Below, one piece after another: positions 1 to 62,013 of a stretch of DNA of 62,013 bases; the stretch's first letter is position 1, and each line of letters begins with the position of its first letter. The stretch covers positions 1 to 62,013 of the forward strand of contig JBDRVV010000015.1 of NCBI GenBank assembly GCA_039802005.1, read 5' to 3'. Source of the stretch: a candidate division WOR-3 bacterium. Lineage in GTDB: Bacteria; Hydrothermota; Tepidihabitantia; SM23-42; JAOAFX01. The notes under the pieces were generated by a model that saw only the letters and a list, made by a program, of their open reading frames with translations, did no database searches and was not told the origin of the DNA. The position numbers and the translations under genes were made by a program.

Positions 1-1
1 A

Positions 2-7
2 TATAAT
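2..7 (+). promoter_or_regulatory. -10 box of tRNA-Thr
   Basis: A perfect TATAAT lies 8 nt before the mature 5' end of the tRNA. The -35 region falls outside the window. Confidence 0.6.
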
Positions 8-15
8 ATTTCATT

Positions 16-88
16 GCCAGCGTAGCTCAGGTGGCAGAGCAGCGGTTTCGTAAACCGCAGGTCAGCAGTTCGAATCTGCTCGCTGGCT
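16..88 (+). tRNA. tRNA-Thr (CGT)
   Basis: The sequence folds as a complete cloverleaf. The acceptor stem is GCCAGCG paired with CGCTGGC. The anticodon stem is GCGGT/ACCGC around the loop TTCGTAA, which gives anticodon CGT. The T arm contains GTTCGAATC. The discriminator is T and CCA is not encoded. No intron or mismatch is seen. Confidence 0.97.
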
Positions 89-122
89 ATAAGAATCTTA
101 GAAAATTTTTATAGATTTTTAA

Positions 123-2306
123 CTAATTTTCTGGGGATTGCTTTTTCTTTAATAACTCTCTACTTGCCGCAGCAAGAACCTGGTCTTTCTGATTTGCTAT
201 TTTCTTCAGAATTTCTATGGATTTCGGAGTACCAATTTTTGCAAAGGCATTCAAAACCGATAACTTTGTTTCCTGAATTATGTCGCCTTTAAAAAATGGT
301 TTTTCATCTAAAATTGCTGTTAAATAATCAAGAATTGTATCATCACCTTTTTCGCCAAGAACTTCAATGATTGACCTCCTGAATTGTTCCTCTTTTTCAT
401 CCGGAATAGATTTACGCTGTTTCAACCAGGTGGCGACCTCAACCAGTTTTTCCTTTACATCTTCTTTGGGTAGCGACTTGATTGACAAAATCACCACCGA
501 ACGATGGGGACTATTTAATCCAAGTTTTATATATTCATAAATTTTTTCGCCATCAATTTTGTTTAAACTTTCAATAACTGCCAGTTGTACCCTTTCATCT
601 TTATCCTCCATCAATTTGCCAAGGTGTTCTACTGCTGTCTGTGCTTTTAATTCACCCAAAATATATATACCATTACGACGGACATACCACTCTTGTGAAT
701 TAAGCAATTTTACTATTTCGGGGATAATCTTTTCACCCATCCGGATAAGAACATCAATAATTTTCATCCTGACTGACTTATCTTCAGCATCCTTAAGGGT
801 ATCAATAAGCATTGGTATAGAGTAATCAGCCATCGCAATCAATGCATCCCTTGCTTCAACATACGAACCCTGATCCCATAAAAGGGAAACAAGCTCGGGT
901 AGATAATTCTGATCTTTTATCTCTGCAATAGTCCTTATAACAATATGTTTCTTATCAAGTAAAGATTTTTCTTTGCGCACAAGATGCCGGCTGAATTTTT
1001 TAGAAATAAATTGCACGATCTCTTCACGCTGATGTTTTTGTGCAAGAAAATATAAATTCTTAAGACTATCTACTATTTTTTTGAAAATACTTATATCCTC
1101 TTCTGTATCGCTCAATGTATCAAAACGGTCAACAAGTAATCTGACAAGTTCGTAATTCTTAGTTTCAAAAATTTTATTACTCAATTGCATTAGTTTGTCA
1201 ATTGCCTCTGTGCGGTTCTGTGCCGAGGAATCCCTCAACTGGGGGAATAAACTCCTCATCTGTTGTTCTAAATTCTTTTCCATTATTTTATCTGCAACAT
1301 CAGTTCCTTTCGTTGCCTTCATTTCACTCATCAATCGTGCAACAATCTTCTCAAAATTTATCTCCGGAACATTGACTCGTATTGATGAAAGTATATCAGG
1401 TAATCTTGTACCTGTAATATTCTTTAAGATATCAACGATTTCATCTTCCACATTTGGTGATTTTTCTTTTGCCTTAGTTGCAATGATATCAATAATGTCT
1501 TCATCAGCCATAGTAGGAATTAAACTTTTAAAAAGCAGTGCAAGTTTCTTATTTTCAGTTTTATAACGCACAATATTTTTCTTAATAGTAGGTGAAAGAA
1601 CTGCAAGCATACGCGAGAATATTACCGCATACTCATCCCATCTTTCTTCTCCATACTGGTCAGCAATCATCCCTGCGAGTTTCTCAAGTCCGGTTATTAC
1701 TTTACTCGTCTGAATTTCTGCTGATTCATTACCGAGAACACCAATTCCAGCAAGAAAACTGCCCAGCTGTTTTATCCGCTCTTCTTCAGTCCAGGTTTGT
1801 TGAGAAATCACAAGTGACTCCAGAAAATTCGTCCAGTCAAGTTGTTTTACTTCTTCTTCCGAAGAAACAACACCAACACGATATTTGTTTATTTTGATAC
1901 TCAAAATACCTCGTGCTCTCACCAGAGCAACGATATCTCCATAATCAGCAAGATCCGCTGGCGTAGCTGCCATTGCCAGGAAGAAAGCGCGTATTTCATC
2001 TTCCGGCGCATTTATATCAAACGTAATGCTTTTAACACCAAGTCGGATAAATCTATCCACAAGACTTTTTACAAGTGGTAATTTTTTCGATTCAAACCTA
2101 TCTTCGCCCATCATCAAAACATCCTCTATTACAACAACAGATACCGATTCTTGTTCTATTGGCAATTCTTTTAGTAAAATCTTTATTCGTTGAATTACCG
2201 GTTCCAGAGAGGGATGCCCCTTAGGGTAAATGCGACAGATATTAATACCGAGTCCAAGTTGTTTAATGAATTCAGTTTTAAATTCAATGGTTTGATCCTC
2301 GGGCAT
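123..2306 (-). CDS. HEAT-repeat protein with an N-terminal domain shared with two neighbours
   Basis: This 727-residue cytoplasmic protein has no signal peptide. Residues 1 to about 150 form an alpha/beta domain that resembles the N-termini of the two genes at 9775 and 11324. The C-terminal half (about 450-720) carries HEAT-type helical repeats, for example around VRRNGIYILGELKAQ and VQLAVIESLNKI, usually protein-binding scaffolds. The ATG at 2306 is preferred because GAGG lies 5 nt before it; a GTG at 2312 is the alternative. It follows the two cyclase-domain genes, separated by only a few bases, so it is probably their third operon member. A scaffold role in that signalling unit is inferred. 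Confidence 0.85.
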   Translation of the reverse strand: MPEDQTIEFKTEFIKQLGLGINICRIYPKGHPSLEPVIQRIKILLKELPIEQESVSVVVIEDVLMMGEDRFESKKLPLVKSLVDRFIRLGVKSITFDINAPEDEIRAFFLAMAATPADLADYGDIVALVRARGILSIKINKYRVGVVSSEEEVKQLDWTNFLESLVISQQTWTEEERIKQLGSFLAGIGVLGNESAEIQTSKVITGLEKLAGMIADQYGEERWDEYAVIFSRMLAVLSPTIKKNIVRYKTENKKLALLFKSLIPTMADEDIIDIIATKAKEKSPNVEDEIVDILKNITGTRLPDILSSIRVNVPEINFEKIVARLMSEMKATKGTDVADKIMEKNLEQQMRSLFPQLRDSSAQNRTEAIDKLMQLSNKIFETKNYELVRLLVDRFDTLSDTEEDISIFKKIVDSLKNLYFLAQKHQREEIVQFISKKFSRHLVRKEKSLLDKKHIVIRTIAEIKDQNYLPELVSLLWDQGSYVEARDALIAMADYSIPMLIDTLKDAEDKSVRMKIIDVLIRMGEKIIPEIVKLLNSQEWYVRRNGIYILGELKAQTAVEHLGKLMEDKDERVQLAVIESLNKIDGEKIYEYIKLGLNSPHRSVVILSIKSLPKEDVKEKLVEVATWLKQRKSIPDEKEEQFRRSIIEVLGEKGDDTILDYLTAILDEKPFFKGDIIQETKLSVLNAFAKIGTPKSIEILKKIANQKDQVLAAASRELLKKKQSPEN

Positions 2307-2308
2307 AA

Positions 2309-2950
2309 TCACCTCAGTTTTAATTTATATGCACGAACTGTAATATAATTCTCAATGACTTCTCCATATTCTTCGTATTCAAAAAAAGAACGAGTCGCCT
2401 GATAGAGCGATTCTCCCACCAAAACTACATTACTTTCTGCATTCTTTTGTAATACAAGACTCTTAGCAAAACCCTCGGTTACAAAGATTGCATTACGTAA
2501 ATCTCCTTTTATATTGTAGATAGATGCGGGTGCCATCTCTAGCCCACATTTTATTTTACATTCTTTTATTAGTGGAGAAATCTTATTGCATTCCTTAACT
2601 TTTTTAATTATCTCTTCAACCGCCATAATTGAGAGATGGGGTGCGTAACCACTTTCTCTGTTTAAACCAAATATACCAACAATTTCATCACCAATAACCT
2701 GATATAGTATGCCTCTATATTTCTCAATAATTGCATAGAAACTACCGAAGAGACTGTTTAAAAAGTTCATCACATCTTCTGCTGTCATGCTCTCACTTAA
2801 CCCGGTAAAGCCCGATAAATCAGCACGTAAAAAAGTTAATGGTAACTCCTCAAGTGGTAATGTTTTTTCTAAAGAAAGTATCTTACCACAATAAGGACAA
2901 AAATTTGCCTTTTCGGGCAAAGTATTTTTACATTCAGGACAATTTGACAT
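2309..2950 (-). CDS. zinc-ribbon, class III cyclase-domain protein (C1-like half)
   Basis: This is a 213-residue protein. Residues 4-21 are a zinc ribbon (CPEC...CPYC). Residues about 38-210 are a class III adenylate/guanylate cyclase homology domain. Both metal-binding aspartates are present: D44 in RADLSGFT and D88 in VIGDEIVGIFG. The substrate lysine position is Q84. The usual GDTVNxAARL segment reads FVTEGFAKSL, so the Asp, Asn and Arg are lost. It cannot form a complete homodimeric active site by the family rules. The adjacent upstream gene keeps exactly the missing residues, so a heterodimer is inferred. The start has GGAG 6 nt upstream and directly abuts the stop of the preceding gene. 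Confidence 0.9.
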   Translation of the reverse strand: MSNCPECKNTLPEKANFCPYCGKILSLEKTLPLEELPLTFLRADLSGFTGLSESMTAEDVMNFLNSLFGSFYAIIEKYRGILYQVIGDEIVGIFGLNRESGYAPHLSIMAVEEIIKKVKECNKISPLIKECKIKCGLEMAPASIYNIKGDLRNAIFVTEGFAKSLVLQKNAESNVVLVGESLYQATRSFFEYEEYGEVIENYITVRAYKLKLR

Positions 2951-5900
2951 TTAAATCTCCAGTAATCTGGTATATTCTTTCTTTTTAATAAAATATGAGC
3001 GATTTTCCGAGTTCAATCTTGACTTAATATCATCGAGAACATAAAGTGCCTTGCGTCCATAATAATGTGCCTGTTCTATCTCATTGTGTTCATAACAAAA
3101 TACTGCAAGTTTATACAATGCCTGTCCAATCAATGGTGGATATTTCAATGTCTCACTGATAGTAAGTGCATTTTTTAGATGATCCATCGCCTTTATCTCA
3201 TCAATATCAGAAAGTATTAAATAACAATAAAATTCAATTTCCTTATTATTTAACTTTTGTGCTAAATTAAAAGCACTGTTAACAAATTCCCTTGCCCTTT
3301 CAACCTGATTCAGGTTTATTAAACTTAAAGACTTCTTCAGATTAATTTCTGCCAGTAAATTATCACGTACCAATAAGGAAATTTTCTTATCAGCAATATT
3401 TAAATAACGATTGACTTCAGCCTCATTTTTTTGCATCGACTCTATTATTGCTAAATTTAGCACAGATTTTAATGTAATTTCAAAACCAATTTGCTCGGTC
3501 AGACTGAATGCCTCCAGAAAATATTGTTTGGCCTTTTGTAAGTTACCCACCTGATAATAATTCTCTCCAATTAAATATTTCAATTCTGCAAGATCGAGTA
3601 TTTCATTAACTTTTACTAAATCACTCTGTGCGTAGTCAAGGTACTCAAAACTGAGCTCATAATTTCCAAGATTTTGGTGCATTTTTGAAAGATTCAATAG
3701 ACACGGCAATTCACCTTCTTTATAATTATTATTGCGTGCAGTAACCCAAGCGAGATTATAATTCAACAAACTTTTTTCTGGTTCATTTCTCGACTGATAG
3801 AGTTTACCCAAACCAGTATATAGTAGTGTGAGTATATCATACATTTGGTCATTACAAGTTTCAATTGCGGAAATATATAATTCTTCCGACCTTTTAAATT
3901 CATTAAGTAAATAACAGGCAACGGCTAAACGCTCGGTAAAAAGAAGATTCCATCTTAATAAATTCAACCTGCGAGTATTTTCCATACCCTGTTCAGATAT
4001 TGTCTTCATTCGCTGGATATCGCCTTTCAATTCATAAAGGTCGCTGAGATTTAATTGACATTCAACTATTTTTTCAAGTTCAATTACCCCTGGATGTTCT
4101 TCTACAATTCTTAAAACAGTGTTGTAATAATTCATTGCAGGTTCAATCGAATATAAAGTTTTTGCTTTGTCTCCCGACAATTTGAAATAATAACTTGCCT
4201 TCTCAAATCTTTCACAGGATAGAAATTGTTGAGCGAGAACTTCGTAATATTCAGAAAGACAATTGGCATATATATTTTCGAGTAATTCGGCAATCCTTTT
4301 GTGTATATCTTTTCTTTTTTTAATTGGCAAAGTCGTATATACCGCATCTCTTAAAAGATTATGCCTAAAAATATATACCGGGTCTTCACTGTCACGAAAC
4401 TGGACGATGTAATCTTCTTTTATTAAGTAATCAAGCCGTTCCTGTATGTCGGGTACATTACCCAAAAGATTTGTAATAATCTTTCGAGTAAAACTGTATC
4501 CTACAACGGATGCATAATCAATCAACAAGCGATGGGCTGAAGAGAGAGCATCTATACCCGACATCACAACACCATAAAGGTCATCAAGGAAAGGTAATCG
4601 TCTTTCTTTTTCTAAATACCATTTACCTTCTTCATTTTGTTTGATAAGTTGAGTCCTCCTAACATTTCTTATCGTTTCAATAACAAATAATGGATTGCCT
4701 CCGGATATACGGAATATGAACTCTGCAAGTTTCTCATCCACCTCACAATTCAAAATGTGTTTAATCAAATCTTTAACGGCATCAAACGAGAGGGGGTTTA
4801 AGTTGATGATATCAAGAGGCTGATTTATTTTACCACTTATGTCCTCTATAAAATTCACCATCAATAAAAAAATTGGAAAATCCGAAAGTTCATTAACAAA
4901 ATAATTCACCAACATTTTACTCAAATTGTCTGCGCGATTGAATTCCTCAAAAATTAAAACTAATGGTTTTCTTTTACAAATTACCTTGAGAACATTCTTT
5001 ACTGCACTAAATATCTCCTCTTGTATCTTATGTAATTTCTCTCCCCAAATCCGTCTCATATCCGTTGTAAAAAGATGTTTTAAACCTTGTGCGTCCTGTA
5101 ATGTCAGATTATTGTTTTCTATAAATTCATCAATTTTTTTCTCAATTTTTTTTACATCATCATATTCATCCAGACTCAAAAGTTCACGGAAGAACGTCTT
5201 AAATGGATAATATGGGGTATGGATCTCTATCGCACAATAACTTTCGTAAACATAATAATTTCTGTCATGTTTGATAAACTCTATAAATTCTTCTTTAAGT
5301 CTGGTTTTACCGATACCCATCTGACCTGTTATTGCACAAATTTTCAGAGTTTTTGTTTCATTCACCATTTTTGCAGCATTTACCAATTTTTCAAATTCTT
5401 TCTCCCTTCCTAACAATGGAAATTTGGATGCAACAATTTTCCTTTTTTCTTTTAATAACCCTTTTAGTTTATAGATTTTGATGGACCCAGTTCTGCCCTT
5501 TACTGTTCGTTCTCCCACAAAATCAACATCTACGATATTAGAAACTCCTTCGTAGGCAGAACTACTTAAGTATATTTCGTCCGGCGGACATATTTGAGTC
5601 AGCCGTGCTGCTACATTAACTGTATCGCCAATAATAGTTAAATAAGAAAGTTCCTCTATTACATAACCAAAAAATACCCAACCAGTATTCACCCCGAATG
5701 AAATACGCCAGTCTCCAATTTCTTTTTTTCCAATTTTATTTTGATAATAATCTCTTATTGCTAAGATGCACTCGATTGCTCGCTCAGGGTCATCGCGATG
5801 TGTCCTTGGAATGCCAAAAGCAGCAAGAATGCGGTTATCAGGGAAAATCTTATTAGCAGTACCTTCGTATTTTTTTATTATATTCTCCAACTCATCCATT

Positions 5901-6133
5901 GTTTCAGCAAGATAAATTGCATTCAGACGGGCTTTTGACTTATCTATAACCTTTGCCGTATTAATAAAATTAACAAAAAATAATGTTGCGATACGAGATT
6001 CACCACCCCATAATTTTACATGTTCGCTATCAATTTGAGATTCTACTGAATGAACAAGCTTTGCTCCACAATTAGGACAAAATTTGTATGACTCTAAAAT
6101 TTTTACATAACCACAAAAACTACACTCCCCCAT
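2951..6133 (-). CDS. zinc-ribbon, cyclase-domain (C2-like), STAND-type ATPase and TPR protein
   Basis: This 1060-residue protein has four parts. A zinc ribbon spans residues 4-23 (CSFC...CPNC). A class III cyclase homology domain spans about 48-225. A STAND/AAA-type ATPase follows, with Walker A GQMGIGKT near residue 270. A long TPR array fills the C-terminal half. In the cyclase domain the first metal aspartate is replaced (LFFVNFINT instead of LFADxxGFT). K95 and the D170-N173-R177 set in IGDTVNVAARL are intact. This is the C2-like complement of the downstream gene, which it abuts. By family analogy it is an ATP-switched signalling protein with TPR sensing or docking; its ligand is unknown. 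Transcription is probably leaderless from the adjacent promoter. Confidence 0.9.
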   Translation of the reverse strand: MGECSFCGYVKILESYKFCPNCGAKLVHSVESQIDSEHVKLWGGESRIATLFFVNFINTAKVIDKSKARLNAIYLAETMDELENIIKKYEGTANKIFPDNRILAAFGIPRTHRDDPERAIECILAIRDYYQNKIGKKEIGDWRISFGVNTGWVFFGYVIEELSYLTIIGDTVNVAARLTQICPPDEIYLSSSAYEGVSNIVDVDFVGERTVKGRTGSIKIYKLKGLLKEKRKIVASKFPLLGREKEFEKLVNAAKMVNETKTLKICAITGQMGIGKTRLKEEFIEFIKHDRNYYVYESYCAIEIHTPYYPFKTFFRELLSLDEYDDVKKIEKKIDEFIENNNLTLQDAQGLKHLFTTDMRRIWGEKLHKIQEEIFSAVKNVLKVICKRKPLVLIFEEFNRADNLSKMLVNYFVNELSDFPIFLLMVNFIEDISGKINQPLDIINLNPLSFDAVKDLIKHILNCEVDEKLAEFIFRISGGNPLFVIETIRNVRRTQLIKQNEEGKWYLEKERRLPFLDDLYGVVMSGIDALSSAHRLLIDYASVVGYSFTRKIITNLLGNVPDIQERLDYLIKEDYIVQFRDSEDPVYIFRHNLLRDAVYTTLPIKKRKDIHKRIAELLENIYANCLSEYYEVLAQQFLSCERFEKASYYFKLSGDKAKTLYSIEPAMNYYNTVLRIVEEHPGVIELEKIVECQLNLSDLYELKGDIQRMKTISEQGMENTRRLNLLRWNLLFTERLAVACYLLNEFKRSEELYISAIETCNDQMYDILTLLYTGLGKLYQSRNEPEKSLLNYNLAWVTARNNNYKEGELPCLLNLSKMHQNLGNYELSFEYLDYAQSDLVKVNEILDLAELKYLIGENYYQVGNLQKAKQYFLEAFSLTEQIGFEITLKSVLNLAIIESMQKNEAEVNRYLNIADKKISLLVRDNLLAEINLKKSLSLINLNQVERAREFVNSAFNLAQKLNNKEIEFYCYLILSDIDEIKAMDHLKNALTISETLKYPPLIGQALYKLAVFCYEHNEIEQAHYYGRKALYVLDDIKSRLNSENRSYFIKKKEYTRLLEI

Positions 6134-6141
6134 AGCAAGAA

Positions 6142-6169
6142 ATTATACACAAAATTTACAAAGTGTCAA
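6142..6169 (-). promoter_or_regulatory. promoter of the cyclase pair at 2309-6133
   Basis: TTGACA and TATAAT are separated by 16 nt. The -10 box ends 8 nt before the ATG at 6133, so the mRNA should be leaderless or nearly so. No Shine-Dalgarno site is present. Confidence 0.75.
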
Positions 6170-6214
6170 TAATGAAAAATTTAATATTTTGAATAAATAC
6201 AGCGCTAAATGCTT

Positions 6215-7030
6215 TTAACTTTTGTGCAGTAATTTTTCAATCTCATAATGTTTCCCATCCTCTGCCGCAAGAACCGATATACCAGTTTTCTCACTTAATT
6301 GCCTTGCAATATTCCAGGGCCCCTTACGGATAATGGTCATACCAAAATGAGTGATGATAGCGACCTTTGGTTTAATACCTGAAATTATCTCTTCACAATC
6401 GGAAACAGATAGGTGGTCAATTTCAGAAGATTCAAGTTTCAGAAGGCTCAATATGACAATTTCGCCTTTATAGGCATTTATCAATTCTGGGAAAAACTTC
6501 GTATCAACAATATATGAAATTGAATAATTATCATAACTTAATTTAATACCATAAGTTTCGACCCGATGTTCGTGTTTGATGGGAAATTTAATTTTTAATC
6601 CATTTAATTGAATTTCAAATCCCGGGGTAATTATCTTTATTTCTTTTAAAAATTCTAATAAATAATCAAAAACTACACCTCCTTTGCCAAATGCATCACT
6701 CGGCGCAAATAAGACTCCATTCTTTTTAAATCCACCTTGGGTCAACACATCAAGATAAACATTTATATCTGCGGAGTGATCAATGTGCTTATGAGTCAAG
6801 ATTATCGCATCAATCTTTTCAGGATTAAATTTTGGTAAATATGTTAAGAAGCGATAATATGACTCTGGACCAGGGTCAACAAGGATATTCTTCCCTCCTA
6901 TTCTAAAAAAAATCCCACCCGTTGCACGTAGTTGTTTGGCAATAACAAACCGTGCACCTCCGGTGCCCAAAAAAATAATTTCGTCTTTCTTCGGTTTTTT
7001 GATCTTTGTCGTCATTTTAATACTTTTCAC
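6215..7030 (-). CDS. MBL-fold metallo-hydrolase (RNase Z-like)
   Basis: This is a 271-residue metallo-beta-lactamase-fold hydrolase. The metal motif THKHIDH (H80, H82, D84, H85) follows VDPGPES. Further likely ligands are the Asp in YIVDTKF (about 175) and the His in ITHFGM (about 227). The shape resembles RNase Z and phosphodiesterase-type MBL proteins, but the substrate cannot be read from sequence. The first possible start is a GTG at 7030, and ATG at 7015 is an alternative. It is the last gene of a leftward housekeeping run after gmk, with a 40-nt gap. Confidence 0.85.
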   Translation of the reverse strand: MKSIKMTTKIKKPKKDEIIFLGTGGARFVIAKQLRATGGIFFRIGGKNILVDPGPESYYRFLTYLPKFNPEKIDAIILTHKHIDHSADINVYLDVLTQGGFKKNGVLFAPSDAFGKGGVVFDYLLEFLKEIKIITPGFEIQLNGLKIKFPIKHEHRVETYGIKLSYDNYSISYIVDTKFFPELINAYKGEIVILSLLKLESSEIDHLSVSDCEEIISGIKPKVAIITHFGMTIIRKGPWNIARQLSEKTGISVLAAEDGKHYEIEKLLHKS

Positions 7031-7070
7031 ACAAATTATTATTAAAAAAAATAAATAATTTCACCATACT

Positions 7071-7634
7071 CTAAATCGTTTCCCTGTCAATGATTTTCAA
7101 AATCTCCGTAATGGTTTCTTCAAGGTTTATATTCTTCACCACATATTTGTAATCTTTCATATACTTTAGTTCCTTGGTCGCGGTTTTCAAACGATTCTCA
7201 ATCTCCTTTTCGTTATCAGTATTTCTTTTTATCAATCTTTTTTTTAACTCAGCAAAATCAGGTGGCAAGACAAATATATAAATTCCATCGGGATATAGTG
7301 GCATTAATTTCTTTGCACCCTGGACATCAATATCCATTAGAACATGGAAACCATTTTTTAAATTTTTTTCTAAAAAATCTTTAGGTGTTCCATAATAATG
7401 TCCGTGTACAATTGCATATTCAGCAAACTTACCCTCTGCAATCCAGCGTTTAAATTCTTTTTCAGTAAGAAAAAAATATTCCCTTCCATTTACCTCACCT
7501 TTTCTTTTTGCCCTTGAAGTTGCAGATATAGAATACACAATATCTTTACGTCTTGCTACTATTTCATTACATATAGTAGTTTTACCAACGCCGGATGGAC
7601 CTGAAATAACTATTAATTTCGCCCTTTTACTCAA
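7071..7634 (-). CDS. gmk: guanylate kinase
   Basis: This enzyme phosphorylates GMP to GDP with ATP in guanine nucleotide synthesis. The P-loop GPSGVGKTT sits at residues 11-19. The GMP-binding region contains SRAKRKGEVNGREYFF, and the lid region contains RLIKRNTDNEKEIENRL. The length of 187 residues is normal. Its start overlaps the end of yicC by 8 nt. A yicC-gmk pairing is widespread in bacteria; the rpoZ that often follows is absent here. Confidence 0.97.
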   Translation of the reverse strand: MSKRAKLIVISGPSGVGKTTICNEIVARRKDIVYSISATSRAKRKGEVNGREYFFLTEKEFKRWIAEGKFAEYAIVHGHYYGTPKDFLEKNLKNGFHVLMDIDVQGAKKLMPLYPDGIYIFVLPPDFAELKKRLIKRNTDNEKEIENRLKTATKELKYMKDYKYVVKNINLEETITEILKIIDRETI

Positions 7635-8502
7635 TGTTTTGTACCTGTTCTCTGATTTTTTCTATCCCCTCTTTAATATTCACTACCGATTCACTTATCC
7701 TCAGGTAATTTGCCTTAACACTCAATGTATTTGCCTCTCTCTGCATTTCCTGAAGCAAAAAATTCAGCCGTCTTCCGGGGTATTTTTCATTATCAAGGGC
7801 ATCTTTAAATGCCTTGATGTGTCCTGATAATCTTGAATATTCTTCTGCAACATCGGTTCTATCTGCAATATAAAGCATTTCCTGATATAATCTTGAACGG
7901 TCAACATTTTCGTTAATTCCTTTAACCAAATCATTTAAGTGCTTTTTGTAGTACTCATTCCTTTCCGGTATCATTAATTTAATCTTCTCAACTTCCTGGA
8001 TAATATCACATAAGATTTTCATAATTTCTTGTTTTGTATGTTCACCCTCTCTTTTCTTTGACATAATCAATTCATTCAATGCCTGATTAAAAATTGGTTT
8101 AAAACTTTTGAATATCAATTTTGTATCTGTCTGACTCTGACTTATCTTTATCAAACCCGGTATGGAAAGCAGAGTATTTATATTTAATGAACCTGTCACT
8201 TTATACTTCTTTTTAATTTCTCGCGCAATTGTTAAATATGCATCAAGCAATTCTTTGTCAACTTCAAATCTATTTCCTAAGATTTCGCGGTCCTGTTGAA
8301 CCACGACAACGATATGCCCACGACATATGTTTTCCTGTAGAATTTTCTTTATCTCATCTTCAAATGGGCTGAAAGAACTTGGCAACTTAAGGGAGATATC
8401 AAGAAACCGATGGTTATATGACCTTATCTCCACATCAAATTTTATTGGCGGATTTTTTATCTCACCGCTCGCCCTGCCTATTCCGGTCATACTATATGGC
8501 AT
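7627..8502 (-). CDS. yicC: YicC-family endoribonuclease
   Basis: This 291-residue protein has the YicC N-terminal signature MPYSMTGIGRASGEI and the C-terminal DUF1732 signature around GRRLNFLLQEMQREANTLSVKA. Members of this family act as endoribonucleases in RNA turnover; that role is taken from the family. The start lies two bases after the dtd stop. The context dtd-yicC-gmk suggests a single growth-related transcript. Confidence 0.95.
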   Translation of the reverse strand: MPYSMTGIGRASGEIKNPPIKFDVEIRSYNHRFLDISLKLPSSFSPFEDEIKKILQENICRGHIVVVVQQDREILGNRFEVDKELLDAYLTIAREIKKKYKVTGSLNINTLLSIPGLIKISQSQTDTKLIFKSFKPIFNQALNELIMSKKREGEHTKQEIMKILCDIIQEVEKIKLMIPERNEYYKKHLNDLVKGINENVDRSRLYQEMLYIADRTDVAEEYSRLSGHIKAFKDALDNEKYPGRRLNFLLQEMQREANTLSVKANYLRISESVVNIKEGIEKIREQVQNIE

Positions 8503-8504
8503 AA

Positions 8505-8942
8505 TTAAACCTCCAGGATGATTGTCACAGGCCCATTATTTTCCAAACTCACAAGCATCCTTTCACCGAAAACGCCCGATTTTGTAGAAATACCATTATT
8601 TCTTAATTTCTCAATAAAAAACTCATACAACCTCTTCGCCCTCTCTGGCTCTTCTGCGTTTGTAAAAGATGGCCTCCTGCCCCTGCTTGTGTCAGCGAGT
8701 AAGGTAAATTGAGATACCACCAATGCTTCACCATTGATGTCTTTTAGTGAAAGATTAAATTTTCCATTATTGTCTTCAAAAATTCTCAAATTTACACAGG
8801 TTTGTGCTAAATCATCTGCCTGCTTTTCAGTATCACCTTTTTTTACACCGAGCAATATCAACAGCCCCTCCCCAATCTTGGAAATTATCTTATCTTCTAT
8901 TATGACTTCTGCTTTTTTCACTCTTTGTAAAACTGCCTTCAC
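8505..8942 (-). CDS. dtd: D-aminoacyl-tRNA deacylase
   Basis: This 145-residue protein removes D-amino acids (and glycine mischarged on tRNA-Ala) from tRNA. Visible motifs are the N-terminal MKAVLQRVKKAEVII, the active-site SQFTLLADTSRGRRPSF, and the C-terminal NGPVT that forms the cross-subunit Gly-cisPro pocket. Its start overlaps the stop of the DJ-1 gene by 4 nt (ATGA), so translational coupling is likely. Confidence 0.97.
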   Translation of the reverse strand: MKAVLQRVKKAEVIIEDKIISKIGEGLLILLGVKKGDTEKQADDLAQTCVNLRIFEDNNGKFNLSLKDINGEALVVSQFTLLADTSRGRRPSFTNAEEPERAKRLYEFFIEKLRNNGISTKSGVFGERMLVSLENNGPVTIILEV

Positions 8943-9550
8943 TTTGAAATTGCCTCAAGAATTGACTTTGCAAAGTCCTTCGCTGCTTGTGGTCCTGAAC
9001 CTGTGATAACATTACCACAGATCTCTATATCCCTGCCTGTATATTCTCTACAATGTGGTTTAATTTCATCTGCAACTCCGGGATAAACAGTCACCTTTTT
9101 ATCCTTAAGAATCCCTGCCCTTGCCAGAACAATCGGGGCAATACAGATCGCTGCAACAATTTTGTTTTTTTCATAAAAACTATTGATAATGGAGTGAAGG
9201 ATTTTATCATCCCATAGTTCTCTACAACCAATTCCTCCTGCAATAATCAATGCCACGAAACTATCGGGATTCACTTGAGATATTAAAATTTCTGGTTTTA
9301 CTACCATACCCATCATACCCATTGCAGGCGTGGTATCAGTAGAAGCAATAACAACCTTAAATCCTGAATTTTTCAAAAGTTCAAATGGTTCCTTAAATTC
9401 TTCATCTCGAAAATCATTATGCGCAATGACAATCAGTACTGATTTTTTCTGAAAAACTTCATTCTCGGTTTTTGAAAATGTTGGTTTTTGTTCTTTACTA
9501 CCTCCACAAAACACAAAAAGTAGTAACCCGAGAATAAAATTTCTTTTCAT
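8939..9550 (-). CDS. DJ-1/PfpI family protein, probably exported
   Basis: This 203-residue protein starts MKRNFILGLLLFVFCGGSKEQ, which looks like a lipoprotein signal with a non-ideal lipobox ending in Cys. The rest is a DJ-1/PfpI domain: VLIVIAHNDFRDEEF near the start, and the nucleophile-elbow cysteine in AAICIAPIVLARAG. Relatives include glyoxalases, chaperones and proteases, so the exact activity is open. The start at 9550 is chosen over 9568 because a perfect AGGAGG lies 4 nt before it. The export signal is unusual for this mostly cytoplasmic family. Confidence 0.85.
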   Translation of the reverse strand: MKRNFILGLLLFVFCGGSKEQKPTFSKTENEVFQKKSVLIVIAHNDFRDEEFKEPFELLKNSGFKVVIASTDTTPAMGMMGMVVKPEILISQVNPDSFVALIIAGGIGCRELWDDKILHSIINSFYEKNKIVAAICIAPIVLARAGILKDKKVTVYPGVADEIKPHCREYTGRDIEICGNVITGSGPQAAKDFAKSILEAISK

Positions 9551-9575
9551 AAAACCTCCTGAATTCAATTTAAAA

Positions 9576-9647
9576 AGCGGGAGACGGGATTCGAACCCGC
9601 AACCAACGGCTTGGAAGGCCGTGACTCTACCATTGAGCTACTCCCGC
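9576..9647 (-). tRNA. tRNA-Gly (TCC)
   Basis: The minus strand folds as a cloverleaf with acceptor stem GCGGGAG/CTCCCGC. The anticodon stem ACGGC/GCCGT encloses CTTCCAA, giving anticodon TCC. The discriminator is T and CCA is not encoded. A short T run follows the 3' end. Confidence 0.97.
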
Positions 9648-9689
9648 ATAACTCTCTTCATTTCTCTTAAAATTTTATTGTTTGAAATA

Positions 9690-9717
9690 ATTATACCTGT
9701 TTAAAAGAAAAAGTCAA
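9690..9717 (-). promoter_or_regulatory. promoter of tRNA-Gly
   Basis: TTGACT and TATAAT have a 16-nt spacer on the minus strand. The mature tRNA begins 42 nt after the -10 box, implying a 5' leader of about 35 nt removed by RNase P. Confidence 0.7.
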
Positions 9718-9739
9718 CAATCAAAAAAAAAACAGCTCC

Positions 9740-9767
9740 TTGACAATCTTCTCTACTTCATTATACT
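9740..9767 (+). promoter_or_regulatory. promoter of the HEAT/HD-GYP pair
   Basis: TTGACA and TATACT have a 16-nt spacer. Two consecutive ATG codons lie 4 and 7 nt after the -10 box, so the transcript is predicted to be leaderless. Confidence 0.75.
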
Positions 9768-9774
9768 AATTATG

Positions 9775-11340
9775 ATGGCTGTAAATATACAGGAAATCGC
9801 AATAGACTTGATTAAAACAATAAAAGCAGCACAAATCTATCAAACCAACCATCCAAGTTTCAAAAATTTTTTTAATCAGTTTTACAAAGACATCACTGAA
9901 TATCTAAAAACTAATTATGAATTTATTCTCAAAATAGAAAGATTTTCAATACGTTATGAAGAAAGAATTATCTATGAAGAAACTGAAAAAGATATCAGTG
10001 TTGCCTTTAGACTATTCAAAGACGGGATAAGGGAAATTAAGTTTACTGAAGGTATCACGGAAGATGAATTGTTGATCTTTATAGAAATTGTAAGTCGAAC
10101 TGACCGTGATCAGGATATTGCCTTAAACCTTTGGGAATGTGATTTTTCACACATAACTTTCTATGTTGTAGAAGAAGAGGAAGAAGAAAAATTCGCATAT
10201 ACCCTCCCTGAATTACCAAAACTTGAAATAAATTACGACGATACGGTGAAAGGGATTCTTACCAGAGAAAAGATTGACTTCGCTGATAAAATATCTGTGG
10301 AAATAACCCCCGAGGAACTAAGAACTTTAAAATCGGAAATTGATGAAATTGAAAACCAAACCGAACTTAGTATTGTAATCACCACTTTGATTGATGTGTT
10401 AAAAAATACAAAATCGCCTGAAGTCGTTGAGGCTCTTGCGGAAATACTCGAACTTTGCATCAATAGTAATGATTTCAAAAATGCAGTTCTAATCGTAAAT
10501 TACCTGTGGAATTATGCAGATATAAACCTTATACCGAGAATAGAAAATGAAGGTATGATCGCAAGCTTTGCAGAATTACCGGACACCCTCGACGACCAAT
10601 CATTTAGCGATTTCGTTGCATTGATTGGTTTTTTTTCAAAAAAAACAATCCCTTGGTTCATCCGTATTCTAAAAAATGTGAAAAATGATGAACGCCTGCG
10701 CGTTCTACAAGAACGACTGGCTTATATCTGCCAGGGTGATGTTGAACCAATTTTAACTTTTCTAAAAGAAAGAGACATTAAAATCCTCACAAATGCAATT
10801 GTAATTTTGGGCAAGATAAAAAACCCTTCTGTTATCTCACATTTAAAAACCTTAACTTTGCATCCATCTCCCCTGGTTAGAAAGTCAATAGTGGACGCCT
10901 TAACTGAATTTGGTGAAACCAAAATGATCTCTGATTTTCTTGAAGACACGGATGTAAATGTAAGGATAAGGGCGCTCCAGGCTCTTGAAAAATTAGGTGG
11001 CTATACTGCTATCTATCAAAAATTGATTAGAACAATAAAAAAACGAGAATTTTTGAATTTGAATTACAATGAACAGAAAGCATATTTTGATTGTCTGATT
11101 GCCAATGGGAATAAAAATCTCGTGAGAGATTTAGAAAAAATTTTATTTAAATGGATTTTGTTCGGTAAACAGAAATATTTAGTAAAAAGACAGTTATCAG
11201 CACAAGCTCTGGCTAAAATTGGTAATGAAACTGCTGTTTCTATTCTCAGGAAAGGTATGAAGAAGAAAAACGAAGATATAAAGGCGGTATGTGAAACCGC
11301 TTTAAAATTTATAGAGAGTAAAAATGAGCAAACCCGATAA
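9775..11340 (+). CDS. HEAT-repeat protein with shared N-terminal domain
   Basis: This 521-residue cytoplasmic protein has an N-terminal alpha/beta domain (about 1-140) with the pattern IKAAQIYQTNHPSF, then FKDGIREIKFTEGITEDELLIFI. The same layout occurs in the gene at 123-2306 and in the HD-GYP gene that follows. The C-terminal part (about 320-515) carries HEAT-like helices around VISHLKTLTLHPSPLVRKSI. A very acidic EEEEEE stretch ends the N-terminal domain. The ATG at 9775 fits a transcript start about 7 nt after the -10 box; ATG 9772 is the alternative. It overlaps the HD-GYP gene by 17 nt, so a joint role in cyclic-dinucleotide signalling is inferred. Confidence 0.85.
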   Translation: MAVNIQEIAIDLIKTIKAAQIYQTNHPSFKNFFNQFYKDITEYLKTNYEFILKIERFSIRYEERIIYEETEKDISVAFRLFKDGIREIKFTEGITEDELLIFIEIVSRTDRDQDIALNLWECDFSHITFYVVEEEEEEKFAYTLPELPKLEINYDDTVKGILTREKIDFADKISVEITPEELRTLKSEIDEIENQTELSIVITTLIDVLKNTKSPEVVEALAEILELCINSNDFKNAVLIVNYLWNYADINLIPRIENEGMIASFAELPDTLDDQSFSDFVALIGFFSKKTIPWFIRILKNVKNDERLRVLQERLAYICQGDVEPILTFLKERDIKILTNAIVILGKIKNPSVISHLKTLTLHPSPLVRKSIVDALTEFGETKMISDFLEDTDVNVRIRALQALEKLGGYTAIYQKLIRTIKKREFLNLNYNEQKAYFDCLIANGNKNLVRDLEKILFKWILFGKQKYLVKRQLSAQALAKIGNETAVSILRKGMKKKNEDIKAVCETALKFIESKNEQTR

Positions 11341-12691
11341 AGATTTTATTAATAGTCTTTATGCCCTCATAAAAGCGACTTTTGTTTATGATTTTAACAA
11401 TGATGTTGTTGTCAACCTTATAAATAAGTTTATGAATCAGTTAAAATTTTTCTTCCAAACAAATAATCAAATTGAGATCATGAGATACCGTGATTATATA
11501 TTCTTTAACAAAATAAGAATGCGTTTTGAAATTGAAGGTTATGCAAGTTTACAATTCATAGAAGAAAATCTAAAAAAACTCGGAATAAAATCAATTATAT
11601 TACTTCCGAACTTAAAAGCCCAAGAAATACTAAAATTTGCATCCCTCTTTAAACTCAACCGAGAGGGATTTGTTCAGAAATATAACGAAATCAAATTTAA
11701 TTCAATTAATGTTGAATTTTATACTGAACAGGAAGAGACAATTCCTGAATTTCTCAAAGATGGAGAACAGATAAAAAAAACATACTTTAAGGCACTAAAG
11801 GTGACAAAAAATTTAATACAGAACCTTTGGAATCGACAGGCCGTTGATACTAAGAGCTTCCGGAGGGTTATTTATACATTGATTGACAGTTTGAGTCAGG
11901 ATGAATTTGGTTTAACAGCACTAACCGCTATAAAAAATTTTGATGAATATACATATAACCATTCATTGAATGTTGGTGTTCTTTCTCTGGCTATGGGACA
12001 GCGCCTTGATCTGGAACGAAAAAATCTTGTAAAACTTGGGACCGGCGGATTATTACACGATATAGGAAAAGTCGCTATTTCAAAAGATTTAATTGACAAA
12101 AATGGACCGCTCACAAAAGAAGAATGGGAAATTATGAAGAAGCATTCGGTCTTTGGAGTAAGCGAAATAATAAAAACAAGGGGGTTAGATGATATCGCCT
12201 TCGCATCACTTTTAGCAGCTTATCAACACCACTGGAATTGTGACGGCACTGGATATCCCGAAAAAATAGATCCCAAAATACAACCCAATCTCTTTGCACG
12301 GATAATTCGTATTTGTGATGCATACGATGCAATGACCACATCAAGACCCTATCAGGTTTTACCCTATTTGCCTGCTGTAGCAATACGGGTGATCTGGGCG
12401 CATGCCGGGACTTATTTTGACCGAACACTGACTAAAGTTTTCATCCAAATTTTAGGAATTTATCCAGTGAGCAGTTGTGTTGAACTCAACAATGAAGAAA
12501 TCGCAATTGTTTTACGTCAAAATCCTGCTAATATTGATAGACCAATTATTAAAATTGTATTAAATAATAAGAGAGAAAAAATAAACGGGCCGATTGTTGA
12601 CCTTGGTTTAGAAAAAAGCCTAAATATACTGAGGGCAATTTATCCACAAAAATATGATATAAATCCTGCAGAACATCTTATTACACTGTAA
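11324..12691 (+). CDS. HD-GYP domain phosphodiesterase-like protein
   Basis: This is a 455-residue protein. Residues about 1-150 are the N-terminal domain shared with the preceding gene. Residues about 200-370 form an HD-GYP domain with HSLNVGVLSLAMG, GGLLHDIGK and HHWNCDGTGYPEKI. HD-GYP proteins usually hydrolyse cyclic di-GMP or related nucleotides. The HD pair and the GYP signature are present, so catalysis is plausible. A C-terminal tail of about 70 residues contains EIAIVLRQNPANIDRPIIKIV, typical of HD-GYP proteins. No GGDEF protein is seen in this window. Confidence 0.93.
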   Translation: MSKPDKDFINSLYALIKATFVYDFNNDVVVNLINKFMNQLKFFFQTNNQIEIMRYRDYIFFNKIRMRFEIEGYASLQFIEENLKKLGIKSIILLPNLKAQEILKFASLFKLNREGFVQKYNEIKFNSINVEFYTEQEETIPEFLKDGEQIKKTYFKALKVTKNLIQNLWNRQAVDTKSFRRVIYTLIDSLSQDEFGLTALTAIKNFDEYTYNHSLNVGVLSLAMGQRLDLERKNLVKLGTGGLLHDIGKVAISKDLIDKNGPLTKEEWEIMKKHSVFGVSEIIKTRGLDDIAFASLLAAYQHHWNCDGTGYPEKIDPKIQPNLFARIIRICDAYDAMTTSRPYQVLPYLPAVAIRVIWAHAGTYFDRTLTKVFIQILGIYPVSSCVELNNEEIAIVLRQNPANIDRPIIKIVLNNKREKINGPIVDLGLEKSLNILRAIYPQKYDINPAEHLITL

Positions 12692-12704
12692 CAAAATTTA
12701 CCTA

Positions 12705-12732
12705 TTGACTTTTGCATATCTATAGATAAAAT
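12705..12732 (+). promoter_or_regulatory. promoter of purN
   Basis: TTGACT and TAAAAT are separated by 16 nt. The purN ATG is 6 nt after the -10 box, so a leaderless mRNA is predicted. Confidence 0.7.
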
Positions 12733-12738
12733 TGGACC

Positions 12739-13356
12739 ATGAATAGAAATATTGCTGTTTTAGCGTCGGGTCGGGGTTCAAACCTTGAGGCAATCATCAA
12801 AAATATTGAGAATGGAACCTGTATTGCTAATCTTGTGCTCGTTATTAGCGATAATCCTGAAGCACGGGCATTGCAAATCGCCCGCGACCACAATATAAAG
12901 GCATTATATCTTGACCCCGGGCCAAAAAAGACATGGCTTTTACCGGAATATGAAGAAAATTATGTAAAGGTATTAAAAGAGCATGATGTCTATCTTGTAT
13001 GTCTCGCAGGATTTATGAGAATAATCAAACAACCGCTATTGACGGCATTTCCTGGTAGGATTTTGAATATTCATCCATCTCTGCTCCCAGCATTTCCCGG
13101 GCTTGATGTTCAAAGGAAAGCGCTTGAGTATGGAGTTAAATATTCGGGATGCACTGTTCATTTTGTTGACGATACAGTGGATGGCGGTCCCATTATAACG
13201 CAGGCAGTAGTACCTATTTATGACAATGATACACCAGAGGCACTGGCAGAGAGAATCCTAAAAGAAGAACACAGAATTTACACCGAAGCAATAAATCTTG
13301 TTCTATCAGGTAAATTTAGGATAATAGGTAGAAGGGTCATTCGGGAAGAATCTTGA
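12739..13356 (+). CDS. purN: phosphoribosylglycinamide formyltransferase
   Basis: This enzyme transfers a formyl group from 10-formyl-THF to GAR in purine synthesis. Visible motifs are LASGRGSNLEAII at the N-terminus, FMRIIK, the catalytic NIHPSLLPAFPG (Asn and His), and the Asp in VDDTVDGGPI. The length of 205 residues is normal. No other pur gene is adjacent; folD, which supplies the cofactor, lies 25 kb away in this window. Confidence 0.97.
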   Translation: MNRNIAVLASGRGSNLEAIIKNIENGTCIANLVLVISDNPEARALQIARDHNIKALYLDPGPKKTWLLPEYEENYVKVLKEHDVYLVCLAGFMRIIKQPLLTAFPGRILNIHPSLLPAFPGLDVQRKALEYGVKYSGCTVHFVDDTVDGGPIITQAVVPIYDNDTPEALAERILKEEHRIYTEAINLVLSGKFRIIGRRVIREES

Positions 13357-14267
13357 TAAGATATTTCGCAATTGTTAATAATAAAATCACCGAAAGTGAT
13401 AAAGACTCTGCAGCCATATATTATTTTATAAATCCAGACGACAATGAAAAAAAATTTCTCATCGAAAATTATAGAATTGATGAGCATACACTCAATTCAG
13501 CGCTTGACCCCAACGAACTTGCCCGTATGGAGTTTGAGCCAGAACATATCGCCATAATTTTAAAAAGGCCCAAAAAATATGAAGCGCGCGACCAACTGCT
13601 ATTTAAAGTGCCAACAATTGGAATATTCTTATTCAAAAACTTTATGTTAATCGTCTCGGCAGAAGATATAATATTATTTGACGGCAAATTATTTTTAAGT
13701 GTATCAAATTTAAATGAACTACTGCTCAAAATAATTTATAGGTCAATCCACCATTTCGTTGACCATCTTAAAGTAATCAATATGATAACCGATGAATTGG
13801 AACAAAAAATAAACCGCTCAATGGAAAACCGTTATTTGATAAATATGTTCACTCTTGAAAAAAGCCTCGTCTATTATCTTGATGCAATTCATTCAAATAG
13901 TATGCTAATCGAAAAGATAAAACATAATGCGGCTAAATTTGAACTGAACCAGGAACAATTAGAGTTACTTGATGATATTACCATTGAAAACAATCAATGT
14001 TATGAACAGGCTCAGAACTATTCTGAAATTCTTGCAAGTTTGATGGATGCCCGCGCCTCCATTGTGAGTAATAATCTAAATATTTTAATAAAGGTATTAA
14101 ATATTATTACAATTTTATTAATGGTGCCGACGATGGTCGTTTCTATATTTTCAATGAATGTGCCATTGCCTTTACAGGGGCACCCTTATGCATTCTGGAT
14201 TATTCTTGGCTTATCAGGGTTGAGTGTGCTCACGGTGATTTTTATTTGGTGGAGATTGAAGCTTTAA
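13353..14267 (+). CDS. CorA-family divalent cation channel with an SMN signature
   Basis: This 304-residue protein has the CorA layout: a cytoplasmic alpha/beta domain, a long helical stalk (about 125-245) and two C-terminal membrane segments (about 245-265 and 278-300). The conserved YGMN pore motif reads FSMNVPLP here, so the Gly is Ser. That may alter conduction or selectivity, and Mg2+ transport is not certain. The start is TTG at 13353 inside the purN stop (TTGA overlap), preceded by GGGAAG, so it is coupled to purN. Confidence 0.88.
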   Translation: MIRYFAIVNNKITESDKDSAAIYYFINPDDNEKKFLIENYRIDEHTLNSALDPNELARMEFEPEHIAIILKRPKKYEARDQLLFKVPTIGIFLFKNFMLIVSAEDIILFDGKLFLSVSNLNELLLKIIYRSIHHFVDHLKVINMITDELEQKINRSMENRYLINMFTLEKSLVYYLDAIHSNSMLIEKIKHNAAKFELNQEQLELLDDITIENNQCYEQAQNYSEILASLMDARASIVSNNLNILIKVLNIITILLMVPTMVVSIFSMNVPLPLQGHPYAFWIILGLSGLSVLTVIFIWWRLKL

Positions 14268-14269
14268 AA

Positions 14270-14396
14270 AGATGGTTAGTGGGTTAGGGTTGAGAAACTA
14301 CTGAATTGGTCATTGGGTTTAGTAGTTTGTTTAAAGACCAACAACCATAGACCAAAGACCATACCAGCATCCATGCCCATTAACCATAGACCATCT
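14270..14396. repeat. 127-bp imperfect palindromic intergenic element
   Basis: The ends are inverted: AGATGGTTAGTGGG at the left, and CCCATTAACCAT plus AGACCATCT at the right, with a 7-nt insertion in the right arm. Internal inverted pairs are AAACTACT/AGTAGTTT and TTGGTC/GACCAA. The right half repeats ACCATAGACCA twice. It holds no gene and fills the gap before tRNA-Val. Confidence 0.6.
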
Positions 14397-14402
14397 GTTA
14401 AA

Positions 14403-14476
14403 GGGCGGTTAGCTCAGCTGGTTAGAGCGTCGGTCTCACATACCGAAGGTCGAGCGTTCAAGTCGCTCACCGCCCA
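14403..14476 (+). tRNA. tRNA-Val (CAC)
   Basis: The cloverleaf has acceptor stem GGGCGGT/ACCGCCC. The anticodon stem TCGGT/ACCGA encloses CTCACAT, giving anticodon CAC. The T arm reads GAGCG/CGCTC around TTCAAGT, the discriminator is A, and CCA is not encoded. Confidence 0.96.
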
Positions 14477-14481
14477 TGCGA

Positions 14482-14556
14482 AATTGGCTTGCAGTCACCA
14501 AGTGAAACGCAGGTGAATGCAACTGCCAAATTCAGCATCCCGAACGCAGTGAGGGA
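14482..14556 (+). repeat. hairpin plus TCCCGA...GAGGGA motif at the tRNA-Val 3' end
   Basis: A long imperfect hairpin (14482-14532) has arms AATTGGC with GCCAAATT, and TTGCAGTCACC with GGTGAATGCAA. It is followed by TCCCGAACGCAGTGAGGGA at 14538-14556. The same order, hairpin then this 19-nt motif, recurs twice beside the GIY-YIG gene near 28.7-29.1 kb. This copy has no gene in it. It begins 5 nt after the tRNA and ends 4 nt before the next stop codon, so it may also act as a terminator. Confidence 0.7.
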
Positions 14557-14560
14557 TATG

Positions 14561-17500
14561 TTAAGTTTGTAATAAATTTTTGAAATTTTTGAATTCAGCG
14601 TATATCTTCTTTTTCAGAAAAATATCCCGTGGTTCTCCCTCGGGTATTTTACTTAAAATTTCCTCAAGTAACTTATCAGCGACAGATAAATGATTCTTTG
14701 ATTCAGTTATCTTCGTTAAATAATAATAAACCTGCGCCAGATAAAAATTTATTACAAATTTGGTTTCGTTATCATATTCAACCTTTTCATATCCAAGGGC
14801 AGTTTTTAGCAGATCAAGTGCTGTGTATAAATGTGTAACGAGTAATTTTTTTTCAATAATTGATTGTTTTATTTTCACCTTTGCCCTGCCAATTATACAA
14901 GTTAGTTTACTTTCAGGATCAAATAATTCTTCACACCTTTTTTCTAATTCCTCAAACATATTAAATGCCTTTTCATAATTACCTTTTTCTGTCTCCAATT
15001 CAGCAAGACTTATCATTACTTCATTTGCGTTCCTAACACTTCCTAATTTAACAAATATTTCATAAGCATTTTTAAAATAATATTCTGCTTTTGGTAGGTC
15101 ACCCTTTTCAAGATAAATGTTACCAAGGCCATAATTTCCGTAGCCATTACCAAGTTGATTGTTTATCTGGGCATTTATATTTAAATATTCATTATATTTT
15201 TCTTCTGCCTTATCTAATGCACCAAGTTGATAATATGTGTTGCCGATATTGTAAGTAGCAATCGCACGGGCAAGGAGATTACCTGTTTTTATATCTATCT
15301 CAAGCGATTTGTTAAGATATTCAAGCGCCTTATAGTAATCTGATTGACGCGTATAATAACCACAAATATTATTGTATATAACCGCCATACCAGGTATATC
15401 CTCTAACATTTCGTATATCTTTAATGCCTTACTATACGCCTCAAAAGATTTTTCATATTCACCAGTATGAGAATAGATTGAACCAAGTTGATTATAAACC
15501 CTTGCGATTTTTTTCTTGGTTTGAATATTGGGGGCATCTTTCACATTTGTTAGTATCTGTTCAAGAACATTACGTGCCTGTTTTAATTCGCCCTTGAGAT
15601 AGTATATCCAGGCAATACCAAGCCAGGTGTCGAACTTTTCCTCCTCGGAGAAATCTATAAGTAATTTTAATGATTCGTCATAAATTTGCAGCGCTTTTTC
15701 ATAGTCACTGATTCTCTGATATGCATCTGCCATTTGATTAAGTATTTTGACCTTATCAAGTGTGCTATGTGCTATTTTAAATGCCCTTTCATAAAGCTCA
15801 ATAGCATCTTCGCAACATCCTATTCTACTATATATTCCTCCCAATTTATACATTGTATCAAAAATAGTTTTGCTATCTTCGTCGGTATCAGGCTTTAATT
15901 CCTTAAGTACATATAAATAATACGAAATTGCTTCCATATTTGCGTAGCATTTTTGTGCATTTTCGCCCGCTTTCAAAGCATAATAAATTGCCTTATCTTT
16001 ACAATCTGCTTTCGCATAATGTTCAAAAAGAACATCGTAAAATTCTGCAATCCGTTCAGAAAATAATGATTCGATAGTTTTCGCAACCAAAAGATGTAAT
16101 TCTTTTACTTTCTTATCAGGAATACTTTTATAGATTGACTCTCGAACCAGTGCATGATTGAATGCATAATCCTGGTGATTATTTGTGTAAATGTAGCCAA
16201 TTTCTAAAAGTCGGTTTATTAGATTATCAAGATTATCCCAGAATCGTGTGAATCCCTGCAATACCTTTTTATTAAATGTCCTTCCTAAAACTGCCATTTC
16301 AGAGAGTAAATCTCTCAATTCGGGACTCAATGTATCATATGACGCCTGTATTATACCTTCAATTGTATAAGGAATATCAAATTCAATCTCTCTTTCGCTC
16401 GCCAGCCACTCATTGCCACGCCGATAAATTATACCCTTAGAAATTAAAAATTTGATTAATTCTTCAAGAAAGAATGGGTTGCCGCCTGCATCACTTACTA
16501 TCTTTTCTACTAAATCTTCGGGCAATTTTGGTATTTTTAGTAAATTTTTTGACAGTTCCAAGGTTTCTTCTCTGGTTAAAGGTTTAAGATAAATTTCATT
16601 TATTTTAATTTCCTTTTTTAATTGTTCTTTTATCTGCCAGAATGGTTTATTCTTTTCGGGACGTGAAATTAAAATTATGAGTGCTTTAATTCCGCTGTGT
16701 GTCTGCAAGAAAAATCGCAGTAACTCAAGAGTTGATTCGTCAGAAAGATACAAATCGTCGATGCAATAAACAGCAGGATTTTTTTGTGCATAATTCTCTA
16801 AAATCTGACTCACGGCATTAAAAATCTGCAATTTTATTTCTTCGGGTTTTAAATATTTAACCTTTTCTTCGTATTTTGCAGCAAGTTTAATATTAAAAAG
16901 TTCTGCGATATAAGGGAATATATCCTCTGCCTTTTCACCCATAAGTCTTTCAACTGTAGTTAAAAGTTTTGCCATCATCGACATTTCGCTATCTTCAGTT
17001 CTTATGTCAAAAATTTGTTTAAGAATTTCCAAAAATGGATAATAAAGTGTTTCACGATAGGGCGAACACCTACCAATACACCAGTTTATATTCTTTACCT
17101 TTTCCAGCGCCATACTCAATGACTGCGTGAATAGTTCTTCAAGTAACCGTGACTTTCCCACGCCAGCTTCTCCAAGTATAAGAACAATATTACCCTTTCC
17201 TAAAAATAGTTCTTCAATAAAATGGGAAAGAATAACCAATTCCTGTTTTCGGTCCACAAGTGGTGAACTTAAACCTTCAATTCCCCTTCTCTTTACAAAT
17301 CCGGTCTTCTGCCTCTGTACATTATACACAATTATTTCCTGTTTTGACCCCTGTGGTAAAAATCGCAAAGGTTCTGAAAACTCAAAAACCGGTTTAGTAA
17401 TTTGATAGACTTCATCGCTCACAAGCAATTCGTTTTCCTTTGCATATTCCATTATCCTTGCGGCAAAATTGACCGCATCGCCCATTACGGTATATTCGGA

Positions 17501-17872
17501 TTTAATCTTTGAACCAACCGATGCAGCATATACCCGTCCTAAGTTTATGCCGATCCTTAAACCCAAAGGTTTCTTGATTTTTTCTTTTAGTTTTGAAATC
17601 TGATTGAGCATCAATAAACCTGATTTGATCGCCCTTTCCGGGTCCTCTTCATGGGCAGATGGTACACCAAATGTTGCCATTAAAACTCTACCTTCATGTT
17701 TGTCAATGTTTCCTTCATACAACTTAATCGCCTCGTCCAATTCATTAAATACAGTTTTTATAAATTCAACATATTCTTCGGTATCCAACTCTTGCTTCCA
17801 GGAATCTATCTGCGTAACTTCAGCAAACAGAATTACACAGGGTTTTAACCTCGCTTCTCTATCTTTTTCCAT
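14561..17872 (-). CDS. cyclase-domain (C2-like), STAND-type ATPase and TPR protein
   Basis: This 1103-residue protein has an N-terminal class III cyclase homology domain (about 10-190), a STAND/AAA ATPase with Walker A GEAGVGKS near residue 233, and a TPR array over the C-terminal half. Both metal aspartates are gone: LFAEVTQI has E18, and KHEGRVLMATFG has R62. The partner-side residues K58, D132, N135 and R139 (VMGDAVNFAARI) are intact. This is a C2-type half and needs a metal-binding partner. The upstream gene, which overlaps it by 28 nt, has the opposite pattern. No Shine-Dalgarno site is visible, consistent with translational coupling. Confidence 0.9.
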   Translation of the reverse strand: MEKDREARLKPCVILFAEVTQIDSWKQELDTEEYVEFIKTVFNELDEAIKLYEGNIDKHEGRVLMATFGVPSAHEEDPERAIKSGLLMLNQISKLKEKIKKPLGLRIGINLGRVYAASVGSKIKSEYTVMGDAVNFAARIMEYAKENELLVSDEVYQITKPVFEFSEPLRFLPQGSKQEIIVYNVQRQKTGFVKRRGIEGLSSPLVDRKQELVILSHFIEELFLGKGNIVLILGEAGVGKSRLLEELFTQSLSMALEKVKNINWCIGRCSPYRETLYYPFLEILKQIFDIRTEDSEMSMMAKLLTTVERLMGEKAEDIFPYIAELFNIKLAAKYEEKVKYLKPEEIKLQIFNAVSQILENYAQKNPAVYCIDDLYLSDESTLELLRFFLQTHSGIKALIILISRPEKNKPFWQIKEQLKKEIKINEIYLKPLTREETLELSKNLLKIPKLPEDLVEKIVSDAGGNPFFLEELIKFLISKGIIYRRGNEWLASEREIEFDIPYTIEGIIQASYDTLSPELRDLLSEMAVLGRTFNKKVLQGFTRFWDNLDNLINRLLEIGYIYTNNHQDYAFNHALVRESIYKSIPDKKVKELHLLVAKTIESLFSERIAEFYDVLFEHYAKADCKDKAIYYALKAGENAQKCYANMEAISYYLYVLKELKPDTDEDSKTIFDTMYKLGGIYSRIGCCEDAIELYERAFKIAHSTLDKVKILNQMADAYQRISDYEKALQIYDESLKLLIDFSEEEKFDTWLGIAWIYYLKGELKQARNVLEQILTNVKDAPNIQTKKKIARVYNQLGSIYSHTGEYEKSFEAYSKALKIYEMLEDIPGMAVIYNNICGYYTRQSDYYKALEYLNKSLEIDIKTGNLLARAIATYNIGNTYYQLGALDKAEEKYNEYLNINAQINNQLGNGYGNYGLGNIYLEKGDLPKAEYYFKNAYEIFVKLGSVRNANEVMISLAELETEKGNYEKAFNMFEELEKRCEELFDPESKLTCIIGRAKVKIKQSIIEKKLLVTHLYTALDLLKTALGYEKVEYDNETKFVINFYLAQVYYYLTKITESKNHLSVADKLLEEILSKIPEGEPRDIFLKKKIYAEFKNFKNLLQT

Positions 17873-20800
17873 TCTTCAATTATCTCCTTGTTGTTAGGTA
17901 AATTCAAAAATTTATTTTGATATTCAAAATTTTTAATCTTTTGGGCACGAGAAACAACAATGTCATAAGAAAATTGCAAAAATTTGTATGCCTCCTTCGT
18001 TCTATTAATTTTATTCAGAATTTTATAATGGGTGTAGTAAATTTGTTCTTTATCTCCTTCAATCTCCTGTATACTTAAAAGTTTTTCAACCGCCCAGCTT
18101 GAGTATTGAAATGCCTTTTTTATATCATCTCTTTTTAACCATAAAAGTGCAAAATTGGATTGTGCAATTATCTCGTATGATGGATTCTTCACTTCCCGTG
18201 CCAGAGAAAGTGCAATTTTAAGTTCTTCCTCGGCATAATTTAAATGCCCCACCTGTAAATACACAATCCCTAATAGATTATGATAATATGCCAGATATTC
18301 TTTGGAGCCAATCTCTTTCGAAATTTCAATTGCGTTCTTAAGATACCCAACTGCCTCATCATATTTACCACTTTGTAGAGAGCAGGTGGCAATATTTCCA
18401 TAACGGATTGCCATTCCAGATTTGTTCTTTATCGACTCGTCAATTTGTAAGGCTTGCATAAAGCATTCGAAGGCCTTCTCAATATCGCCTAATACCCCGT
18501 AAATATGCCCGATATTTGACAATCTTATTGCCTCTCCTTTTCTATTTAATTTCCTACGATCTATCTCTAACGCCTCTTGAAAATTTTTTAATGCCTCTTC
18601 ATACTCACCAAATTGGATATGGACTCCCCCTATATTAGAAAGTATCTGCGCAACAAAAAGTGAATCGTTAATCTTACGAGCAATATTAAGCGCATCTTTA
18701 TAATAAATTAGGGATTGTTCAAATTTGTTTAAATAATAATAAACATTAGCAATGTTCACATTCAATCTACTCAATGCGATTTTATCCTCTCCTTTTTCGT
18801 ACATTGTCTTTGCTTTTGAATAATAAATAAGCGCCTGCTCTTTATCCCCAAGTTTCCAGTAACAGAGTCCAACGCCCTTTAAAATATTTCCTATGAGCTT
18901 ATAATTATCACTTTCTTTCATAGAATCTAATGCCAAATTAAAAATTCTCAAAGCCTGAGAAATTTCATTCTTATTATAATAATTAATGCCCATTCTTTCA
19001 AGTATCAGTGTTTCTTGTTTTTCTTTATTCAATCTATTTAAAATTTCTAATGCACTATCATAATCTGCGATTGACTCAAAATATTCAGCCTGTTTCAACA
19101 TTGCCTTCCGTTGATAATCCAAATTATTTATTTTTACCGCAAGTTTATACAAATCATTTATTGTCTTTAATTCTTCGTTTCTATCGCCAATCATATGAAG
19201 CAAATTTATTTTTTTAATTAATATATCACATTTTTCATCTTCATTTGTTGTTACCAGGTCTAAAAGTTCGTTATAAACCGTTAAACATTTCTCATAAGAA
19301 AACTCTTTTTCAAGATAATCTGCCCATTTTATTAAAAAGAGATATGCATCTTTTATTTCGCCTGCTTCTTTTAAATGAAATGCAACAAGTCCATAACTTC
19401 CCAATTGATTTGCATTCTCTTTCAATGCATCTGCAATCTTTAAATGAATTTCCTGACGATTTTTTTTTGTTAACCGTGTCCCTATACATTCACGCAGGGT
19501 ATCCGAGTTAAAATATATTTTTGAATCTTTGTAATATAATAGCCCTCTATTAAGACAGTAATTTAAGAATTCATTTGCATCTGGTAACACTTTTAGAATT
19601 ATTTGATAATCTATTTCATCATTTATGAGACTTAAAATACATAATCCTTTTAAATAATTCCTCGGTATTGAATCAACAATTGCCTCAGTAATTTCTTTAA
19701 TTCTCCAAGAATTTGGCAATTTTTTTAATTCACTACCCATAGGAAATGAATTCTTAATTAAAATACTTATTTCCATGGCATAATAAGGATTACCACGGCA
19801 CAAATTTACAATATCTTTTTTAAATTCATCGGTAATAAAATAATCCTTAAGATGATAAGCAACTATATCTAAAATAGCACAATCAGGCAATGGCTTAAGT
19901 TCTATAAATTCAACACTTTTTTTTATATCCCCTATTATTTTCTCTATAATCGGTAAATTTTTATCCCGTACTTCAATAATAATAGTAATTTTGTTATTTT
20001 GAATGTTTCCTTTCAAATATTCAAGAAAACTCAGCGAATGTTCATCAATAACTTCAACATTCTTTAAAATAATTATTACCGGTTTTGTTTTTGATGATTG
20101 TATAAACACGCTTAGCATCTCCCGGAATAATTTAAATTTATAATTCTCTTCACCCGGAGGAAGAGTAAAATCTGGGGAAATCTGATATACAATTTTCATA
20201 AAGGCTGAGCAAGGGATAAGATAATCTTGTTCGTTAAAAGTTGTTTCATATACATTAAATATATTGTTTTTGTTAATTCTATTTATAGCCTCATTTATAA
20301 AAACTGTTTTCCCAATTCCCATATCGCCCGAAATGATTATAAATTTAGGTATCTTTAAAAGTGCGTTATAAATTTTTTCAAACTCTTCACTCCGATATTC
20401 AAAGAAAAAAGGAAAAGCAACACCCGGAATAATTTTTTCCTTAACTTGAAAACCCTCCTTGGATTTCTCAAACAAAAAGTAATCTTTATTGATATCATAA
20501 CATTTTTCATTAACGAGAATCTCCCCTTTTTCTGCAATTTCCTCCAGATGGGAAACTTCATCAAATAGATGTCCGTATATTTCTTCTCCCAATATCAGAA
20601 TCTCGCCGGTTCCAACCCCAATATGGACATCTACTTGATAACGCATTTTCTTCATTGCCTCCTGAATCCTTAAGGCACTCCATAATGCATTACTTGAATC
20701 ATTTCCATAAGAACGCGGGAACCCGAATATGGCAACCACTCTGTCTCCCTCATGTCTGATTATTGTCCCATAATGGCTATGGATTATTAAATCAATATTA

Positions 20801-20913
20801 TTAAAACACTCATTTATAAAATCAGTTGTTTTTTCCGCCCCAATCTTATTAGTTAATTCAGTAAATCCAGAGATATCAGCGTAAAGAAGCGTTGCCAATC
20901 TCTTTTCATTCAC
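17845..20913 (-). CDS. cyclase-domain (C1-like), STAND-type ATPase and TPR protein
   Basis: This 1022-residue protein begins with a class III cyclase homology domain (about 5-165), then a STAND/AAA ATPase (Walker A GDMGIGKT near 198), then a TPR array with many YYxKAxxxYE-type units. Both metal aspartates are present: D13 in YADISGFT and D57 in HEGDRVVAIFG. The lysine position is R53. The GDTVNxAARL segment reads GHLFDEVSHL, so Asp, Asn and Arg are lost. It is the C1-type complement of the downstream gene. The start is GTG at 20913, 6 nt from a TATAAT box, so the mRNA is predicted leaderless. Confidence 0.9.
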   Translation of the reverse strand: MNEKRLATLLYADISGFTELTNKIGAEKTTDFINECFNNIDLIIHSHYGTIIRHEGDRVVAIFGFPRSYGNDSSNALWSALRIQEAMKKMRYQVDVHIGVGTGEILILGEEIYGHLFDEVSHLEEIAEKGEILVNEKCYDINKDYFLFEKSKEGFQVKEKIIPGVAFPFFFEYRSEEFEKIYNALLKIPKFIIISGDMGIGKTVFINEAINRINKNNIFNVYETTFNEQDYLIPCSAFMKIVYQISPDFTLPPGEENYKFKLFREMLSVFIQSSKTKPVIIILKNVEVIDEHSLSFLEYLKGNIQNNKITIIIEVRDKNLPIIEKIIGDIKKSVEFIELKPLPDCAILDIVAYHLKDYFITDEFKKDIVNLCRGNPYYAMEISILIKNSFPMGSELKKLPNSWRIKEITEAIVDSIPRNYLKGLCILSLINDEIDYQIILKVLPDANEFLNYCLNRGLLYYKDSKIYFNSDTLRECIGTRLTKKNRQEIHLKIADALKENANQLGSYGLVAFHLKEAGEIKDAYLFLIKWADYLEKEFSYEKCLTVYNELLDLVTTNEDEKCDILIKKINLLHMIGDRNEELKTINDLYKLAVKINNLDYQRKAMLKQAEYFESIADYDSALEILNRLNKEKQETLILERMGINYYNKNEISQALRIFNLALDSMKESDNYKLIGNILKGVGLCYWKLGDKEQALIYYSKAKTMYEKGEDKIALSRLNVNIANVYYYLNKFEQSLIYYKDALNIARKINDSLFVAQILSNIGGVHIQFGEYEEALKNFQEALEIDRRKLNRKGEAIRLSNIGHIYGVLGDIEKAFECFMQALQIDESIKNKSGMAIRYGNIATCSLQSGKYDEAVGYLKNAIEISKEIGSKEYLAYYHNLLGIVYLQVGHLNYAEEELKIALSLAREVKNPSYEIIAQSNFALLWLKRDDIKKAFQYSSWAVEKLLSIQEIEGDKEQIYYTHYKILNKINRTKEAYKFLQFSYDIVVSRAQKIKNFEYQNKFLNLPNNKEIIEEWKKIEKRG

Positions 20914-20919
20914 ATTTTG

Positions 20920-20947
20920 ATTATATAAAAATTATTAAAAAATTCAA
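20920..20947 (-). promoter_or_regulatory. promoter of the second cyclase pair
   Basis: TTGAAT and TATAAT have a 16-nt spacer. The GTG start is 6 nt after the -10 box. It is divergent from the hslU promoter, with 19 nt between the two -35 boxes. Confidence 0.7.
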
Positions 20948-20966
20948 GTATATTCAAAAATTCTTC

Positions 20967-20994
20967 TTGACTTTCTAAAAATATTCAATATAAT
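20967..20994 (+). promoter_or_regulatory. promoter of hslU
   Basis: TTGACT and TATAAT have a 16-nt spacer, and the ATG at 21002 is 7 nt after the -10 box. Confidence 0.75.
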
Positions 20995-21001
20995 ATAAGT
21001 G

Positions 21002-22360
21002 ATGGAAGCAAAAGCCATCAAAAAATCCCCAATAACTGAAGATTATTTTACTCCTGAAGAGATTGTTGCCCGGCTTGACCGTTATATCATTGGGCAATCG
21101 GAGGCAAAAAAGGCAGTCGCAATTGCTTTAAGGAACCGCTGGCGCCGTCAGAGAGTCAAAGGAAAAATTAAAGAAGAAATATACCCTAACAATATTATAC
21201 TTATTGGACCAACCGGCGTTGGCAAAACTGAAATCGCAAGAAGGTTAGCAGATCTGGCAAATGCCCCTTTTGTTAAAGTTGAAGCCTCACGCTATACAGA
21301 AGTAGGTTATGTAGGAAGGGATGTTGAATCAATGGTTCGCGACCTTGTCGAAATTGCAGTGAACATGGTTCGTCAGGAAAAGTACCGCACAGTTGAAGAA
21401 AAGGCACGTCAGTATGCCGAAGAAAGAATACTTGATATAATCTTACCAAGCCCAACTCGGAATGATAAAAATGGAATCAGTGATCAAACCCGTGAAAAAA
21501 TCAGGGCATTGCTAAGAGCCAATAAACTTGATGACCGGATTGTTGAAATAGAAGTAACACGGAAGGCAACACCACTTATTGAAATTTTCAGTCAGGCAGG
21601 TGTTGAAGATTTTAGTATTGCAATTGAAGAAGCACTGGGCAACAAATTGCCTAAAAAGAAAAAGAAGAAAAAAATGACAGTTAAAGAAGCCATGAAGTAT
21701 CTTCAAATGGAAGAAACAGACCGGCTGATTGACATGGATGAAGTTATAAGTGAAGCGAGGGAACGTGCCGAACAAACTGGTATCATATTCATAGACGAAA
21801 TTGACAAAATCGCAGGTGGTGGTATCACAAGTGGACCGGATGTATCCCGTGAGGGTGTTCAAAGGGACCTCTTACCCATTGTGGAAGGTTCAAGCGTAAT
21901 GACAAAATACGGAATGGTAAAAACTGACCACATTCTATTCATTGCGGCTGGTGCATTTCATAATAAAAAGCCTTCGGACTTGATACCCGAGTTGCAGGGA
22001 AGATTTCCGATCAGAGTTGAACTCTCACCATTAACGAAAGAAGATTTTTGTAGAATTCTTGTGGAACCAGATAATTCTCTTATAAAACAATACATTGCCC
22101 TATTTAAAACCGAGGGTATTGAATTAGAGTTCACCGATGACGCCATCAATGCTATTGCGGAGACAGCCGCGAAGGTAAATGAATCTACCGAAAATATTGG
22201 CGCACGAAGACTACACACAGTGATGTCCAAATTGCTGGAAGAACTTTTATTCACCGCACCAAACATCAGTATGAAAAGTATAAAAATTACAGGTGATTAT
22301 GTGCACAGGAAACTTGCTGAAATAGTGAAAAATGTTGACGTATCAAGGTATATTCTTTAG
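21002..22360 (+). CDS. hslU: HslU, ATPase subunit of the HslUV protease
   Basis: HslU is the hexameric AAA+ unfoldase that feeds substrates to the HslV peptidase. Motifs are [20 protein letters not shown] at the N-terminus, Walker [10 protein letters not shown] (about 70), the AAA signature [16 protein letters not shown], an I-domain with a lysine-rich KKKKKKK stretch, Walker [11 protein letters not shown], and the C-terminal ISMKSIKI...VDVSRYIL that contacts HslV. At 452 residues it is full length. hslV usually lies just upstream but is absent from this window. The ATG at 21002 is preferred over the GTG at 20999 because it fits a leaderless start. Confidence 0.97.
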
Positions 22361-22368
22361 TCTCTAAT

Positions 22369-22788
22369 ATGGAGACCAAAGAATTCAATACTATAGAATT
22401 CCCCAGAGTTTTACTTTATGTCGTTGATAATACTGACCAGGGGATATTCACTCCAGCAATTCAATTTTGTAAATTATTCAAAAGTCAACTCTTTGTTCTA
22501 TTTGTTCTCGAAGAACATAGAATATCAAAATTAGCTTCTATAACTCACGAAAATATTGAATCAATAAAACAAAGAATTGAAGAAGAAGGTTGGGAAATGC
22601 TGTATCTTGTTGAAGATGAAGCAGTTGAAAATGGAGTAAGGACTTCTCTCCATATGGAGAATGGCCAGGTTCCGAGAGTAATTAAAAAATATTTGGAAAA
22701 TTATAAAATTAATTTAATCCTGGTTAAGAAACGCGAAGAAACAAAAAAAATTTTTGTCTCGGCAACCGTGCCGGTATTTGGTTTATAA
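22369..22788 (+). CDS. universal stress protein-like (UspA fold)
   Basis: This 139-residue protein has the UspA pattern: a first strand (RVLLYVVDNTDQG) followed by a helix (AIQFCKLFKSQLFVLFVLEE), a central helix, and a late strand (INLILVKKRE). The typical ATP-binding GxxGxxGS signature is not evident; the C-terminus ends ATVPVFGL. It sits 8 nt after hslU and 15 nt before ptsN, so it is probably co-transcribed. The functional assignment is moderate. Confidence 0.65.
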   Translation: METKEFNTIEFPRVLLYVVDNTDQGIFTPAIQFCKLFKSQLFVLFVLEEHRISKLASITHENIESIKQRIEEEGWEMLYLVEDEAVENGVRTSLHMENGQVPRVIKKYLENYKINLILVKKREETKKIFVSATVPVFGL

Positions 22789-22803
22789 ATAAAAGGGGGT
22801 GTA

Positions 22804-23265
22804 ATGGAATTAAAAATTTCAAACTTTCTCAAACCTGAGGCAGTCATTATGGAAATGAATGCCACAGAAAAATTGGCAGCGATAAGAGAGCTGGTTGAAT
22901 TTATGGTTGATAAAAATATCGCCCGCAACCGTGAACAATTATTTGAAGCGCTGGCAAAGAGAGAAAATCTTGAATCTACGGGAATTGGAGATGGCATCGC
23001 AATTCCCCATGCACGTACTGACTCAGTAGACGACCTCGTTCTTGTCTTTGCACGCTCCTCAGCTGGTATTGACTTTTCATCTATTGATGGGAAACCATCT
23101 CACATAATTTTTTTAATAGCCTCCCCCGAGAATAAAAAATCAGAATACATAATTGCGCTGGCGAAACTATCCAGACTTTTAAGGAAACTGCCCGTAAGAG
23201 AACAATTGAAAAATGCCAGCAATCCACAGGAGGTTCTTAATATAATTAAAAATAACGAAGAATAG
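22804..23265 (+). CDS. ptsN: PTS IIA-like nitrogen regulatory protein
   Basis: This 153-residue protein is a fructose/mannitol-type EIIA domain. The phosphorylatable histidine is in GDGIAIPHARTD (about residue 69). Other family residues are TGIGDG and PEDKKS-like SPENKKSEYI. No EIIB/EIIC is nearby, which fits a regulatory PtsN role rather than sugar uptake. A GGGGGTG Shine-Dalgarno-like site lies before the ATG. Confidence 0.9.
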   Translation: MELKISNFLKPEAVIMEMNATEKLAAIRELVEFMVDKNIARNREQLFEALAKRENLESTGIGDGIAIPHARTDSVDDLVLVFARSSAGIDFSSIDGKPSHIIFLIASPENKKSEYIIALAKLSRLLRKLPVREQLKNASNPQEVLNIIKNNEE

Positions 23266-23272
23266 AAACCCT

Positions 23273-24550
23273 ATGCATTTGAATTTAATTCTAAAAAGGA
23301 TGCCGAGATTATATTTAATTATTCTAATTTTATCGTTTTATACCCAATCATTCGCAAATAAAATTCTGATCCCTATGGATTTATCTCAAACCGAGCACCT
23401 AAAAGCTTACGGCATTGCCTACCACGCCCTTCAATATGGCATTACTGTGGAATGGTTGCTAAACTATCGAGGTGGTTCTTTTCTTATGGATTATAGTTCA
23501 ATAATAGAAAAAGAATGCGCATTTGAAAACGTTAAATTGGAAATAGTTGCACCATCTCAAGTGTTAGAAATTTATCAAATGATACAGGACAATAATATGG
23601 AATCAATACTTCTGGAAAAGGCGCCGAAGATAGCAGTCTATATTCCTGAAAATTTTGAACCCTGGGATGATGCAGTAACCCTTGCCCTTGAATACGCTAA
23701 GATTCCTTACGAACAAATCTGGGATGAGGATGTATTAAAAGGAAAACTCACAAAATATGATTGGCTCCATTTACATCATGAAGATTTTACCGGGCAATAT
23801 GGAAAATTTTATGCGGGATACCATAACACCGAGTGGTATCAAGAAGAAGTGATAAAAAATGAAACAATGGCAAAAAAACTGGGATTCAAAAAAGTATCCC
23901 AATTAAAACTTGCTGTCGCACTTGCGATAAAAGATTATATAAATCAAGGTGGTTTTGTATTTTCAATGTGTTCTGCTTGTGATACATGGGAGATAGCACT
24001 TGCCGCACAATTCACCGATATATGCCATAATGTTTTTGACGGTGACCCATTTGACTATAATGCTAATAATAAACTTGATTTTTCACAATGTCTCGCCTTT
24101 GAAAATTTTCAGGTCATCCTTGACCCACTTGTATATGAACACTCAACGATAGATGTTAGTATTGAAGCAGCCCAGCGAGGACCAAATACATATTTTTCAT
24201 TATTTGATTTCAGTGCCAAGTTTGATCCTGTCCCTTGTATGCTCGTTCAAAATCATACTTCTCTCGTTAAAGAATTTTTAGGACAATGTTCGGGATTTAG
24301 AAGAAATACACTTAAACCATCAGTCCTCGTGCTCGGTGAAGTTATAGGAACAGAAGAAATTAAGTATATTCACGGAAATTTTGGTAAAGGAACATTTACT
24401 TATCTTGCTGGGCATGACCCTGAAGATTACCAGCATTTTGTGGGTGACCCCCCTACTGATCTGAGAAATTATAAAAATTCACCAGGATATCGTTTAATTC
24501 TCAACAATGTGCTCTTTCCTGCTGCGAGAAAAAAGGAGTTAAAAACATAA
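23273..24550 (+). CDS. secreted protein of the family often labelled 'asparagine synthetase B'
   Basis: This 425-residue protein begins with a signal peptide (cleavage probably after TQSFA). The mature start KILIPMDLSQTEHLKAYGIAY, then WLLNYRGGSFLMDY and YDWLHLHHEDFTGQYGKF, match a family I recall from Bacteroidota and related phyla where it is automatically named asparagine synthetase B. It has neither the N-terminal Cys glutaminase nor the PP-loop of true AsnB, and it is exported, so that name looks wrong. A FSMCSACDTWEIALAA segment resembles a glutamine-amidotransferase-like elbow. Function unknown. An alternative start is the internal ATG at 23300. Confidence 0.75.
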   Translation: MHLNLILKRMPRLYLIILILSFYTQSFANKILIPMDLSQTEHLKAYGIAYHALQYGITVEWLLNYRGGSFLMDYSSIIEKECAFENVKLEIVAPSQVLEIYQMIQDNNMESILLEKAPKIAVYIPENFEPWDDAVTLALEYAKIPYEQIWDEDVLKGKLTKYDWLHLHHEDFTGQYGKFYAGYHNTEWYQEEVIKNETMAKKLGFKKVSQLKLAVALAIKDYINQGGFVFSMCSACDTWEIALAAQFTDICHNVFDGDPFDYNANNKLDFSQCLAFENFQVILDPLVYEHSTIDVSIEAAQRGPNTYFSLFDFSAKFDPVPCMLVQNHTSLVKEFLGQCSGFRRNTLKPSVLVLGEVIGTEEIKYIHGNFGKGTFTYLAGHDPEDYQHFVGDPPTDLRNYKNSPGYRLILNNVLFPAARKKELKT

Positions 24551-24561
24551 ATAAATCAAGA

Positions 24562-25077
24562 TTGTCAATCCCCTTAATTGAAATTAAAGAAAGAGAAATA
24601 TTGGTATTTGACGATTTAGAAGAGAAAGAATTAAATCTTGCCGAGAAAAAGTATTTTACCAGTCTGAAAATAGTAAATGCCAGGATAAGTATTACAAAAA
24701 AGGCACTCGGCGTGAGTGCAGACTTCAATGTTCAATTCAATGTTGAACTTACATGCGCAAGGTGTCTTACTTCCTTCACGCAGGATTTTAATGAGTCGTT
24801 GCACCTCGATTATGTTGCAGGGAAAGACCCACTTTTATCCTCGGAAAAAGTTGAATTAAAATCTGGCGACATAGATAAAGTATATTATACCGGACCCGAT
24901 ATTGATCTCAGCATTGGTATTAGAGAAATAATCATTCTTGCTATTCCCCCAGCGCCTTTATGCAATAAAGAGTGTAAAGGCATTTGCCCAATCTGTGGAA
25001 AAAATCTGAACAGAGAAAAATGCAATTGTAAAATTATAAAGTCTGGCCTGTTCACACCGAAAACAAAAAATGCTTAA
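24562..25077 (+). CDS. DUF177 (YceD-family) protein
   Basis: This is a DUF177 protein with VELTCARCLTSF in the middle, and a zinc-type C-terminal cluster CNKECKGICPICGKNLNREKCNC. The family is usually encoded next to rpmF and linked to rRNA or ribosome metabolism; rpmF does not follow here. The first conventional start is TTG at 24562, but its only Shine-Dalgarno site (AGGAG, 24534-24538) is 23 nt away. That site is spaced ideally (8 nt) for an in-frame ATA at 24547, which overlaps the upstream stop as ATAA. The true start may therefore be AUA. The C-terminus overlaps the PBP4 start by 8 nt. Confidence 0.88.
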   Translation: MSIPLIEIKEREILVFDDLEEKELNLAEKKYFTSLKIVNARISITKKALGVSADFNVQFNVELTCARCLTSFTQDFNESLHLDYVAGKDPLLSSEKVELKSGDIDKVYYTGPDIDLSIGIREIIILAIPPAPLCNKECKGICPICGKNLNREKCNCKIIKSGLFTPKTKNA

Positions 25078-26485
25078 CCTTCTTATATTAAGCATTCTTT
25101 CTATTGACACAATCATCAATGTGCCAGAATTGAAAAATGCCCATTATGGAATCATCATTTTAGATTTAAATAAAGACAGTATTATCTACAATTACAATGG
25201 AGAAAAGTTGCTGGTGCCTGCATCAAATATGAAAATTATTACGACTGCTGCATCATTATATTTTCTTGGCAAAGAATTCCGATATAAAACCTGCCTTTAT
25301 CTAAGAGGTACAATAAAAGATAAAAAATTGTATGGAGATATTATCTTACAAGGGCGTGGTGACCCTTATTTTAGTCTTGAAAATCTTGAAAGATTTGTGA
25401 ATAAAATCAAATCTCTTGGAATCATTGAAATAAACGGCGGGATAATTATCATTGATGATTATTTCACTGATGAACGACTCCCTGCTGGCTGGTCCTGGCA
25501 TTATCTTGATGCAAAATATGCACCAGAAATAAGTGCCCTCTCATTTAACAAAAATGTTGTATCAGTAAGATTACGTCCCACAAATGTCGGAGAATTAGCA
25601 AATGTTTATATATATCCTGCCACAGGTTATATAAAATTGATCAATCGTATGACGACAACGGCAAATTCAGAAAATATAATAATTTACCGAAAGCCAGAGG
25701 AGAATACTATCGTAGTTGATGGATTTATAAACATTAAAAACGCGAGGGATATTAATGTGGCGGTTAAAGACCCAGCGATGTTCGTTGGAGAATACTTTAA
25801 AGAAAGGTTAATTGCCAGTAATATAAAAATCTCAAATCCTGTATCAAGAATTAAAACTTATGAATTGTTTTTAAACCAGACACAGCCGCTTTTAATTGAT
25901 TCGATCCTCTCCCCTGCTCTATCGGAAATAATAAAAGAAACAAATACTGAAAGTGAAAATCTTTATGCTGAAATTTTATTAAAAACTCTTGGTGCATTTA
26001 GATACAAAGAAGGAAGTTTTAATTCCGGATTGAATGCGGTAAAAGAATTTCTTAATGTTTGCGGGGTTGACACACAAAATATATCTATATGGGATGGTTC
26101 AGGACTTTCAAAAAATAATCTTGTCTCACCTGCAGCATTGATTGCGGTTCTTAAATTTATGTATAATAGCTATCTCTTTGAAGATTTTTACAACTCGCTC
26201 CCCGAACCCGGAAAAGGAACGCTGAAGGCACGATTTAACGGTTTTTCCGATACACTTAGAGCAAAAACCGGTGCTATTCAAGCAACTTCTTGTTTAAGTG
26301 GGTATCTCAAAATCATCAATGGCCAAGATTATGCGTTTTCAATGCTCTTCAACAATTTTACCTGTCCGACAAGAAAAATTACACAAATCCAAGAAAAAAT
26401 TATTCGTTCATTTGTTGAAGAAGTTCACAAATTAAAAGTAGATGATACAGGTCTGTTAAATCCAATGGAGGTTATAAAGCAATGA
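25070..26485 (+). CDS. dacB: D-alanyl-D-alanine carboxypeptidase/endopeptidase (PBP4, S13)
   Basis: This 471-residue periplasmic penicillin-binding protein trims or cleaves peptidoglycan cross-links. The S13 catalytic motifs are all visible: SNMK in LLVPASNMKII (about 60), SKN in DGSGLSKNN (about 345), and KTG in RAKTGAIQATS (about 405). The N-terminus MLNLLILSILSIDT is short and hydrophobic and probably acts as the export signal. Peptidoglycan is therefore expected in this organism. It overlaps the following small gene by ATGA. Confidence 0.94.
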   Translation: MLNLLILSILSIDTIINVPELKNAHYGIIILDLNKDSIIYNYNGEKLLVPASNMKIITTAASLYFLGKEFRYKTCLYLRGTIKDKKLYGDIILQGRGDPYFSLENLERFVNKIKSLGIIEINGGIIIIDDYFTDERLPAGWSWHYLDAKYAPEISALSFNKNVVSVRLRPTNVGELANVYIYPATGYIKLINRMTTTANSENIIIYRKPEENTIVVDGFINIKNARDINVAVKDPAMFVGEYFKERLIASNIKISNPVSRIKTYELFLNQTQPLLIDSILSPALSEIIKETNTESENLYAEILLKTLGAFRYKEGSFNSGLNAVKEFLNVCGVDTQNISIWDGSGLSKNNLVSPAALIAVLKFMYNSYLFEDFYNSLPEPGKGTLKARFNGFSDTLRAKTGAIQATSCLSGYLKIINGQDYAFSMLFNNFTCPTRKITQIQEKIIRSFVEEVHKLKVDDTGLLNPMEVIKQ

Positions 26486-26613
26486 TAGATTTCAAAAAAA
26501 AGCACCGTATCATTCCTCCGCGGAAGCATTACCAGCCAATGAGATTCGTCGGGTTTGGTTTGATATTGATGCTGGTGATAATATTTATTCTCTATAAATT
26601 AATTGTAAAATAA
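26482..26613 (+). CDS. small single-pass membrane protein (43 aa)
   Basis: This ORF encodes 43 residues with a basic N-terminus (MIDFKKKHRIIPPRKHYQ) and one membrane helix (FVGFGLILMLVIIFILYKLIV). GGAGG lies 9 nt before the ATG, and the ATG overlaps the dacB stop (ATGA), so it is very likely translated. The N-in topology is predicted from the positive residues. I do not recognise the family; a helper of PBP4 is a guess from position only. Confidence 0.7.
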   Translation: MIDFKKKHRIIPPRKHYQPMRFVGFGLILMLVIIFILYKLIVK

Positions 26614-26655
26614 ATAATTCGCCCGCAACTTATCTTTCTTTGACTGAAGAGAAAA

Positions 26656-26817
26656 CTACCTGCGACGACGCAAAATTCTTAACAGAACCATAAGTCCAAT
26701 GATAACGAATATTATTGGCCAATCACGATAAAATGAAAAACGGAAACCATAATTAGAAGCCCAAATCCAGACTCCGATAATGATTAAAAATAACGCCCAG
26801 AATAATCCACAACCCAT
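26656..26817 (-). CDS. small DUF5668-like membrane protein (53 aa)
   Basis: The 53-residue product MGCGLFWALFLIIIGVWIWA... has two membrane helices around FRFSFYRDWPIIFVIIGLMVLL and ends in RRRR. The pattern of a hydrophobic helix, xFxWxRDWP, then a second helix matches DUF5668/LiaF-type membrane segments. GGAGG lies 4 nt before the ATG. It is the last gene of the DUF2089 module and a paralogue of the one at 28030. Confidence 0.75.
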   Translation of the reverse strand: MGCGLFWALFLIIIGVWIWASNYGFRFSFYRDWPIIFVIIGLMVLLRILRRRR

Positions 26818-26836
26818 TATACCTCCATTTAATATT

Positions 26837-27625
26837 TCAAATCTTCTTTTCTATCCTTACATCACCATAGCGGTTATCTATCAAAATCTTAGCCTTAGGA
26901 GAGTTTAAAATTCCTTTGAGAAAATTATTTTTCTTAATTGTATCTTTCAACGGAAAATCACAATGTATATCTCCATTCATACTTGATATTTCAATCTCTG
27001 CTTCGGTCTTATCGCTAATTTTTAAAACCACATCACCGGAACGCGCTTTTATCACTATTCCATCCACATTTTGATATTCAAGTTCAACATCGCCTGAAAC
27101 AAATTCACCGACAAAACGACCGCTCAATCCTTTGCCGACAATATTTCCTGATACTGAAAGAATTTCAATCCTACCATTTATATTCTCCACTATCAAATCT
27201 CCTGATACACCCTTTATTTCAACATTAATATTCCTTGGCGCATCTATTTTTATGTCGCCGCTAATTGTTTTTATCAATAATACATCATTCTCTTCATATA
27301 TTCTGACTATACCATCCTTTTCTATGATAAAATTATTAATGTCATTTCCCTTTATCTCAAGATCACCGCTTATTCCTTTAAATTCAAGTTTTTTCTTCCC
27401 TGGAATTTCTATTTTCTCTGATGTAGAGTGATTTTTAAAAGAAGTACTGAAAATCGCACCCATCATATCCGACATAATATCAGAGAATGAACCCATTCCC
27501 TCCCAGAAAAAATTGCGTTTTTTCTTTGATTCAGAATCCCTGACTGCTTCAAGAAGCCTTGCTGCCTCTTCCGCCGTTATCTTACCCTCTTCAAGGAGCT
27601 TCAATATCTTCATTTGTTCATTCAA
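26837..27625 (-). CDS. SHOCT-like motif plus DUF4097 beta-helix protein
   Basis: The 262-residue product begins with a short helical motif MKILKLLEEGKITAEEAARLLEAV, then has a DUF4097 repeat region (about 70-255) with repeated units such as GISGDLEIKG, TISGDIKIDA and GVSGDLIVEN. DUF4097 proteins form right-handed beta-structures and often sit with cell-envelope stress genes. The start is TTG at 27625, which has GGAGG 6 nt upstream; the next ATG at 27613 is 18 nt away. It overlaps the preceding gene by 8 nt. Confidence 0.85.
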   Translation of the reverse strand: MNEQMKILKLLEEGKITAEEAARLLEAVRDSESKKKRNFFWEGMGSFSDIMSDMMGAIFSTSFKNHSTSEKIEIPGKKKLEFKGISGDLEIKGNDINNFIIEKDGIVRIYEENDVLLIKTISGDIKIDAPRNINVEIKGVSGDLIVENINGRIEILSVSGNIVGKGLSGRFVGEFVSGDVELEYQNVDGIVIKARSGDVVLKISDKTEAEIEISSMNGDIHCDFPLKDTIKKNNFLKGILNSPKAKILIDNRYGDVRIEKKI

Positions 27626-28013
27626 TATACACCTCCACCCGCTCATTATCTTCAGTACTTTCCACTTCAACGAGGTTGAATCTGCCGCTTTCTCCTAACT
27701 CACCGACAATTTTGTCAATCATTTCCGGAGTGAACTCATCAAGATGGAATTCTTTTCCTTTTATGTTCATTTTGAAACCATCTGGTGCCAGCCCCTGAAA
27801 TGTTGCACCAAATTTTAATAACAACCTCAAAACACCAATCGGGATATCAACCTTTACCTTTATCTTATCATTATTGCGGTCATAAACACGGACTCTAAAA
27901 AAATGAGCCTTATCTGTTGTATCTTTTAAAACCGACAAAAGACGCTCTGCTTCTTCAGGCGTTACTTTTCCTTCAGCGACCATATTCAAAATCTTTCTTC
28001 TTTCTTCTGACAT
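27618..28013 (-). CDS. SHOCT-like motif protein (131 aa)
   Basis: This 131-residue soluble protein starts with RRKILNMVAEGKVTPEEAERLLSVLKD, a SHOCT-like helical pair also present in its two neighbours. The rest is an alpha/beta region (RVRVYDRNNDKIKVKVDIPIGVLRLLLKFG) often seen next to this motif. GGAGG lies 5 nt before the ATG. Its function is unknown; position suggests a linker between the DUF2089 regulator and the DUF4097 protein. Confidence 0.8.
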   Translation of the reverse strand: MSEERRKILNMVAEGKVTPEEAERLLSVLKDTTDKAHFFRVRVYDRNNDKIKVKVDIPIGVLRLLLKFGATFQGLAPDGFKMNIKGKEFHLDEFTPEMIDKIVGELGESGRFNLVEVESTEDNERVEVYIE

Positions 28014-28029
28014 TTTAACCTCCTATTTT

Positions 28030-28194
28030 TTATCTTCGCCTTTTTAAGAATATTTTAATCAACTGTAATACTCCAAATAAAATTAGTATCAATGGCCAAT
28101 CCTTGTGCCAGTTTATAGGCAATAAGCCAAGATTTGAAAACCATATCAACAAACCAATAAAGATAATAAAAATGGCATCTAAGGTTGGCAACAT
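28030..28194 (-). CDS. small DUF5668-like membrane protein (54 aa)
   Basis: The 54-residue product has two membrane helices (LDAIFIIFIGLLIWFS and WPLILILFGVLQLIKIFL) with NWHKDWP between, and a basic KRRR end. The ATG at 28194 lies 19 nt after the only Shine-Dalgarno site. An in-frame ATA at 28206 lies 6 nt after that GGAGG and overlaps the upstream stop as ATAA, so translation may begin there. It is a paralogue of the small gene at 26656. Confidence 0.7.
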   Translation of the reverse strand: MLPTLDAIFIIFIGLLIWFSNLGLLPINWHKDWPLILILFGVLQLIKIFLKRRR

Positions 28195-28202
28195 AAACGA
28201 CT

Positions 28203-28571
28203 TTATTTTGCACCTCCTTTTTTCCTACTCTTCAAAATAGCAATTGCCTCATCCACGGTCAATTTCCCTTTTGCAATACCATCTATAGGGTCAATAGGTT
28301 CTTCGTAGGGTTTTAGATTCAAACTATTCAATAAGTGGTCGATCTTTGATTTTATAGTAGGATATGAAACACCCAATATCTTCTCAATATCTGTTATCTT
28401 TCCTTCAGTCCTTAAGAATATTTTCAAGAATTCATAATCTTCTTCGGGTAATTGGCAGAATTCGCAAGGCGAAAGATCTTTTTTCACCCTTAAATCACAT
28501 TTTTTACACCTAAGTTCACTTATAACCATTTCTCCACCACAAAGTGGACAGTTTTTAATTTTTTTAATCAT
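28203..28571 (-). CDS. DUF2089 family zinc-ribbon/HTH regulator
   Basis: The 122-residue protein has a zinc ribbon (CPLCGGEMVISELRCKKCDLRV), then an insert with two more cysteines (CEFC), then a winged-helix-like region (LKIFLRTEGKITDIEKILGVSYPTIKSKIDHLL). This is the DUF2089 layout. The C-terminus (IAKGKLTVDEAIAIL) repeats the helical motif found in the next two genes. It is first in the operon and is probably its regulator. The mRNA is predicted leaderless. Confidence 0.85.
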   Translation of the reverse strand: MIKKIKNCPLCGGEMVISELRCKKCDLRVKKDLSPCEFCQLPEEDYEFLKIFLRTEGKITDIEKILGVSYPTIKSKIDHLLNSLNLKPYEEPIDPIDGIAKGKLTVDEAIAILKSRKKGGAK

Positions 28572-28579
28572 ACATATAT

Positions 28580-28607
28580 ATTATAATCAAATTTTTTAAA
28601 ATGTCAA
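28580..28607 (-). promoter_or_regulatory. promoter of the DUF2089 operon
   Basis: TTGACA and TATAAT have a 16-nt spacer. The ATG at 28571 is 8 nt after the -10 box. Confidence 0.75.
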
Positions 28608-28640
28608 GGGATAAAATGAATAAAATTTAAAATATAGTGT

Positions 28641-28695
28641 TTTTGCATTCAAACCTATCTGCGCTAACGCTTGATAGTTTTGAGCAAAATTGGTG
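28641..28695 (-). repeat. 55-bp direct repeat, copy A (palindromic)
   Basis: This is identical over 55 bp to 29073-29127. On the minus strand it reads from CACCA into a long imperfect hairpin: ATTTTGC/GCAAAAT, TCAAA/TTTGA, CTATC/GATAG and GCG/CGC around a TTAG loop. Confidence 0.9.
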
Positions 28696-28741
28696 AATGG
28701 CAGGCGGGCTGAGTATTTCAAACGCAGTGCAAAATACGAAG

Positions 28742-28760
28742 TCCCGAGCACAGCGAGGGA
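28742..28760 (+). repeat. 19-bp cassette-end motif, left
   Basis: TCCCGAGCACAGCGAGGGA lies 12 bp after the GIY-YIG stop codon. It is preceded (in the + direction) by a GTATTT/AAATAC hairpin. It is inverted relative to the copy at 29047 and resembles the one at 14538. Confidence 0.7.
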
Positions 28761-28771
28761 AATCGAACCCG

Positions 28772-29029
28772 TTATTTTTTCCCAAAATCAATGATAAGTT
28801 CTTCTTTCTTCCGTCGCGAAAAAGATTTTATCTGTCTCTCCCGATTCAACGCAGAACTCAAATCAGAAAATTCCTCATAATAAACCAGTGAAAAAGGACC
28901 TTTATTCTTGGTAAATTTACTTCCCCGCTGGGTATTATGCCTTTTTATCCGTTCCACTAAGTCCTGGGTGATTCCAACATAATAATCCCCAGAAACACTG
29001 CTTATTATGTAAACAAAATACTTATTCAT
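28772..29029 (-). CDS. small GIY-YIG endonuclease (COG2827-like)
   Basis: The 85-residue protein is a stand-alone GIY-YIG domain: YFVYIISS and YYVGITQDLVERIKRH form the two signature strands and the Arg helix. SKFTKNKGPFSLVYYEEF follows, with the catalytic Glu probably in ALNRERQIKSF. Such proteins are putative DNA nucleases of the UvrC/homing type. It is the only gene in a repeat-bounded cassette at the tmRNA tail, which suggests it drives or drove mobility. No Shine-Dalgarno site or standard promoter is visible. Confidence 0.92.
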   Translation of the reverse strand: MNKYFVYIISSVSGDYYVGITQDLVERIKRHNTQRGSKFTKNKGPFSLVYYEEFSDLSSALNRERQIKSFSRRKKEELIIDFGKK

Positions 29030-29046
29030 AAAAAAATTTATTGGTG

Positions 29047-29065
29047 CCCCTCATTTCATTCGGGA
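29047..29065 (-). repeat. 19-bp cassette-end motif, right
   Basis: On the minus strand it reads TCCCGAATGAAATGAGGGG. It lies between the palindromic repeat and the GIY-YIG start codon. Confidence 0.7.
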
Positions 29066-29072
29066 CACTCAA

Positions 29073-29127
29073 TTTTGCATTCAAACCTATCTGCGCTAAC
29101 GCTTGATAGTTTTGAGCAAAATTGGTG
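29073..29127 (-). repeat. 55-bp direct repeat, copy B, overlapping the tmRNA end
   Basis: Copy B is identical to copy A. Its last five bases cover the encoded CCA of tmRNA and the adjoining acceptor bases. The hairpin just after tmRNA may also serve as its terminator, although only a few T residues follow. Confidence 0.9.
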
Positions 29128-29476
29128 GAGGCGGCGGGAATCGAACCCGCGTCCAGAGTGTTTCAGTGAAGAGGACTACATACTTAGTCCCCTTATGAAT
29201 CTCCCCTGACCTTAACCAGGGGACGGGTTGGTCAGGGCGAGCCTTTTAAGAAGCCACTATCACCCCCAAAGGCTAAGGAATGATAGGGTTTTGCCCTTTA
29301 TGACGCCTGTTCCAGGTCGGGCAATCCCGGACAGACGTGACTGCATTTATTTATGCAGCCAGTGCGTATCCTGTGTATGCAGGATGTTTTTTTCTCATGG
29401 TCGGATTAACGAGGTGACCAGGACCCTCGGTATGCCCTCTTTCACCCCATTCACCCTGTCAAAACCATTCGCCCCC
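29123..29476 (-). ncRNA. ssrA: transfer-messenger RNA (tmRNA)
   Basis: The 354-nt RNA rescues stalled ribosomes. The 5' end GGGGGCGAATGGTTTTGACA and the 3' end CGGGTTCGATTCCCGCCGCC pair as a tRNA-like acceptor (GGGGGCG with CGCCTCC), with encoded CCA. The tag reading frame ends GCA CTG GCT GCA TAA, so the peptide ends YALAA. The resume codon is probably the GCA that gives AYTGYALAA; an earlier start is possible. It is one-piece, not permuted. Confidence 0.97.
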
Positions 29477-29507
29477 ATTTATTTTGACATCTATGTTTCT
29501 AAAATAT

Positions 29508-29535
29508 ATTATATCTTGATTTTCATACCTGTCAA
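29508..29535 (-). promoter_or_regulatory. promoter of ssrA
   Basis: TTGACA and TATAAT have a 16-nt spacer. The mature 5' end is 31 nt after the -10 box. Confidence 0.75.
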
Positions 29536-29551
29536 GACAAAAAATTAAGTC

Positions 29552-30496
29552 TTACTTACCTATCTGTAGGAGTGGGATGAAATTTTTATCATAAGGGGCA
29601 ATAACAATAGTATTATTGGGTGAAGTATAAAGGTGCTGTAGGTTCTCAAGGTATTTCCAGGAAAGGTATGCCCGCCCCCGGTCACCAACCAGAGACTGAG
29701 CAATTATTTGCTGGGCTTCGGCAATGCCGGTAGCTTCGATTTTCTTTCTCTCCGCTTCTTTTTTTTCTTTTAATAATACAAACTCCATTTTTTGGGCTTC
29801 CTGTTCTGCCTCAAGTTTCGCTTCAATTGCATTCTTCACCTTTGCTGGAAGACTGATGTTTCTCAATAAAACCCTCTCAAGAACAATACCTCTTTTATTA
29901 AAATCCTCTGCAAGTTGTCTTTCAATCTCAGATTCAAGATCCTGCCTTTTTTCCGCATATATCTCTATTGCCTGATATTTTGAAGTCGTATTCCTTATTG
30001 CAGTCCTTGCTGCTGGGCGAACTATCTTTTCAACATAATCAGCACCTATTTTCTGGAATACATTACCTGCTTCTTCAGGGTTTAAATGATACCAGACTGT
30101 CAAATCCATCTTCACTTCCAGCCCATCTCTTGTTAATGCAGTTATTGCATCATCACCTTTAATCTGCCCCTCTTCGTATGCGATAGACATGGTATATGCC
30201 TGTGTTCTTATACTCATAATATGCAGGTCGACAAAGGGATTAACTATATTCAAACCCTCGGAAAGCGTCGCCTTTGTCAAAACTCTACCGAATAGTATCT
30301 GAACACCCACTGAACCTGGTGGAACAATCCTAAGTAAAGAAAAGAATATCAACAGACCTCCAATGATACCCGCTCCCCAGGTTACATAGTTCCGTATCTT
30401 CAATATATTATCAATCCTTCGGTCCTCACCTTTTACTTTATATAAAGAACGGAAAACAAAAAGACCAATAATGAGCATTAAGCCAAGAATAAACAT
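29552..30496 (-). CDS. SPFH/band 7 (prohibitin-like) membrane protein
   Basis: The 314-residue protein has two N-terminal hydrophobic segments (MFILGLMLIIGLFVF and WGAGIIGGLLIFFSLLRIV). An SPFH domain follows (VPPGSVGVQILFGRV to about 230), then a charged coiled-coil helix (AEQEAQKMEFVLLKEKKEAERKKIEATG). SPFH proteins oligomerise at membranes and act in membrane quality control. The start at 30496 has AAGGAGG 5 nt upstream; the longer ORF to 30532 lacks support. No NfeD partner is adjacent. Confidence 0.92.
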   Translation of the reverse strand: MFILGLMLIIGLFVFRSLYKVKGEDRRIDNILKIRNYVTWGAGIIGGLLIFFSLLRIVPPGSVGVQILFGRVLTKATLSEGLNIVNPFVDLHIMSIRTQAYTMSIAYEEGQIKGDDAITALTRDGLEVKMDLTVWYHLNPEEAGNVFQKIGADYVEKIVRPAARTAIRNTTSKYQAIEIYAEKRQDLESEIERQLAEDFNKRGIVLERVLLRNISLPAKVKNAIEAKLEAEQEAQKMEFVLLKEKKEAERKKIEATGIAEAQQIIAQSLVGDRGRAYLSWKYLENLQHLYTSPNNTIVIAPYDKNFIPLLQIGK

Positions 30497-30514
30497 AATA
30501 CCTCCTTTCCAAAG

Positions 30515-30542
30515 ATTATATACACTATGCAAATATAATCAA
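30515..30542 (-). promoter_or_regulatory. promoter of the SPFH gene
   Basis: TTGATT and TATAAT have a 16-nt spacer. The leader is about 12 nt and includes an AAGGAGG site. Confidence 0.65.
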
Positions 30543-30556
30543 TACAGAGTATGTAC

Positions 30557-30585
30557 TTGCCTTTTTTAGTGTATTTATGTATACT
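30557..30585 (+). promoter_or_regulatory. promoter of the sigma factor gene
   Basis: TTGCCT and TATACT have a 17-nt spacer. The ATG at 30592 is 6 nt after the -10 box. Confidence 0.6.
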
Positions 30586-30591
30586 GATTAT

Positions 30592-31158
30592 ATGGACAGC
30601 GAAAAAGAGTTGATTAAAAAAATAATAGACGGAGATGAAAAATCCTGTGAAAAGATTCTAAATCTTTACAAAGCACGTATATTCAGCTATATATTAAGGC
30701 TCGTAAAAAATTATGATGATGCTGAAGAGATAACATTTGAGGTATTTATAAAATTTTTTAAAGGTATCAAAACATTTGATATCAATAAACCGATTGGAAC
30801 TTATCTTCTTACTATCGCCCATAATCTTGTGATTGATTTCTTCAGGAAAAATAAGGTTGAATACGAGTATCTTGATGAAAGACATTCAATTAGTGCAAAT
30901 TTTATTGAAAAATATAGAAATGCAAAAATTATGCAAGCCATTGAAGAAGCAATACAAAAATTGGCACCTTTAGACCGTGAAATAATGATTTTTTTTCACA
31001 AAGAAGATTTGTCCTATCAGGAAATAAGTAAAATTTTAGATTTACCAATTACTACGATAAAAACACGACTACATCGTGCGCGAATGAAATTGAGAGAAAT
31101 ATTGAAAAATAAATATCACAGTAATAAAAAATCAGATATTGACGGGAATAATTTTTGA
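30592..31158 (+). CDS. sigma-70 family (ECF-type) RNA polymerase sigma factor
   Basis: The 188-residue protein has region 2 (LYKARIFSYILRLVKNYDDAEEITFEVFIKFF) and region 4 (LAPLDREIMIFFHKEDLSYQEISKILDLPITTIKTRLHRARMKLREIL), joined by a linker of about 40 residues. No anti-sigma gene is adjacent. The start ATG 30592 fits the predicted leaderless transcript; an upstream ATG at 30577 would lie inside the promoter. Its -35 box deviates from the others here. The promoter of the next gene lies inside its 3' end. Confidence 0.92.
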   Translation: MDSEKELIKKIIDGDEKSCEKILNLYKARIFSYILRLVKNYDDAEEITFEVFIKFFKGIKTFDINKPIGTYLLTIAHNLVIDFFRKNKVEYEYLDERHSISANFIEKYRNAKIMQAIEEAIQKLAPLDREIMIFFHKEDLSYQEISKILDLPITTIKTRLHRARMKLREILKNKYHSNKKSDIDGNNF

Positions 31159-31166
31159 ATTATAAT
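31139..31166 (+). promoter_or_regulatory. promoter of the GAF/AAA+ activator
   Basis: TTGACG and TATAAT have a 16-nt spacer. The -35 box lies inside the preceding coding sequence. The ATG at 31172 is 5 nt after the -10 box. Confidence 0.7.
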
Positions 31167-31171
31167 AAATT

Positions 31172-32662
31172 ATGGAAAGCATCATAAGAAAGATAGGCAG
31201 AGAACAACTTGAGATTCTTTTTGAAATGACCAGTTCTCTGAGTTCAACCCTTGAACTCTCAAAAATTCTTGATATTATCATTGAAAGTGCCAAAAATCTT
31301 CTTAAAGCCGAAGCGAGTTCTCTATTATTGCTTGATGAGACAACAAATGAATTATATTTTGCCAGTGTTACTGGTGAAGTATCTGAAAGATTGAAGAATC
31401 TAACTGTCCCACTTGATAAAGGCATTGCCGGCGCCTGTGTGCGCGAAGGTAAACCAAAGATTGTAAATGATACAACAAAAGATAAAGATTTTTATTCAAA
31501 GATTGATAAATCAACAGGCTTTGTCACACGTTCCATAATTGCAGCACCCTTGAAAATCACAGGAAAAACGATTGGTGTTATTGAAGTATTAAACAAAAAA
31601 GACCAGCAAGAATGGACAGAAGAAGATAAAAATTTAATCATGCTCATTGCTTATCAGGCAGCACAGGTTATCCAAAATGCACAGAACCATTTAAAAATCC
31701 ATGAATATAAGGAATTACTCAGAGATGAAATTGATTCAAGATATGCACTTATTGGCAGGAGTGAACAATTTAAAAATGTGTTAAATCTCGCAGAAAAGGT
31801 TGCCCAGAGCAATGCTTCAGTTTTGATCTTGGGTGAAAATGGAACTGGTAAAGAGCTAATTGCGCGTTATATACACCGTTTAAGTCCGAGAAGAGATAAA
31901 CCATTCATTGCGGTCAGTTGTGCAGCAATACCATCCACACTTTTGGAAAGTGAATTGTTTGGATATGAAAAAGGGGCTTTTACCGGGGCACTCACCCAGC
32001 ATAAAGGCAGGTTTGAACTTGCAAATCAAGGCACAATTTTTCTTGATGAAATTGGAGATATGCTTCCCGAAACCCAGAGTAAATTGTTACGGGTATTACA
32101 AGAAAAAGAGTTTGAGCGACTTGGTGGGACCAAGACAATAAAGGTTGATGTGCGCGTTATTGCTGCAACAAATCAAAATCTTGAAGAAAAGATAAAGCAA
32201 AAGTTATTCAGAGAAGATTTATTTTATCGTTTAAATGTTTTTCCAATATATATACCACCCTTAAGGGACAGAAAAGATGATATAATAATAATCGCAGAAC
32301 ACTATTTAAGTTATTATTCAAAACAGATGAATAAAGATATAAAAAAGTTTTCTGATGAAGTTATTGAAAAAATGATAAATTACCCATGGCCCGGAAATGT
32401 AAGAGAATTACAGAATGTAATTGAAAGGGCAGTGGTTTTGACAAATACAGACACGATCAGACATGAGGCATTAATGCTTCCGACCGAGCCGGTAGAACTT
32501 CCAATGACATTTGATAAAAATTTGAAAGAAGCAGTTGAAGAATTCAAAATGAAATACATCAAAGAAGTGATCAAAAGATGCGGGGGGAATCAGAGAAAGG
32601 CAAGCAAAATTTTGAAGATCCAGCCTACATATCTATCAAGACTTTTACACAAAAAGAGATAA
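31172..32662 (+). CDS. sigma-54-dependent-type activator with GAF domain
   Basis: The 496-residue protein has an N-terminal GAF sensor (about 20-170), a sigma-54 AAA+ domain (about 190-425) and a C-terminal Fis-type HTH (CGGNQRKASKILKIQPTYLSRLL). The AAA+ domain shows Walker A GENGTGKE, the loop ELFGYEKGAFTGA that contacts sigma-54, Walker B TIFLDEIGDM, and the R-finger region LFREDLFYRLNVF. It should activate sigma-54 promoters in response to a small ligand bound by GAF. Neither rpoN nor a kinase is nearby, and its own promoter is of the sigma-70 type. Confidence 0.94.
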   Translation: MESIIRKIGREQLEILFEMTSSLSSTLELSKILDIIIESAKNLLKAEASSLLLLDETTNELYFASVTGEVSERLKNLTVPLDKGIAGACVREGKPKIVNDTTKDKDFYSKIDKSTGFVTRSIIAAPLKITGKTIGVIEVLNKKDQQEWTEEDKNLIMLIAYQAAQVIQNAQNHLKIHEYKELLRDEIDSRYALIGRSEQFKNVLNLAEKVAQSNASVLILGENGTGKELIARYIHRLSPRRDKPFIAVSCAAIPSTLLESELFGYEKGAFTGALTQHKGRFELANQGTIFLDEIGDMLPETQSKLLRVLQEKEFERLGGTKTIKVDVRVIAATNQNLEEKIKQKLFREDLFYRLNVFPIYIPPLRDRKDDIIIIAEHYLSYYSKQMNKDIKKFSDEVIEKMINYPWPGNVRELQNVIERAVVLTNTDTIRHEALMLPTEPVELPMTFDKNLKEAVEEFKMKYIKEVIKRCGGNQRKASKILKIQPTYLSRLLHKKR

Positions 32663-32670
32663 GTATTAAA

Positions 32671-32738
32671 TGTAAGGCAAACCTTCAGGTTTGCATTTAT
32701 TTAAATTCAAAGATGCAAGGCTAAAGCCTTGCCTTACA
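32671..32738. terminator. 68-bp three-stem palindrome between convergent genes
   Basis: Two local hairpins, GCAAACCT/AGGTTTGC (32677-32694) and GCAAGGC/GCCTTGC (32715-32732), are enclosed by an outer inverted repeat TGTAAGGCAA/TTGCCTTACA. It lies between converging stop codons and could act as a bidirectional terminator, although the T tracts are weak. The outer pairing competes with the two inner hairpins. Confidence 0.6.
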
Positions 32739-32761
32739 AGTATCTGTCGTTTTCCTCTTGG

Positions 32762-34699
32762 TTATTTGCCGATAAAGACGAATTTGCCTCTTTTTAAATC
32801 ATTACCTTTTTTTTGCACGACATAGAAATAGACACCTGATTCTACTGGCAAATTCATGTGGTCAGTCCCATCCCAGATTAACCTTTGATTCAGATTATCA
32901 AATTTCTTTATCAGCCTTCCCGTAGCATCATAAATTATCAAAGATGCATCCTTATCAGGAATCTGGGCGAACGCAAATTCAATACTTCCCGTTGCAGGAT
33001 TACTATGCAGTTTAACAAATGATTCGATCTGTTTTTCCCTATCCGATTCGGTTATACCAACTGGATTATTCCCGATTGTGAGCGAGAAATTAATTCCCTG
33101 GGTTATCGTACAGGTATCATCCTTAAATGTCAGTATCAATTTCAATGGTTTTACTGCACCGGGTGTCGCATTGCGACTGCATCTTACAACAAATCTTGAG
33201 GCACTATTATTGCCCGTGCTCTTACGGTATATCTTCGGAAAAGTAGCGGTTCCGGTCTGGACAACAATCTGTGTATCAAGGGAGATGAGTTGTGCAGTGA
33301 TATTGTATGCGGAATCAAGGGGATGGATTGCACGGTTTCTGATCCTCATCCATAAATGGGATGTCTCATTTGGGTCAAGTTGACCTGTTCCATTTCCCAG
33401 TGAAGTATCAGCAACGACCGGTTGGAGATTATCAAAGAATACACCGGCAATCTTGGTGAAATAGATATTAACCGGACGGCATTGGTTTATGTTATTTTGA
33501 ATTACCGTATAATTATTATATCCATCCCAGAAATCAGTCTGGTTTGTCTCAATGCTGAAGGCATAAGTGACAAACTTAGGCACACCATTATGGAGGGTAT
33601 CCTTCATCTCCCATTCAATTGAAGTTCCATTCGCCGCATAAAGAACCCGATATATCGGACCTGTGCGCGCCGCAGAAAATCCGTTCTTCACCCGCATTGA
33701 GTCAAGAATCTCCCAAACCGTGACCGAATCTGGAATCGGCTCGGCACTACCGGAATAACCCCAGACACAGAGATTATATGCCCCATAAGAATGGTAATCA
33801 ATCTGGGTCCTTATTTTTTTGGGTAAGAAGAAATCACGTGCATTCTGAGTCTCTATCTCTGAAAATCTTGAAGGACCGCGATAAGCATCAGAAGTTACCG
33901 ATGGGCTTGAACCAACATCATTATAACCCCATTTATAACCATAATTACGATTTAAATCTACACCCGCAGTTGATGAACTCTGGCCTGAATATAAATGCCG
34001 GTTCTTACGGATATTACTCGTTGCACCACCAGAATCAGAATTGTATCTATAACCATCTGGATTCATCACCGGTATAAAATAAATTTCACGATTATTTACA
34101 AACCAGGTGACAAGAGAATCTGTGCCATAATTAGTTAGTAAATACTTTATGTAATCAATGCAAAGGGTCGTTCCCATAGGCTCCCTTGCATGGGTTGCAC
34201 CATTGAAACAGACTGCGGGCTCCATTTCATCAACGAGGGGATTATCCGAAATTTTGAAAGCAACCATCTGCAACCCTTGGTAGGAATTACCCGCACTATA
34301 GTATCGGGTAATATTTGGAAATGAGTTTGCAAGGGTTTGTAATGTATCCCTCATCTCCCAGTAGGTGTAGAAATAGCCAAAGTCCCTTAATATCTGTGGG
34401 TCTCTTGAACCCGCCATCTCGTAGAATTTTTCCGCAATATCTTCATAGGTGATAACGGTCTTAAATCCGAGTGCCCTTATCTGCTCATATTGTTCTTTTG
34501 TTGTATTTAGTACCAGATAGTATTCACCATTATCTGCTTGTTGCACCGTGCAGATATCCAGTTCACCAAAGAGCGTCCCCATCTTTGAAAACAATTCATC
34601 CGCATCCTTGAAATATAGCCATACCTCCATCTTGTTTGACGCCATTCCAAGCGAAACCAAAAGCATTCCGAGACTTAAGCATCGGATAATATGTTTCAT
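32762..34699 (-). CDS. secreted M14 zinc carboxypeptidase with C-terminal sorting-type domain
   Basis: The 645-residue protein has a signal peptide (MKHIIRCLSLGMLLVSLGMA) and an N-terminal prodomain-like region. The M14 peptidase domain (about 105-410) shows ATHAREPMG (zinc His and Glu), IDYHSYGAY (zinc His) and the catalytic Glu in FSIETNQTDF. Beta-sandwich segments follow, then a final domain of about 75 residues (LHSNPATGSIEFAF ... YDATGRLIKKF ... SGVYFYVV) of the type used as sorting/FlgD-like tails. It probably degrades external peptides together with the S8 protease upstream. The start has AGGAGG. Confidence 0.93.
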   Translation of the reverse strand: MKHIIRCLSLGMLLVSLGMASNKMEVWLYFKDADELFSKMGTLFGELDICTVQQADNGEYYLVLNTTKEQYEQIRALGFKTVITYEDIAEKFYEMAGSRDPQILRDFGYFYTYWEMRDTLQTLANSFPNITRYYSAGNSYQGLQMVAFKISDNPLVDEMEPAVCFNGATHAREPMGTTLCIDYIKYLLTNYGTDSLVTWFVNNREIYFIPVMNPDGYRYNSDSGGATSNIRKNRHLYSGQSSSTAGVDLNRNYGYKWGYNDVGSSPSVTSDAYRGPSRFSEIETQNARDFFLPKKIRTQIDYHSYGAYNLCVWGYSGSAEPIPDSVTVWEILDSMRVKNGFSAARTGPIYRVLYAANGTSIEWEMKDTLHNGVPKFVTYAFSIETNQTDFWDGYNNYTVIQNNINQCRPVNIYFTKIAGVFFDNLQPVVADTSLGNGTGQLDPNETSHLWMRIRNRAIHPLDSAYNITAQLISLDTQIVVQTGTATFPKIYRKSTGNNSASRFVVRCSRNATPGAVKPLKLILTFKDDTCTITQGINFSLTIGNNPVGITESDREKQIESFVKLHSNPATGSIEFAFAQIPDKDASLIIYDATGRLIKKFDNLNQRLIWDGTDHMNLPVESGVYFYVVQKKGNDLKRGKFVFIGK

Positions 34700-34720
34700 A
34701 AACCTCCTTCTGTTAAAATT

Positions 34721-34748
34721 ATTATAATAAAAAAATAAAAAAAATCAA
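34721..34748 (-). promoter_or_regulatory. promoter of the M14 peptidase gene
   Basis: TTGATT and TATAAT have a 16-nt spacer made almost only of T and A. The same T-rich stretch is the U tract of the terminator just upstream. Confidence 0.55.
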
Positions 34749-34768
34749 GGGGGAGATTGCTCTCCCCC
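34749..34768 (-). terminator. rho-independent terminator of the S8 protease gene
   Basis: A perfect 8-bp stem GGGGGAGA/TCTCCCCC has a 4-nt loop. On the minus strand it is followed by TTGATTTTTTTT. It lies 10 nt after the protease stop codon. Confidence 0.9.
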
Positions 34769-34778
34769 TTTTTGTTTC

Positions 34779-37664
34779 TTACTTCAACAGGATTCCGCGT
34801 GTATTGAACGATTTATCTTCAATCTGGAGGTTGAAGAAATATACACCGGATGCAACTTCCCGTCCGAGTTCATCATCACCCGACCATTTTGCAGTATAAA
34901 CACCAGGGGTCTTCGTTTCGTCAACGAGTGTCCTTATGACCTGACCGATGGTATTATAAACTTTTACAGTTATCTTTGCCTTCTTATCCACCGTATAGAA
35001 AATATTAACCGAATTTCTTGCTGGATTCGGCGCCAGACTTATCCTTTTTGTTCCCGGGTCAACATAGTTCGTAAATTCCTGAACTCCAATCCAGTTCTTC
35101 ATCTTCGGCTGTTTAGTTGTAAACTTTATTGCCCTACCGGCAACGAGCGGTGCCGCACCGGTGTCATAGACTTTATTAAAGAGATAGCTCATGCCGTATT
35201 TTTTCAACGAATCCTGCTGTCCGACCGTGCAGCTCGTCGGATTAGTGACCCGCCGATATTGAATTACAATATCATTGCGCATTCCTGGACCAGCAGTAGT
35301 GGAATCATAGATTATATACTGGAATGACTGGAACATATTGGCAAGGGTAATGAAGGAATCACACTGGATTATCAGACGGTGATTTGTAGCATCATTATAA
35401 TACCACCAGGTAGCAGGTGAAGAACCATTGAGGTCATCCCAGAATGCCGCGACCATATTAGGCACTGAACTCTGTGAGCCATAATCCATCATCTTTGGTA
35501 ATATGCTATTGTATTGAACAGTGCTCGTCTGCCTGCCGAATGCAATCCAGCCATTGGAACAGACTGAAATACTATCCGTAGTTGCACCGCCAAGCCTCTT
35601 TGCATAATGTCTGATTGTGAAGGGTGAACGAATTCTCAGCGTGACATCATTTCCACCGGTTCCAATGCTCGTTCCGGGACCGCCCTGGTTGGCATTTATG
35701 TTTATCCAGTTATAAATTGGCGCCTCAGTGTAGAAGGAGTCTGTATTATCAATCATAAAATAGCCAAAACTATCCGGACCACAGATTGAACCCATTCTAA
35801 GTTGATAATACAGTTTTCTTGTATAAGTTCCGGCAGTTAGTTCTAATTCAAATGGCACCAGCGTACCCAGTTGAATAAGTGTATCTGCTTGGAGTACAAA
35901 TGGGTCGGCTCCATTATGACCCTTTGCCTTAGGATTGATGTTTCCAAAAGTTGCAGTTGAATCAATGATTGTTATGCGTGGGCTTGTAGTCCTTAATTTA
36001 CCAGTTACATTTGTCGCCGTGGCAGTTCCCAAATTGATTATTGTGTCAACGAGGGTAATGCGCTCAGAAGGATCAAAGTACCCATTACCATTGCCATTCG
36101 GTGCTGGGTCAAGAACGACCGTGCCGAATTCCGCAAGGCGCAAATCAGGCAGTGAACCAGAAGCAGGTGTCATATCTATTGCCCGCTTTGCACGGATTCT
36201 TCCCGCACCATACATGGTATCCTTGCCAGCAGTTCCAAGGTCGAGGGCACTGAACTGCATGATACTATCAATCTGGGCAACGGTTAGATTCGGATTCTTT
36301 GAAAGTAACAAAGCAGCAAGTCCTGCACAATGTGGTGTCGCCATGGAAGTACCGCTCATTAAAGTGTAACCGTTGTTACTGCTATATAGACATGACCTTA
36401 TATTAACTCCGGGGGCAGCAATATCCGGTTTCAAAATTCCAGGTCCCGGTCTAAACGGGTAGTCCCAATACCATGGTGCATCTTCCCAGCACGAAGGACC
36501 GCAGGAAGAAAAACTGGCAAGCGCATTGAGACTATCGGTTGCCGCAATAGAGATCGCACCCGCAAGCCTACCCTGTGCTTCTGATGGATGATGCCAGGGT
36601 GGAGGAACATCACCTGGGCAGCGGAGATTATAGGGAACAGGACAGTAAGTATAACCTCTCTCATTACCTGCAGCAATAAAATATGGTATACCCGCAAGTG
36701 CCACATTCGTTACTGCTTTACGCCACATACTCCTTCTTGGTGTCCAGGCAACATACCAGCCCAAAGACATTGATATCACATCTGCACCATGGGTTGGCGA
36801 AAGAGGTGGAGCGATACAGAACTGCATCGCATCAAAAACATTTTGCTCGGAAATAGTATCAGGCATTGGATAGGCGATGGATGTTCTAACCCTGCAAACC
36901 AATATTGAACATTGAGGTGCTACACCACAGGTGTCACCAGCTGAACCATCTGATGCAATAGTGCCTGCGCAGTGCGTACCATGACCATTAGCATCCATCG
37001 GGTTATTATTATTATTTTCAAAATTCCAGCCATGATAAGGATAATTTGGGTCGGTCCACATATGGTTACTTAAGTCAAGATGGTTGTAATTAACTCCCGT
37101 GTCAATGATACCAACAATTACACCCTGACCTCTATATCCGGCTGCCCAGCAGGAATCAGCAGCAATAAGTTTTAGATTCCATACAATTCCTCGGCTATCA
37201 AGTACATCAACCGGCACCGGCTCGCCATAAGTCAATAAAATATTCTCACTGACAATATAGGGATAAGCAATAAATGCGACATCATTTCTATTCGCTATTT
37301 CATTTATTATATCTGGCGTTGCCTTGCAATAAAGTGCATTTATAATCCACATAGATTTAATCTCAGAAACCTTATTGGATTGGGTCTGAAGCGTAAGGTA
37401 ATTGACAAGCGGTTCCTGAGTCCTTGCGGAAAGTTCTTTTAAGTAATTTACCACAGGATATCTCTGTTCGCGTCTGGGTAAATCAGCGACGAGATTTCGC
37501 AGGTAGTCTTCATCTGATTGCTCATTAAAGACCACCAGTATCTCAACCTGGTCATTGTCTTTCACTGAAGCGATGACCTCTTCAAGTTGTGGGTCAATCA
37601 AAGCCTTGGCTTCTACTACCCCCACAACTGAAATTAGCGCTATTAATATGTATACTGATCTCAT
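34779..37664 (-). CDS. secreted S8 (subtilisin-like) serine protease with C-terminal sorting-type domain
   Basis: The 961-residue protein has a signal peptide ending near VVGVVEA, an inhibitor-like prodomain (about 25-145), and an S8 catalytic domain (about 165-500). The triad is the Asp in GIIDTGVNYNHLDL, the His in NGHGTHCAGTIA and the Ser in MSGTSMATPHCAGLAALL. Beta-rich domains follow. The last 80 residues (LAPNPARNSVNIFYTV ... YNTIGQVIRTLVDE ... ASGVYFFNLQ) are a FlgD-like or type A sorting-type tail, similar to that of the M14 neighbour. Shared tails suggest a shared export or anchoring route, but no type IX secretion gene is in the window. Confidence 0.95.
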   Translation of the reverse strand: MRSVYILIALISVVGVVEAKALIDPQLEEVIASVKDNDQVEILVVFNEQSDEDYLRNLVADLPRREQRYPVVNYLKELSARTQEPLVNYLTLQTQSNKVSEIKSMWIINALYCKATPDIINEIANRNDVAFIAYPYIVSENILLTYGEPVPVDVLDSRGIVWNLKLIAADSCWAAGYRGQGVIVGIIDTGVNYNHLDLSNHMWTDPNYPYHGWNFENNNNNPMDANGHGTHCAGTIASDGSAGDTCGVAPQCSILVCRVRTSIAYPMPDTISEQNVFDAMQFCIAPPLSPTHGADVISMSLGWYVAWTPRRSMWRKAVTNVALAGIPYFIAAGNERGYTYCPVPYNLRCPGDVPPPWHHPSEAQGRLAGAISIAATDSLNALASFSSCGPSCWEDAPWYWDYPFRPGPGILKPDIAAPGVNIRSCLYSSNNGYTLMSGTSMATPHCAGLAALLLSKNPNLTVAQIDSIMQFSALDLGTAGKDTMYGAGRIRAKRAIDMTPASGSLPDLRLAEFGTVVLDPAPNGNGNGYFDPSERITLVDTIINLGTATATNVTGKLRTTSPRITIIDSTATFGNINPKAKGHNGADPFVLQADTLIQLGTLVPFELELTAGTYTRKLYYQLRMGSICGPDSFGYFMIDNTDSFYTEAPIYNWININANQGGPGTSIGTGGNDVTLRIRSPFTIRHYAKRLGGATTDSISVCSNGWIAFGRQTSTVQYNSILPKMMDYGSQSSVPNMVAAFWDDLNGSSPATWWYYNDATNHRLIIQCDSFITLANMFQSFQYIIYDSTTAGPGMRNDIVIQYRRVTNPTSCTVGQQDSLKKYGMSYLFNKVYDTGAAPLVAGRAIKFTTKQPKMKNWIGVQEFTNYVDPGTKRISLAPNPARNSVNIFYTVDKKAKITVKVYNTIGQVIRTLVDETKTPGVYTAKWSGDDELGREVASGVYFFNLQIEDKSFNTRGILLK

Positions 37665-37713
37665 AGAACCCCCTTCTTATTATTTTTATCCCCTTTTTTA
37701 ATATCTTCGTTTT

Positions 37714-37735
37714 TTATTCTGGCATCACCTCCTTT
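37714..37735 (-). promoter_or_regulatory. perfect Shine-Dalgarno site and mini-ORF in the S8 leader
   Basis: AAAGGAGGTGAT (37724-37735) matches 12 nt of the canonical 16S rRNA tail. It lies 59 nt before the protease ATG, too far to serve it. It overlaps ATG CCA GAA TAA (37714-37725). Another reading frame (TTG or ATA start) runs from here to a TGA that overlaps the protease ATG. A leader peptide or ribosome standby site is possible. Confidence 0.4.
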
Positions 37736-37772
37736 CAAATTTTCAAAATCTGAATGTTTCTTATTATGTTAA

Positions 37773-37800
37773 ATTATAATTAAAATTTTGAAACTGTCAA
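37773..37800 (-). promoter_or_regulatory. promoter of the S8 protease gene
   Basis: TTGACA and TATAAT have a 16-nt spacer. The leader is about 100 nt long, the longest in this window for a protein gene. Confidence 0.75.
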
Positions 37801-37826
37801 CCATAAAATAATGTATAAGATTGCCA

Positions 37827-37854
37827 TTGACTTTATCTATTTTTATTATATAAT
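37827..37854 (+). promoter_or_regulatory. promoter of folD-mtnA
   Basis: TTGACT and TATAAT have a 16-nt spacer. The leader is about 38 nt and contains AAAGGAG 6 nt before the folD ATG. Confidence 0.75.
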
Positions 37855-37898
37855 CCCATAACTTTTTAAGAATTAATTCTTTACAGAAAGGAGATAAA

Positions 37899-38786
37899 AT
37901 GGCAAAAATTTTAAGTGGAACAGAACTTGCTGAAAAAATGCGTGAAGAGATGAAACAAGAAATTGCCGAATTAAAGACAAAGCATAATATTCTTCCAGGA
38001 CTCGCAGTAATACTTGTCGGTGATAATCCTGCCTCAATCTCTTATGTGAAAGGAAAAGAGAAAGCCTGTGCAGAAGTAGGGATTATGTCCAGGGAATATA
38101 AATTTGATAGTGATTATAAAGAGTCCGAACTTTTAAAATTAATTGAGCAACTAAACCACGACCCAGCAATCCATGGAATTTTGGTCCAACTCCCTTTACC
38201 CAACCATATAAATGAAGAAAAGGTTTTATATGCAATAGACCCGGATAAGGATGTTGATGGATTCCATCCCGTAAATGTAGGTAAATTGATGATCGGTGTG
38301 GATTGTTTTCTGCCCTGCACACCCCATGGGATACAGCAGTTATTAATACGCAATGGAATTGAAATTTCGGGAAAACATGTCGTAATTGTGGGAAGGAGTA
38401 ATATTGTAGGTAAACCACTGGCAATGATGCTCGTCCAAAAAAAACCTGGTGCAAATGCCACGGTCACAATGTGCCACACTGGCACAAAGCATATGGCAGA
38501 ATACACGAAACAGGCAGATATACTCATTGTCGCTGCTGGTCGCCCACACACTGTAAATGGTGATATGGTAAAAGAAGGTGCAGTCGTGATTGATGTTGGT
38601 GTAAATAGGATAGAAGACCCTACAAAAAAGAGTGGTTTTAGATTGATCGGCGATGTAGAATTTGAGGAAGTCAGTAAAAAGGCGAGTGCAATATCACCGG
38701 TCCCGGGTGGTGTTGGTCCGATGACGATAACAATGTTATTATACAATACGATACTTTCAGCAAAAAGGCATTCAGGAATAATATAA
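37899..38786 (+). CDS. folD: methylene-THF dehydrogenase/methenyl-THF cyclohydrolase
   Basis: FolD interconverts 5,10-methylene-THF and 10-formyl-THF and supplies purine and formyl-Met synthesis. Motifs are PGLAVILVGDNPASISYVKGKEKAC with the catalytic Lys, QLPLPNHINEEKVLYAIDPDKDVDGFHPVN, the nucleotide-binding VVIVGRSNIVGKPLAMML, and the C-terminal SPVPGGVGPMTITML. The length of 295 residues is normal. Together with purN and fmt in this window it forms a one-carbon set, although they are not adjacent. Confidence 0.97.
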   Translation: MAKILSGTELAEKMREEMKQEIAELKTKHNILPGLAVILVGDNPASISYVKGKEKACAEVGIMSREYKFDSDYKESELLKLIEQLNHDPAIHGILVQLPLPNHINEEKVLYAIDPDKDVDGFHPVNVGKLMIGVDCFLPCTPHGIQQLLIRNGIEISGKHVVIVGRSNIVGKPLAMMLVQKKPGANATVTMCHTGTKHMAEYTKQADILIVAAGRPHTVNGDMVKEGAVVIDVGVNRIEDPTKKSGFRLIGDVEFEEVSKKASAISPVPGGVGPMTITMLLYNTILSAKRHSGII

Positions 38787-39812
38787 ATGCTCAAATTCAA
38801 AACCATAGAATATGATAAAAATAGAAATGAAATAATTATCCTTGACCAGACAAGACTCCCTGAAAAAGAAATTTATCTTCGTTTGAAAAATATAAAAGAT
38901 GTGTATAATGCAATAAAAACCTTAAAGGTGCGTGGTGCACCATTGATTGGAGTGACCGCGGCTTATGGTTTGGTTCTGTCCGCACGCAAAGATGCATATA
39001 AAAAAATTTTCAAAGATGCTGAGTATCTAAAATCTGCCCGTCCCACTGCAGTAAATCTATTCTGGGCAATTGAAAGAATGAAAAAATGCTTAAAAAAAAT
39101 AGGAACCCGACATGATATATACCAAACATTATTAAAAGAAGCACAGGCAATTGAAAGAGAAGATAAAGAGGCATGTAAAAAAATAGGTTTTTATGGGGCA
39201 AGGCTGATTAAAAATGGCTATAAGATAATGGTGCATTGCAATGCTGGTGCCCTTGCAACGAGTGGCATAGGGACTGCATTAGGTATCCTTTATACCGCAA
39301 AGGAAATGGGAAAGAAATTTACTGTCTATTCCTGTGAAACAAGACCGCTTTTACAGGGTGCAAGGCTTACAACCTGGGAGCTCACTAAAAATGGAATAGA
39401 AACATATGCAATCTGTGATAATATGGCAGCCACTTATATGCCAGAAATGGATTTGCTCCTTGTTGGTGCAGACCGAATTGCCCGAAATGGAGACACCGCA
39501 AACAAAATTGGAACCCAGGGACTCGCGATAATTGCCCGATATTATAGAGTACCATTCTATGTTGCGGCACCGATATCAACATTTGATTTTAATATAAAAT
39601 CGGGGAGTGAAATTCCGATTGAATTCCGTTGTGCAGATGAAATATTCTATTTCAACAATAGACGCATAATTGCTCAACAGGCAAAGGCTTGCAATCCAGC
39701 CTTTGATGTTACACCTGAGAAACTGATAACAGGGATTATAACAGAAATGGGAATAATTAAGCAGCCATTAGCCAGAAGCATAAGAACGTTAAAGCAAAAA
39801 ATAAAAAACTGA
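38787..39812 (+). CDS. mtnA: S-methyl-5-thioribose-1-phosphate isomerase
   Basis: The 341-residue enzyme isomerises MTR-1-P to MTRu-1-P in methionine salvage. It shows KVRGAPLIGVTAAYG, HCNAGALATSGIGTALG, the catalytic Cys in SCETRPLLQGARLTTWEL, and GADRIARNGDTANKIGT with the catalytic Asp. It starts directly after the folD stop without a gap. Close homologues include eIF2B-like and ribose-1,5-bisphosphate isomerases; the Cys and Asp motifs favour MtnA. Its stop TGA abuts the convergent IMPase stop, giving TGATCA with no spacer. Confidence 0.93.
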   Translation: MLKFKTIEYDKNRNEIIILDQTRLPEKEIYLRLKNIKDVYNAIKTLKVRGAPLIGVTAAYGLVLSARKDAYKKIFKDAEYLKSARPTAVNLFWAIERMKKCLKKIGTRHDIYQTLLKEAQAIEREDKEACKKIGFYGARLIKNGYKIMVHCNAGALATSGIGTALGILYTAKEMGKKFTVYSCETRPLLQGARLTTWELTKNGIETYAICDNMAATYMPEMDLLLVGADRIARNGDTANKIGTQGLAIIARYYRVPFYVAAPISTFDFNIKSGSEIPIEFRCADEIFYFNNRRIIAQQAKACNPAFDVTPEKLITGIITEMGIIKQPLARSIRTLKQKIKN

Positions 39813-40595
39813 TCAAACTTTTTTATTCAATACTTCCATCATTTGATTGTGTATATAGCCATTCGTGCCCAGAACTTCTTTGCCATATATATTAAATGGT
39901 TTGCCTTTAAAATCGGTTATTTTCCCACCTGCTTCTTTCAAAATCAGAGAACCTGCCGCCTGGTCCCAGGGTGAAAGTTTGATCTCCCAATAACCATCAA
40001 ATCTTCCGCAGGCAGTATAACATAGATCAAGTGCTGCTGAACCGAGTCTCCTCACTGCCTGGGCGGTTACACAGAAACGTGCGAAATAATCAAGATTATT
40101 TTCTTTACTCTCCCTTATATCATAAGGAAATCCAGTTACAAGCAGACTCTGTCCAAGTTTTTTTGTCTTTGAAACCAATATCTTTTTTTTGTTAAGAAAT
40201 GCACCCTTACCTTTGATTGCCGAAAATAATTCCTTCCTTGTTGGGTCATAAACAACTCCGAGCACAATCTCACCTTCAACTTCAAGCCCAATAGATATTG
40301 CCCATATGGGTAAGTCATGGGCAAAATTTGTTGTTCCATCAAGTGGATCAATGAGCCATTTTATTTTTTTGTGGGTATCATAACTAATATTTTCTTCACT
40401 AAGAATACCATAATCCGGGAATTCCTTCCTCAGATAATCCACAATTCTCTTCTGGGCAATATTATCAAACTGCGTAACAAGATTTACTACTCCCTTATAA
40501 GATATATGTTTTCTTCTATTGGAAAGGTGGTAAATATAATCCCCGGTTTCTACAACAATTTTAATGACCTTTTCCTGTATTTTATTTAACATCAT
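39813..40595 (-). CDS. suhB: inositol monophosphatase family protein
   Basis: The 260-residue Mg2+-dependent phosphatase shows the IMPase motifs: GILSEE (metal Glu), WLIDPLDGTTNFAHDLPIWAISIGL (Asp-Pro-Leu-Asp-Gly), and SPWDQAAGSLILKEAGGKITD near the C-terminus. The substrate could be inositol phosphate, NADP(H) or 3'-phosphoadenosine compounds. The ATG pair at 40595/40592 is preferred; a longer ORF to 40631 would overlap the TPR gene by 50 nt. It closes the chemosensory-like operon. Confidence 0.9.
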   Translation of the reverse strand: MMLNKIQEKVIKIVVETGDYIYHLSNRRKHISYKGVVNLVTQFDNIAQKRIVDYLRKEFPDYGILSEENISYDTHKKIKWLIDPLDGTTNFAHDLPIWAISIGLEVEGEIVLGVVYDPTRKELFSAIKGKGAFLNKKKILVSKTKKLGQSLLVTGFPYDIRESKENNLDYFARFCVTAQAVRRLGSAALDLCYTACGRFDGYWEIKLSPWDQAAGSLILKEAGGKITDFKGKPFNIYGKEVLGTNGYIHNQMMEVLNKKV

Positions 40596-41454
40596 TTTTA
40601 TTACGATTCTTAAAGATTCTCTCTGGTTCAATTATCGGTTTTATCCTTTCTGCCTCTTCATAGGCAAGCATTCCATATTTTGAATCTTTATCAATTTTTA
40701 TACATTTTTCAAAATATTCAACTGCCTTACGAAATTCATATCTTTTTAATTCTGCAAGGCCTAAATAATAATATGCCTCCTGGAGATTGGGTCCGAGTTT
40801 TAGTGCCTCTTCAAAAAATTTTACTGCATCTACAACCATACCTCTCTCATAATATACAAGCCCCAGATAATAATTGGCATAAAGTCTTGCCATTCTATCT
40901 TTGGTCTGTTTAGCAACCTTGCTCAAATGTTCAATCGCCTCTCCCCAGATTCCCTTTTTATAGCATATAAATCCAAGGTTATTCAATGCAAAAGGATTCC
41001 CGGGTTCAATCAATAAAACCTTTTGGAAATAGAGCATAGCCTCATCATATAATTCTTTATTCATTAAAACCAATCCACTCAATCCAAGTGCACGGGTATT
41101 TTTCGGGTCAATATCAAGTGCCTTTTTCAATACGCTCATTGCCTCATCATAATCTTCCATGACAATCAGATTCCAGGCACGATCAAGAAGTGTAGCAAGA
41201 TCAAGCTCAGGTGAAGTGCGTGCCTTTATAAATGAATAGAATCTATCCATATCAACCTTACTCGTCTTTCGGTTCCGAAAATCTTGTGCGATTTGTCTCA
41301 ATTCATCCTGAGCCTGATTTAAGTATTTTATATTATTCGCAATTTCAATATAAATATTCTTTATAAGTTCTTTTATAGCCGATTCTTTATCTGGTGTGTA
41401 TTCCTTTATTAATTTTCTCAGCTCTTCTAATTTTTTCTTTATTTCATTAATCAT
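40582..41454 (-). CDS. TPR-repeat protein
   Basis: The 290-residue protein has an N-terminal helical region (about 1-85) and about five TPR units (about 90-265), such as YDEAMSVLKKALDIDPKNTRALGLSGLVLM and YEEALKLGPNLQEAYYYLGLAEL-type repeats. It has no signal or membrane segment. It overlaps the cheB stop by 4 nt, so it belongs to the same transcript. TPR proteins fused to or next to CheR are common partners in alternative chemosensory systems; a binding role is inferred. Confidence 0.88.
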   Translation of the reverse strand: MINEIKKKLEELRKLIKEYTPDKESAIKELIKNIYIEIANNIKYLNQAQDELRQIAQDFRNRKTSKVDMDRFYSFIKARTSPELDLATLLDRAWNLIVMEDYDEAMSVLKKALDIDPKNTRALGLSGLVLMNKELYDEAMLYFQKVLLIEPGNPFALNNLGFICYKKGIWGEAIEHLSKVAKQTKDRMARLYANYYLGLVYYERGMVVDAVKFFEEALKLGPNLQEAYYYLGLAELKRYEFRKAVEYFEKCIKIDKDSKYGMLAYEEAERIKPIIEPERIFKNRNKNDVK

Positions 41455-42461
41455 TGTCCTGCCATTTCCGTAAGTTTTTTTACAATAAGATGTAAAGGTA
41501 AAACATAATCAACAGCACCAGCATCAATTGCTGATTGAGGCATACTTGCAATTGTTGCCTCTGAAGGCTCCTGGGCAATCGTTATTCCTCCCAGTTGTTT
41601 TATCTTCAATAAGCCTTTTGTTCCATCGTGCCCCATACCAGTAAGGACAATCCCGATTGCTTTATCTTTGTATACATCCGCCATTGATTCAAGAAGATAA
41701 TCCGCACATGGTTTTAACCCATACCTGGGAGCCTCATCGCTCAAAATGACCGACTTACCAGATGGATGTATTTTTATATGACTACCACCTGGTGCAATTA
41801 GGACTGTATCCGGTAGTATTAAATCATTGTTTGATGCCTCTTTTATATTAAGGCTTGATTTCTCGTCAAGATGCATCGCCAGACTGGCTGTAAAGAATTT
41901 AGGCATGTGTTGCACAACAATGATCTTAAAACCAGAATTTTTATTTAAAGATGAAAGTAAAAAATTCAAAGCCTTTACCCCGCCAGTAGAAGATGCAATG
42001 CCGACTATAAAATCAACTTTCTTTATACTTGGAACAACCCGAGGTGCTGATAAAAATGGACGCAGATTTGCCTGTGCAACATATCTTAATTTTGTAATCA
42101 ATTCTTCTTTGAAGTCATAGAGATCGATAGAGATAGGACCCGAAGGTTTCGGGAAAAAATCAACTGCGCCTAAATTGAGAGAATTTATTGTAATTTCTGC
42201 CCCTTTATGGGTATGTGCAGAAAGCATCAGAACCGGGGTTGGTCTAATAGACATAACCCTTTGCAGAAATGCAAGTCCGTTTTCCCCGGGTAATTCATAA
42301 TCCAGGGTTATAACATCAGGATTACATTTATTAAACTTTGCCCACGCTTCGTCAACATTCCGGGCATATCCGCATACTTCAAATTCACCAGACGATTGAA
42401 TAATATCTCCGATCACCCTCTGCATCAATACAGAATCTTCAACAATCAACACTTTCTTCAT
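41451..42461 (-). CDS. cheB: CheB protein-glutamate methylesterase/glutamine deamidase
   Basis: The 336-residue protein has an N-terminal receiver domain (VLIVEDSVLMQRVI, the phosphorylatable Asp in VITLDYELPG, and a Ser/Lys pair in VLMLSAHT and FFPKP). Its C-terminal methylesterase domain has the Ser in GIASSTGGVKAL, the His in VVQHMPKFF and the Asp in TGMGHDGTKGL. It would remove methyl groups from receptors and be activated by a CheA kinase, neither of which is in this window. GAGG lies just before the ATG. Confidence 0.96.
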   Translation of the reverse strand: MKKVLIVEDSVLMQRVIGDIIQSSGEFEVCGYARNVDEAWAKFNKCNPDVITLDYELPGENGLAFLQRVMSIRPTPVLMLSAHTHKGAEITINSLNLGAVDFFPKPSGPISIDLYDFKEELITKLRYVAQANLRPFLSAPRVVPSIKKVDFIVGIASSTGGVKALNFLLSSLNKNSGFKIIVVQHMPKFFTASLAMHLDEKSSLNIKEASNNDLILPDTVLIAPGGSHIKIHPSGKSVILSDEAPRYGLKPCADYLLESMADVYKDKAIGIVLTGMGHDGTKGLLKIKQLGGITIAQEPSEATIASMPQSAIDAGAVDYVLPLHLIVKKLTEMAGQ

Positions 42462-42464
42462 ACC

Positions 42465-42926
42465 TCAAATCTTCTTTTCCCCATGACGATATGATTTTAT
42501 TAAAACCTCACCAGTATTTACATAGAAAAATATTGTCCTTCCCCAGTTACCATGAACATCCTCAGCAACAAGCGGTATTGAATATCTTTTCAATTGTTCT
42601 TTAGTTTCAAGGACATTCCTCTCACCAATTGATGTTTGTAATAATTCACCAAACATCGTTGAACCACCTGCTATCTTTGCGAGGATTTGGCTCCGGTCGA
42701 CTCCCATATTGGAAAAATGTTTAAGCAACTCCTCAATCGCACCTCTGGGATGTTTGAAACTACCATCGGCACCATGGGGTAGAAGAATATGGGCTAATCC
42801 ACCGGTACGGGTTTTTGGTTCATATAGTGCAAGAACTACACAGGATCCAACACCATAGGCAGAAAGTATCACATCTCCCCTGACTACCTTTACCTCACCA
42901 ATACCCACTCTGATCTCGTTCGTCAT
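42465..42926 (-). CDS. cheD: CheD receptor glutamine deamidase
   Basis: The 153-residue protein shows the CheD catalytic set: Cys in YGVGSCVVLAL, His in GGLAHILLPHG, and the KIAGGSTMF segment. CheD deamidates receptor glutamines and in some systems binds CheC. It lies between cheR and cheB, three bases before cheB. Confidence 0.95.
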   Translation of the reverse strand: MTNEIRVGIGEVKVVRGDVILSAYGVGSCVVLALYEPKTRTGGLAHILLPHGADGSFKHPRGAIEELLKHFSNMGVDRSQILAKIAGGSTMFGELLQTSIGERNVLETKEQLKRYSIPLVAEDVHGNWGRTIFFYVNTGEVLIKSYRHGEKKI

Positions 42927-42950
42927 AATTTTATGCGTGATTAGATCTTA

Positions 42951-43736
42951 TCATGAGGTGACCTTCTGGTATACACGCTCTGTCCTGTTCACAATATTAA
43001 AAAATTTTGCTTCAGGTATACCAAGAAGTAATTCAACCTTACCTATCACAAGATAACCACCGGGTTTGAGAATTTCATAGAACCTGCGGACCAGGTCGGA
43101 TTGAGCGCTTCTGCTCATATATATCAAGACATTGCGACACATAATCAAATCACAGGGACCATATGGAAAGTTATCAAATAAATCAAGATGGAAAAATTTA
43201 ACAAATGATTTAATATTATCCTTAATTTTATAATCTCCGTCGTATTTTACAAAATATTTAATAAGATATTCTGACGGCGTATACTCAAATACCGCTGTCG
43301 AATAAATTCCTTGCTCTCCTTTTTTTAATGCATCATCATCGATATCAGTAGCATAAATTATGGTCTTTTCTATGATATCTGCTTCAGAAGCAATTATAGC
43401 CAATGAATATGCCTCTTCGCCCTGGGCACAGCCTGCGCTCCAGAAAACAACTTTTTCACTTTTGGCAAATTTTGGTAAAATATCTGTCTTTAGATAATCA
43501 AATGTCTCAAAATTTCTGAAAAAATAAGAGAGATTTATGGTTATTACACTGAGTAGTTTTTTAAGTTCGTCAGGATTTCTATTAAGATATTCATAATAAT
43601 CGGAAAATTCATTCAATCCAACCGCTCGCATCCGGACCCTTATACGTCTTATTAAAGGTCTTTCTTTATAACTGTGACATTTAAAACCAGTCTTTTCTTC
43701 AATAAATTTTATCAGATTATGAAAATTATTGTCCAC
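42951..43736 (-). CDS. cheR: CheR protein-glutamate O-methyltransferase
   Basis: The 261-residue SAM-dependent methyltransferase has an N-terminal helical domain (IEEKTGFKCHSYKERPLIRRIRVRM) and a catalytic domain with FWSAGCAQGEEAYSLAI (SAM site), ATDIDDDAL and DLIMCRNVLIYM. It methylates receptor glutamates. The start is GTG at 43736, overlapping the end of the DUF4388 gene by 11 nt. Confidence 0.96.
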   Translation of the reverse strand: MDNNFHNLIKFIEEKTGFKCHSYKERPLIRRIRVRMRAVGLNEFSDYYEYLNRNPDELKKLLSVITINLSYFFRNFETFDYLKTDILPKFAKSEKVVFWSAGCAQGEEAYSLAIIASEADIIEKTIIYATDIDDDALKKGEQGIYSTAVFEYTPSEYLIKYFVKYDGDYKIKDNIKSFVKFFHLDLFDNFPYGPCDLIMCRNVLIYMSRSAQSDLVRRFYEILKPGGYLVIGKVELLLGIPEAKFFNIVNRTERVYQKVTS

Positions 43737-45312
43737 GAGACTTCTTTAACAATTCAATATTCTGGATAATTATTGTATTTGTAGGGTTTAATTTCCTCGC
43801 CTTTTCCCAGTTATTTAAAGCCCCGTCAGCATCACCAAGCCTCATCAGTATATTACCCAATTTAAACAGAGTTTCCCAATCTCTTTCTTCTTCCGGGATT
43901 CTCTCATAAAATTCCTTTGCCGCTCCAAGAATCTGTGATTCATAATAAAAATCCGCAAGATTTCGGCATATCTTATTATTCTGAGGTTCATCGTTGATGG
44001 CCTGGCGATAAAGACGTTCTGCTTCTTCAGGTAAATCAAGTGATTCATAAATAACTGCAAGGTTATTTTTAAATACGGCAAGGCGTGGAAATTTATCAAT
44101 GCACTCTTTGAGAAAATCAACAGCCCGTTGGATATCACTTAACTTTATATATATTAAGGAAAGAAAAATATATGGAGTAATAAATTCTGGTTTTCTTTCA
44201 ATCACTTTTTTAAATAAATTCTCTGCCTGTTCTAATTCATTACGATTAAAGAAAACAATACCCAAATTACAATTTATCCTGGGATCGTCTGGTGATAATT
44301 CAAGGGCTTGACTGAGCTCCGTCTGGGCTCGATCAAAATCTCCTTTTTTACTAAACAGATAACCTAAATTATTCAATATTGCAGGATTCCTTTCTATCTC
44401 TGCTGCTTTCTTCAAAAGATCCTCAGCCTTTTCAAAATTTTTTCTTTTCAATTCAATTAGACCGCAATACATAAGTGATTCGGCATTATCCGGGGCTATC
44501 TCTAATGCCTTTCTGAATTCCCGTTCGGCTTCATCATACATACCGGTTTTAAAAAATGCATATCCGAGATTTTTATACTCATTTATATCACCTATCGCCT
44601 TCTTTGCAACCTCTGTCTTTTCAGGTTTTTCTACAATTCCTGCTGAAATCAGAGCATAGATTGTGCGGCAAGTCTCAAAAAAGTCAAATTCAGATAATTT
44701 TAAAATGTCGTCAATTGTACGATTTCCATCAATCAATTGTAAGACTTTCAATTCCTCTTGTGTCAATGGTATTTCGCTGTAATCTTTCTTTACTGCAAGG
44801 ATTGATTCAAATGAAGGCAATCTTTTTTCCAGTTTACGCCACTCATCTATACGCCTTGCACCCTCAAGCAAGAGTTCCTGGGGTGATAGTTGGACAAGAA
44901 ATTCTTCGTTTCCTGGCAATAAATCGGCTTCAAAATTGAAATAGCCTGTTTCCCAGGTGAGCATAGTGAATATCGTTTCTGCTATTTGGTTGGCAAGTTC
45001 TTTCTCAAGAATTTCTTTTGTAATATATCCATTTTCAACGAGAATCTCCCCTATCCTTTTATTTGTTCTTTTTTGTTCTTCAAGCGCGGATTTTAGAGCA
45101 GATTCGTCTATGACCTGTTTGCGCAAAAGTATATCACCCAGACGGTCTTTTCTATTCAATAATGTAGCGTAAATAATTTTTCCATCTTTGATAAAAATAT
45201 TTCCAAAATTCTTCCCATCGGTGACCGACAGACAACCAGACCTCAACGAAAAACTTAAGAGCTGAATTACATCAGGTAGGGTTGCTTCACTTAATGAACC
45301 TTTTATCGCCAT
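43726..45312 (-). CDS. DUF4388 (PATAN-type) and TPR protein
   Basis: The 528-residue protein has an N-terminal DUF4388 domain (about 1-105: GSLSEATLPDVIQLLSFSLRSGCLSVTDGKNFGNIFIKDG), then a second conserved helical region (RRIDEWRKLEKRLPSFESIL), then about eight TPR units from residue 250 on. DUF4388/PATAN domains occur in gliding and chemosensory regulators next to roadblock proteins and small GTPases; that is family knowledge. It lies between the double-ATPase gene and cheR. GGAG is 7 nt before the ATG. Confidence 0.88.
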   Translation of the reverse strand: MAIKGSLSEATLPDVIQLLSFSLRSGCLSVTDGKNFGNIFIKDGKIIYATLLNRKDRLGDILLRKQVIDESALKSALEEQKRTNKRIGEILVENGYITKEILEKELANQIAETIFTMLTWETGYFNFEADLLPGNEEFLVQLSPQELLLEGARRIDEWRKLEKRLPSFESILAVKKDYSEIPLTQEELKVLQLIDGNRTIDDILKLSEFDFFETCRTIYALISAGIVEKPEKTEVAKKAIGDINEYKNLGYAFFKTGMYDEAEREFRKALEIAPDNAESLMYCGLIELKRKNFEKAEDLLKKAAEIERNPAILNNLGYLFSKKGDFDRAQTELSQALELSPDDPRINCNLGIVFFNRNELEQAENLFKKVIERKPEFITPYIFLSLIYIKLSDIQRAVDFLKECIDKFPRLAVFKNNLAVIYESLDLPEEAERLYRQAINDEPQNNKICRNLADFYYESQILGAAKEFYERIPEEERDWETLFKLGNILMRLGDADGALNNWEKARKLNPTNTIIIQNIELLKKSRGQ

Positions 45313-47211
45313 CTACTCACTCCTGGGTAAAGGTACATAATTTTCTTCAAGTAGTTCGTCGGATAATTCTTGAATAATCAAGCGCTCTTCTTTTAATTTC
45401 TTAAATTGGGTTTCAGCGGGCTTAGATTGAGGTTCTACTGCAGGTTCAATGATTTGAGTTATTTCTTCGCGGGGTTCAATTTTTTCAATAATCGGTTCTT
45501 CAATAGCCGGTTTGAGAACCTCTTCGCCCGGCAAACCTAAGCTTATAATTTCTTCAGCTGGCTTTTCTTCTACAACAACTTGTGGTTTTCTTAAATCAAC
45601 GATAAATGAGTCTATCTCCTGGAAACTCTTGAACTCGGGTATTCCTTTTGCTTTAATTATCTCATATTCTTCTGGAGAAACTTTTGATTTAAGATAAAGT
45701 TCGGTTATCTCGGGGTCCGGTTCTTTTAAATTTGCCTCAATGCCGAGTTGTAATACCATTTTCTCATTATCGTTTAATGTAACATTGTCACCGAATGGTT
45801 CGGAAAAGATAAACACTCCTTTTTCCTGTTTTATATGTCCAATGATATTTTCAATCAATTTGTTACGCAAATCAAAATCCAGCAAAAATATCTTATGAAA
45901 ATTATCAATTAATAAAACATCGGCTAACTCTTTTAATTCAGAGAGTGCCTGTGTATCACTTTCAAAATCCATAATTACAGGATTATAGCCACGGAATTTT
46001 AAATCCTCCGCTATCGTCTGACAGAGAAATGTTTTCCCTGTCCCCGCACCACCGAATACTATATAGGGGTTGAACTCTTTCCCCAAGGAAGGAATAATTG
46101 TCTTTTCATACAATTCTACAACAGTCCTGTTGCAATCGGTTATCCAATAATTTCTGAAAGGTTTTTTCTCTTCGCCCTTTAATCTCTCTTTTATTGAGTT
46201 TAATAATGCCTCAATTTCTTCTATTTTATCGGGTGAGAAGAGCATAGTTTCTATTTTCATCGCATCTTCAGGGAATTTTGAAACATTTAAGGCACCAAAT
46301 TCTTTCTGTAACTCAATCAACCTCTCCACTTTTTTTATAAAGACATTATAGGCACTGGCGAGCGTGTCAATCTCGGCATCAAGCAGAGGTTTTAATGCTG
46401 ATGTATCAAAACCCTTCATCTCCCAGATATAAATTTTTTCTTTGTATTCGGTGCGTGGGTCTTTGACTTCTGCAATTTCAGTGATAACTTCATCGGCACT
46501 CTTTTTCAATTCTTCAACAAGCGATGCTACCGGGCTATATATGCCCCGTGGATAAAATTCTTTTAATATCAAACGGATTGTATTTAAATCAAATGTAATA
46601 TTACCAAGCGATGCATAAGCAACCAATCTATTTAACATTCCGTCTATTGTTCTTAAAGAACCGCCTGAAAGTTGAGTAAGTTCAAGGGCTATTTCATCAG
46701 GGACAATAATTCCCCTCTCCTCGGATTTCTTTTTTATAAATTCCACCAGTGCAATCTCACGCGGTGCTTGAAGGTCACATACAAGTCCACCTTCAATACG
46801 CGATATCACCTTTGTACCCAGATTTTTTAACTCCCGGGGCGGCGCATTCCCGCTGAAGCATAATTGTTTATTCTTTGTAATCAAAATATCAATCATCGCT
46901 AATATTGAATCCTGGAATCTTTCGTTAACCCGATTTATATCATCAACAAATACCGCGGTATCAAATTGTGTATTTTGCTGCAAATATTCTTCAAATTCTC
47001 TTGGTGTAAAAATAAAGGCAGACTCTTTCTTTGATAACTCAGTGTAAAGAGTCCATAGAAAATGGGTTTTACCATAGCTACCAGTAGCGTAAACATAGAG
47101 GGGATTAAATACCTCACCCGGAAATTGAACAACCTTTTGGGCTGCCATAAATGCAACCTTATTCCCTTCATAAACATAGAAATTGTCAAAGCTAAAATTC
47201 TTTTTGATCAT
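45313..47211 (-). CDS. tandem DnaA-type AAA+ ATPase of unknown function
   Basis: The 632-residue protein carries two AAA+ domains. The first (about 1-230) looks like DnaA domain III with its lid: YATGSYGKTHFLW (a divergent Walker A that keeps GKT), AVFVDDINRV, FSGNAPPREL, and the lid GGSLRTIDGMLNRLVAYASL. A helical linker follows (about 230-365). The second (about 370-540) has GGAGTGKTF and VLLIDNFHKI but no DnaA-type DNA-binding domain IV. The last 90 residues are rich in Glu, Pro and Val and are probably disordered. It overlaps the roadblock gene by 4 nt. It is not the replication initiator; a switch ATPase in the chemosensory-like module is inferred. Confidence 0.85.
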   Translation of the reverse strand: MIKKNFSFDNFYVYEGNKVAFMAAQKVVQFPGEVFNPLYVYATGSYGKTHFLWTLYTELSKKESAFIFTPREFEEYLQQNTQFDTAVFVDDINRVNERFQDSILAMIDILITKNKQLCFSGNAPPRELKNLGTKVISRIEGGLVCDLQAPREIALVEFIKKKSEERGIIVPDEIALELTQLSGGSLRTIDGMLNRLVAYASLGNITFDLNTIRLILKEFYPRGIYSPVASLVEELKKSADEVITEIAEVKDPRTEYKEKIYIWEMKGFDTSALKPLLDAEIDTLASAYNVFIKKVERLIELQKEFGALNVSKFPEDAMKIETMLFSPDKIEEIEALLNSIKERLKGEEKKPFRNYWITDCNRTVVELYEKTIIPSLGKEFNPYIVFGGAGTGKTFLCQTIAEDLKFRGYNPVIMDFESDTQALSELKELADVLLIDNFHKIFLLDFDLRNKLIENIIGHIKQEKGVFIFSEPFGDNVTLNDNEKMVLQLGIEANLKEPDPEITELYLKSKVSPEEYEIIKAKGIPEFKSFQEIDSFIVDLRKPQVVVEEKPAEEIISLGLPGEEVLKPAIEEPIIEKIEPREEITQIIEPAVEPQSKPAETQFKKLKEERLIIQELSDELLEENYVPLPRSE

Positions 47212-47615
47212 GCTATCCTCAAAATGTTTCTAAGATTCTTTGTAAATTCTTCTGAAGCAACTTTTACAACACCGGGTATTGTTCTGTCGTCAAACAGCGA
47301 AACAAGTAGATACTCTCCATCAAGTGCCACATAATATAGACTCACCCTGTTTCCTTCTTGTAACAATTCAAAAAATTTTTTTTCTCCTATAATATGTGCA
47401 AGTTCCATCGTAGAATTAAATATGTTGCAAGTAAGAGCAGCAATAGCCAAAACATCAAAGGGTCTTGTAAAACCTCGCTGCACTAATAAATGTCCGGAGC
47501 TGGTAATCAACATTGACCATATCACATTTGTTTGATTATAAAAACTACCCAGCAGTTTTTCCAGTTTTTCGATCTGGGCATCAGTTAAGGTAATTGTCGC
47601 AAAATTTCCCTTCAC
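47208..47615 (-). CDS. roadblock/LC7 domain protein (MglB-like)
   Basis: The 135-residue protein fits the roadblock fold: a first helix (DAQIEKLEKLLGSFYNQ), a strand pair (VIWSMLITSSGHLLVQRG), a long helix (DVLAIAALTCNIFNSTMELAHII), and a strand (VSLYYVALDGEYLLVSLFD). Roadblock proteins dimerise and often regulate small GTPases. No MglA-type GTPase is adjacent; the next gene encodes a double AAA+ ATPase instead. Translation starts at GTG 47615, 5 nt from TATAAT, so a leaderless mRNA is predicted. Confidence 0.8.
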   Translation of the reverse strand: MKGNFATITLTDAQIEKLEKLLGSFYNQTNVIWSMLITSSGHLLVQRGFTRPFDVLAIAALTCNIFNSTMELAHIIGEKKFFELLQEGNRVSLYYVALDGEYLLVSLFDDRTIPGVVKVASEEFTKNLRNILRIA

Positions 47616-47620
47616 ATAAA

Positions 47621-47649
47621 ATTATAATAAATTTTTTAAAAAAAGTCAA
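47621..47649 (-). promoter_or_regulatory. promoter of the roadblock/AAA+/che operon
   Basis: TTGACT and TATAAT have a 17-nt spacer, one nt more than nearly all others here. The GTG start is 5 nt after the -10 box. Confidence 0.75.
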
Positions 47650-47662
47650 TATAAAAATACGA

Positions 47663-48919
47663 TTATTTTACTCTTTTTAATCTCGCAGCAAATATACCAT
47701 CTGTATTATGAAAACCTGGAAGAATCTTCAAGTATGAATCCGCACTCGAAACAAATTCTTTTGCTGGTTCCAATTCAAAATTCTTATTTTCATTTAAAAA
47801 CCGTTCTATAATTTCTTCATTTTCACGGGGTAAAATACTGCAGGTGGAATATATAATGGAACCTCCAACTTTTAAAAATGATGCAGCATTAACTAACAGA
47901 TTGAATTGAAGATTAGACAATCTTGCGAGCACTTTTTTATTTACCCTCTCCTTCACTTCTGGTCTCTTCGCGATAACCCCAGAATTTGTACAGGGTGCAT
48001 CCACAAGCACTTTATCAAAATCCTTCAATTGATAACGCCGACCATCTGCAAGCACATATTTTATTATATTAATTCCCAGTCTTTCGGCATTTTCTACAAC
48101 GAGTTTCAACCGGGTACTGCTCACTTCACTCGCAACGATTATGCCCTGATTATTCATTAATTCGGCAATATAAGTAGTCTTGCTTCCGGGTGCAGAACAG
48201 ACATCAACAATCCGCTCATTGGGCTTCGGGTCAACAAGTTTACATATCATACCCTGTGCTTCATCATGTATAGAAATAAATCCCTGTTTTAACAATGAAT
48301 TATTGATAAGAGAGCCGAGTCGGCTTATTTTACGAAAATCTTCAAGCCAGTTTCCGGGACGGGATTCAATACCCATTTCCTTTAATTTTTCTTCAATTAT
48401 TTCGGGTTTTGTCTTCAATCTATTTATTCTAATATATGGTGTAGGGCGATTTTTGAACGAGTCAATTATCCTTTCACCTTCAACTGGATAGGCTTCAAGG
48501 ATTTTTCTTAAAACCCAAACCTGGGGTTCGCGCATTGACTGGACTTTTTTATTACGAATCACCCCTCTTAAAACTGCATTTATCAATGATTTTTCTTTAA
48601 CACTTCTACCTAAATTTACAGCTTCATTGACCACTGCATAAACAGGAATTCTATCAAGAAAGAGATATTGATAGACTGCAAGGCGAAGAATATTTTTTAA
48701 TATTGGGTCGGCAGCGCTAAAATCACCAATAAACGTCTCTTTGATTATCTGGTCTATCTCTTCACGATGACGCAGGGTCCCAAAGGCTATCTCATTTGCC
48801 AGAGCGCGGTCATCCTCTGTAAGTTCGTCCCTTTCAAATATAAGTCCCAGGGCGACTTTCAGATTTGTGCCATGGTCAACTTCACACAGGGCATTTAACG
48901 CTGCTTCTCTTGCGTTCAT
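47663..48919 (-). CDS. rsmB: 16S rRNA m5C967 methyltransferase
   Basis: The 418-residue enzyme has an N-terminal NusB-like helical domain (about 1-135) and a Rossmann methyltransferase domain. The SAM motif is DVCSAPGSKTTYIAEL. The two conserved cysteines lie in VDAPCTNSGVIAKRPEV and the nucleophile motif YSTCSILPRENEEI. It overlaps fmt by 4 nt, a common fmt-rsmB arrangement. Confidence 0.95.
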   Translation of the reverse strand: MNAREAALNALCEVDHGTNLKVALGLIFERDELTEDDRALANEIAFGTLRHREEIDQIIKETFIGDFSAADPILKNILRLAVYQYLFLDRIPVYAVVNEAVNLGRSVKEKSLINAVLRGVIRNKKVQSMREPQVWVLRKILEAYPVEGERIIDSFKNRPTPYIRINRLKTKPEIIEEKLKEMGIESRPGNWLEDFRKISRLGSLINNSLLKQGFISIHDEAQGMICKLVDPKPNERIVDVCSAPGSKTTYIAELMNNQGIIVASEVSSTRLKLVVENAERLGINIIKYVLADGRRYQLKDFDKVLVDAPCTNSGVIAKRPEVKERVNKKVLARLSNLQFNLLVNAASFLKVGGSIIYSTCSILPRENEEIIERFLNENKNFELEPAKEFVSSADSYLKILPGFHNTDGIFAARLKRVK

Positions 48920-49836
48920 ATTTGAAACCTTTCTCCACTTTTTATCCGATATCCATTTATAAAATCAATGGCGGCCATTACCCGACGATTTTCCGGTTTT
49001 AATGTCTTCAATATTATTGAACCATCCCCTGTTCCCACATAAAACTTTTTATTTTCAATATGAAAAACACCGGGTTCAATATCTTTATCTCCAATTTCGG
49101 ATTCAAGGATAATGAGTTCGCTGTTCCGGAAATGAGTGCGTGCACAGGGTGCAGGATTCAACGCCCGAATCAAATTATAAATCTTCTCGCTTTTATCTCT
49201 CCAGTTGATAATTGTTTCTTCTTTTTTTATCTTTGGTGCATAGGTCATTTCAGACTCATTTTGTTCAATAACCTTATATTCATTATTTTCAATCAATCTC
49301 AAAGCCTCAATCACCATTTCTGCGCCAAGCAAAGAAAGCCGTTGAGACAAACTTCCGTAGGTATCATTTTTATCAATTTCTATTTCCTTTTGTAAAATTA
49401 TCTTTCCATGGTCTATCTTTTCATCCATAAAAAATATTGTCACTCCTGTTTTTTTCTCTCCTGCCATAATTGCCCTTTGAATCGGCGCAGCACCACGATA
49501 TTTAGGCAAAAGCGAAGGATGAATATTAATGCCCCCCATTTTAGGAACCCTAAGAAGTTCTCCACTCAAGATATATCCATATGCAGATAGGACTATGATA
49601 TCGGGTGATATCAAAGCAAGATTTTCAATAAATGAAATTTCGTTTGGATTTTCGGGCTCAAATAATTTTATATTATTTTCCACCGCCCATTTTCCAATTT
49701 CGGGTAATTCGACTGTTAAGCCCCTTCCTTTCGGTTTTGGTTTTGAAATGACTACACCCGCAAGCCCATAATATTCATTTATCTTTTTTACAATAGGCAC
49801 AGAAAAGTTTGTAGAGCCAAAAAATACTATCTTCAT
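48916..49836 (-). CDS. fmt: methionyl-tRNA formyltransferase
   Basis: The 306-residue enzyme formylates initiator Met-tRNA. It shows IVFFGSTNFSVPIV at the N-terminus, the catalytic GGINIHPSLLPKYRGAAPIQRAI (Asn, His) and the Asp in FFMDEKIDHGKII, plus a C-terminal OB-like domain. It overlaps def (ATGA) upstream and rsmB downstream, the classical def-fmt-rsmB order. Confidence 0.97.
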   Translation of the reverse strand: MKIVFFGSTNFSVPIVKKINEYYGLAGVVISKPKPKGRGLTVELPEIGKWAVENNIKLFEPENPNEISFIENLALISPDIIVLSAYGYILSGELLRVPKMGGINIHPSLLPKYRGAAPIQRAIMAGEKKTGVTIFFMDEKIDHGKIILQKEIEIDKNDTYGSLSQRLSLLGAEMVIEALRLIENNEYKVIEQNESEMTYAPKIKKEETIINWRDKSEKIYNLIRALNPAPCARTHFRNSELIILESEIGDKDIEPGVFHIENKKFYVGTGDGSIILKTLKPENRRVMAAIDFINGYRIKSGERFQI

Positions 49837-50327
49837 ACTGATTTTATATTTGATAAATAATCTTTTACTTTATCCTTCTCTTTTTCATTAACATAATCAA
49901 TAAAAAGGACGCCATTCAAATGATCAATTTCATGTTGGATTGCCCTTGCCACAAGCCCATCTGCTTCAATCACAATGCTTTCATTAAACAAATTTTGATA
50001 ATGAAGGATAAGATGTTTATATCTCGGAATTTTGAGGAATAAACCCGGAAAACTTAAACATCCTTCTTCATCCTCTACGCTTTCTTCATTTTTTATAATC
50101 TTGGGATTGATAATTACTACTGGCTCAGGTTTATCATCAAAAGGCTTCAGGTTTAGAACAAACAAATTCCACAAGGCACCCACCTGATTGGCTGCCAGAC
50201 CTATGCCATCATTATTAAGCATTGTTTTTATCATAGATTCTGCAAGATCAAAAATCTCTTTGGTAATCTTCTCCACCGGTTTTGCTTTCTGTCTCAAAAT
50301 CTTATCAGGATATTTTAAAATAACCAT
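49833..50327 (-). CDS. def: peptide deformylase
   Basis: The 164-residue metalloenzyme removes N-formyl groups. All three motifs are present: GIGLAANQVG, EEGCLSFPG (metal Cys) and QHEIDHLNG (metal His residues and Glu). AAAGGAA lies just before the ATG. In its upstream gap TTTAGGTA occurs twice, which has no evident function. Confidence 0.97.
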   Translation of the reverse strand: MVILKYPDKILRQKAKPVEKITKEIFDLAESMIKTMLNNDGIGLAANQVGALWNLFVLNLKPFDDKPEPVVIINPKIIKNEESVEDEEGCLSFPGLFLKIPRYKHLILHYQNLFNESIVIEADGLVARAIQHEIDHLNGVLFIDYVNEKEKDKVKDYLSNIKSV

Positions 50328-50393
50328 TTCCTTTACCTAAACTTAAGTTTGGGGAGAATATATACCATTTCTAAATATCTACCTAAACCTATA

Positions 50394-50708
50394 TTATTTG
50401 CTTTCCTCTGCAGATCCAATTTTCGTAACAATATGATTTTTATCAATATCCACCTTTACACCATCAGCAATTACAAGGCTTATAACATTATCCTTCACAT
50501 TGGCAATCGTTCCATATATGCCTGAGGACGTAATCACTCTATCACCCTTTTTAAGTGAATTAAGTAATTGCTGATGTTGTTTCTGCCTTTTCTGCTGAGG
50601 AAGAATCAGCAGAAAATAGAATACAACAAATATAAGAATTAAAGGTAAAAGACTAAATACAGGGTTCGTTTGATTTTGACCCGAAGTTTGACCATAAAGA
50701 AATTCCAT
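50394..50708 (-). CDS. yajC: preprotein translocase subunit YajC
   Basis: The 104-residue Sec accessory protein has an unusually long Gln/Asn-containing start, one membrane helix (FSLLPLILIFVVFYFLLILP), QQKRQKQHQQLLNSLKKGDRVITSSGIYGTI, and a C-terminal KV-rich domain. secD/secF do not follow; def does. AAAGGAG is 6 nt before the ATG. Confidence 0.95.
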   Translation of the reverse strand: MEFLYGQTSGQNQTNPVFSLLPLILIFVVFYFLLILPQQKRQKQHQQLLNSLKKGDRVITSSGIYGTIANVKDNVISLVIADGVKVDIDKNHIVTKIGSAEESK

Positions 50709-50724
50709 TACGCTCCTTTGGATA

Positions 50725-50752
50725 ATTATAACTAAATTTAGACAAAAGTCAA
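50725..50752 (-). promoter_or_regulatory. promoter of yajC-def-fmt-rsmB
   Basis: TTGACT and TATAAT have a 16-nt spacer. The leader is about 10 nt and contains the AAAGGAG site. It is divergent from the folP promoter. Confidence 0.7.
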
Positions 50753-50779
50753 TAAGTTAGGTTTATTTAATTAAATTTA

Positions 50780-50807
50780 TTGACAATAGACTAATTTGTT
50801 GTATAAT
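50780..50807 (+). promoter_or_regulatory. promoter of folP-cdaA
   Basis: A consensus TTGACA and TATAAT have a 16-nt spacer. The ATG at 50813 is 5 nt after the -10 box. Confidence 0.8.
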
Positions 50808-50812
50808 TGTAT

Positions 50813-52000
50813 ATGCAGCTATTGTCTAATTTAAACGACAGTGAATTATTGAATGAATTAAAAGATATTGGCGTGGCGACTGAGGCATATCAAATATTTT
50901 TAAAAAAATCTGCTTATCGGATAATTAGAATTGAGAAACTTTCACCTGCCCAGGCAAACATTTTGAAGCAGATTGCTTTGATTTGCGGTGGTGATGTTGC
51001 GGTACCAAAGGATGCATATTTTGGTTCAAAAAAAAGAAGATTTGATGTACTCTTGTTTGCCAATTTAAGGGAAATTGAGAAAATTAACCACCGATTGCAG
51101 GAACAACCCTGGATGATGCAAATTAGGAACCAATTGTCTGAAATAATCAATCCTTTTAAAGAACCGATTTTAAAAATTGGAAATGAAGAAATTAAATTTG
51201 AACGAACCTATATAATGGGGATTATTAATATCAGCCCTGATTCTTTTTATAGTGGCAGTCGCTACACAACGATATCTACAATAAAAAAAGTTATTACAGA
51301 AATGCAGCAGGAAGGTGCTGATTTTATTGACATCGGAGCTGAGTCAACGAGACCCGGGGCAAAAATGTTGAGTGAAAAGGAAGAAATAGAAAGATTAAAA
51401 TCTGTATTGCCAATTGCTGTCAAATTTTCACAAATTCCAATATCGGTCGATACCTACAAAGCAGAAACAGCAAAATATGCACTCGACCAGGGTGTAAAAA
51501 TAATAAACGATATATCCGGTTTTGGATTCAGCCGCCCCAAAAAAAAACTTGCCCGAGTAATTGCACAATATAAAGCTACGGTTGTTATAATGCATATCAA
51601 GGGCACGCCCAAAACGATGCAAATCAATCCCCAATATAAAAATCTTTTATCGGAAATAAATAATTATTTTAGAGAACGAATTGATTTTGCGATTCAGAAT
51701 GGAATTGAATCAAACAGAATTATTATTGATCCAGGTTTAGGTTTCGGCAAAAGGCTGGAAGACAATTATGAAATAATTGAAAGGCTTGGCGAACTAAAAA
51801 TATTTAGGCGTCCGATTCTTGTTGGGCACTCCCGTAAATCATTTATTGGTAATCCTTTTAATCTACCACCTGAAGAAAGATTGGAAGGTACCCTCGCGGT
51901 GGAGGCATTATTGATAAAAAATGGCGCATCAATCATCCGTGTTCACGATGTTCTGGAAGCAAAGAAAGTTGCCCAATTAATTGACAAAATTACGAAATGA
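50813..52000 (+). CDS. folP: dihydropteroate synthase with N-terminal extension
   Basis: The 395-residue protein joins pABA to the pterin precursor in folate synthesis. The DHPS domain fills about 130-395, with MGIINISPDSFYSG, DFIDIGAESTRPGA, SVDTYKAETAKYA, IINDISGFG, IMHIKGTP, IIDPGLGFGK and LVGHSRKSFIG. About 125 extra N-terminal residues (LSNLNDSELLNELKDIGV ...) are not part of the usual enzyme, which has about 280 residues; their role is unknown. It overlaps cdaA by ATGA. Confidence 0.93.
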   Translation: MQLLSNLNDSELLNELKDIGVATEAYQIFLKKSAYRIIRIEKLSPAQANILKQIALICGGDVAVPKDAYFGSKKRRFDVLLFANLREIEKINHRLQEQPWMMQIRNQLSEIINPFKEPILKIGNEEIKFERTYIMGIINISPDSFYSGSRYTTISTIKKVITEMQQEGADFIDIGAESTRPGAKMLSEKEEIERLKSVLPIAVKFSQIPISVDTYKAETAKYALDQGVKIINDISGFGFSRPKKKLARVIAQYKATVVIMHIKGTPKTMQINPQYKNLLSEINNYFRERIDFAIQNGIESNRIIIDPGLGFGKRLEDNYEIIERLGELKIFRRPILVGHSRKSFIGNPFNLPPEERLEGTLAVEALLIKNGASIIRVHDVLEAKKVAQLIDKITK

Positions 52001-52752
52001 AGTTATTCGGATTTCTTAATCTCAGCACCCTCGATATTATCGACATTTTAATAGTTGCCATATTAATATACCAGTTTTTAAGATTTATAAAAGGGACTAA
52101 AGCAAATCCTATTTTATTCGGCATTTTAACAATATTTGCTATATCTTTTGTTGCACGCTGGTTCAATCTCCGAGCCCTTGCATGGATAATGAATTCTATT
52201 CTTGCGGTCTGGGTTGTTGCATTTGTCATACTTTTCCAACCCGAAATAAGAAACGCACTTGCATTCATCGGCAGGCAACGACCTCTGCGATTTTTCTTCA
52301 AAGTTGGGCCCTTTCCAACCGTGAGTGAGATAATAAACGCAATCAAAAAGCTTTCCGAACAGCACCACGGTGCCTTAATAGTAATTCAAAGAAATGACAG
52401 TCTCAGTGACATAATTGAATCCGGTATTCGTATTGAGTCTTTAGTAAATTCAACTTTAATTCAAAGTCTTTTCTTCCCGGACAATCCTCTCCACGATGGG
52501 GCATGTATTGTCCAGGGAGACAGAATTATCGCTGCTGCGTGTGTCCTTCCGTTAAGTGAAAATCCAGACCTCGGTGGCAAATTTGGATTGAGGCATCGTG
52601 CTGCCTTAGGAATTGCTGAACATACAGATGCATTCTGTATCGTGGTGTCTGAGGAAACTGGAAGAATCTCTTTTGCATACAAAGGTAAACTTATAACCCG
52701 TGTCTCTGCTGATACCCTTGCAAAAACCTTAAAAAAGGTCATTAAAGAATAG
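51997..52752 (+). CDS. cdaA: diadenylate cyclase CdaA
   Basis: The 251-residue membrane enzyme makes cyclic di-AMP from two ATP. It has three N-terminal membrane helices (about 12-80) and a DAC domain with NPLHDGACIV (DGA motif) and FGLRHRAALGIAE (RHR motif). The regulator cdaR and glmM, which often follow, are absent here. Cyclic di-AMP usually controls K+ and cell-wall homeostasis. The start overlaps the folP stop. Confidence 0.96.
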   Translation: MKLFGFLNLSTLDIIDILIVAILIYQFLRFIKGTKANPILFGILTIFAISFVARWFNLRALAWIMNSILAVWVVAFVILFQPEIRNALAFIGRQRPLRFFFKVGPFPTVSEIINAIKKLSEQHHGALIVIQRNDSLSDIIESGIRIESLVNSTLIQSLFFPDNPLHDGACIVQGDRIIAAACVLPLSENPDLGGKFGLRHRAALGIAEHTDAFCIVVSEETGRISFAYKGKLITRVSADTLAKTLKKVIKE

Positions 52753-52764
52753 GTTCTGGAATGC

Positions 52765-52792
52765 TTGACAGATTCAAATATTTGAGTATTAT
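52765..52792 (+). promoter_or_regulatory. promoter of the lapA-lapB-SPOR genes
   Basis: TTGACA and TATTAT have a 16-nt spacer. The leader of about 22 nt carries AAGGAGG. Confidence 0.7.
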
Positions 52793-52819
52793 ATATCATC
52801 AGGAAATTAAGGAGGTTTG

Positions 52820-53116
52820 ATGCGATTCGTGGGATTATTGTTTGTCGTGGTTGTAATTGGATTTATGATAGGATTTATTGTGCTAAATGCCGATAAGAAG
52901 GTTGATGTTAATATATTTGGACAACAATTCACAAATATAGCCCTTTCAATGGTATGTTTTTATTCTTTTGTGGCGGGAATGATTTTCGTCCTGGTCTTTG
53001 CCCTTGCGGATGAAATTGTCTTAAGAAATACAATGAACAAATTAAAAAAAGAAAATAACAATATCAAAAAGGAACTTGATGCACTCCGTAATCTTCCACT
53101 TGAGGAGGAAAAATGA
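52820..53116 (+). CDS. lapA: LapA-domain (DUF1049) membrane protein
   Basis: The 98-residue protein has two membrane helices (FVGLLFVVVVIGFMIGFIVLN and MVCFYSFVAGMIFVLVFALA) and a C-terminal coiled coil, the LapA/YciS layout. In enterobacteria LapA works with LapB to control LPS synthesis. The ATG at 52820 is chosen because GGAGG precedes it; a TTG at 52817 is the alternative. It overlaps lapB by 4 nt, and the conserved lapA-lapB pairing supports the call. Confidence 0.85.
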   Translation: MRFVGLLFVVVVIGFMIGFIVLNADKKVDVNIFGQQFTNIALSMVCFYSFVAGMIFVLVFALADEIVLRNTMNKLKKENNNIKKELDALRNLPLEEEK

Positions 53117-54240
53117 CAATCCTGATTATCATCATCATTGCCCTCATTGCTTTCATTCTTTATTTTTATTTCCGGCCACGTAAGCCAAAAACTCAGGTAA
53201 ATATACCATACCTTGAATCTTTGATTGCAGAATTGGAAGGTAATGATGAACTTGCTATTAAAAAATTAAAAGAAGCGTTAAACATTGATACCAATTTAGT
53301 TAATGGATATATAAGGTTAGGTAATTTGTATCGTAAAAAAGGTGATATTGAAAGGGCAATAAAAATCCACCAATCCTTAACTGTAAGACCAACCTTACGC
53401 AAAGAGGAAGAGAAAAAAATATATTTCAGTTTAGTACAGGATTATCTGGAATCAAACCGTCCAAATCGGGCAATAGCATTTTTAAGAGAGATTTTGAAAA
53501 TTGACAAAAATGATAAAAATGCGTGTCACCTCCTTCTGAAGATTTATGAAGATATACAGAATTATCAGGATTGTATTACATTAAGTGAGGAGTATAAAGA
53601 GATAGTAGATGAGCAGCGGCTTGCCTATTATTATTCAGCATTAGCTACTACACGCCTGTCTGAATCCGGCGAAGAACCGGAAACAAGAATAAAAGAAGTG
53701 GGCAATCTCTTAAAGAAAGCATTAAAAATCAAATCTGATTCAGTAAGTTCATTATATTATAATGCTGATTTCTACAAAAATCTGGGGGATTTGAAAAAAG
53801 CAAAAGAATACTATCTGAAAATCCTTGAATTGCAACCTGATTTTTCATTTATGATTTTAAACGATTTAGAAAAAGTTGCATATGAAACCGGAACCTTTGA
53901 ACAGATAATACCACTGTATGAAAAAATTTTCAAGCAGAATCCAAAAAATTTCCCGGTTGGGTTTGCCCTGGCAAATTTATATGAAAAGAAAAACGAAATT
54001 GAACAGGCAAGGGATATCTATCGGAAAATTAGCGAATTATATCCGGAGGCTGTGTTACCAAGAATCCACATAATGAAATTATCGGCTGATACGAAATCTT
54101 TCAAAAAAGAACTCAGCGAAATTGAAAATCTATTATCACTTCATAATTTTGTGTGTAAAAAATGTGGCAATAAAACAAAAAAATTTACTTTCTTATGTCT
54201 AAATTGTCGATCAATAGAATCATATTTTCCACAGCTCTAA
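53113..54240 (+). CDS. lapB: LapB-like TPR protein with C-terminal zinc knuckle
   Basis: The 375-residue protein has an N-terminal membrane anchor (ILIIIIIALIAFILYFYF), about eight TPR units and a C-terminal rubredoxin-like metal site (CKKCGNKTKKFTFLCLNC). This is the domain order of LapB/YciM, which adapts the FtsH protease to LpxC in Proteobacteria. Whether that target exists here is not visible. Its end overlaps the next gene by 46 nt. Confidence 0.88.
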   Translation: MTILIIIIIALIAFILYFYFRPRKPKTQVNIPYLESLIAELEGNDELAIKKLKEALNIDTNLVNGYIRLGNLYRKKGDIERAIKIHQSLTVRPTLRKEEEKKIYFSLVQDYLESNRPNRAIAFLREILKIDKNDKNACHLLLKIYEDIQNYQDCITLSEEYKEIVDEQRLAYYYSALATTRLSESGEEPETRIKEVGNLLKKALKIKSDSVSSLYYNADFYKNLGDLKKAKEYYLKILELQPDFSFMILNDLEKVAYETGTFEQIIPLYEKIFKQNPKNFPVGFALANLYEKKNEIEQARDIYRKISELYPEAVLPRIHIMKLSADTKSFKKELSEIENLLSLHNFVCKKCGNKTKKFTFLCLNCRSIESYFPQL

Positions 54241-54959
54241 TCGTCTCTGTAGTCTTTGCACAGAATATTGATGAGGCGATTAAGCTATTCAATGCATTCC
54301 AGTTTGATAAAGCAAAAGAGATATTTAAAGAATTAGCGAGGGACGAAAATAATCCTCGCATTGCTGAAGTTTTTTATTACCTGGCGCGACTAACAACCAA
54401 TCCAGATTCCTCTGTTCACTATTATAGAACGATAGTTAACAAATATCCGCAATCAAGATATGCGGATATTGCATATCTTGAAATTGCCAAGATTTTTATT
54501 GGAAAACAAGATTTCAAAAACGCCCTGTTAACACTGGATCAGTTGAACAAAGATTATCCATATTCAGAATTAAAAGATGAAGCATTATTCTGGACAGGAG
54601 TTGTCTTCATTGAAACCGGCAATAAAGAAAATGGTTATAAAGTTTTACAGGAATTAATAAATGCATACCCTAAATCCATATGGGCGAATCGCGCAAAAAA
54701 TCTTATACCGTCAACCGTGCCACAGAAAGAATATTATACTGTCCAGATTGGCTCTTTCAGAAATAAAGAAAATGCAGAAAAAAGACTTGAAGAATTAAAA
54801 GCAAAGGGTTTTGATGCCCGTATTGTAGAAGCAGTAATTATGGATAAAATTCATTATCGCGTATGGATTGGAGAATTTGAGACTATGGAAGAGGCTAAAT
54901 CGCTTGTTGCAAAACTTGATTCATTAGGCATAAAAGGGAATGTGGTTAAAGGATATTAA
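54195..54959 (+). CDS. periplasmic TPR protein with SPOR domain
   Basis: The 254-residue protein has a signal peptide (MSKLSINRIIFSTALIVSVVFA), three TPR-like units (about 25-165; FDKAKEIFKELARDE and FKNALLTLDQLNKDYP), and a C-terminal SPOR domain (YYTVQIGSFRNKENAEKRLEEL ... YRVWIGEFETMEEAKSL). SPOR domains bind denuded peptidoglycan, so a role in the cell wall or division is likely. The start inside lapB is needed for the signal peptide. Confidence 0.88.
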   Translation: MSKLSINRIIFSTALIVSVVFAQNIDEAIKLFNAFQFDKAKEIFKELARDENNPRIAEVFYYLARLTTNPDSSVHYYRTIVNKYPQSRYADIAYLEIAKIFIGKQDFKNALLTLDQLNKDYPYSELKDEALFWTGVVFIETGNKENGYKVLQELINAYPKSIWANRAKNLIPSTVPQKEYYTVQIGSFRNKENAEKRLEELKAKGFDARIVEAVIMDKIHYRVWIGEFETMEEAKSLVAKLDSLGIKGNVVKGY

Positions 54960-55038
54960 AATTTTAACTTGCAAATACTGAATTACAGATATAAAAATAT
55001 AAATTTTTAGAAGTTTTGACTTTTAAGAAATTTTAAAT

Positions 55039-57486
55039 ATGCAACTCACCCCTCTTCTGGAGCAGTATCAACAGATAAAAAATAAATATAAAGACACACT
55101 TCTTTTATTCCGGGTGGGGGATTTTTATGAATTTTATTATGATGATGCGAAAAAAGCAAGTATCCTGCTCGGTATTACATTAACTTCAAAAACAATAGGC
55201 AAGGGAACAAAAGTTCCCCTCGCCGGTATTCCAGTAAAGGCAAGCGAAAATTACATTGCAAAATTAGTCAAGAATGGATTAAAAGTTGCAATTTGTGAAC
55301 AATTAGAACCACCTGACAAATCAAAAAAGCTCGTCGAGCGCGATGTAATTGAAGTAATAACTCCAGGGACTATATTCAGACCTTCATTACTTGAGGAAAA
55401 CAAGGCTTTATTCGTCGCAGGTTGCATACCAGACGAAAATATTATCGGCATTGCTTTATGCGACATAACAACGGGTGATTTTTCTTCGGGTGAAATCGAA
55501 CCTGGACAATTATTAGAAATACTGGCGAGAAAGGAAGTTAAAGAGTTGATCCTACCTCAAGGTATTACATTAAAATTAGATATTCCGATAACCTACATTG
55601 ATGGCTATCGTTTCATTTATGAAATTGCATATCAGCAATTAAAAGAACACTTTAAGGTTATCACCCTTGATGGTTTCGGTATTGAAGGAAAAAGGCTTGC
55701 TATTTCGGCTGCTGGTGCCCTTTTATATTATCTAAAGGAAAATCAGAAATCAACATTACCTCAGATAACAAAACTTAATTATTTTGACTCTCGCAACACA
55801 ATTTATCTTGATGGTGCTACCAGAAAAAATTTAGAACTTGTAATAAATATAAGAAATGATGAAACAAACACATTATACTGGGCAATAGATAACTGCCTTA
55901 CACCCGCAGGGAAAAGGATGCTCCGTGGTCAGATTCTTGAACCTTTGATTGACTGCAAGGTGATTAATGAAAGACTTGATGGAGTTGCTGAATTAAAAGA
56001 TAGAGAATTTTTGCGAAAGCAACTCAGAGAATTCCTTAAAAATATTCGCGATGTTGAAAGGATTACCACACGATTGATGTGTAATAGAATAATGCCACGC
56101 GAGATGAATGCTCTGAAAGATTCTTTAAAGATCTATCCCGAGATCAAAGGAATTCTGTTAAATTGCGATAGTCAAATATTAAAAAAAATTTATAATCAAA
56201 TTGAAAACTTCGATACAATCGTTGAAAAAATAGAAAATGCCATTTCACCGGAACCCCCACCAACCCTTGATGAAACTGGCATTATCAGACCCGGATATTC
56301 AAAAGAACTGGATGAATTAAGGGACATTGCCCATAATGCTAAAGAATGGCTTAATAAATTTCAGAATCAGGAAAGAGAAAGAACCGGGATAAACTCATTG
56401 AAGGTTGCCTACAATACAATCTTCGGTTACTATATTGAAATAAGCAAAGCGAACCTCCATCTCATTCCCGATTATTATATCCGTAAACAGACATTGGTTA
56501 ATGCTGAAAGATTTTATACGCCTGAACTAAAAGAATTTGAAGAAAAAATTTTAGGTGCGGAAGAAAAGATTAAAAATTTAGAATATGATATATATGTTAA
56601 ATTGCGTGAGGAAATTGCCAGTGATGGAAATAAAATACTCAACAGCACAAAGGCAGTTGCATTGCTTGATATCCTCCAATCATTTGCCGAGAATGCTGTT
56701 TTGTATAACTACACACGCCCTGAAGTAAATGAAGGAGACAAAATTATCATTTCTGACGGCAGACATCCGGTGGTTGAAAGATTGATGGAAAAGGGTTCAT
56801 TCATTCCAAACGATACTGAACTCGACCGCAATAGAAATCAAATTCTTATCATAACTGGACCAAATATGGCTGGAAAATCTACATATCTTCGTCAGGTTGC
56901 GTTGATTGTAATTATGGCTCAGATGGGTAGTTTTGTCCCAGCAAAAGAAGCAAAAATTGGTATTGTGGACAAAATCTTCACACGCATTGGCGCAAGCGAT
57001 GATATTTCACGCGGTGTTAGCACATTTCTGGCAGAAATGATGGAAACTGCAAACATTCTAAATAATATATCGGAAAAAAGCCTCGTGATACTTGACGAAG
57101 TTGGCAGGGGCACTTCCACATATGATGGTCTGGCATTAGCATGGGCAGTGGTTGAAGAACTACATAACAACAAAAAACCCCGTTCTTTATTTGCAACCCA
57201 TTTCCACGAACTCACCAAGATAGAAGATTTTTTGAGTGGTGTTAGAAACTATAATTTTTTGGTAAAAGAATGGGGAGATGAAATAATATTCTTAAGAAAA
57301 CTCAATCCAGGACCTTCTGATCAGTCTTACGGCATTCAGGTGGCACGCCTGGCTGGCCTTCCCAAGTCAGTGATAGAACGGGCAAAGGAGGTATTAACAA
57401 AATTTGAAGAAGGTGAGGTTTTTAGTATCCGAAAATTAAAGAAAACCAAACTCAGCCAGCCCGACCTTTTCGTTGATAAAAAATAA
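55039..57486 (+). CDS. mutS: DNA mismatch repair protein MutS
   Basis: The 815-residue protein recognises mismatches. It has the N-terminal mismatch-binding motif DTLLLFRVGDFYEFYYDDA (the F-x-E wedge), connector and lever domains, and the ATPase with Walker A ITGPNMAGKSTYLRQVA, the segment DDISRGVSTFLAEM, Walker B LVILDEVGRGTSTYDG and ATHFHEL. The Phe-x-Glu (FYE) marks MutS1 rather than MutS2. mutL is not in the window. No clear promoter or Shine-Dalgarno site is seen. Confidence 0.97.
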   Translation: MQLTPLLEQYQQIKNKYKDTLLLFRVGDFYEFYYDDAKKASILLGITLTSKTIGKGTKVPLAGIPVKASENYIAKLVKNGLKVAICEQLEPPDKSKKLVERDVIEVITPGTIFRPSLLEENKALFVAGCIPDENIIGIALCDITTGDFSSGEIEPGQLLEILARKEVKELILPQGITLKLDIPITYIDGYRFIYEIAYQQLKEHFKVITLDGFGIEGKRLAISAAGALLYYLKENQKSTLPQITKLNYFDSRNTIYLDGATRKNLELVINIRNDETNTLYWAIDNCLTPAGKRMLRGQILEPLIDCKVINERLDGVAELKDREFLRKQLREFLKNIRDVERITTRLMCNRIMPREMNALKDSLKIYPEIKGILLNCDSQILKKIYNQIENFDTIVEKIENAISPEPPPTLDETGIIRPGYSKELDELRDIAHNAKEWLNKFQNQERERTGINSLKVAYNTIFGYYIEISKANLHLIPDYYIRKQTLVNAERFYTPELKEFEEKILGAEEKIKNLEYDIYVKLREEIASDGNKILNSTKAVALLDILQSFAENAVLYNYTRPEVNEGDKIIISDGRHPVVERLMEKGSFIPNDTELDRNRNQILIITGPNMAGKSTYLRQVALIVIMAQMGSFVPAKEAKIGIVDKIFTRIGASDDISRGVSTFLAEMMETANILNNISEKSLVILDEVGRGTSTYDGLALAWAVVEELHNNKKPRSLFATHFHELTKIEDFLSGVRNYNFLVKEWGDEIIFLRKLNPGPSDQSYGIQVARLAGLPKSVIERAKEVLTKFEEGEVFSIRKLKKTKLSQPDLFVDKK

Positions 57487-57498
57487 AGAAATTACCAC

Positions 57499-57526
57499 TT
57501 GACAGAATTCAGTTTTTAATTATAAT
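57499..57526 (+). promoter_or_regulatory. promoter of fur-feoAB
   Basis: A consensus TTGACA and TATAAT have a 16-nt spacer. The ATG at 57532 is 5 nt after the -10 box. Confidence 0.8.
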
Positions 57527-57531
57527 CAAAA

Positions 57532-57996
57532 ATGAAAATGAATTTCAAAATCAAAAATAATTATGTTTCTGCTGAATTGACCAAATATAGTAAAAAACAT
57601 AAATTAAAGTCGTCGCAAAAAAGAAAATTTATAATTGATTATTTTCTGAGCCAGAATAAACATCTCAGCACTGAAGATTTATATAATATAATAAAAAATA
57701 AAAAACTAAAGATTGGCTATTCAACAATCTATAGAACCCTTAAACTGCTTGCCGAATGTGGCCTTGCTTCAATACACCATTTTGAAAAAGGGATAACCCG
57801 TTTTGAACCAGTACATAAGAAAAGACATCATGATCATCTGATCTGCACAAAATGTGGTTCAATAATAGAATTCACAAATCAAGAAATTGAAAAAATCCAG
57901 AAAAGGATTGCCCGGAAATATAATTTTTTTGTCTCAGACCATAAACTTGAAATTTATGGGTTATGTCTAAAATGTGCCCGAAAGGAGAAAAAGTAA
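57532..57996 (+). CDS. fur: Fur-family metal-dependent repressor
   Basis: The 154-residue regulator has a winged-helix domain (LKSSQKRKFIIDYFLSQNKHLSTEDLYNII ... GYSTIYRTLKLLAECGLA), the metal-binding KKRHHDHLICTKCGSIIEF and a C-terminal CLKC pair. The HHDHL and CxxC motifs are typical of Fur. It overlaps feoAB by one base (TAATG), so it most likely controls iron uptake and itself. A 10-residue extension precedes the usual Fur start. Confidence 0.94.
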   Translation: MKMNFKIKNNYVSAELTKYSKKHKLKSSQKRKFIIDYFLSQNKHLSTEDLYNIIKNKKLKIGYSTIYRTLKLLAECGLASIHHFEKGITRFEPVHKKRHHDHLICTKCGSIIEFTNQEIEKIQKRIARKYNFFVSDHKLEIYGLCLKCARKEKK

Positions 57997-59954
57997 TGGC
58001 CGTCGTTAATCTTACGATGATGAAATCAGGTGAAAAAGGAAAGGTTGTCGAGATAACCGGAGGAAAAGGACTTATTAACAGGCTTGAATCACTCGGCATT
58101 ATACCAGGTGCTGAAATTACGAAAATAAGTGAACAAATTATGCATGGGCCAGTAGTAGTAAAAATTGGCAATACCCAAGTTGCAATAGGATATGGAATGG
58201 CACGAAAGGTAATGGTAAATGTTGAACACAAGATTAAAAAAATTTTACTTGTGGGGAATCCCAATGTCGGAAAAAGTGTAATCTTTTCAAGGCTTACCGG
58301 TGTCGATGTGATTGCCTCTAATTATCCGGGAACAACGGTAGATTATTGTCGTGGTTGCACCGGATATGGCGACAAAAGAATAGAAGTTATAGATGTACCC
58401 GGAACTTATAGTTTAGAGCCTACAACGCCTGCCGAGGAAGTGGCGGTACAGATGTTGAATAAAGCAATTGAAGAGGGAGAAAGTATTATTGTAAATGTTG
58501 TAGATGCCACCAATCTTGAAAGAAATTTGAATCTGACACTACAATTATTGAAAAAAAATGTTCCGATGATAATTGCTCTAAATCTATGGGATGAAGCAAA
58601 ACACACCGGCATTGAAATAAATGTAAAAAAACTTGAAGAAATACTTGGTGTTTCAGTCATTCCAACTGTTGCGGTAACCGGTGAAGGGATAAGAGAACTT
58701 GTGAACCGTCTTGATGAAGCAAAAAAAAGCAACTTTGACTACAAGGATGAAGACCGGTGGCACACAGTCGGACAAATCATATCGCAGGTTCAAGTAATCA
58801 AACATCGCCATCATACATTTTTAGAAAGGATTGGCGACCTGACAATAAATCCCTGGTCAGGGCTTCCCATTGCCATTATCCTGCTTTTTCTAATATTCCA
58901 GTTGATAAGAATAATTGGAGAAGGTATAATAAATTTTTTAAGTAACCCTTTTTTCAATGACATTTATAAGCCCATTATGATTTCATTTTCAAAAATGCTG
59001 GGAAGCGGTGGAATTATTCACAATATCTTGATTGGTGAATTGATCAATGGAGACATTGATTTCGGTCAATCATTTGGTATTCTTACTACTGGTCTATATG
59101 TAGAATTTGCCCAGGTTCTGCCTTATGTGCTTGCCTTTTATTTTGTATTAAGCTTTTTAGAAGACTCTGGCTACTTACCAAGACTTGCCGTTTTGGTTGA
59201 CAAATTTCTCCATTTCTTTGGGCTCCATGGCATGGCTATCATCCCGATGCTTTTAGGGTTGGGCTGTAATGTACCAGGGATGTTGAGCACAAGAATACTT
59301 GAAACAAAGAGAGAAAGATTTATTGCGGCAATCTTAATGGCAATCTGTGTCCCCTGTATGGCATTGACAGCAATGATATTTGGACTGGTGGGTAAGTTTG
59401 GAGCACGGGGTCTTTTCCCGGTTTTTGGGACTCTATTTATTGTATTTATAATCGGAGGGATTTTATTAAAACTTATCTTCAAGGGTGAAAGCCCCGAGAT
59501 CTTCACTGAAATCCCGTCCTACCGCATACCTTATTTCCCAGCGTTAATAAAAAAACTCTGGATGCGTGTAAAATGGTTTATTCTTGAGGCAACTCCTTTT
59601 GTTCTGTTGGGTGTATTTATTGCAAATGTATTCTATTCTCTCGGCATCTTCAATCTTCTTGCAAAAATAATCGGTCCGGTTGTAGTCCATATTCTCTCCC
59701 TGCCTGCAGAGGCAACGATTGCTTTGCTTTTAGGATTTTTAAGAAAAGATATTGCCGTCGGTATGCTCGTACCCCTAAATCTTACATTAAAACAACTTAT
59801 TATTGCGAGCACAGTCCTGTCAATGTATTTTCCATGTGTAGCAACATTTTCGGTGTTTATAAAAGAATTTGGAATTATTGATACACTAAAGGCAACAGGA
59901 ATAATGCTTCTTACTGCTTTTGGAGTTGGAGCAATATTAAATCTAATCCTTTAG
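57996..59954 (+). CDS. feoB: fused FeoA-FeoB ferrous iron transporter
   Basis: The 652-residue protein joins a FeoA-type SH3-like domain (about 1-75; LTMMKSGEKGKVVEITGG ... GMARKVMVNV) to FeoB. The G domain has GNPNVGKSVIFSRLTG (G1), NYPGTT (G2), DVPGTYSL (G3) and LNLWDE (a variant of the usual NxxD G4). The membrane part (about 285-650) has the Gate motifs with conserved cysteines (LGLGCNVPGM, AICVPCMAL, YFPCVATFSVF). FeoC is absent. The ATG at 57996 follows AAAGGAG and overlaps the fur stop. Confidence 0.95.
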   Translation: MAVVNLTMMKSGEKGKVVEITGGKGLINRLESLGIIPGAEITKISEQIMHGPVVVKIGNTQVAIGYGMARKVMVNVEHKIKKILLVGNPNVGKSVIFSRLTGVDVIASNYPGTTVDYCRGCTGYGDKRIEVIDVPGTYSLEPTTPAEEVAVQMLNKAIEEGESIIVNVVDATNLERNLNLTLQLLKKNVPMIIALNLWDEAKHTGIEINVKKLEEILGVSVIPTVAVTGEGIRELVNRLDEAKKSNFDYKDEDRWHTVGQIISQVQVIKHRHHTFLERIGDLTINPWSGLPIAIILLFLIFQLIRIIGEGIINFLSNPFFNDIYKPIMISFSKMLGSGGIIHNILIGELINGDIDFGQSFGILTTGLYVEFAQVLPYVLAFYFVLSFLEDSGYLPRLAVLVDKFLHFFGLHGMAIIPMLLGLGCNVPGMLSTRILETKRERFIAAILMAICVPCMALTAMIFGLVGKFGARGLFPVFGTLFIVFIIGGILLKLIFKGESPEIFTEIPSYRIPYFPALIKKLWMRVKWFILEATPFVLLGVFIANVFYSLGIFNLLAKIIGPVVVHILSLPAEATIALLLGFLRKDIAVGMLVPLNLTLKQLIIASTVLSMYFPCVATFSVFIKEFGIIDTLKATGIMLLTAFGVGAILNLIL

Positions 59955-60243
59955 TTATCCATTTACTCTAAAAAGCAATTTAGGATTTTTCACAACCCAT
60001 AGTTTATACAACCGAGGTTGTCCAAATTGTAATTGCTCAATTTATTGAGCAAGAAAATATAAGTTATAGTAAAGGGAAATCGAAAATCATTATTAAAGAT
60101 TAAGACCCTTCACAATGAAAAAAGCAAAATTTTTCAAAAAAGTAATCAGTCAGGTAAAATACTCGATAAACCAAACAATTTAAATTTAAACTTTTGCCGA
60201 CTTACAATTTCAAAAATGTGTAAAAAACATAATATACAAAACC
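59955..60243. other. intergenic region between feoAB and the ArsR gene
   Basis: This is the left part of a 374-nt gap. It holds a perfect 9-bp inverted repeat TTGCTCAAT/ATTGAGCAA at 60033-60052 without a clear T tract, and no convincing gene. A 22-codon ORF at 60115 has no ribosome site. Confidence 0.6.
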
Positions 60244-60271
60244 TTGATTTTACATTCAATTTGTATACAAT
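60244..60271 (+). promoter_or_regulatory. promoter of the ArsR-type regulator
   Basis: TTGATT and TACAAT have a 16-nt spacer. The leader is about 50 nt and contains AAGGAG and an inverted repeat. Confidence 0.5.
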
Positions 60272-60286
60272 TACATAATTATATTA

Positions 60287-60310
60287 TTTGATAATTATTT
60301 AAATATCAAA
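60287..60310. promoter_or_regulatory. candidate operator of the ArsR-type regulator
   Basis: The inverted repeat TTTGATA/TATCAAA has a 10-nt centre and lies between the predicted transcript start and the ribosome site. ArsR-type proteins often bind such repeats in their own leader. Confidence 0.4.
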
Positions 60311-60328
60311 ATTGAAAAGGAGTAGAAT

Positions 60329-60664
60329 ATGCAAAACACTCAAGCAAAACCTATGAAAGAAATTATGTACCGAGAATCTCGTATTGCCAAAGCATTAGGT
60401 GAACCAGCCAAATATTCTATAATCAACTTCTTAGTCAGCAATGGTCCTGCAAATGTTACAGAAATTGCAAAAGCAGTACATAGACATATTGCTACAGTTT
60501 CCTTTCATCTAGCGAAACTGAAAGCCCTTGAAATCGTCAGATTTGAAGAAAAATCAGATGGTACCTACTACTGGATAAAGTATCCCAAGGAAATTAGAAA
60601 TATTCTTAAAGCATTAAACGCATTTGTTAAAAGAACATTAAAGCGAGTCTATGAAGATATTTGA
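60329..60664 (+). CDS. ArsR-type winged-helix regulator
   Basis: The 111-residue protein has a single wHTH: RIAKALGEPAKYSIINFLVSNGPANVTEIAKAVHRHIATVSFHLAKLKALEIVRFEEKSDGTYYW. There are no cysteines, so the classical metal site ELCVCD is missing and the signal it senses is unknown. AAGGAG is 8 nt before the ATG. It is a single gene; an inverted repeat in its leader suggests autoregulation. Confidence 0.9.
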   Translation: MQNTQAKPMKEIMYRESRIAKALGEPAKYSIINFLVSNGPANVTEIAKAVHRHIATVSFHLAKLKALEIVRFEEKSDGTYYWIKYPKEIRNILKALNAFVKRTLKRVYEDI

Positions 60665-60675
60665 TTTTGACATTC

Positions 60676-60695
60676 TTATAATTATATAATTATAA
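60676..60695. repeat. perfect 20-bp palindrome
   Basis: TTATAATTATATAATTATAA is its own reverse complement. It lies 12 nt after the ArsR-type stop codon. It could be a terminator stem or a second operator, but a chance AT palindrome is possible. Confidence 0.5.
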
Positions 60696-60849
60696 AAATA
60701 AACAATTGTATAATGTACTTGTAGACTTAGAGTGTTTGGATAGGATGTATGACCATTATGACAGGTTTGGTGAATATTTTAGGTGACCTTAAGAATTTTC
60801 TTAAGTGCCCTTAGCGTAGATAATAGATTAAAACTTTTAATAAAGGAAC

Positions 60850-60877
60850 TTGATTTGTCTTACTATTTTATTATAAT
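60850..60877 (+). promoter_or_regulatory. promoter of ogt
   Basis: TTGATT and TATAAT have a 16-nt spacer. The ATG at 60885 is 7 nt after the -10 box. Confidence 0.65.
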
Positions 60878-60884
60878 ATTTACG

Positions 60885-61403
60885 ATGAAGGATAAGCGGA
60901 CTTTTTACCAAATCGTGGAAACCAAACTTGGGAATTTTACCATTATCTGGTGTGAACAAGGGACTAAGATAAAGATCGCAGAAATTATCCTGCCTAAGTT
61001 TTCCATAAAATATTTAAAGAAAAAGTATCGTGGAATTTCGCCGGGAAGGCACAAAAAAATAGAAAGAATTGCAACAAAAATTAAGGAATACATTTCTGGT
61101 AAGAAAACAAGTTTTACATTAAACATCCTTGATTTAAAACGCTTGAAGAATTTTCAAAGAAAAGTATTATCTTTAACCAGCAAAATTCAAAGAGGCAAAG
61201 TTGAGTCTTATGGTTCCATTGCAAAGAAATTGGGAATCCCTAAAGGAGCAAGGGCAGTTGGACAGGCACTTGCACATAATCCTTTTCCCATTATAATACC
61301 CTGTCATAGGGTTATAAAATCAGACGGTTCAATCGGTGGCTTTGGCGGTAATGTTAATTTAAAGAGAAAATTATTAAAAATTGAAGGAGTCGGCATAAAA
61401 TGA
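60885..61403 (+). CDS. ogt: methylated-DNA-protein cysteine methyltransferase
   Basis: The 172-residue suicide repair protein removes alkyl groups from O6-alkylguanine. It has the MGMT C-terminal domain with QRGKVESYGSIAKKLG, the recognition helix GARAVGQALAHNP, and the active-site IIPCHRVIKSDGSIGGFGG. The ATG at 60885 (MKDKRTFYQIVETKLGNFTI) fits the predicted leaderless transcript; the longer frame from 60783 has an atypical hydrophobic extension. It overlaps the next gene by ATGA. Confidence 0.94.
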   Translation: MKDKRTFYQIVETKLGNFTIIWCEQGTKIKIAEIILPKFSIKYLKKKYRGISPGRHKKIERIATKIKEYISGKKTSFTLNILDLKRLKNFQRKVLSLTSKIQRGKVESYGSIAKKLGIPKGARAVGQALAHNPFPIIIPCHRVIKSDGSIGGFGGNVNLKRKLLKIEGVGIK

Positions 61404-62013
61404 AATTTGTTTATTCCCCAAAATACTGTGTTGATTTAAAGGGCCATATCTTCCCTACCGAAAAGTATCGATTAATTTATGAAACTCTAAAAAAAGAAGG
61501 AATTATTACCGATAACAACCTTTTTGAACCAGAAATTCCAGAACCAGAAGATTTAAAGAAAATTCTCACCCCTGAATATTTTGATGACCTTATAAATTCA
61601 AGGACGACTTTCCGAACATGGCGATCAGAATTACCGGTTGAACCGGATATAATAAAATGGCAAATGTTAGGATGCGGTGGTTCATATCTTGCTGGAAAAC
61701 TTGCACTCCAGTATGGTGCCTGTTATCATATCGGTGGCGGACTCCACCATGCATTTGCTGACCATGCCGAAGGGTTCTGTTATCTCAATGATGTAGTATT
61801 TGCTGGAATAAAACTCCTTGAAGAAGGAGTTAAGAAAATTACCGTGATTGATTGCGATTTACATCAAGGCAACGGAACTGCAAGATTTTTTCAGAATGAA
61901 GAACGGGTATTCACATTCTCCATCCACCAGGAACATTTATATCCGGTAAAGGAAAAATCAGACCTTGATATTGGACTTGATTTTAATGTCTGTGATGATG
62001 AATATCTTGAAAA
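61400..62013 (+). CDS. histone deacetylase family protein (partial, cut by window end)
   Basis: About 205 residues of an arginase-fold deacetylase are present. Visible motifs are HIGGGLHHAFADHAEGFCYLNDV (the catalytic His pair and a metal region) and the zinc site VIDCDLHQGNGT. Bacterial members include acetoin-utilisation AcuC-like and acetylpolyamine deacetylases. The C-terminal half lies beyond the window. It is coupled to ogt through an ATGA overlap. Confidence 0.92.
   Translation, partial: MKFVYSPKYCVDLKGHIFPTEKYRLIYETLKKEGIITDNNLFEPEIPEPEDLKKILTPEYFDDLINSRTTFRTWRSELPVEPDIIKWQMLGCGGSYLAGKLALQYGACYHIGGGLHHAFADHAEGFCYLNDVVFAGIKLLEEGVKKITVIDCDLHQGNGTARFFQNEERVFTFSIHQEHLYPVKEKSDLDIGLDFNVCDDEYLE

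Follow-up and report, generated by a model that had tools for sequence, protein, structure and literature searches.

The window analysed here (the whole stretch of 62,013 nucleotides), from an uncultured WOR-3-type bacterium, carries on its minus strand two overlapping genes, in the current work named A and B, each of which encodes a cyclase domain followed by a P-loop ATPase or ATPase-like region and tetratricopeptide repeats (TPRs). The features of the locus to which the text refers are as follows, all residue numbers being those of the corresponding protein.

17845..20913, minus strand: gene A, putative metal-donor (C1-like) subunit, 1022 aa, GTG start; cyclase domain, P-loop ATPase-like region and TPRs
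20434..20913, minus strand: cyclase domain of A (residues about 1-160), with D13 and D57 present and R53 at the Lys position
20875..20877, minus strand: metal Asp D13 of A, found in 9/9 orthologues
20743..20745, minus strand: metal Asp D57 of A, found in 9/9 orthologues
20755..20757, minus strand: R53 of A, occupying the position of the base-recognition Lys; Arg in 9/9 orthologues
20545..20574, minus strand: degenerate loop GHLFDEVSHL of A (114-123), replacing GDxVNxAARL, with a deletion of ~8 residues just before it
19996..20397, minus strand: ATPase region of A (173-306), Walker A GDMGIGKT intact, Walker B IIILKNVEVID degenerate
17914..19293, minus strand: TPR region of A (about 541-1000), from profile matches
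17884..17889, minus strand: AAGGAG, Shine-Dalgarno-like, inside A and 11 nt upstream of the ATG of B
17845..17872, minus strand: 28-nt overlap of the 3' end of A with the 5' end of B, of identical length in 5/5 complete A-B junctions of relatives
14561..17872, minus strand: gene B, putative base/transition-state (C2-like) subunit, 1103 aa, ATG start; cyclase domain, P-loop ATPase and TPRs
17306..17854, minus strand: cyclase domain of B (7-189), both metal Asp missing (E18, R62)
17699..17701, minus strand: base-recognition Lys K58 of B, 8/8
17456..17482, minus strand: GDAVNFAAR of B (131-139), with D132, N135 and R139, 8/8 each
16691..17260, minus strand: P-loop ATPase of B (AAA_16, 205-394), Walker A GEAGVGKS and Walker B CIDDLYLSD both intact
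14864..15766, minus strand: TPR region of B (about 703-1003), from profile matches

Both proteins exceed the Pfam cut-off of 21.9 bits for Guanylate_cyc (PF00211), with scores of 51.2 bits for A and 73.4 bits for B, and the AF2 models of their cyclase domains (pLDDT of 85 and 91, respectively) each retrieve a class III cyclase as top PDB match (E 3.7e-14 for A and 2.3e-18 for B). The individual residues which the first-pass annotation had reported for A (D13, D57, R53 and the loop GHLFDEVSHL) and for B (E18, R62, K58, D132, N135 and R139) were all recovered, and both open reading frames have exactly the extent given above. Its description of two large ATPase-TPR proteins holds in that each chain combines a cyclase domain, a P-loop and TPRs, and requires amendment for A, which matches AAA_16 with 32.1 bits (marginally below the cut-off of 32.6) and whose Walker B motif is degenerate, leaving B as the only chain with the appearance of a complete ATPase.

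In order to follow the division of catalytic residues among relatives, the comparison was extended to 147 genomes covering the phylum, of which 9 contain A and 7 contain B, all of them within one taxonomic order. Both genes are present in 7 genomes, while the remaining two, with A only, represent a deletion remnant and an A gene truncated by a contig end. The derived sample consists of nine A sequences (seven extending beyond the cyclase domain and two truncated) and eight B sequences, largely from metagenome assemblies, and the eight A-B pairs form too small a set for coevolution analysis. Every A sequence (9/9) has D13, R53 and D57, and every B sequence (8/8) has K58, D132, N135 and R139, although the cyclase domains of orthologues are only ~50% identical. 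The complementary positions drift, being occupied in A by P/Y/H, D/E and L/H/Q/R/Y and in B by E/Q/K and K/R/T. Accordingly, A is devoid of the Lys and the Asn in 9/9 cases and of the Arg in 8/9, whereas both metal Asp are missing from B in 8/8.

The full set of two metal Asp, Asn and Arg is thus present across the A and B sequences of a pair and absent from each chain alone, and no A or B orthologue in this phylum-wide search of 147 genomes has a complete motif in one chain, which bears out the expectation that the split would be conserved. By comparison, 77 of 78 other related loci, examined over the matched domain, keep the two metal Asp, Asn and Arg together in one chain. Since the retained residues constitute exact complementary sets, invariant in nine A and eight B sequences, their distribution is more than chance. 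Furthermore, the cyclase domain is the most conserved part of A, being 53-54% identical across distances at which the ATPase region is 24-30% identical, which argues that the metal-donor domain is under selection rather than decaying.

The arrangement of the two genes is equally constant, as the six complete loci (the one in the present genome included) all have A next to B and share the 28-nt overlap. A single tandem protein interrupted by a frame break is excluded, since these loci contain the same two open reading frames and a conserved start of B. The pair is inherited and deleted as a unit, with B being duplicated in some loci; in two relatives one A is followed by two B copies, indicating that partnering need not be one-to-one. 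In one genome (G015) a single deletion fuses the first ~219 residues of A, which include its cyclase domain, to the last 57 residues of B, both genes having therefore been lost together. The apparently orphan A genes of G015 and G023 were considered as counter-evidence to a pair and rejected, the former being this A-B deletion fusion and the latter lying at a contig edge.

The reading favored here, to which a probability of about 0.8 is assigned, is that A and B form an obligate heterodimeric class III adenylyl cyclase in which one site is active and the other dead, similar to soluble adenylyl cyclase (sAC) but distributed over two chains. Considering that the half-site split is conserved in all pair-carrying relatives, activity probably requires the association of the two proteins, an arrangement found in animals but not in the well-studied bacteria.

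Three other explanations were weighed against this. The two chains may be promiscuous subunits, each lending its half-site to the complete cyclase-ATPase-TPR paralogues in addition to, or instead of, the other chain. The same genome encodes four or more cyclase proteins with a complete site in a single chain, several of them with this very architecture, and the nearest paralogue of B is a complete 1172-aa protein on another contig (C3) that is 41% identical to it; the two relatives with one A and two B copies are also compatible with looser partnering. Against this, A and B share their inheritance and their losses and keep a fixed overlap, complete paralogues occur in many genomes without the pair, and no link was found between the genes of these paralogues and the pair. 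Such promiscuity, whether in addition to the A-B enzyme or in its place, is regarded as improbable, though the complete single-chain proteins could also serve as partners of A or B.

It is marginally less probable still that the domains are pseudocyclases, in which A:B (or A:A and B:B) would not turn over ATP and the cyclase domains would act as a nucleotide sensor or a dimerization module for the ATPase-TPR parts. This would suit the incompleteness of each chain alone, but it is not evident why a sensor without catalysis would require so precise a partition, in which the retained and invariant residues are exactly those that one site needs while the other positions drift, nor does it sit easily with the cyclase domain being the most strongly maintained part of A. 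That the genes are a decaying pair of duplicates whose complementarity is coincidental is very unlikely: degenerate catalytic motifs often mark decay, and Walker B of A is degenerate too, yet open frames of more than 1000 codons with an identical overlap persist in six complete loci, and the preservation of the same split with invariant half-sites at such divergence already contradicts decay.

For the obligate heterodimer, the following mechanism is proposed. A and B would be made together through translational coupling, as the overlap of their genes suggests, and a head-to-tail pairing of their N-terminal cyclase domains is expected. In the single active site, D13 and D57 of A would bind two metal ions, while, by analogy with the equivalent residues of sAC, K58 and D132 of B would read adenine and N135 and R139 of B would handle the triphosphate and the transition state. 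The mirror site, composed of E18 and R62 of B facing R53, H115, D118 and H122 of A, would be dead, perhaps with a regulatory role. No activity is expected of A:A or B:B, and cAMP would consequently form only with both proteins present. A Lys together with an Asp is the signature of ATP as substrate; K58 and D132, the adenylyl-type base-recognition residues, were found in 8/8 B sequences and point to cAMP as the likely product, i.e. to an adenylyl rather than a guanylyl cyclase. Control over this activity probably lies with the C-terminal ATPase and TPR parts, which would respond to some partner or ligand; of the two chains, B has a full Walker A/B set and A a Walker A only. The cAMP would be read by the three cNMP-binding proteins of the genome.

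The A-B pair is not the only divided cyclase of this genome. A second pair, with orthologues, is located in the same window (positions 2309-6133; 1060 aa and 213 aa), and resembles A and B in that one chain has both metal Asp and no Asn/Arg loop, whereas the other has the loop and no first metal Asp. It differs in its reversed gene order, in its C1-like partner being a bare cyclase domain, in being followed by a HEAT-repeat protein, in the base Lys not being conserved in its C2-like partner, and in that a D may persist at the second metal position, shifted by one residue. In addition, another contig encodes a fused C1-C2 protein that is collinear with human sAC. In cyclase-domain trees each subunit type forms one clade, while groupings of all C1-like domains, of all C2-like domains, or of A with B are not rejected, the deep order not being settled by these trees. 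A tentative joint reading, which is considered doubtful as a whole, is that the order evolved several heterodimeric class III formats side by side (the two-gene ATPase-TPR pair, the pair with a bare metal-donor subunit and HEAT protein, and the fused sAC-like chain), that the obligate A:B assembly makes each enzyme a two-input gate, that one A can serve two B where B is duplicated, and that the common split reflects either a bacterial source of the sAC C1/C2 arrangement or repeated convergence.

A bacterial C1/C2 enzyme that is encoded by two conserved genes and equipped with sAC-family ATPase-TPR arms would represent a natural and separable system, in which half-sites, dead site and regulatory arms could each be mutated or omitted independently, and which would allow the step from homodimer to heterodimer to be studied.

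Among known bacterial enzymes, CyaB of P. aeruginosa, CyaC of Spirulina and Rv1625c have the class III cyclase fold in common with A and B, and the widespread bacterial cyclase-ATPase-TPR proteins, their nearest sequence relatives, share the whole architecture. Both groups carry a complete site per chain and form homodimers with two equal sites, whereas A and B each lack one half. Bacterial class III cyclases are known as homodimers, with the C1/C2 split being ascribed to higher eukaryotes (PMC8815786). The first-pass annotation had called such coupled heterodimers unusual in bacteria, and indeed only eukaryotic cases, and no heterodimeric bacterial class III cyclase, were found in full-text searches of the literature available without subscription; this remark nevertheless needs context because of the second divided pair and the fused sAC-like protein in the same genome.

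When compared with the ADCY5, ADCY8, ADCY9 and ADCY10 chains, A aligns to C1 regions only (ADCY10 42-196, ADCY8 416-519, ADCY5 469-562 and ADCY9 393-502), and the best alignments of B are to C2 regions (ADCY10 288-422, ADCY8 1074-1144 and ADCY5 1072-1228), in agreement with the anticipated mammalian-like split, in that A resembles the C1 half of the tandem adenylyl cyclases and B mainly their C2 half. Since the isolated B domain also weakly matches ADCY5 C1 constructs, and since A matches the beta1 and B the alpha subunit of soluble guanylyl cyclase, assignment by similarity is imperfect and is based here on the residues. In sAC (ADCY10), C1 carries the metal Asp D47 and D99 and C2 carries Lys334, Asn412 and Arg416 (PMC12867704, Table 1), corresponding to D13 and D57 of A and to K58, N135 and R139 of B, respectively. 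A P-loop ATPase region lies C-terminal to the sAC cyclase domains (PMC12802110), as an AAA_16 region does in both A (marginally) and B, with Walker A in both and Walker B only in B. In sAC, however, C1 and C2 belong to one chain, whereas A and B are separate proteins that both carry an ATPase-like region and TPRs of their own, and the bicarbonate pair K95/R176 of C1, often missing from nonmammalian sAC (PMC12867704), is not conserved in A (R53 in 9/9, position 122 variable). ADCY1-9 likewise have one active and one degenerate site at the C1:C2 interface, with the metal Asp on C1 and the base and transition-state residues on C2, but are single membrane-bound chains regulated by G proteins, while A and B are two predicted soluble chains with ATPase and TPR parts. 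The joining of two gene products into one functional class III cyclase is known from the alpha/beta subunits of soluble guanylyl cyclase and from the fungal RGC/NeoR rhodopsin cyclases (PMC8815786), which are eukaryotic, produce cGMP and carry other sensor domains, whereas A and B are bacterial, have ATP-type residues and are encoded by overlapping genes.

The two overlapping cyclase genes of pair 1, whose products are designated A and B, are located exactly where the first-pass annotation had placed them:

17845-20913, minus strand: gene A, 1022 aa, GTG start
14561-17872, minus strand: gene B, 1103 aa, ATG start

In the window the two ORFs share 28 nt, and an AAGGAG motif is present within A, 11 nt upstream of the ATG of B. 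Both products, earlier described as ATPase-TPR proteins, indeed combine an N-terminal Guanylate_cyc domain with an AAA_16 P-loop region and TPRs. The ATPase of B contains both Walker A and Walker B, and that of A Walker A only, so the regulatory arms may be unequal, with B as the switch and A as its partner. A TATAAT hexamer is found 6 nt upstream of the GTG of A (20913-20925), where an RBS is not clear, and the A transcript is possibly leaderless; a gene with AAA_2 (ClpX/HslU-like) domains, starting at 20999, is divergent from A.

Both cyclase domains are confidently predicted to adopt class III cyclase folds, and every residue previously assigned in them was correct on re-reading. The metal Asp residues D13 and D57 are present in A, in which R53 occupies the Lys position and GHLFDEVSHL stands where GDxVNxAARL is expected; in B the metal positions are taken by E18 and R62, and K58, D132, N135 and R139 are retained. 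A and B most likely form a heterodimer with a single active site, to which A would supply the metal-binding residues and B those for base recognition and the transition state, and the Lys plus Asp of B points to ATP as substrate. In the mirror site, which is degenerate, A 118 is a conserved acidic residue and B 62 mostly a basic one; the two might, speculatively, be joined in a salt bridge or belong to a regulatory pocket. With three cNMP-binding proteins encoded by this genome, a cAMP reader in the cell is plausible.

When homologues were aligned, as had been proposed, the split was found to be kept across nine A and eight B orthologues, D13, R53 and D57 being invariant in 9/9 A and K58, D132, N135 and R139 in 8/8 B. 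The positions lost in A vary (P/Y/H for Asp, D/E for Asn, L/H/Q/R/Y for Arg), as do the metal positions in B (E/Q/K and K/R/T). Decay of the A cyclase domain is improbable because this domain is the most conserved portion of its protein (53-54% identity with more distant orthologues, against 24-30% for the ATPase region); in B, cyclase domain and ATPase region are both ~50% identical to the more distant orthologues. Complete adjacent A-B pairs occur in five relatives (genomes G002, G003, G008, G013 and G024), with a 28-nt overlap in all five. The order A-B1-B2 in two of them (G008 and G024; loci L052 and L053), where B is duplicated, suggests that a single metal-donor subunit A serves two partners.

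Among 147 genomes of the phylum, profile searches (E<=1e-60 for A, E<=1e-180 for B) recovered A in nine, all from one order, and B in seven. Only two carry A without B: in G023 the contig terminates within A, and in G015 the first ~219 residues of A are joined to the last 57 of B, a fusion representing either a deletion that occurred naturally in the pair or an assembly chimera. The fused product, 262 aa with the A cyclase domain and the last 57 residues of B, is encoded at L056:7773-8561 (= L142:6965-7753). An A-profile scan of ~85,000 prokaryotic genomes was sampled as the best 80 loci among the matches listed; two of these are A orthologues from candidate division WOR-3 / Candidatus Stahlbacteria, the group to which relatives of the window are thereby assigned, and in 77 of the other 78 the cyclase domain that was matched contains both metal Asp, Asn and Arg within one chain. 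Thus, judged by these motifs among the matches listed, a whole site in a single chain is the norm for the cyclase-ATPase-TPR architecture, and the divided state is peculiar to the A-B pair. The split-site interpretation is well supported by the sequences compared; a bacterial heterodimeric class III cyclase was not found in the openly accessible literature, such an absence being weak evidence.

A second divided pair (pair 2) belongs to a tight three-gene operon (123-6133), transcribed in the order listed:

2951-6133, minus strand: C2-like gene, 1060 aa
2309-2950, minus strand: C1-like gene, bare cyclase, 213 aa
123-2312, minus strand: HEAT-repeat protein gene, 729 aa

The bare C1-like gene is present in 25 of the 27 genomes searched in the order, own genome counted, and the three-gene order is kept at every locus whose contig permits; a diverged version occurs in G027, a genome of another family. 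In nearly all cases the C2-like chain is without the first metal Asp, and it keeps GDxxN..R. Its base-recognition Lys is not conserved, being lost in many relatives, and an Asp persists one residue from the second metal position, so the activity predicted for pair 2 is less certain than that for pair 1. Contig C38 of the same genome (L013:3363-6065) encodes a 900-aa C1-C2-ATPase single chain, collinear with human sAC (ADCY10; E 5.7e-26), with orthologues in four relatives and Ala at the sAC Lys334 position of its C2; a separate gene for a 518-aa TPR protein follows it. Trees built from the short cyclase domain are compatible with a single origin of the splits in pair 1, pair 2 and this chain as well as with several. 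On contig C3 (L016:2399-8004) a 1172-aa protein, the closest complete paralogue of B, is directly followed by a large ORF with a GGDEF-like beginning, and a link between cAMP and cyclic di-GMP signalling at this locus is possible. Elsewhere in the window (32762-37664, minus strand) lie adjoining genes for two secreted peptidases, a subtilase and an M14 carboxypeptidase, whose C-terminal domains resemble those used in type IX secretion.

The mammalian C1/C2-like division proposed earlier is reflected in matches to tandem mammalian adenylyl cyclases. The A domain matched C1 regions alone (ADCY10 42-196, ADCY8 416-519, ADCY5 469-562, ADCY9 393-502), and the best-matched regions of B are C2 (ADCY10 288-422, ADCY8 1074-1144, ADCY5 1072-1228, ADCY9 1163-1225), B also matching isolated ADCY5 C1 more weakly. 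In human sAC, D47 and D99 of C1 bind the metal, K334 of C2 reads the base, and N412 and R416 of C2 serve product release and the alpha-phosphate (PMC12867704). D47/D99 correspond to D13/D57 of A, and K334/N412/R416 to K58/N135/R139 of B. The sAC bicarbonate residues K95/R176 are matched in A by R53 and by a position that varies, so A:B is not predicted to be under bicarbonate control. A:B is predicted to work like sAC, yet is not an sAC, since C1 and C2 of the latter stand in tandem in one chain and A and B are two chains.
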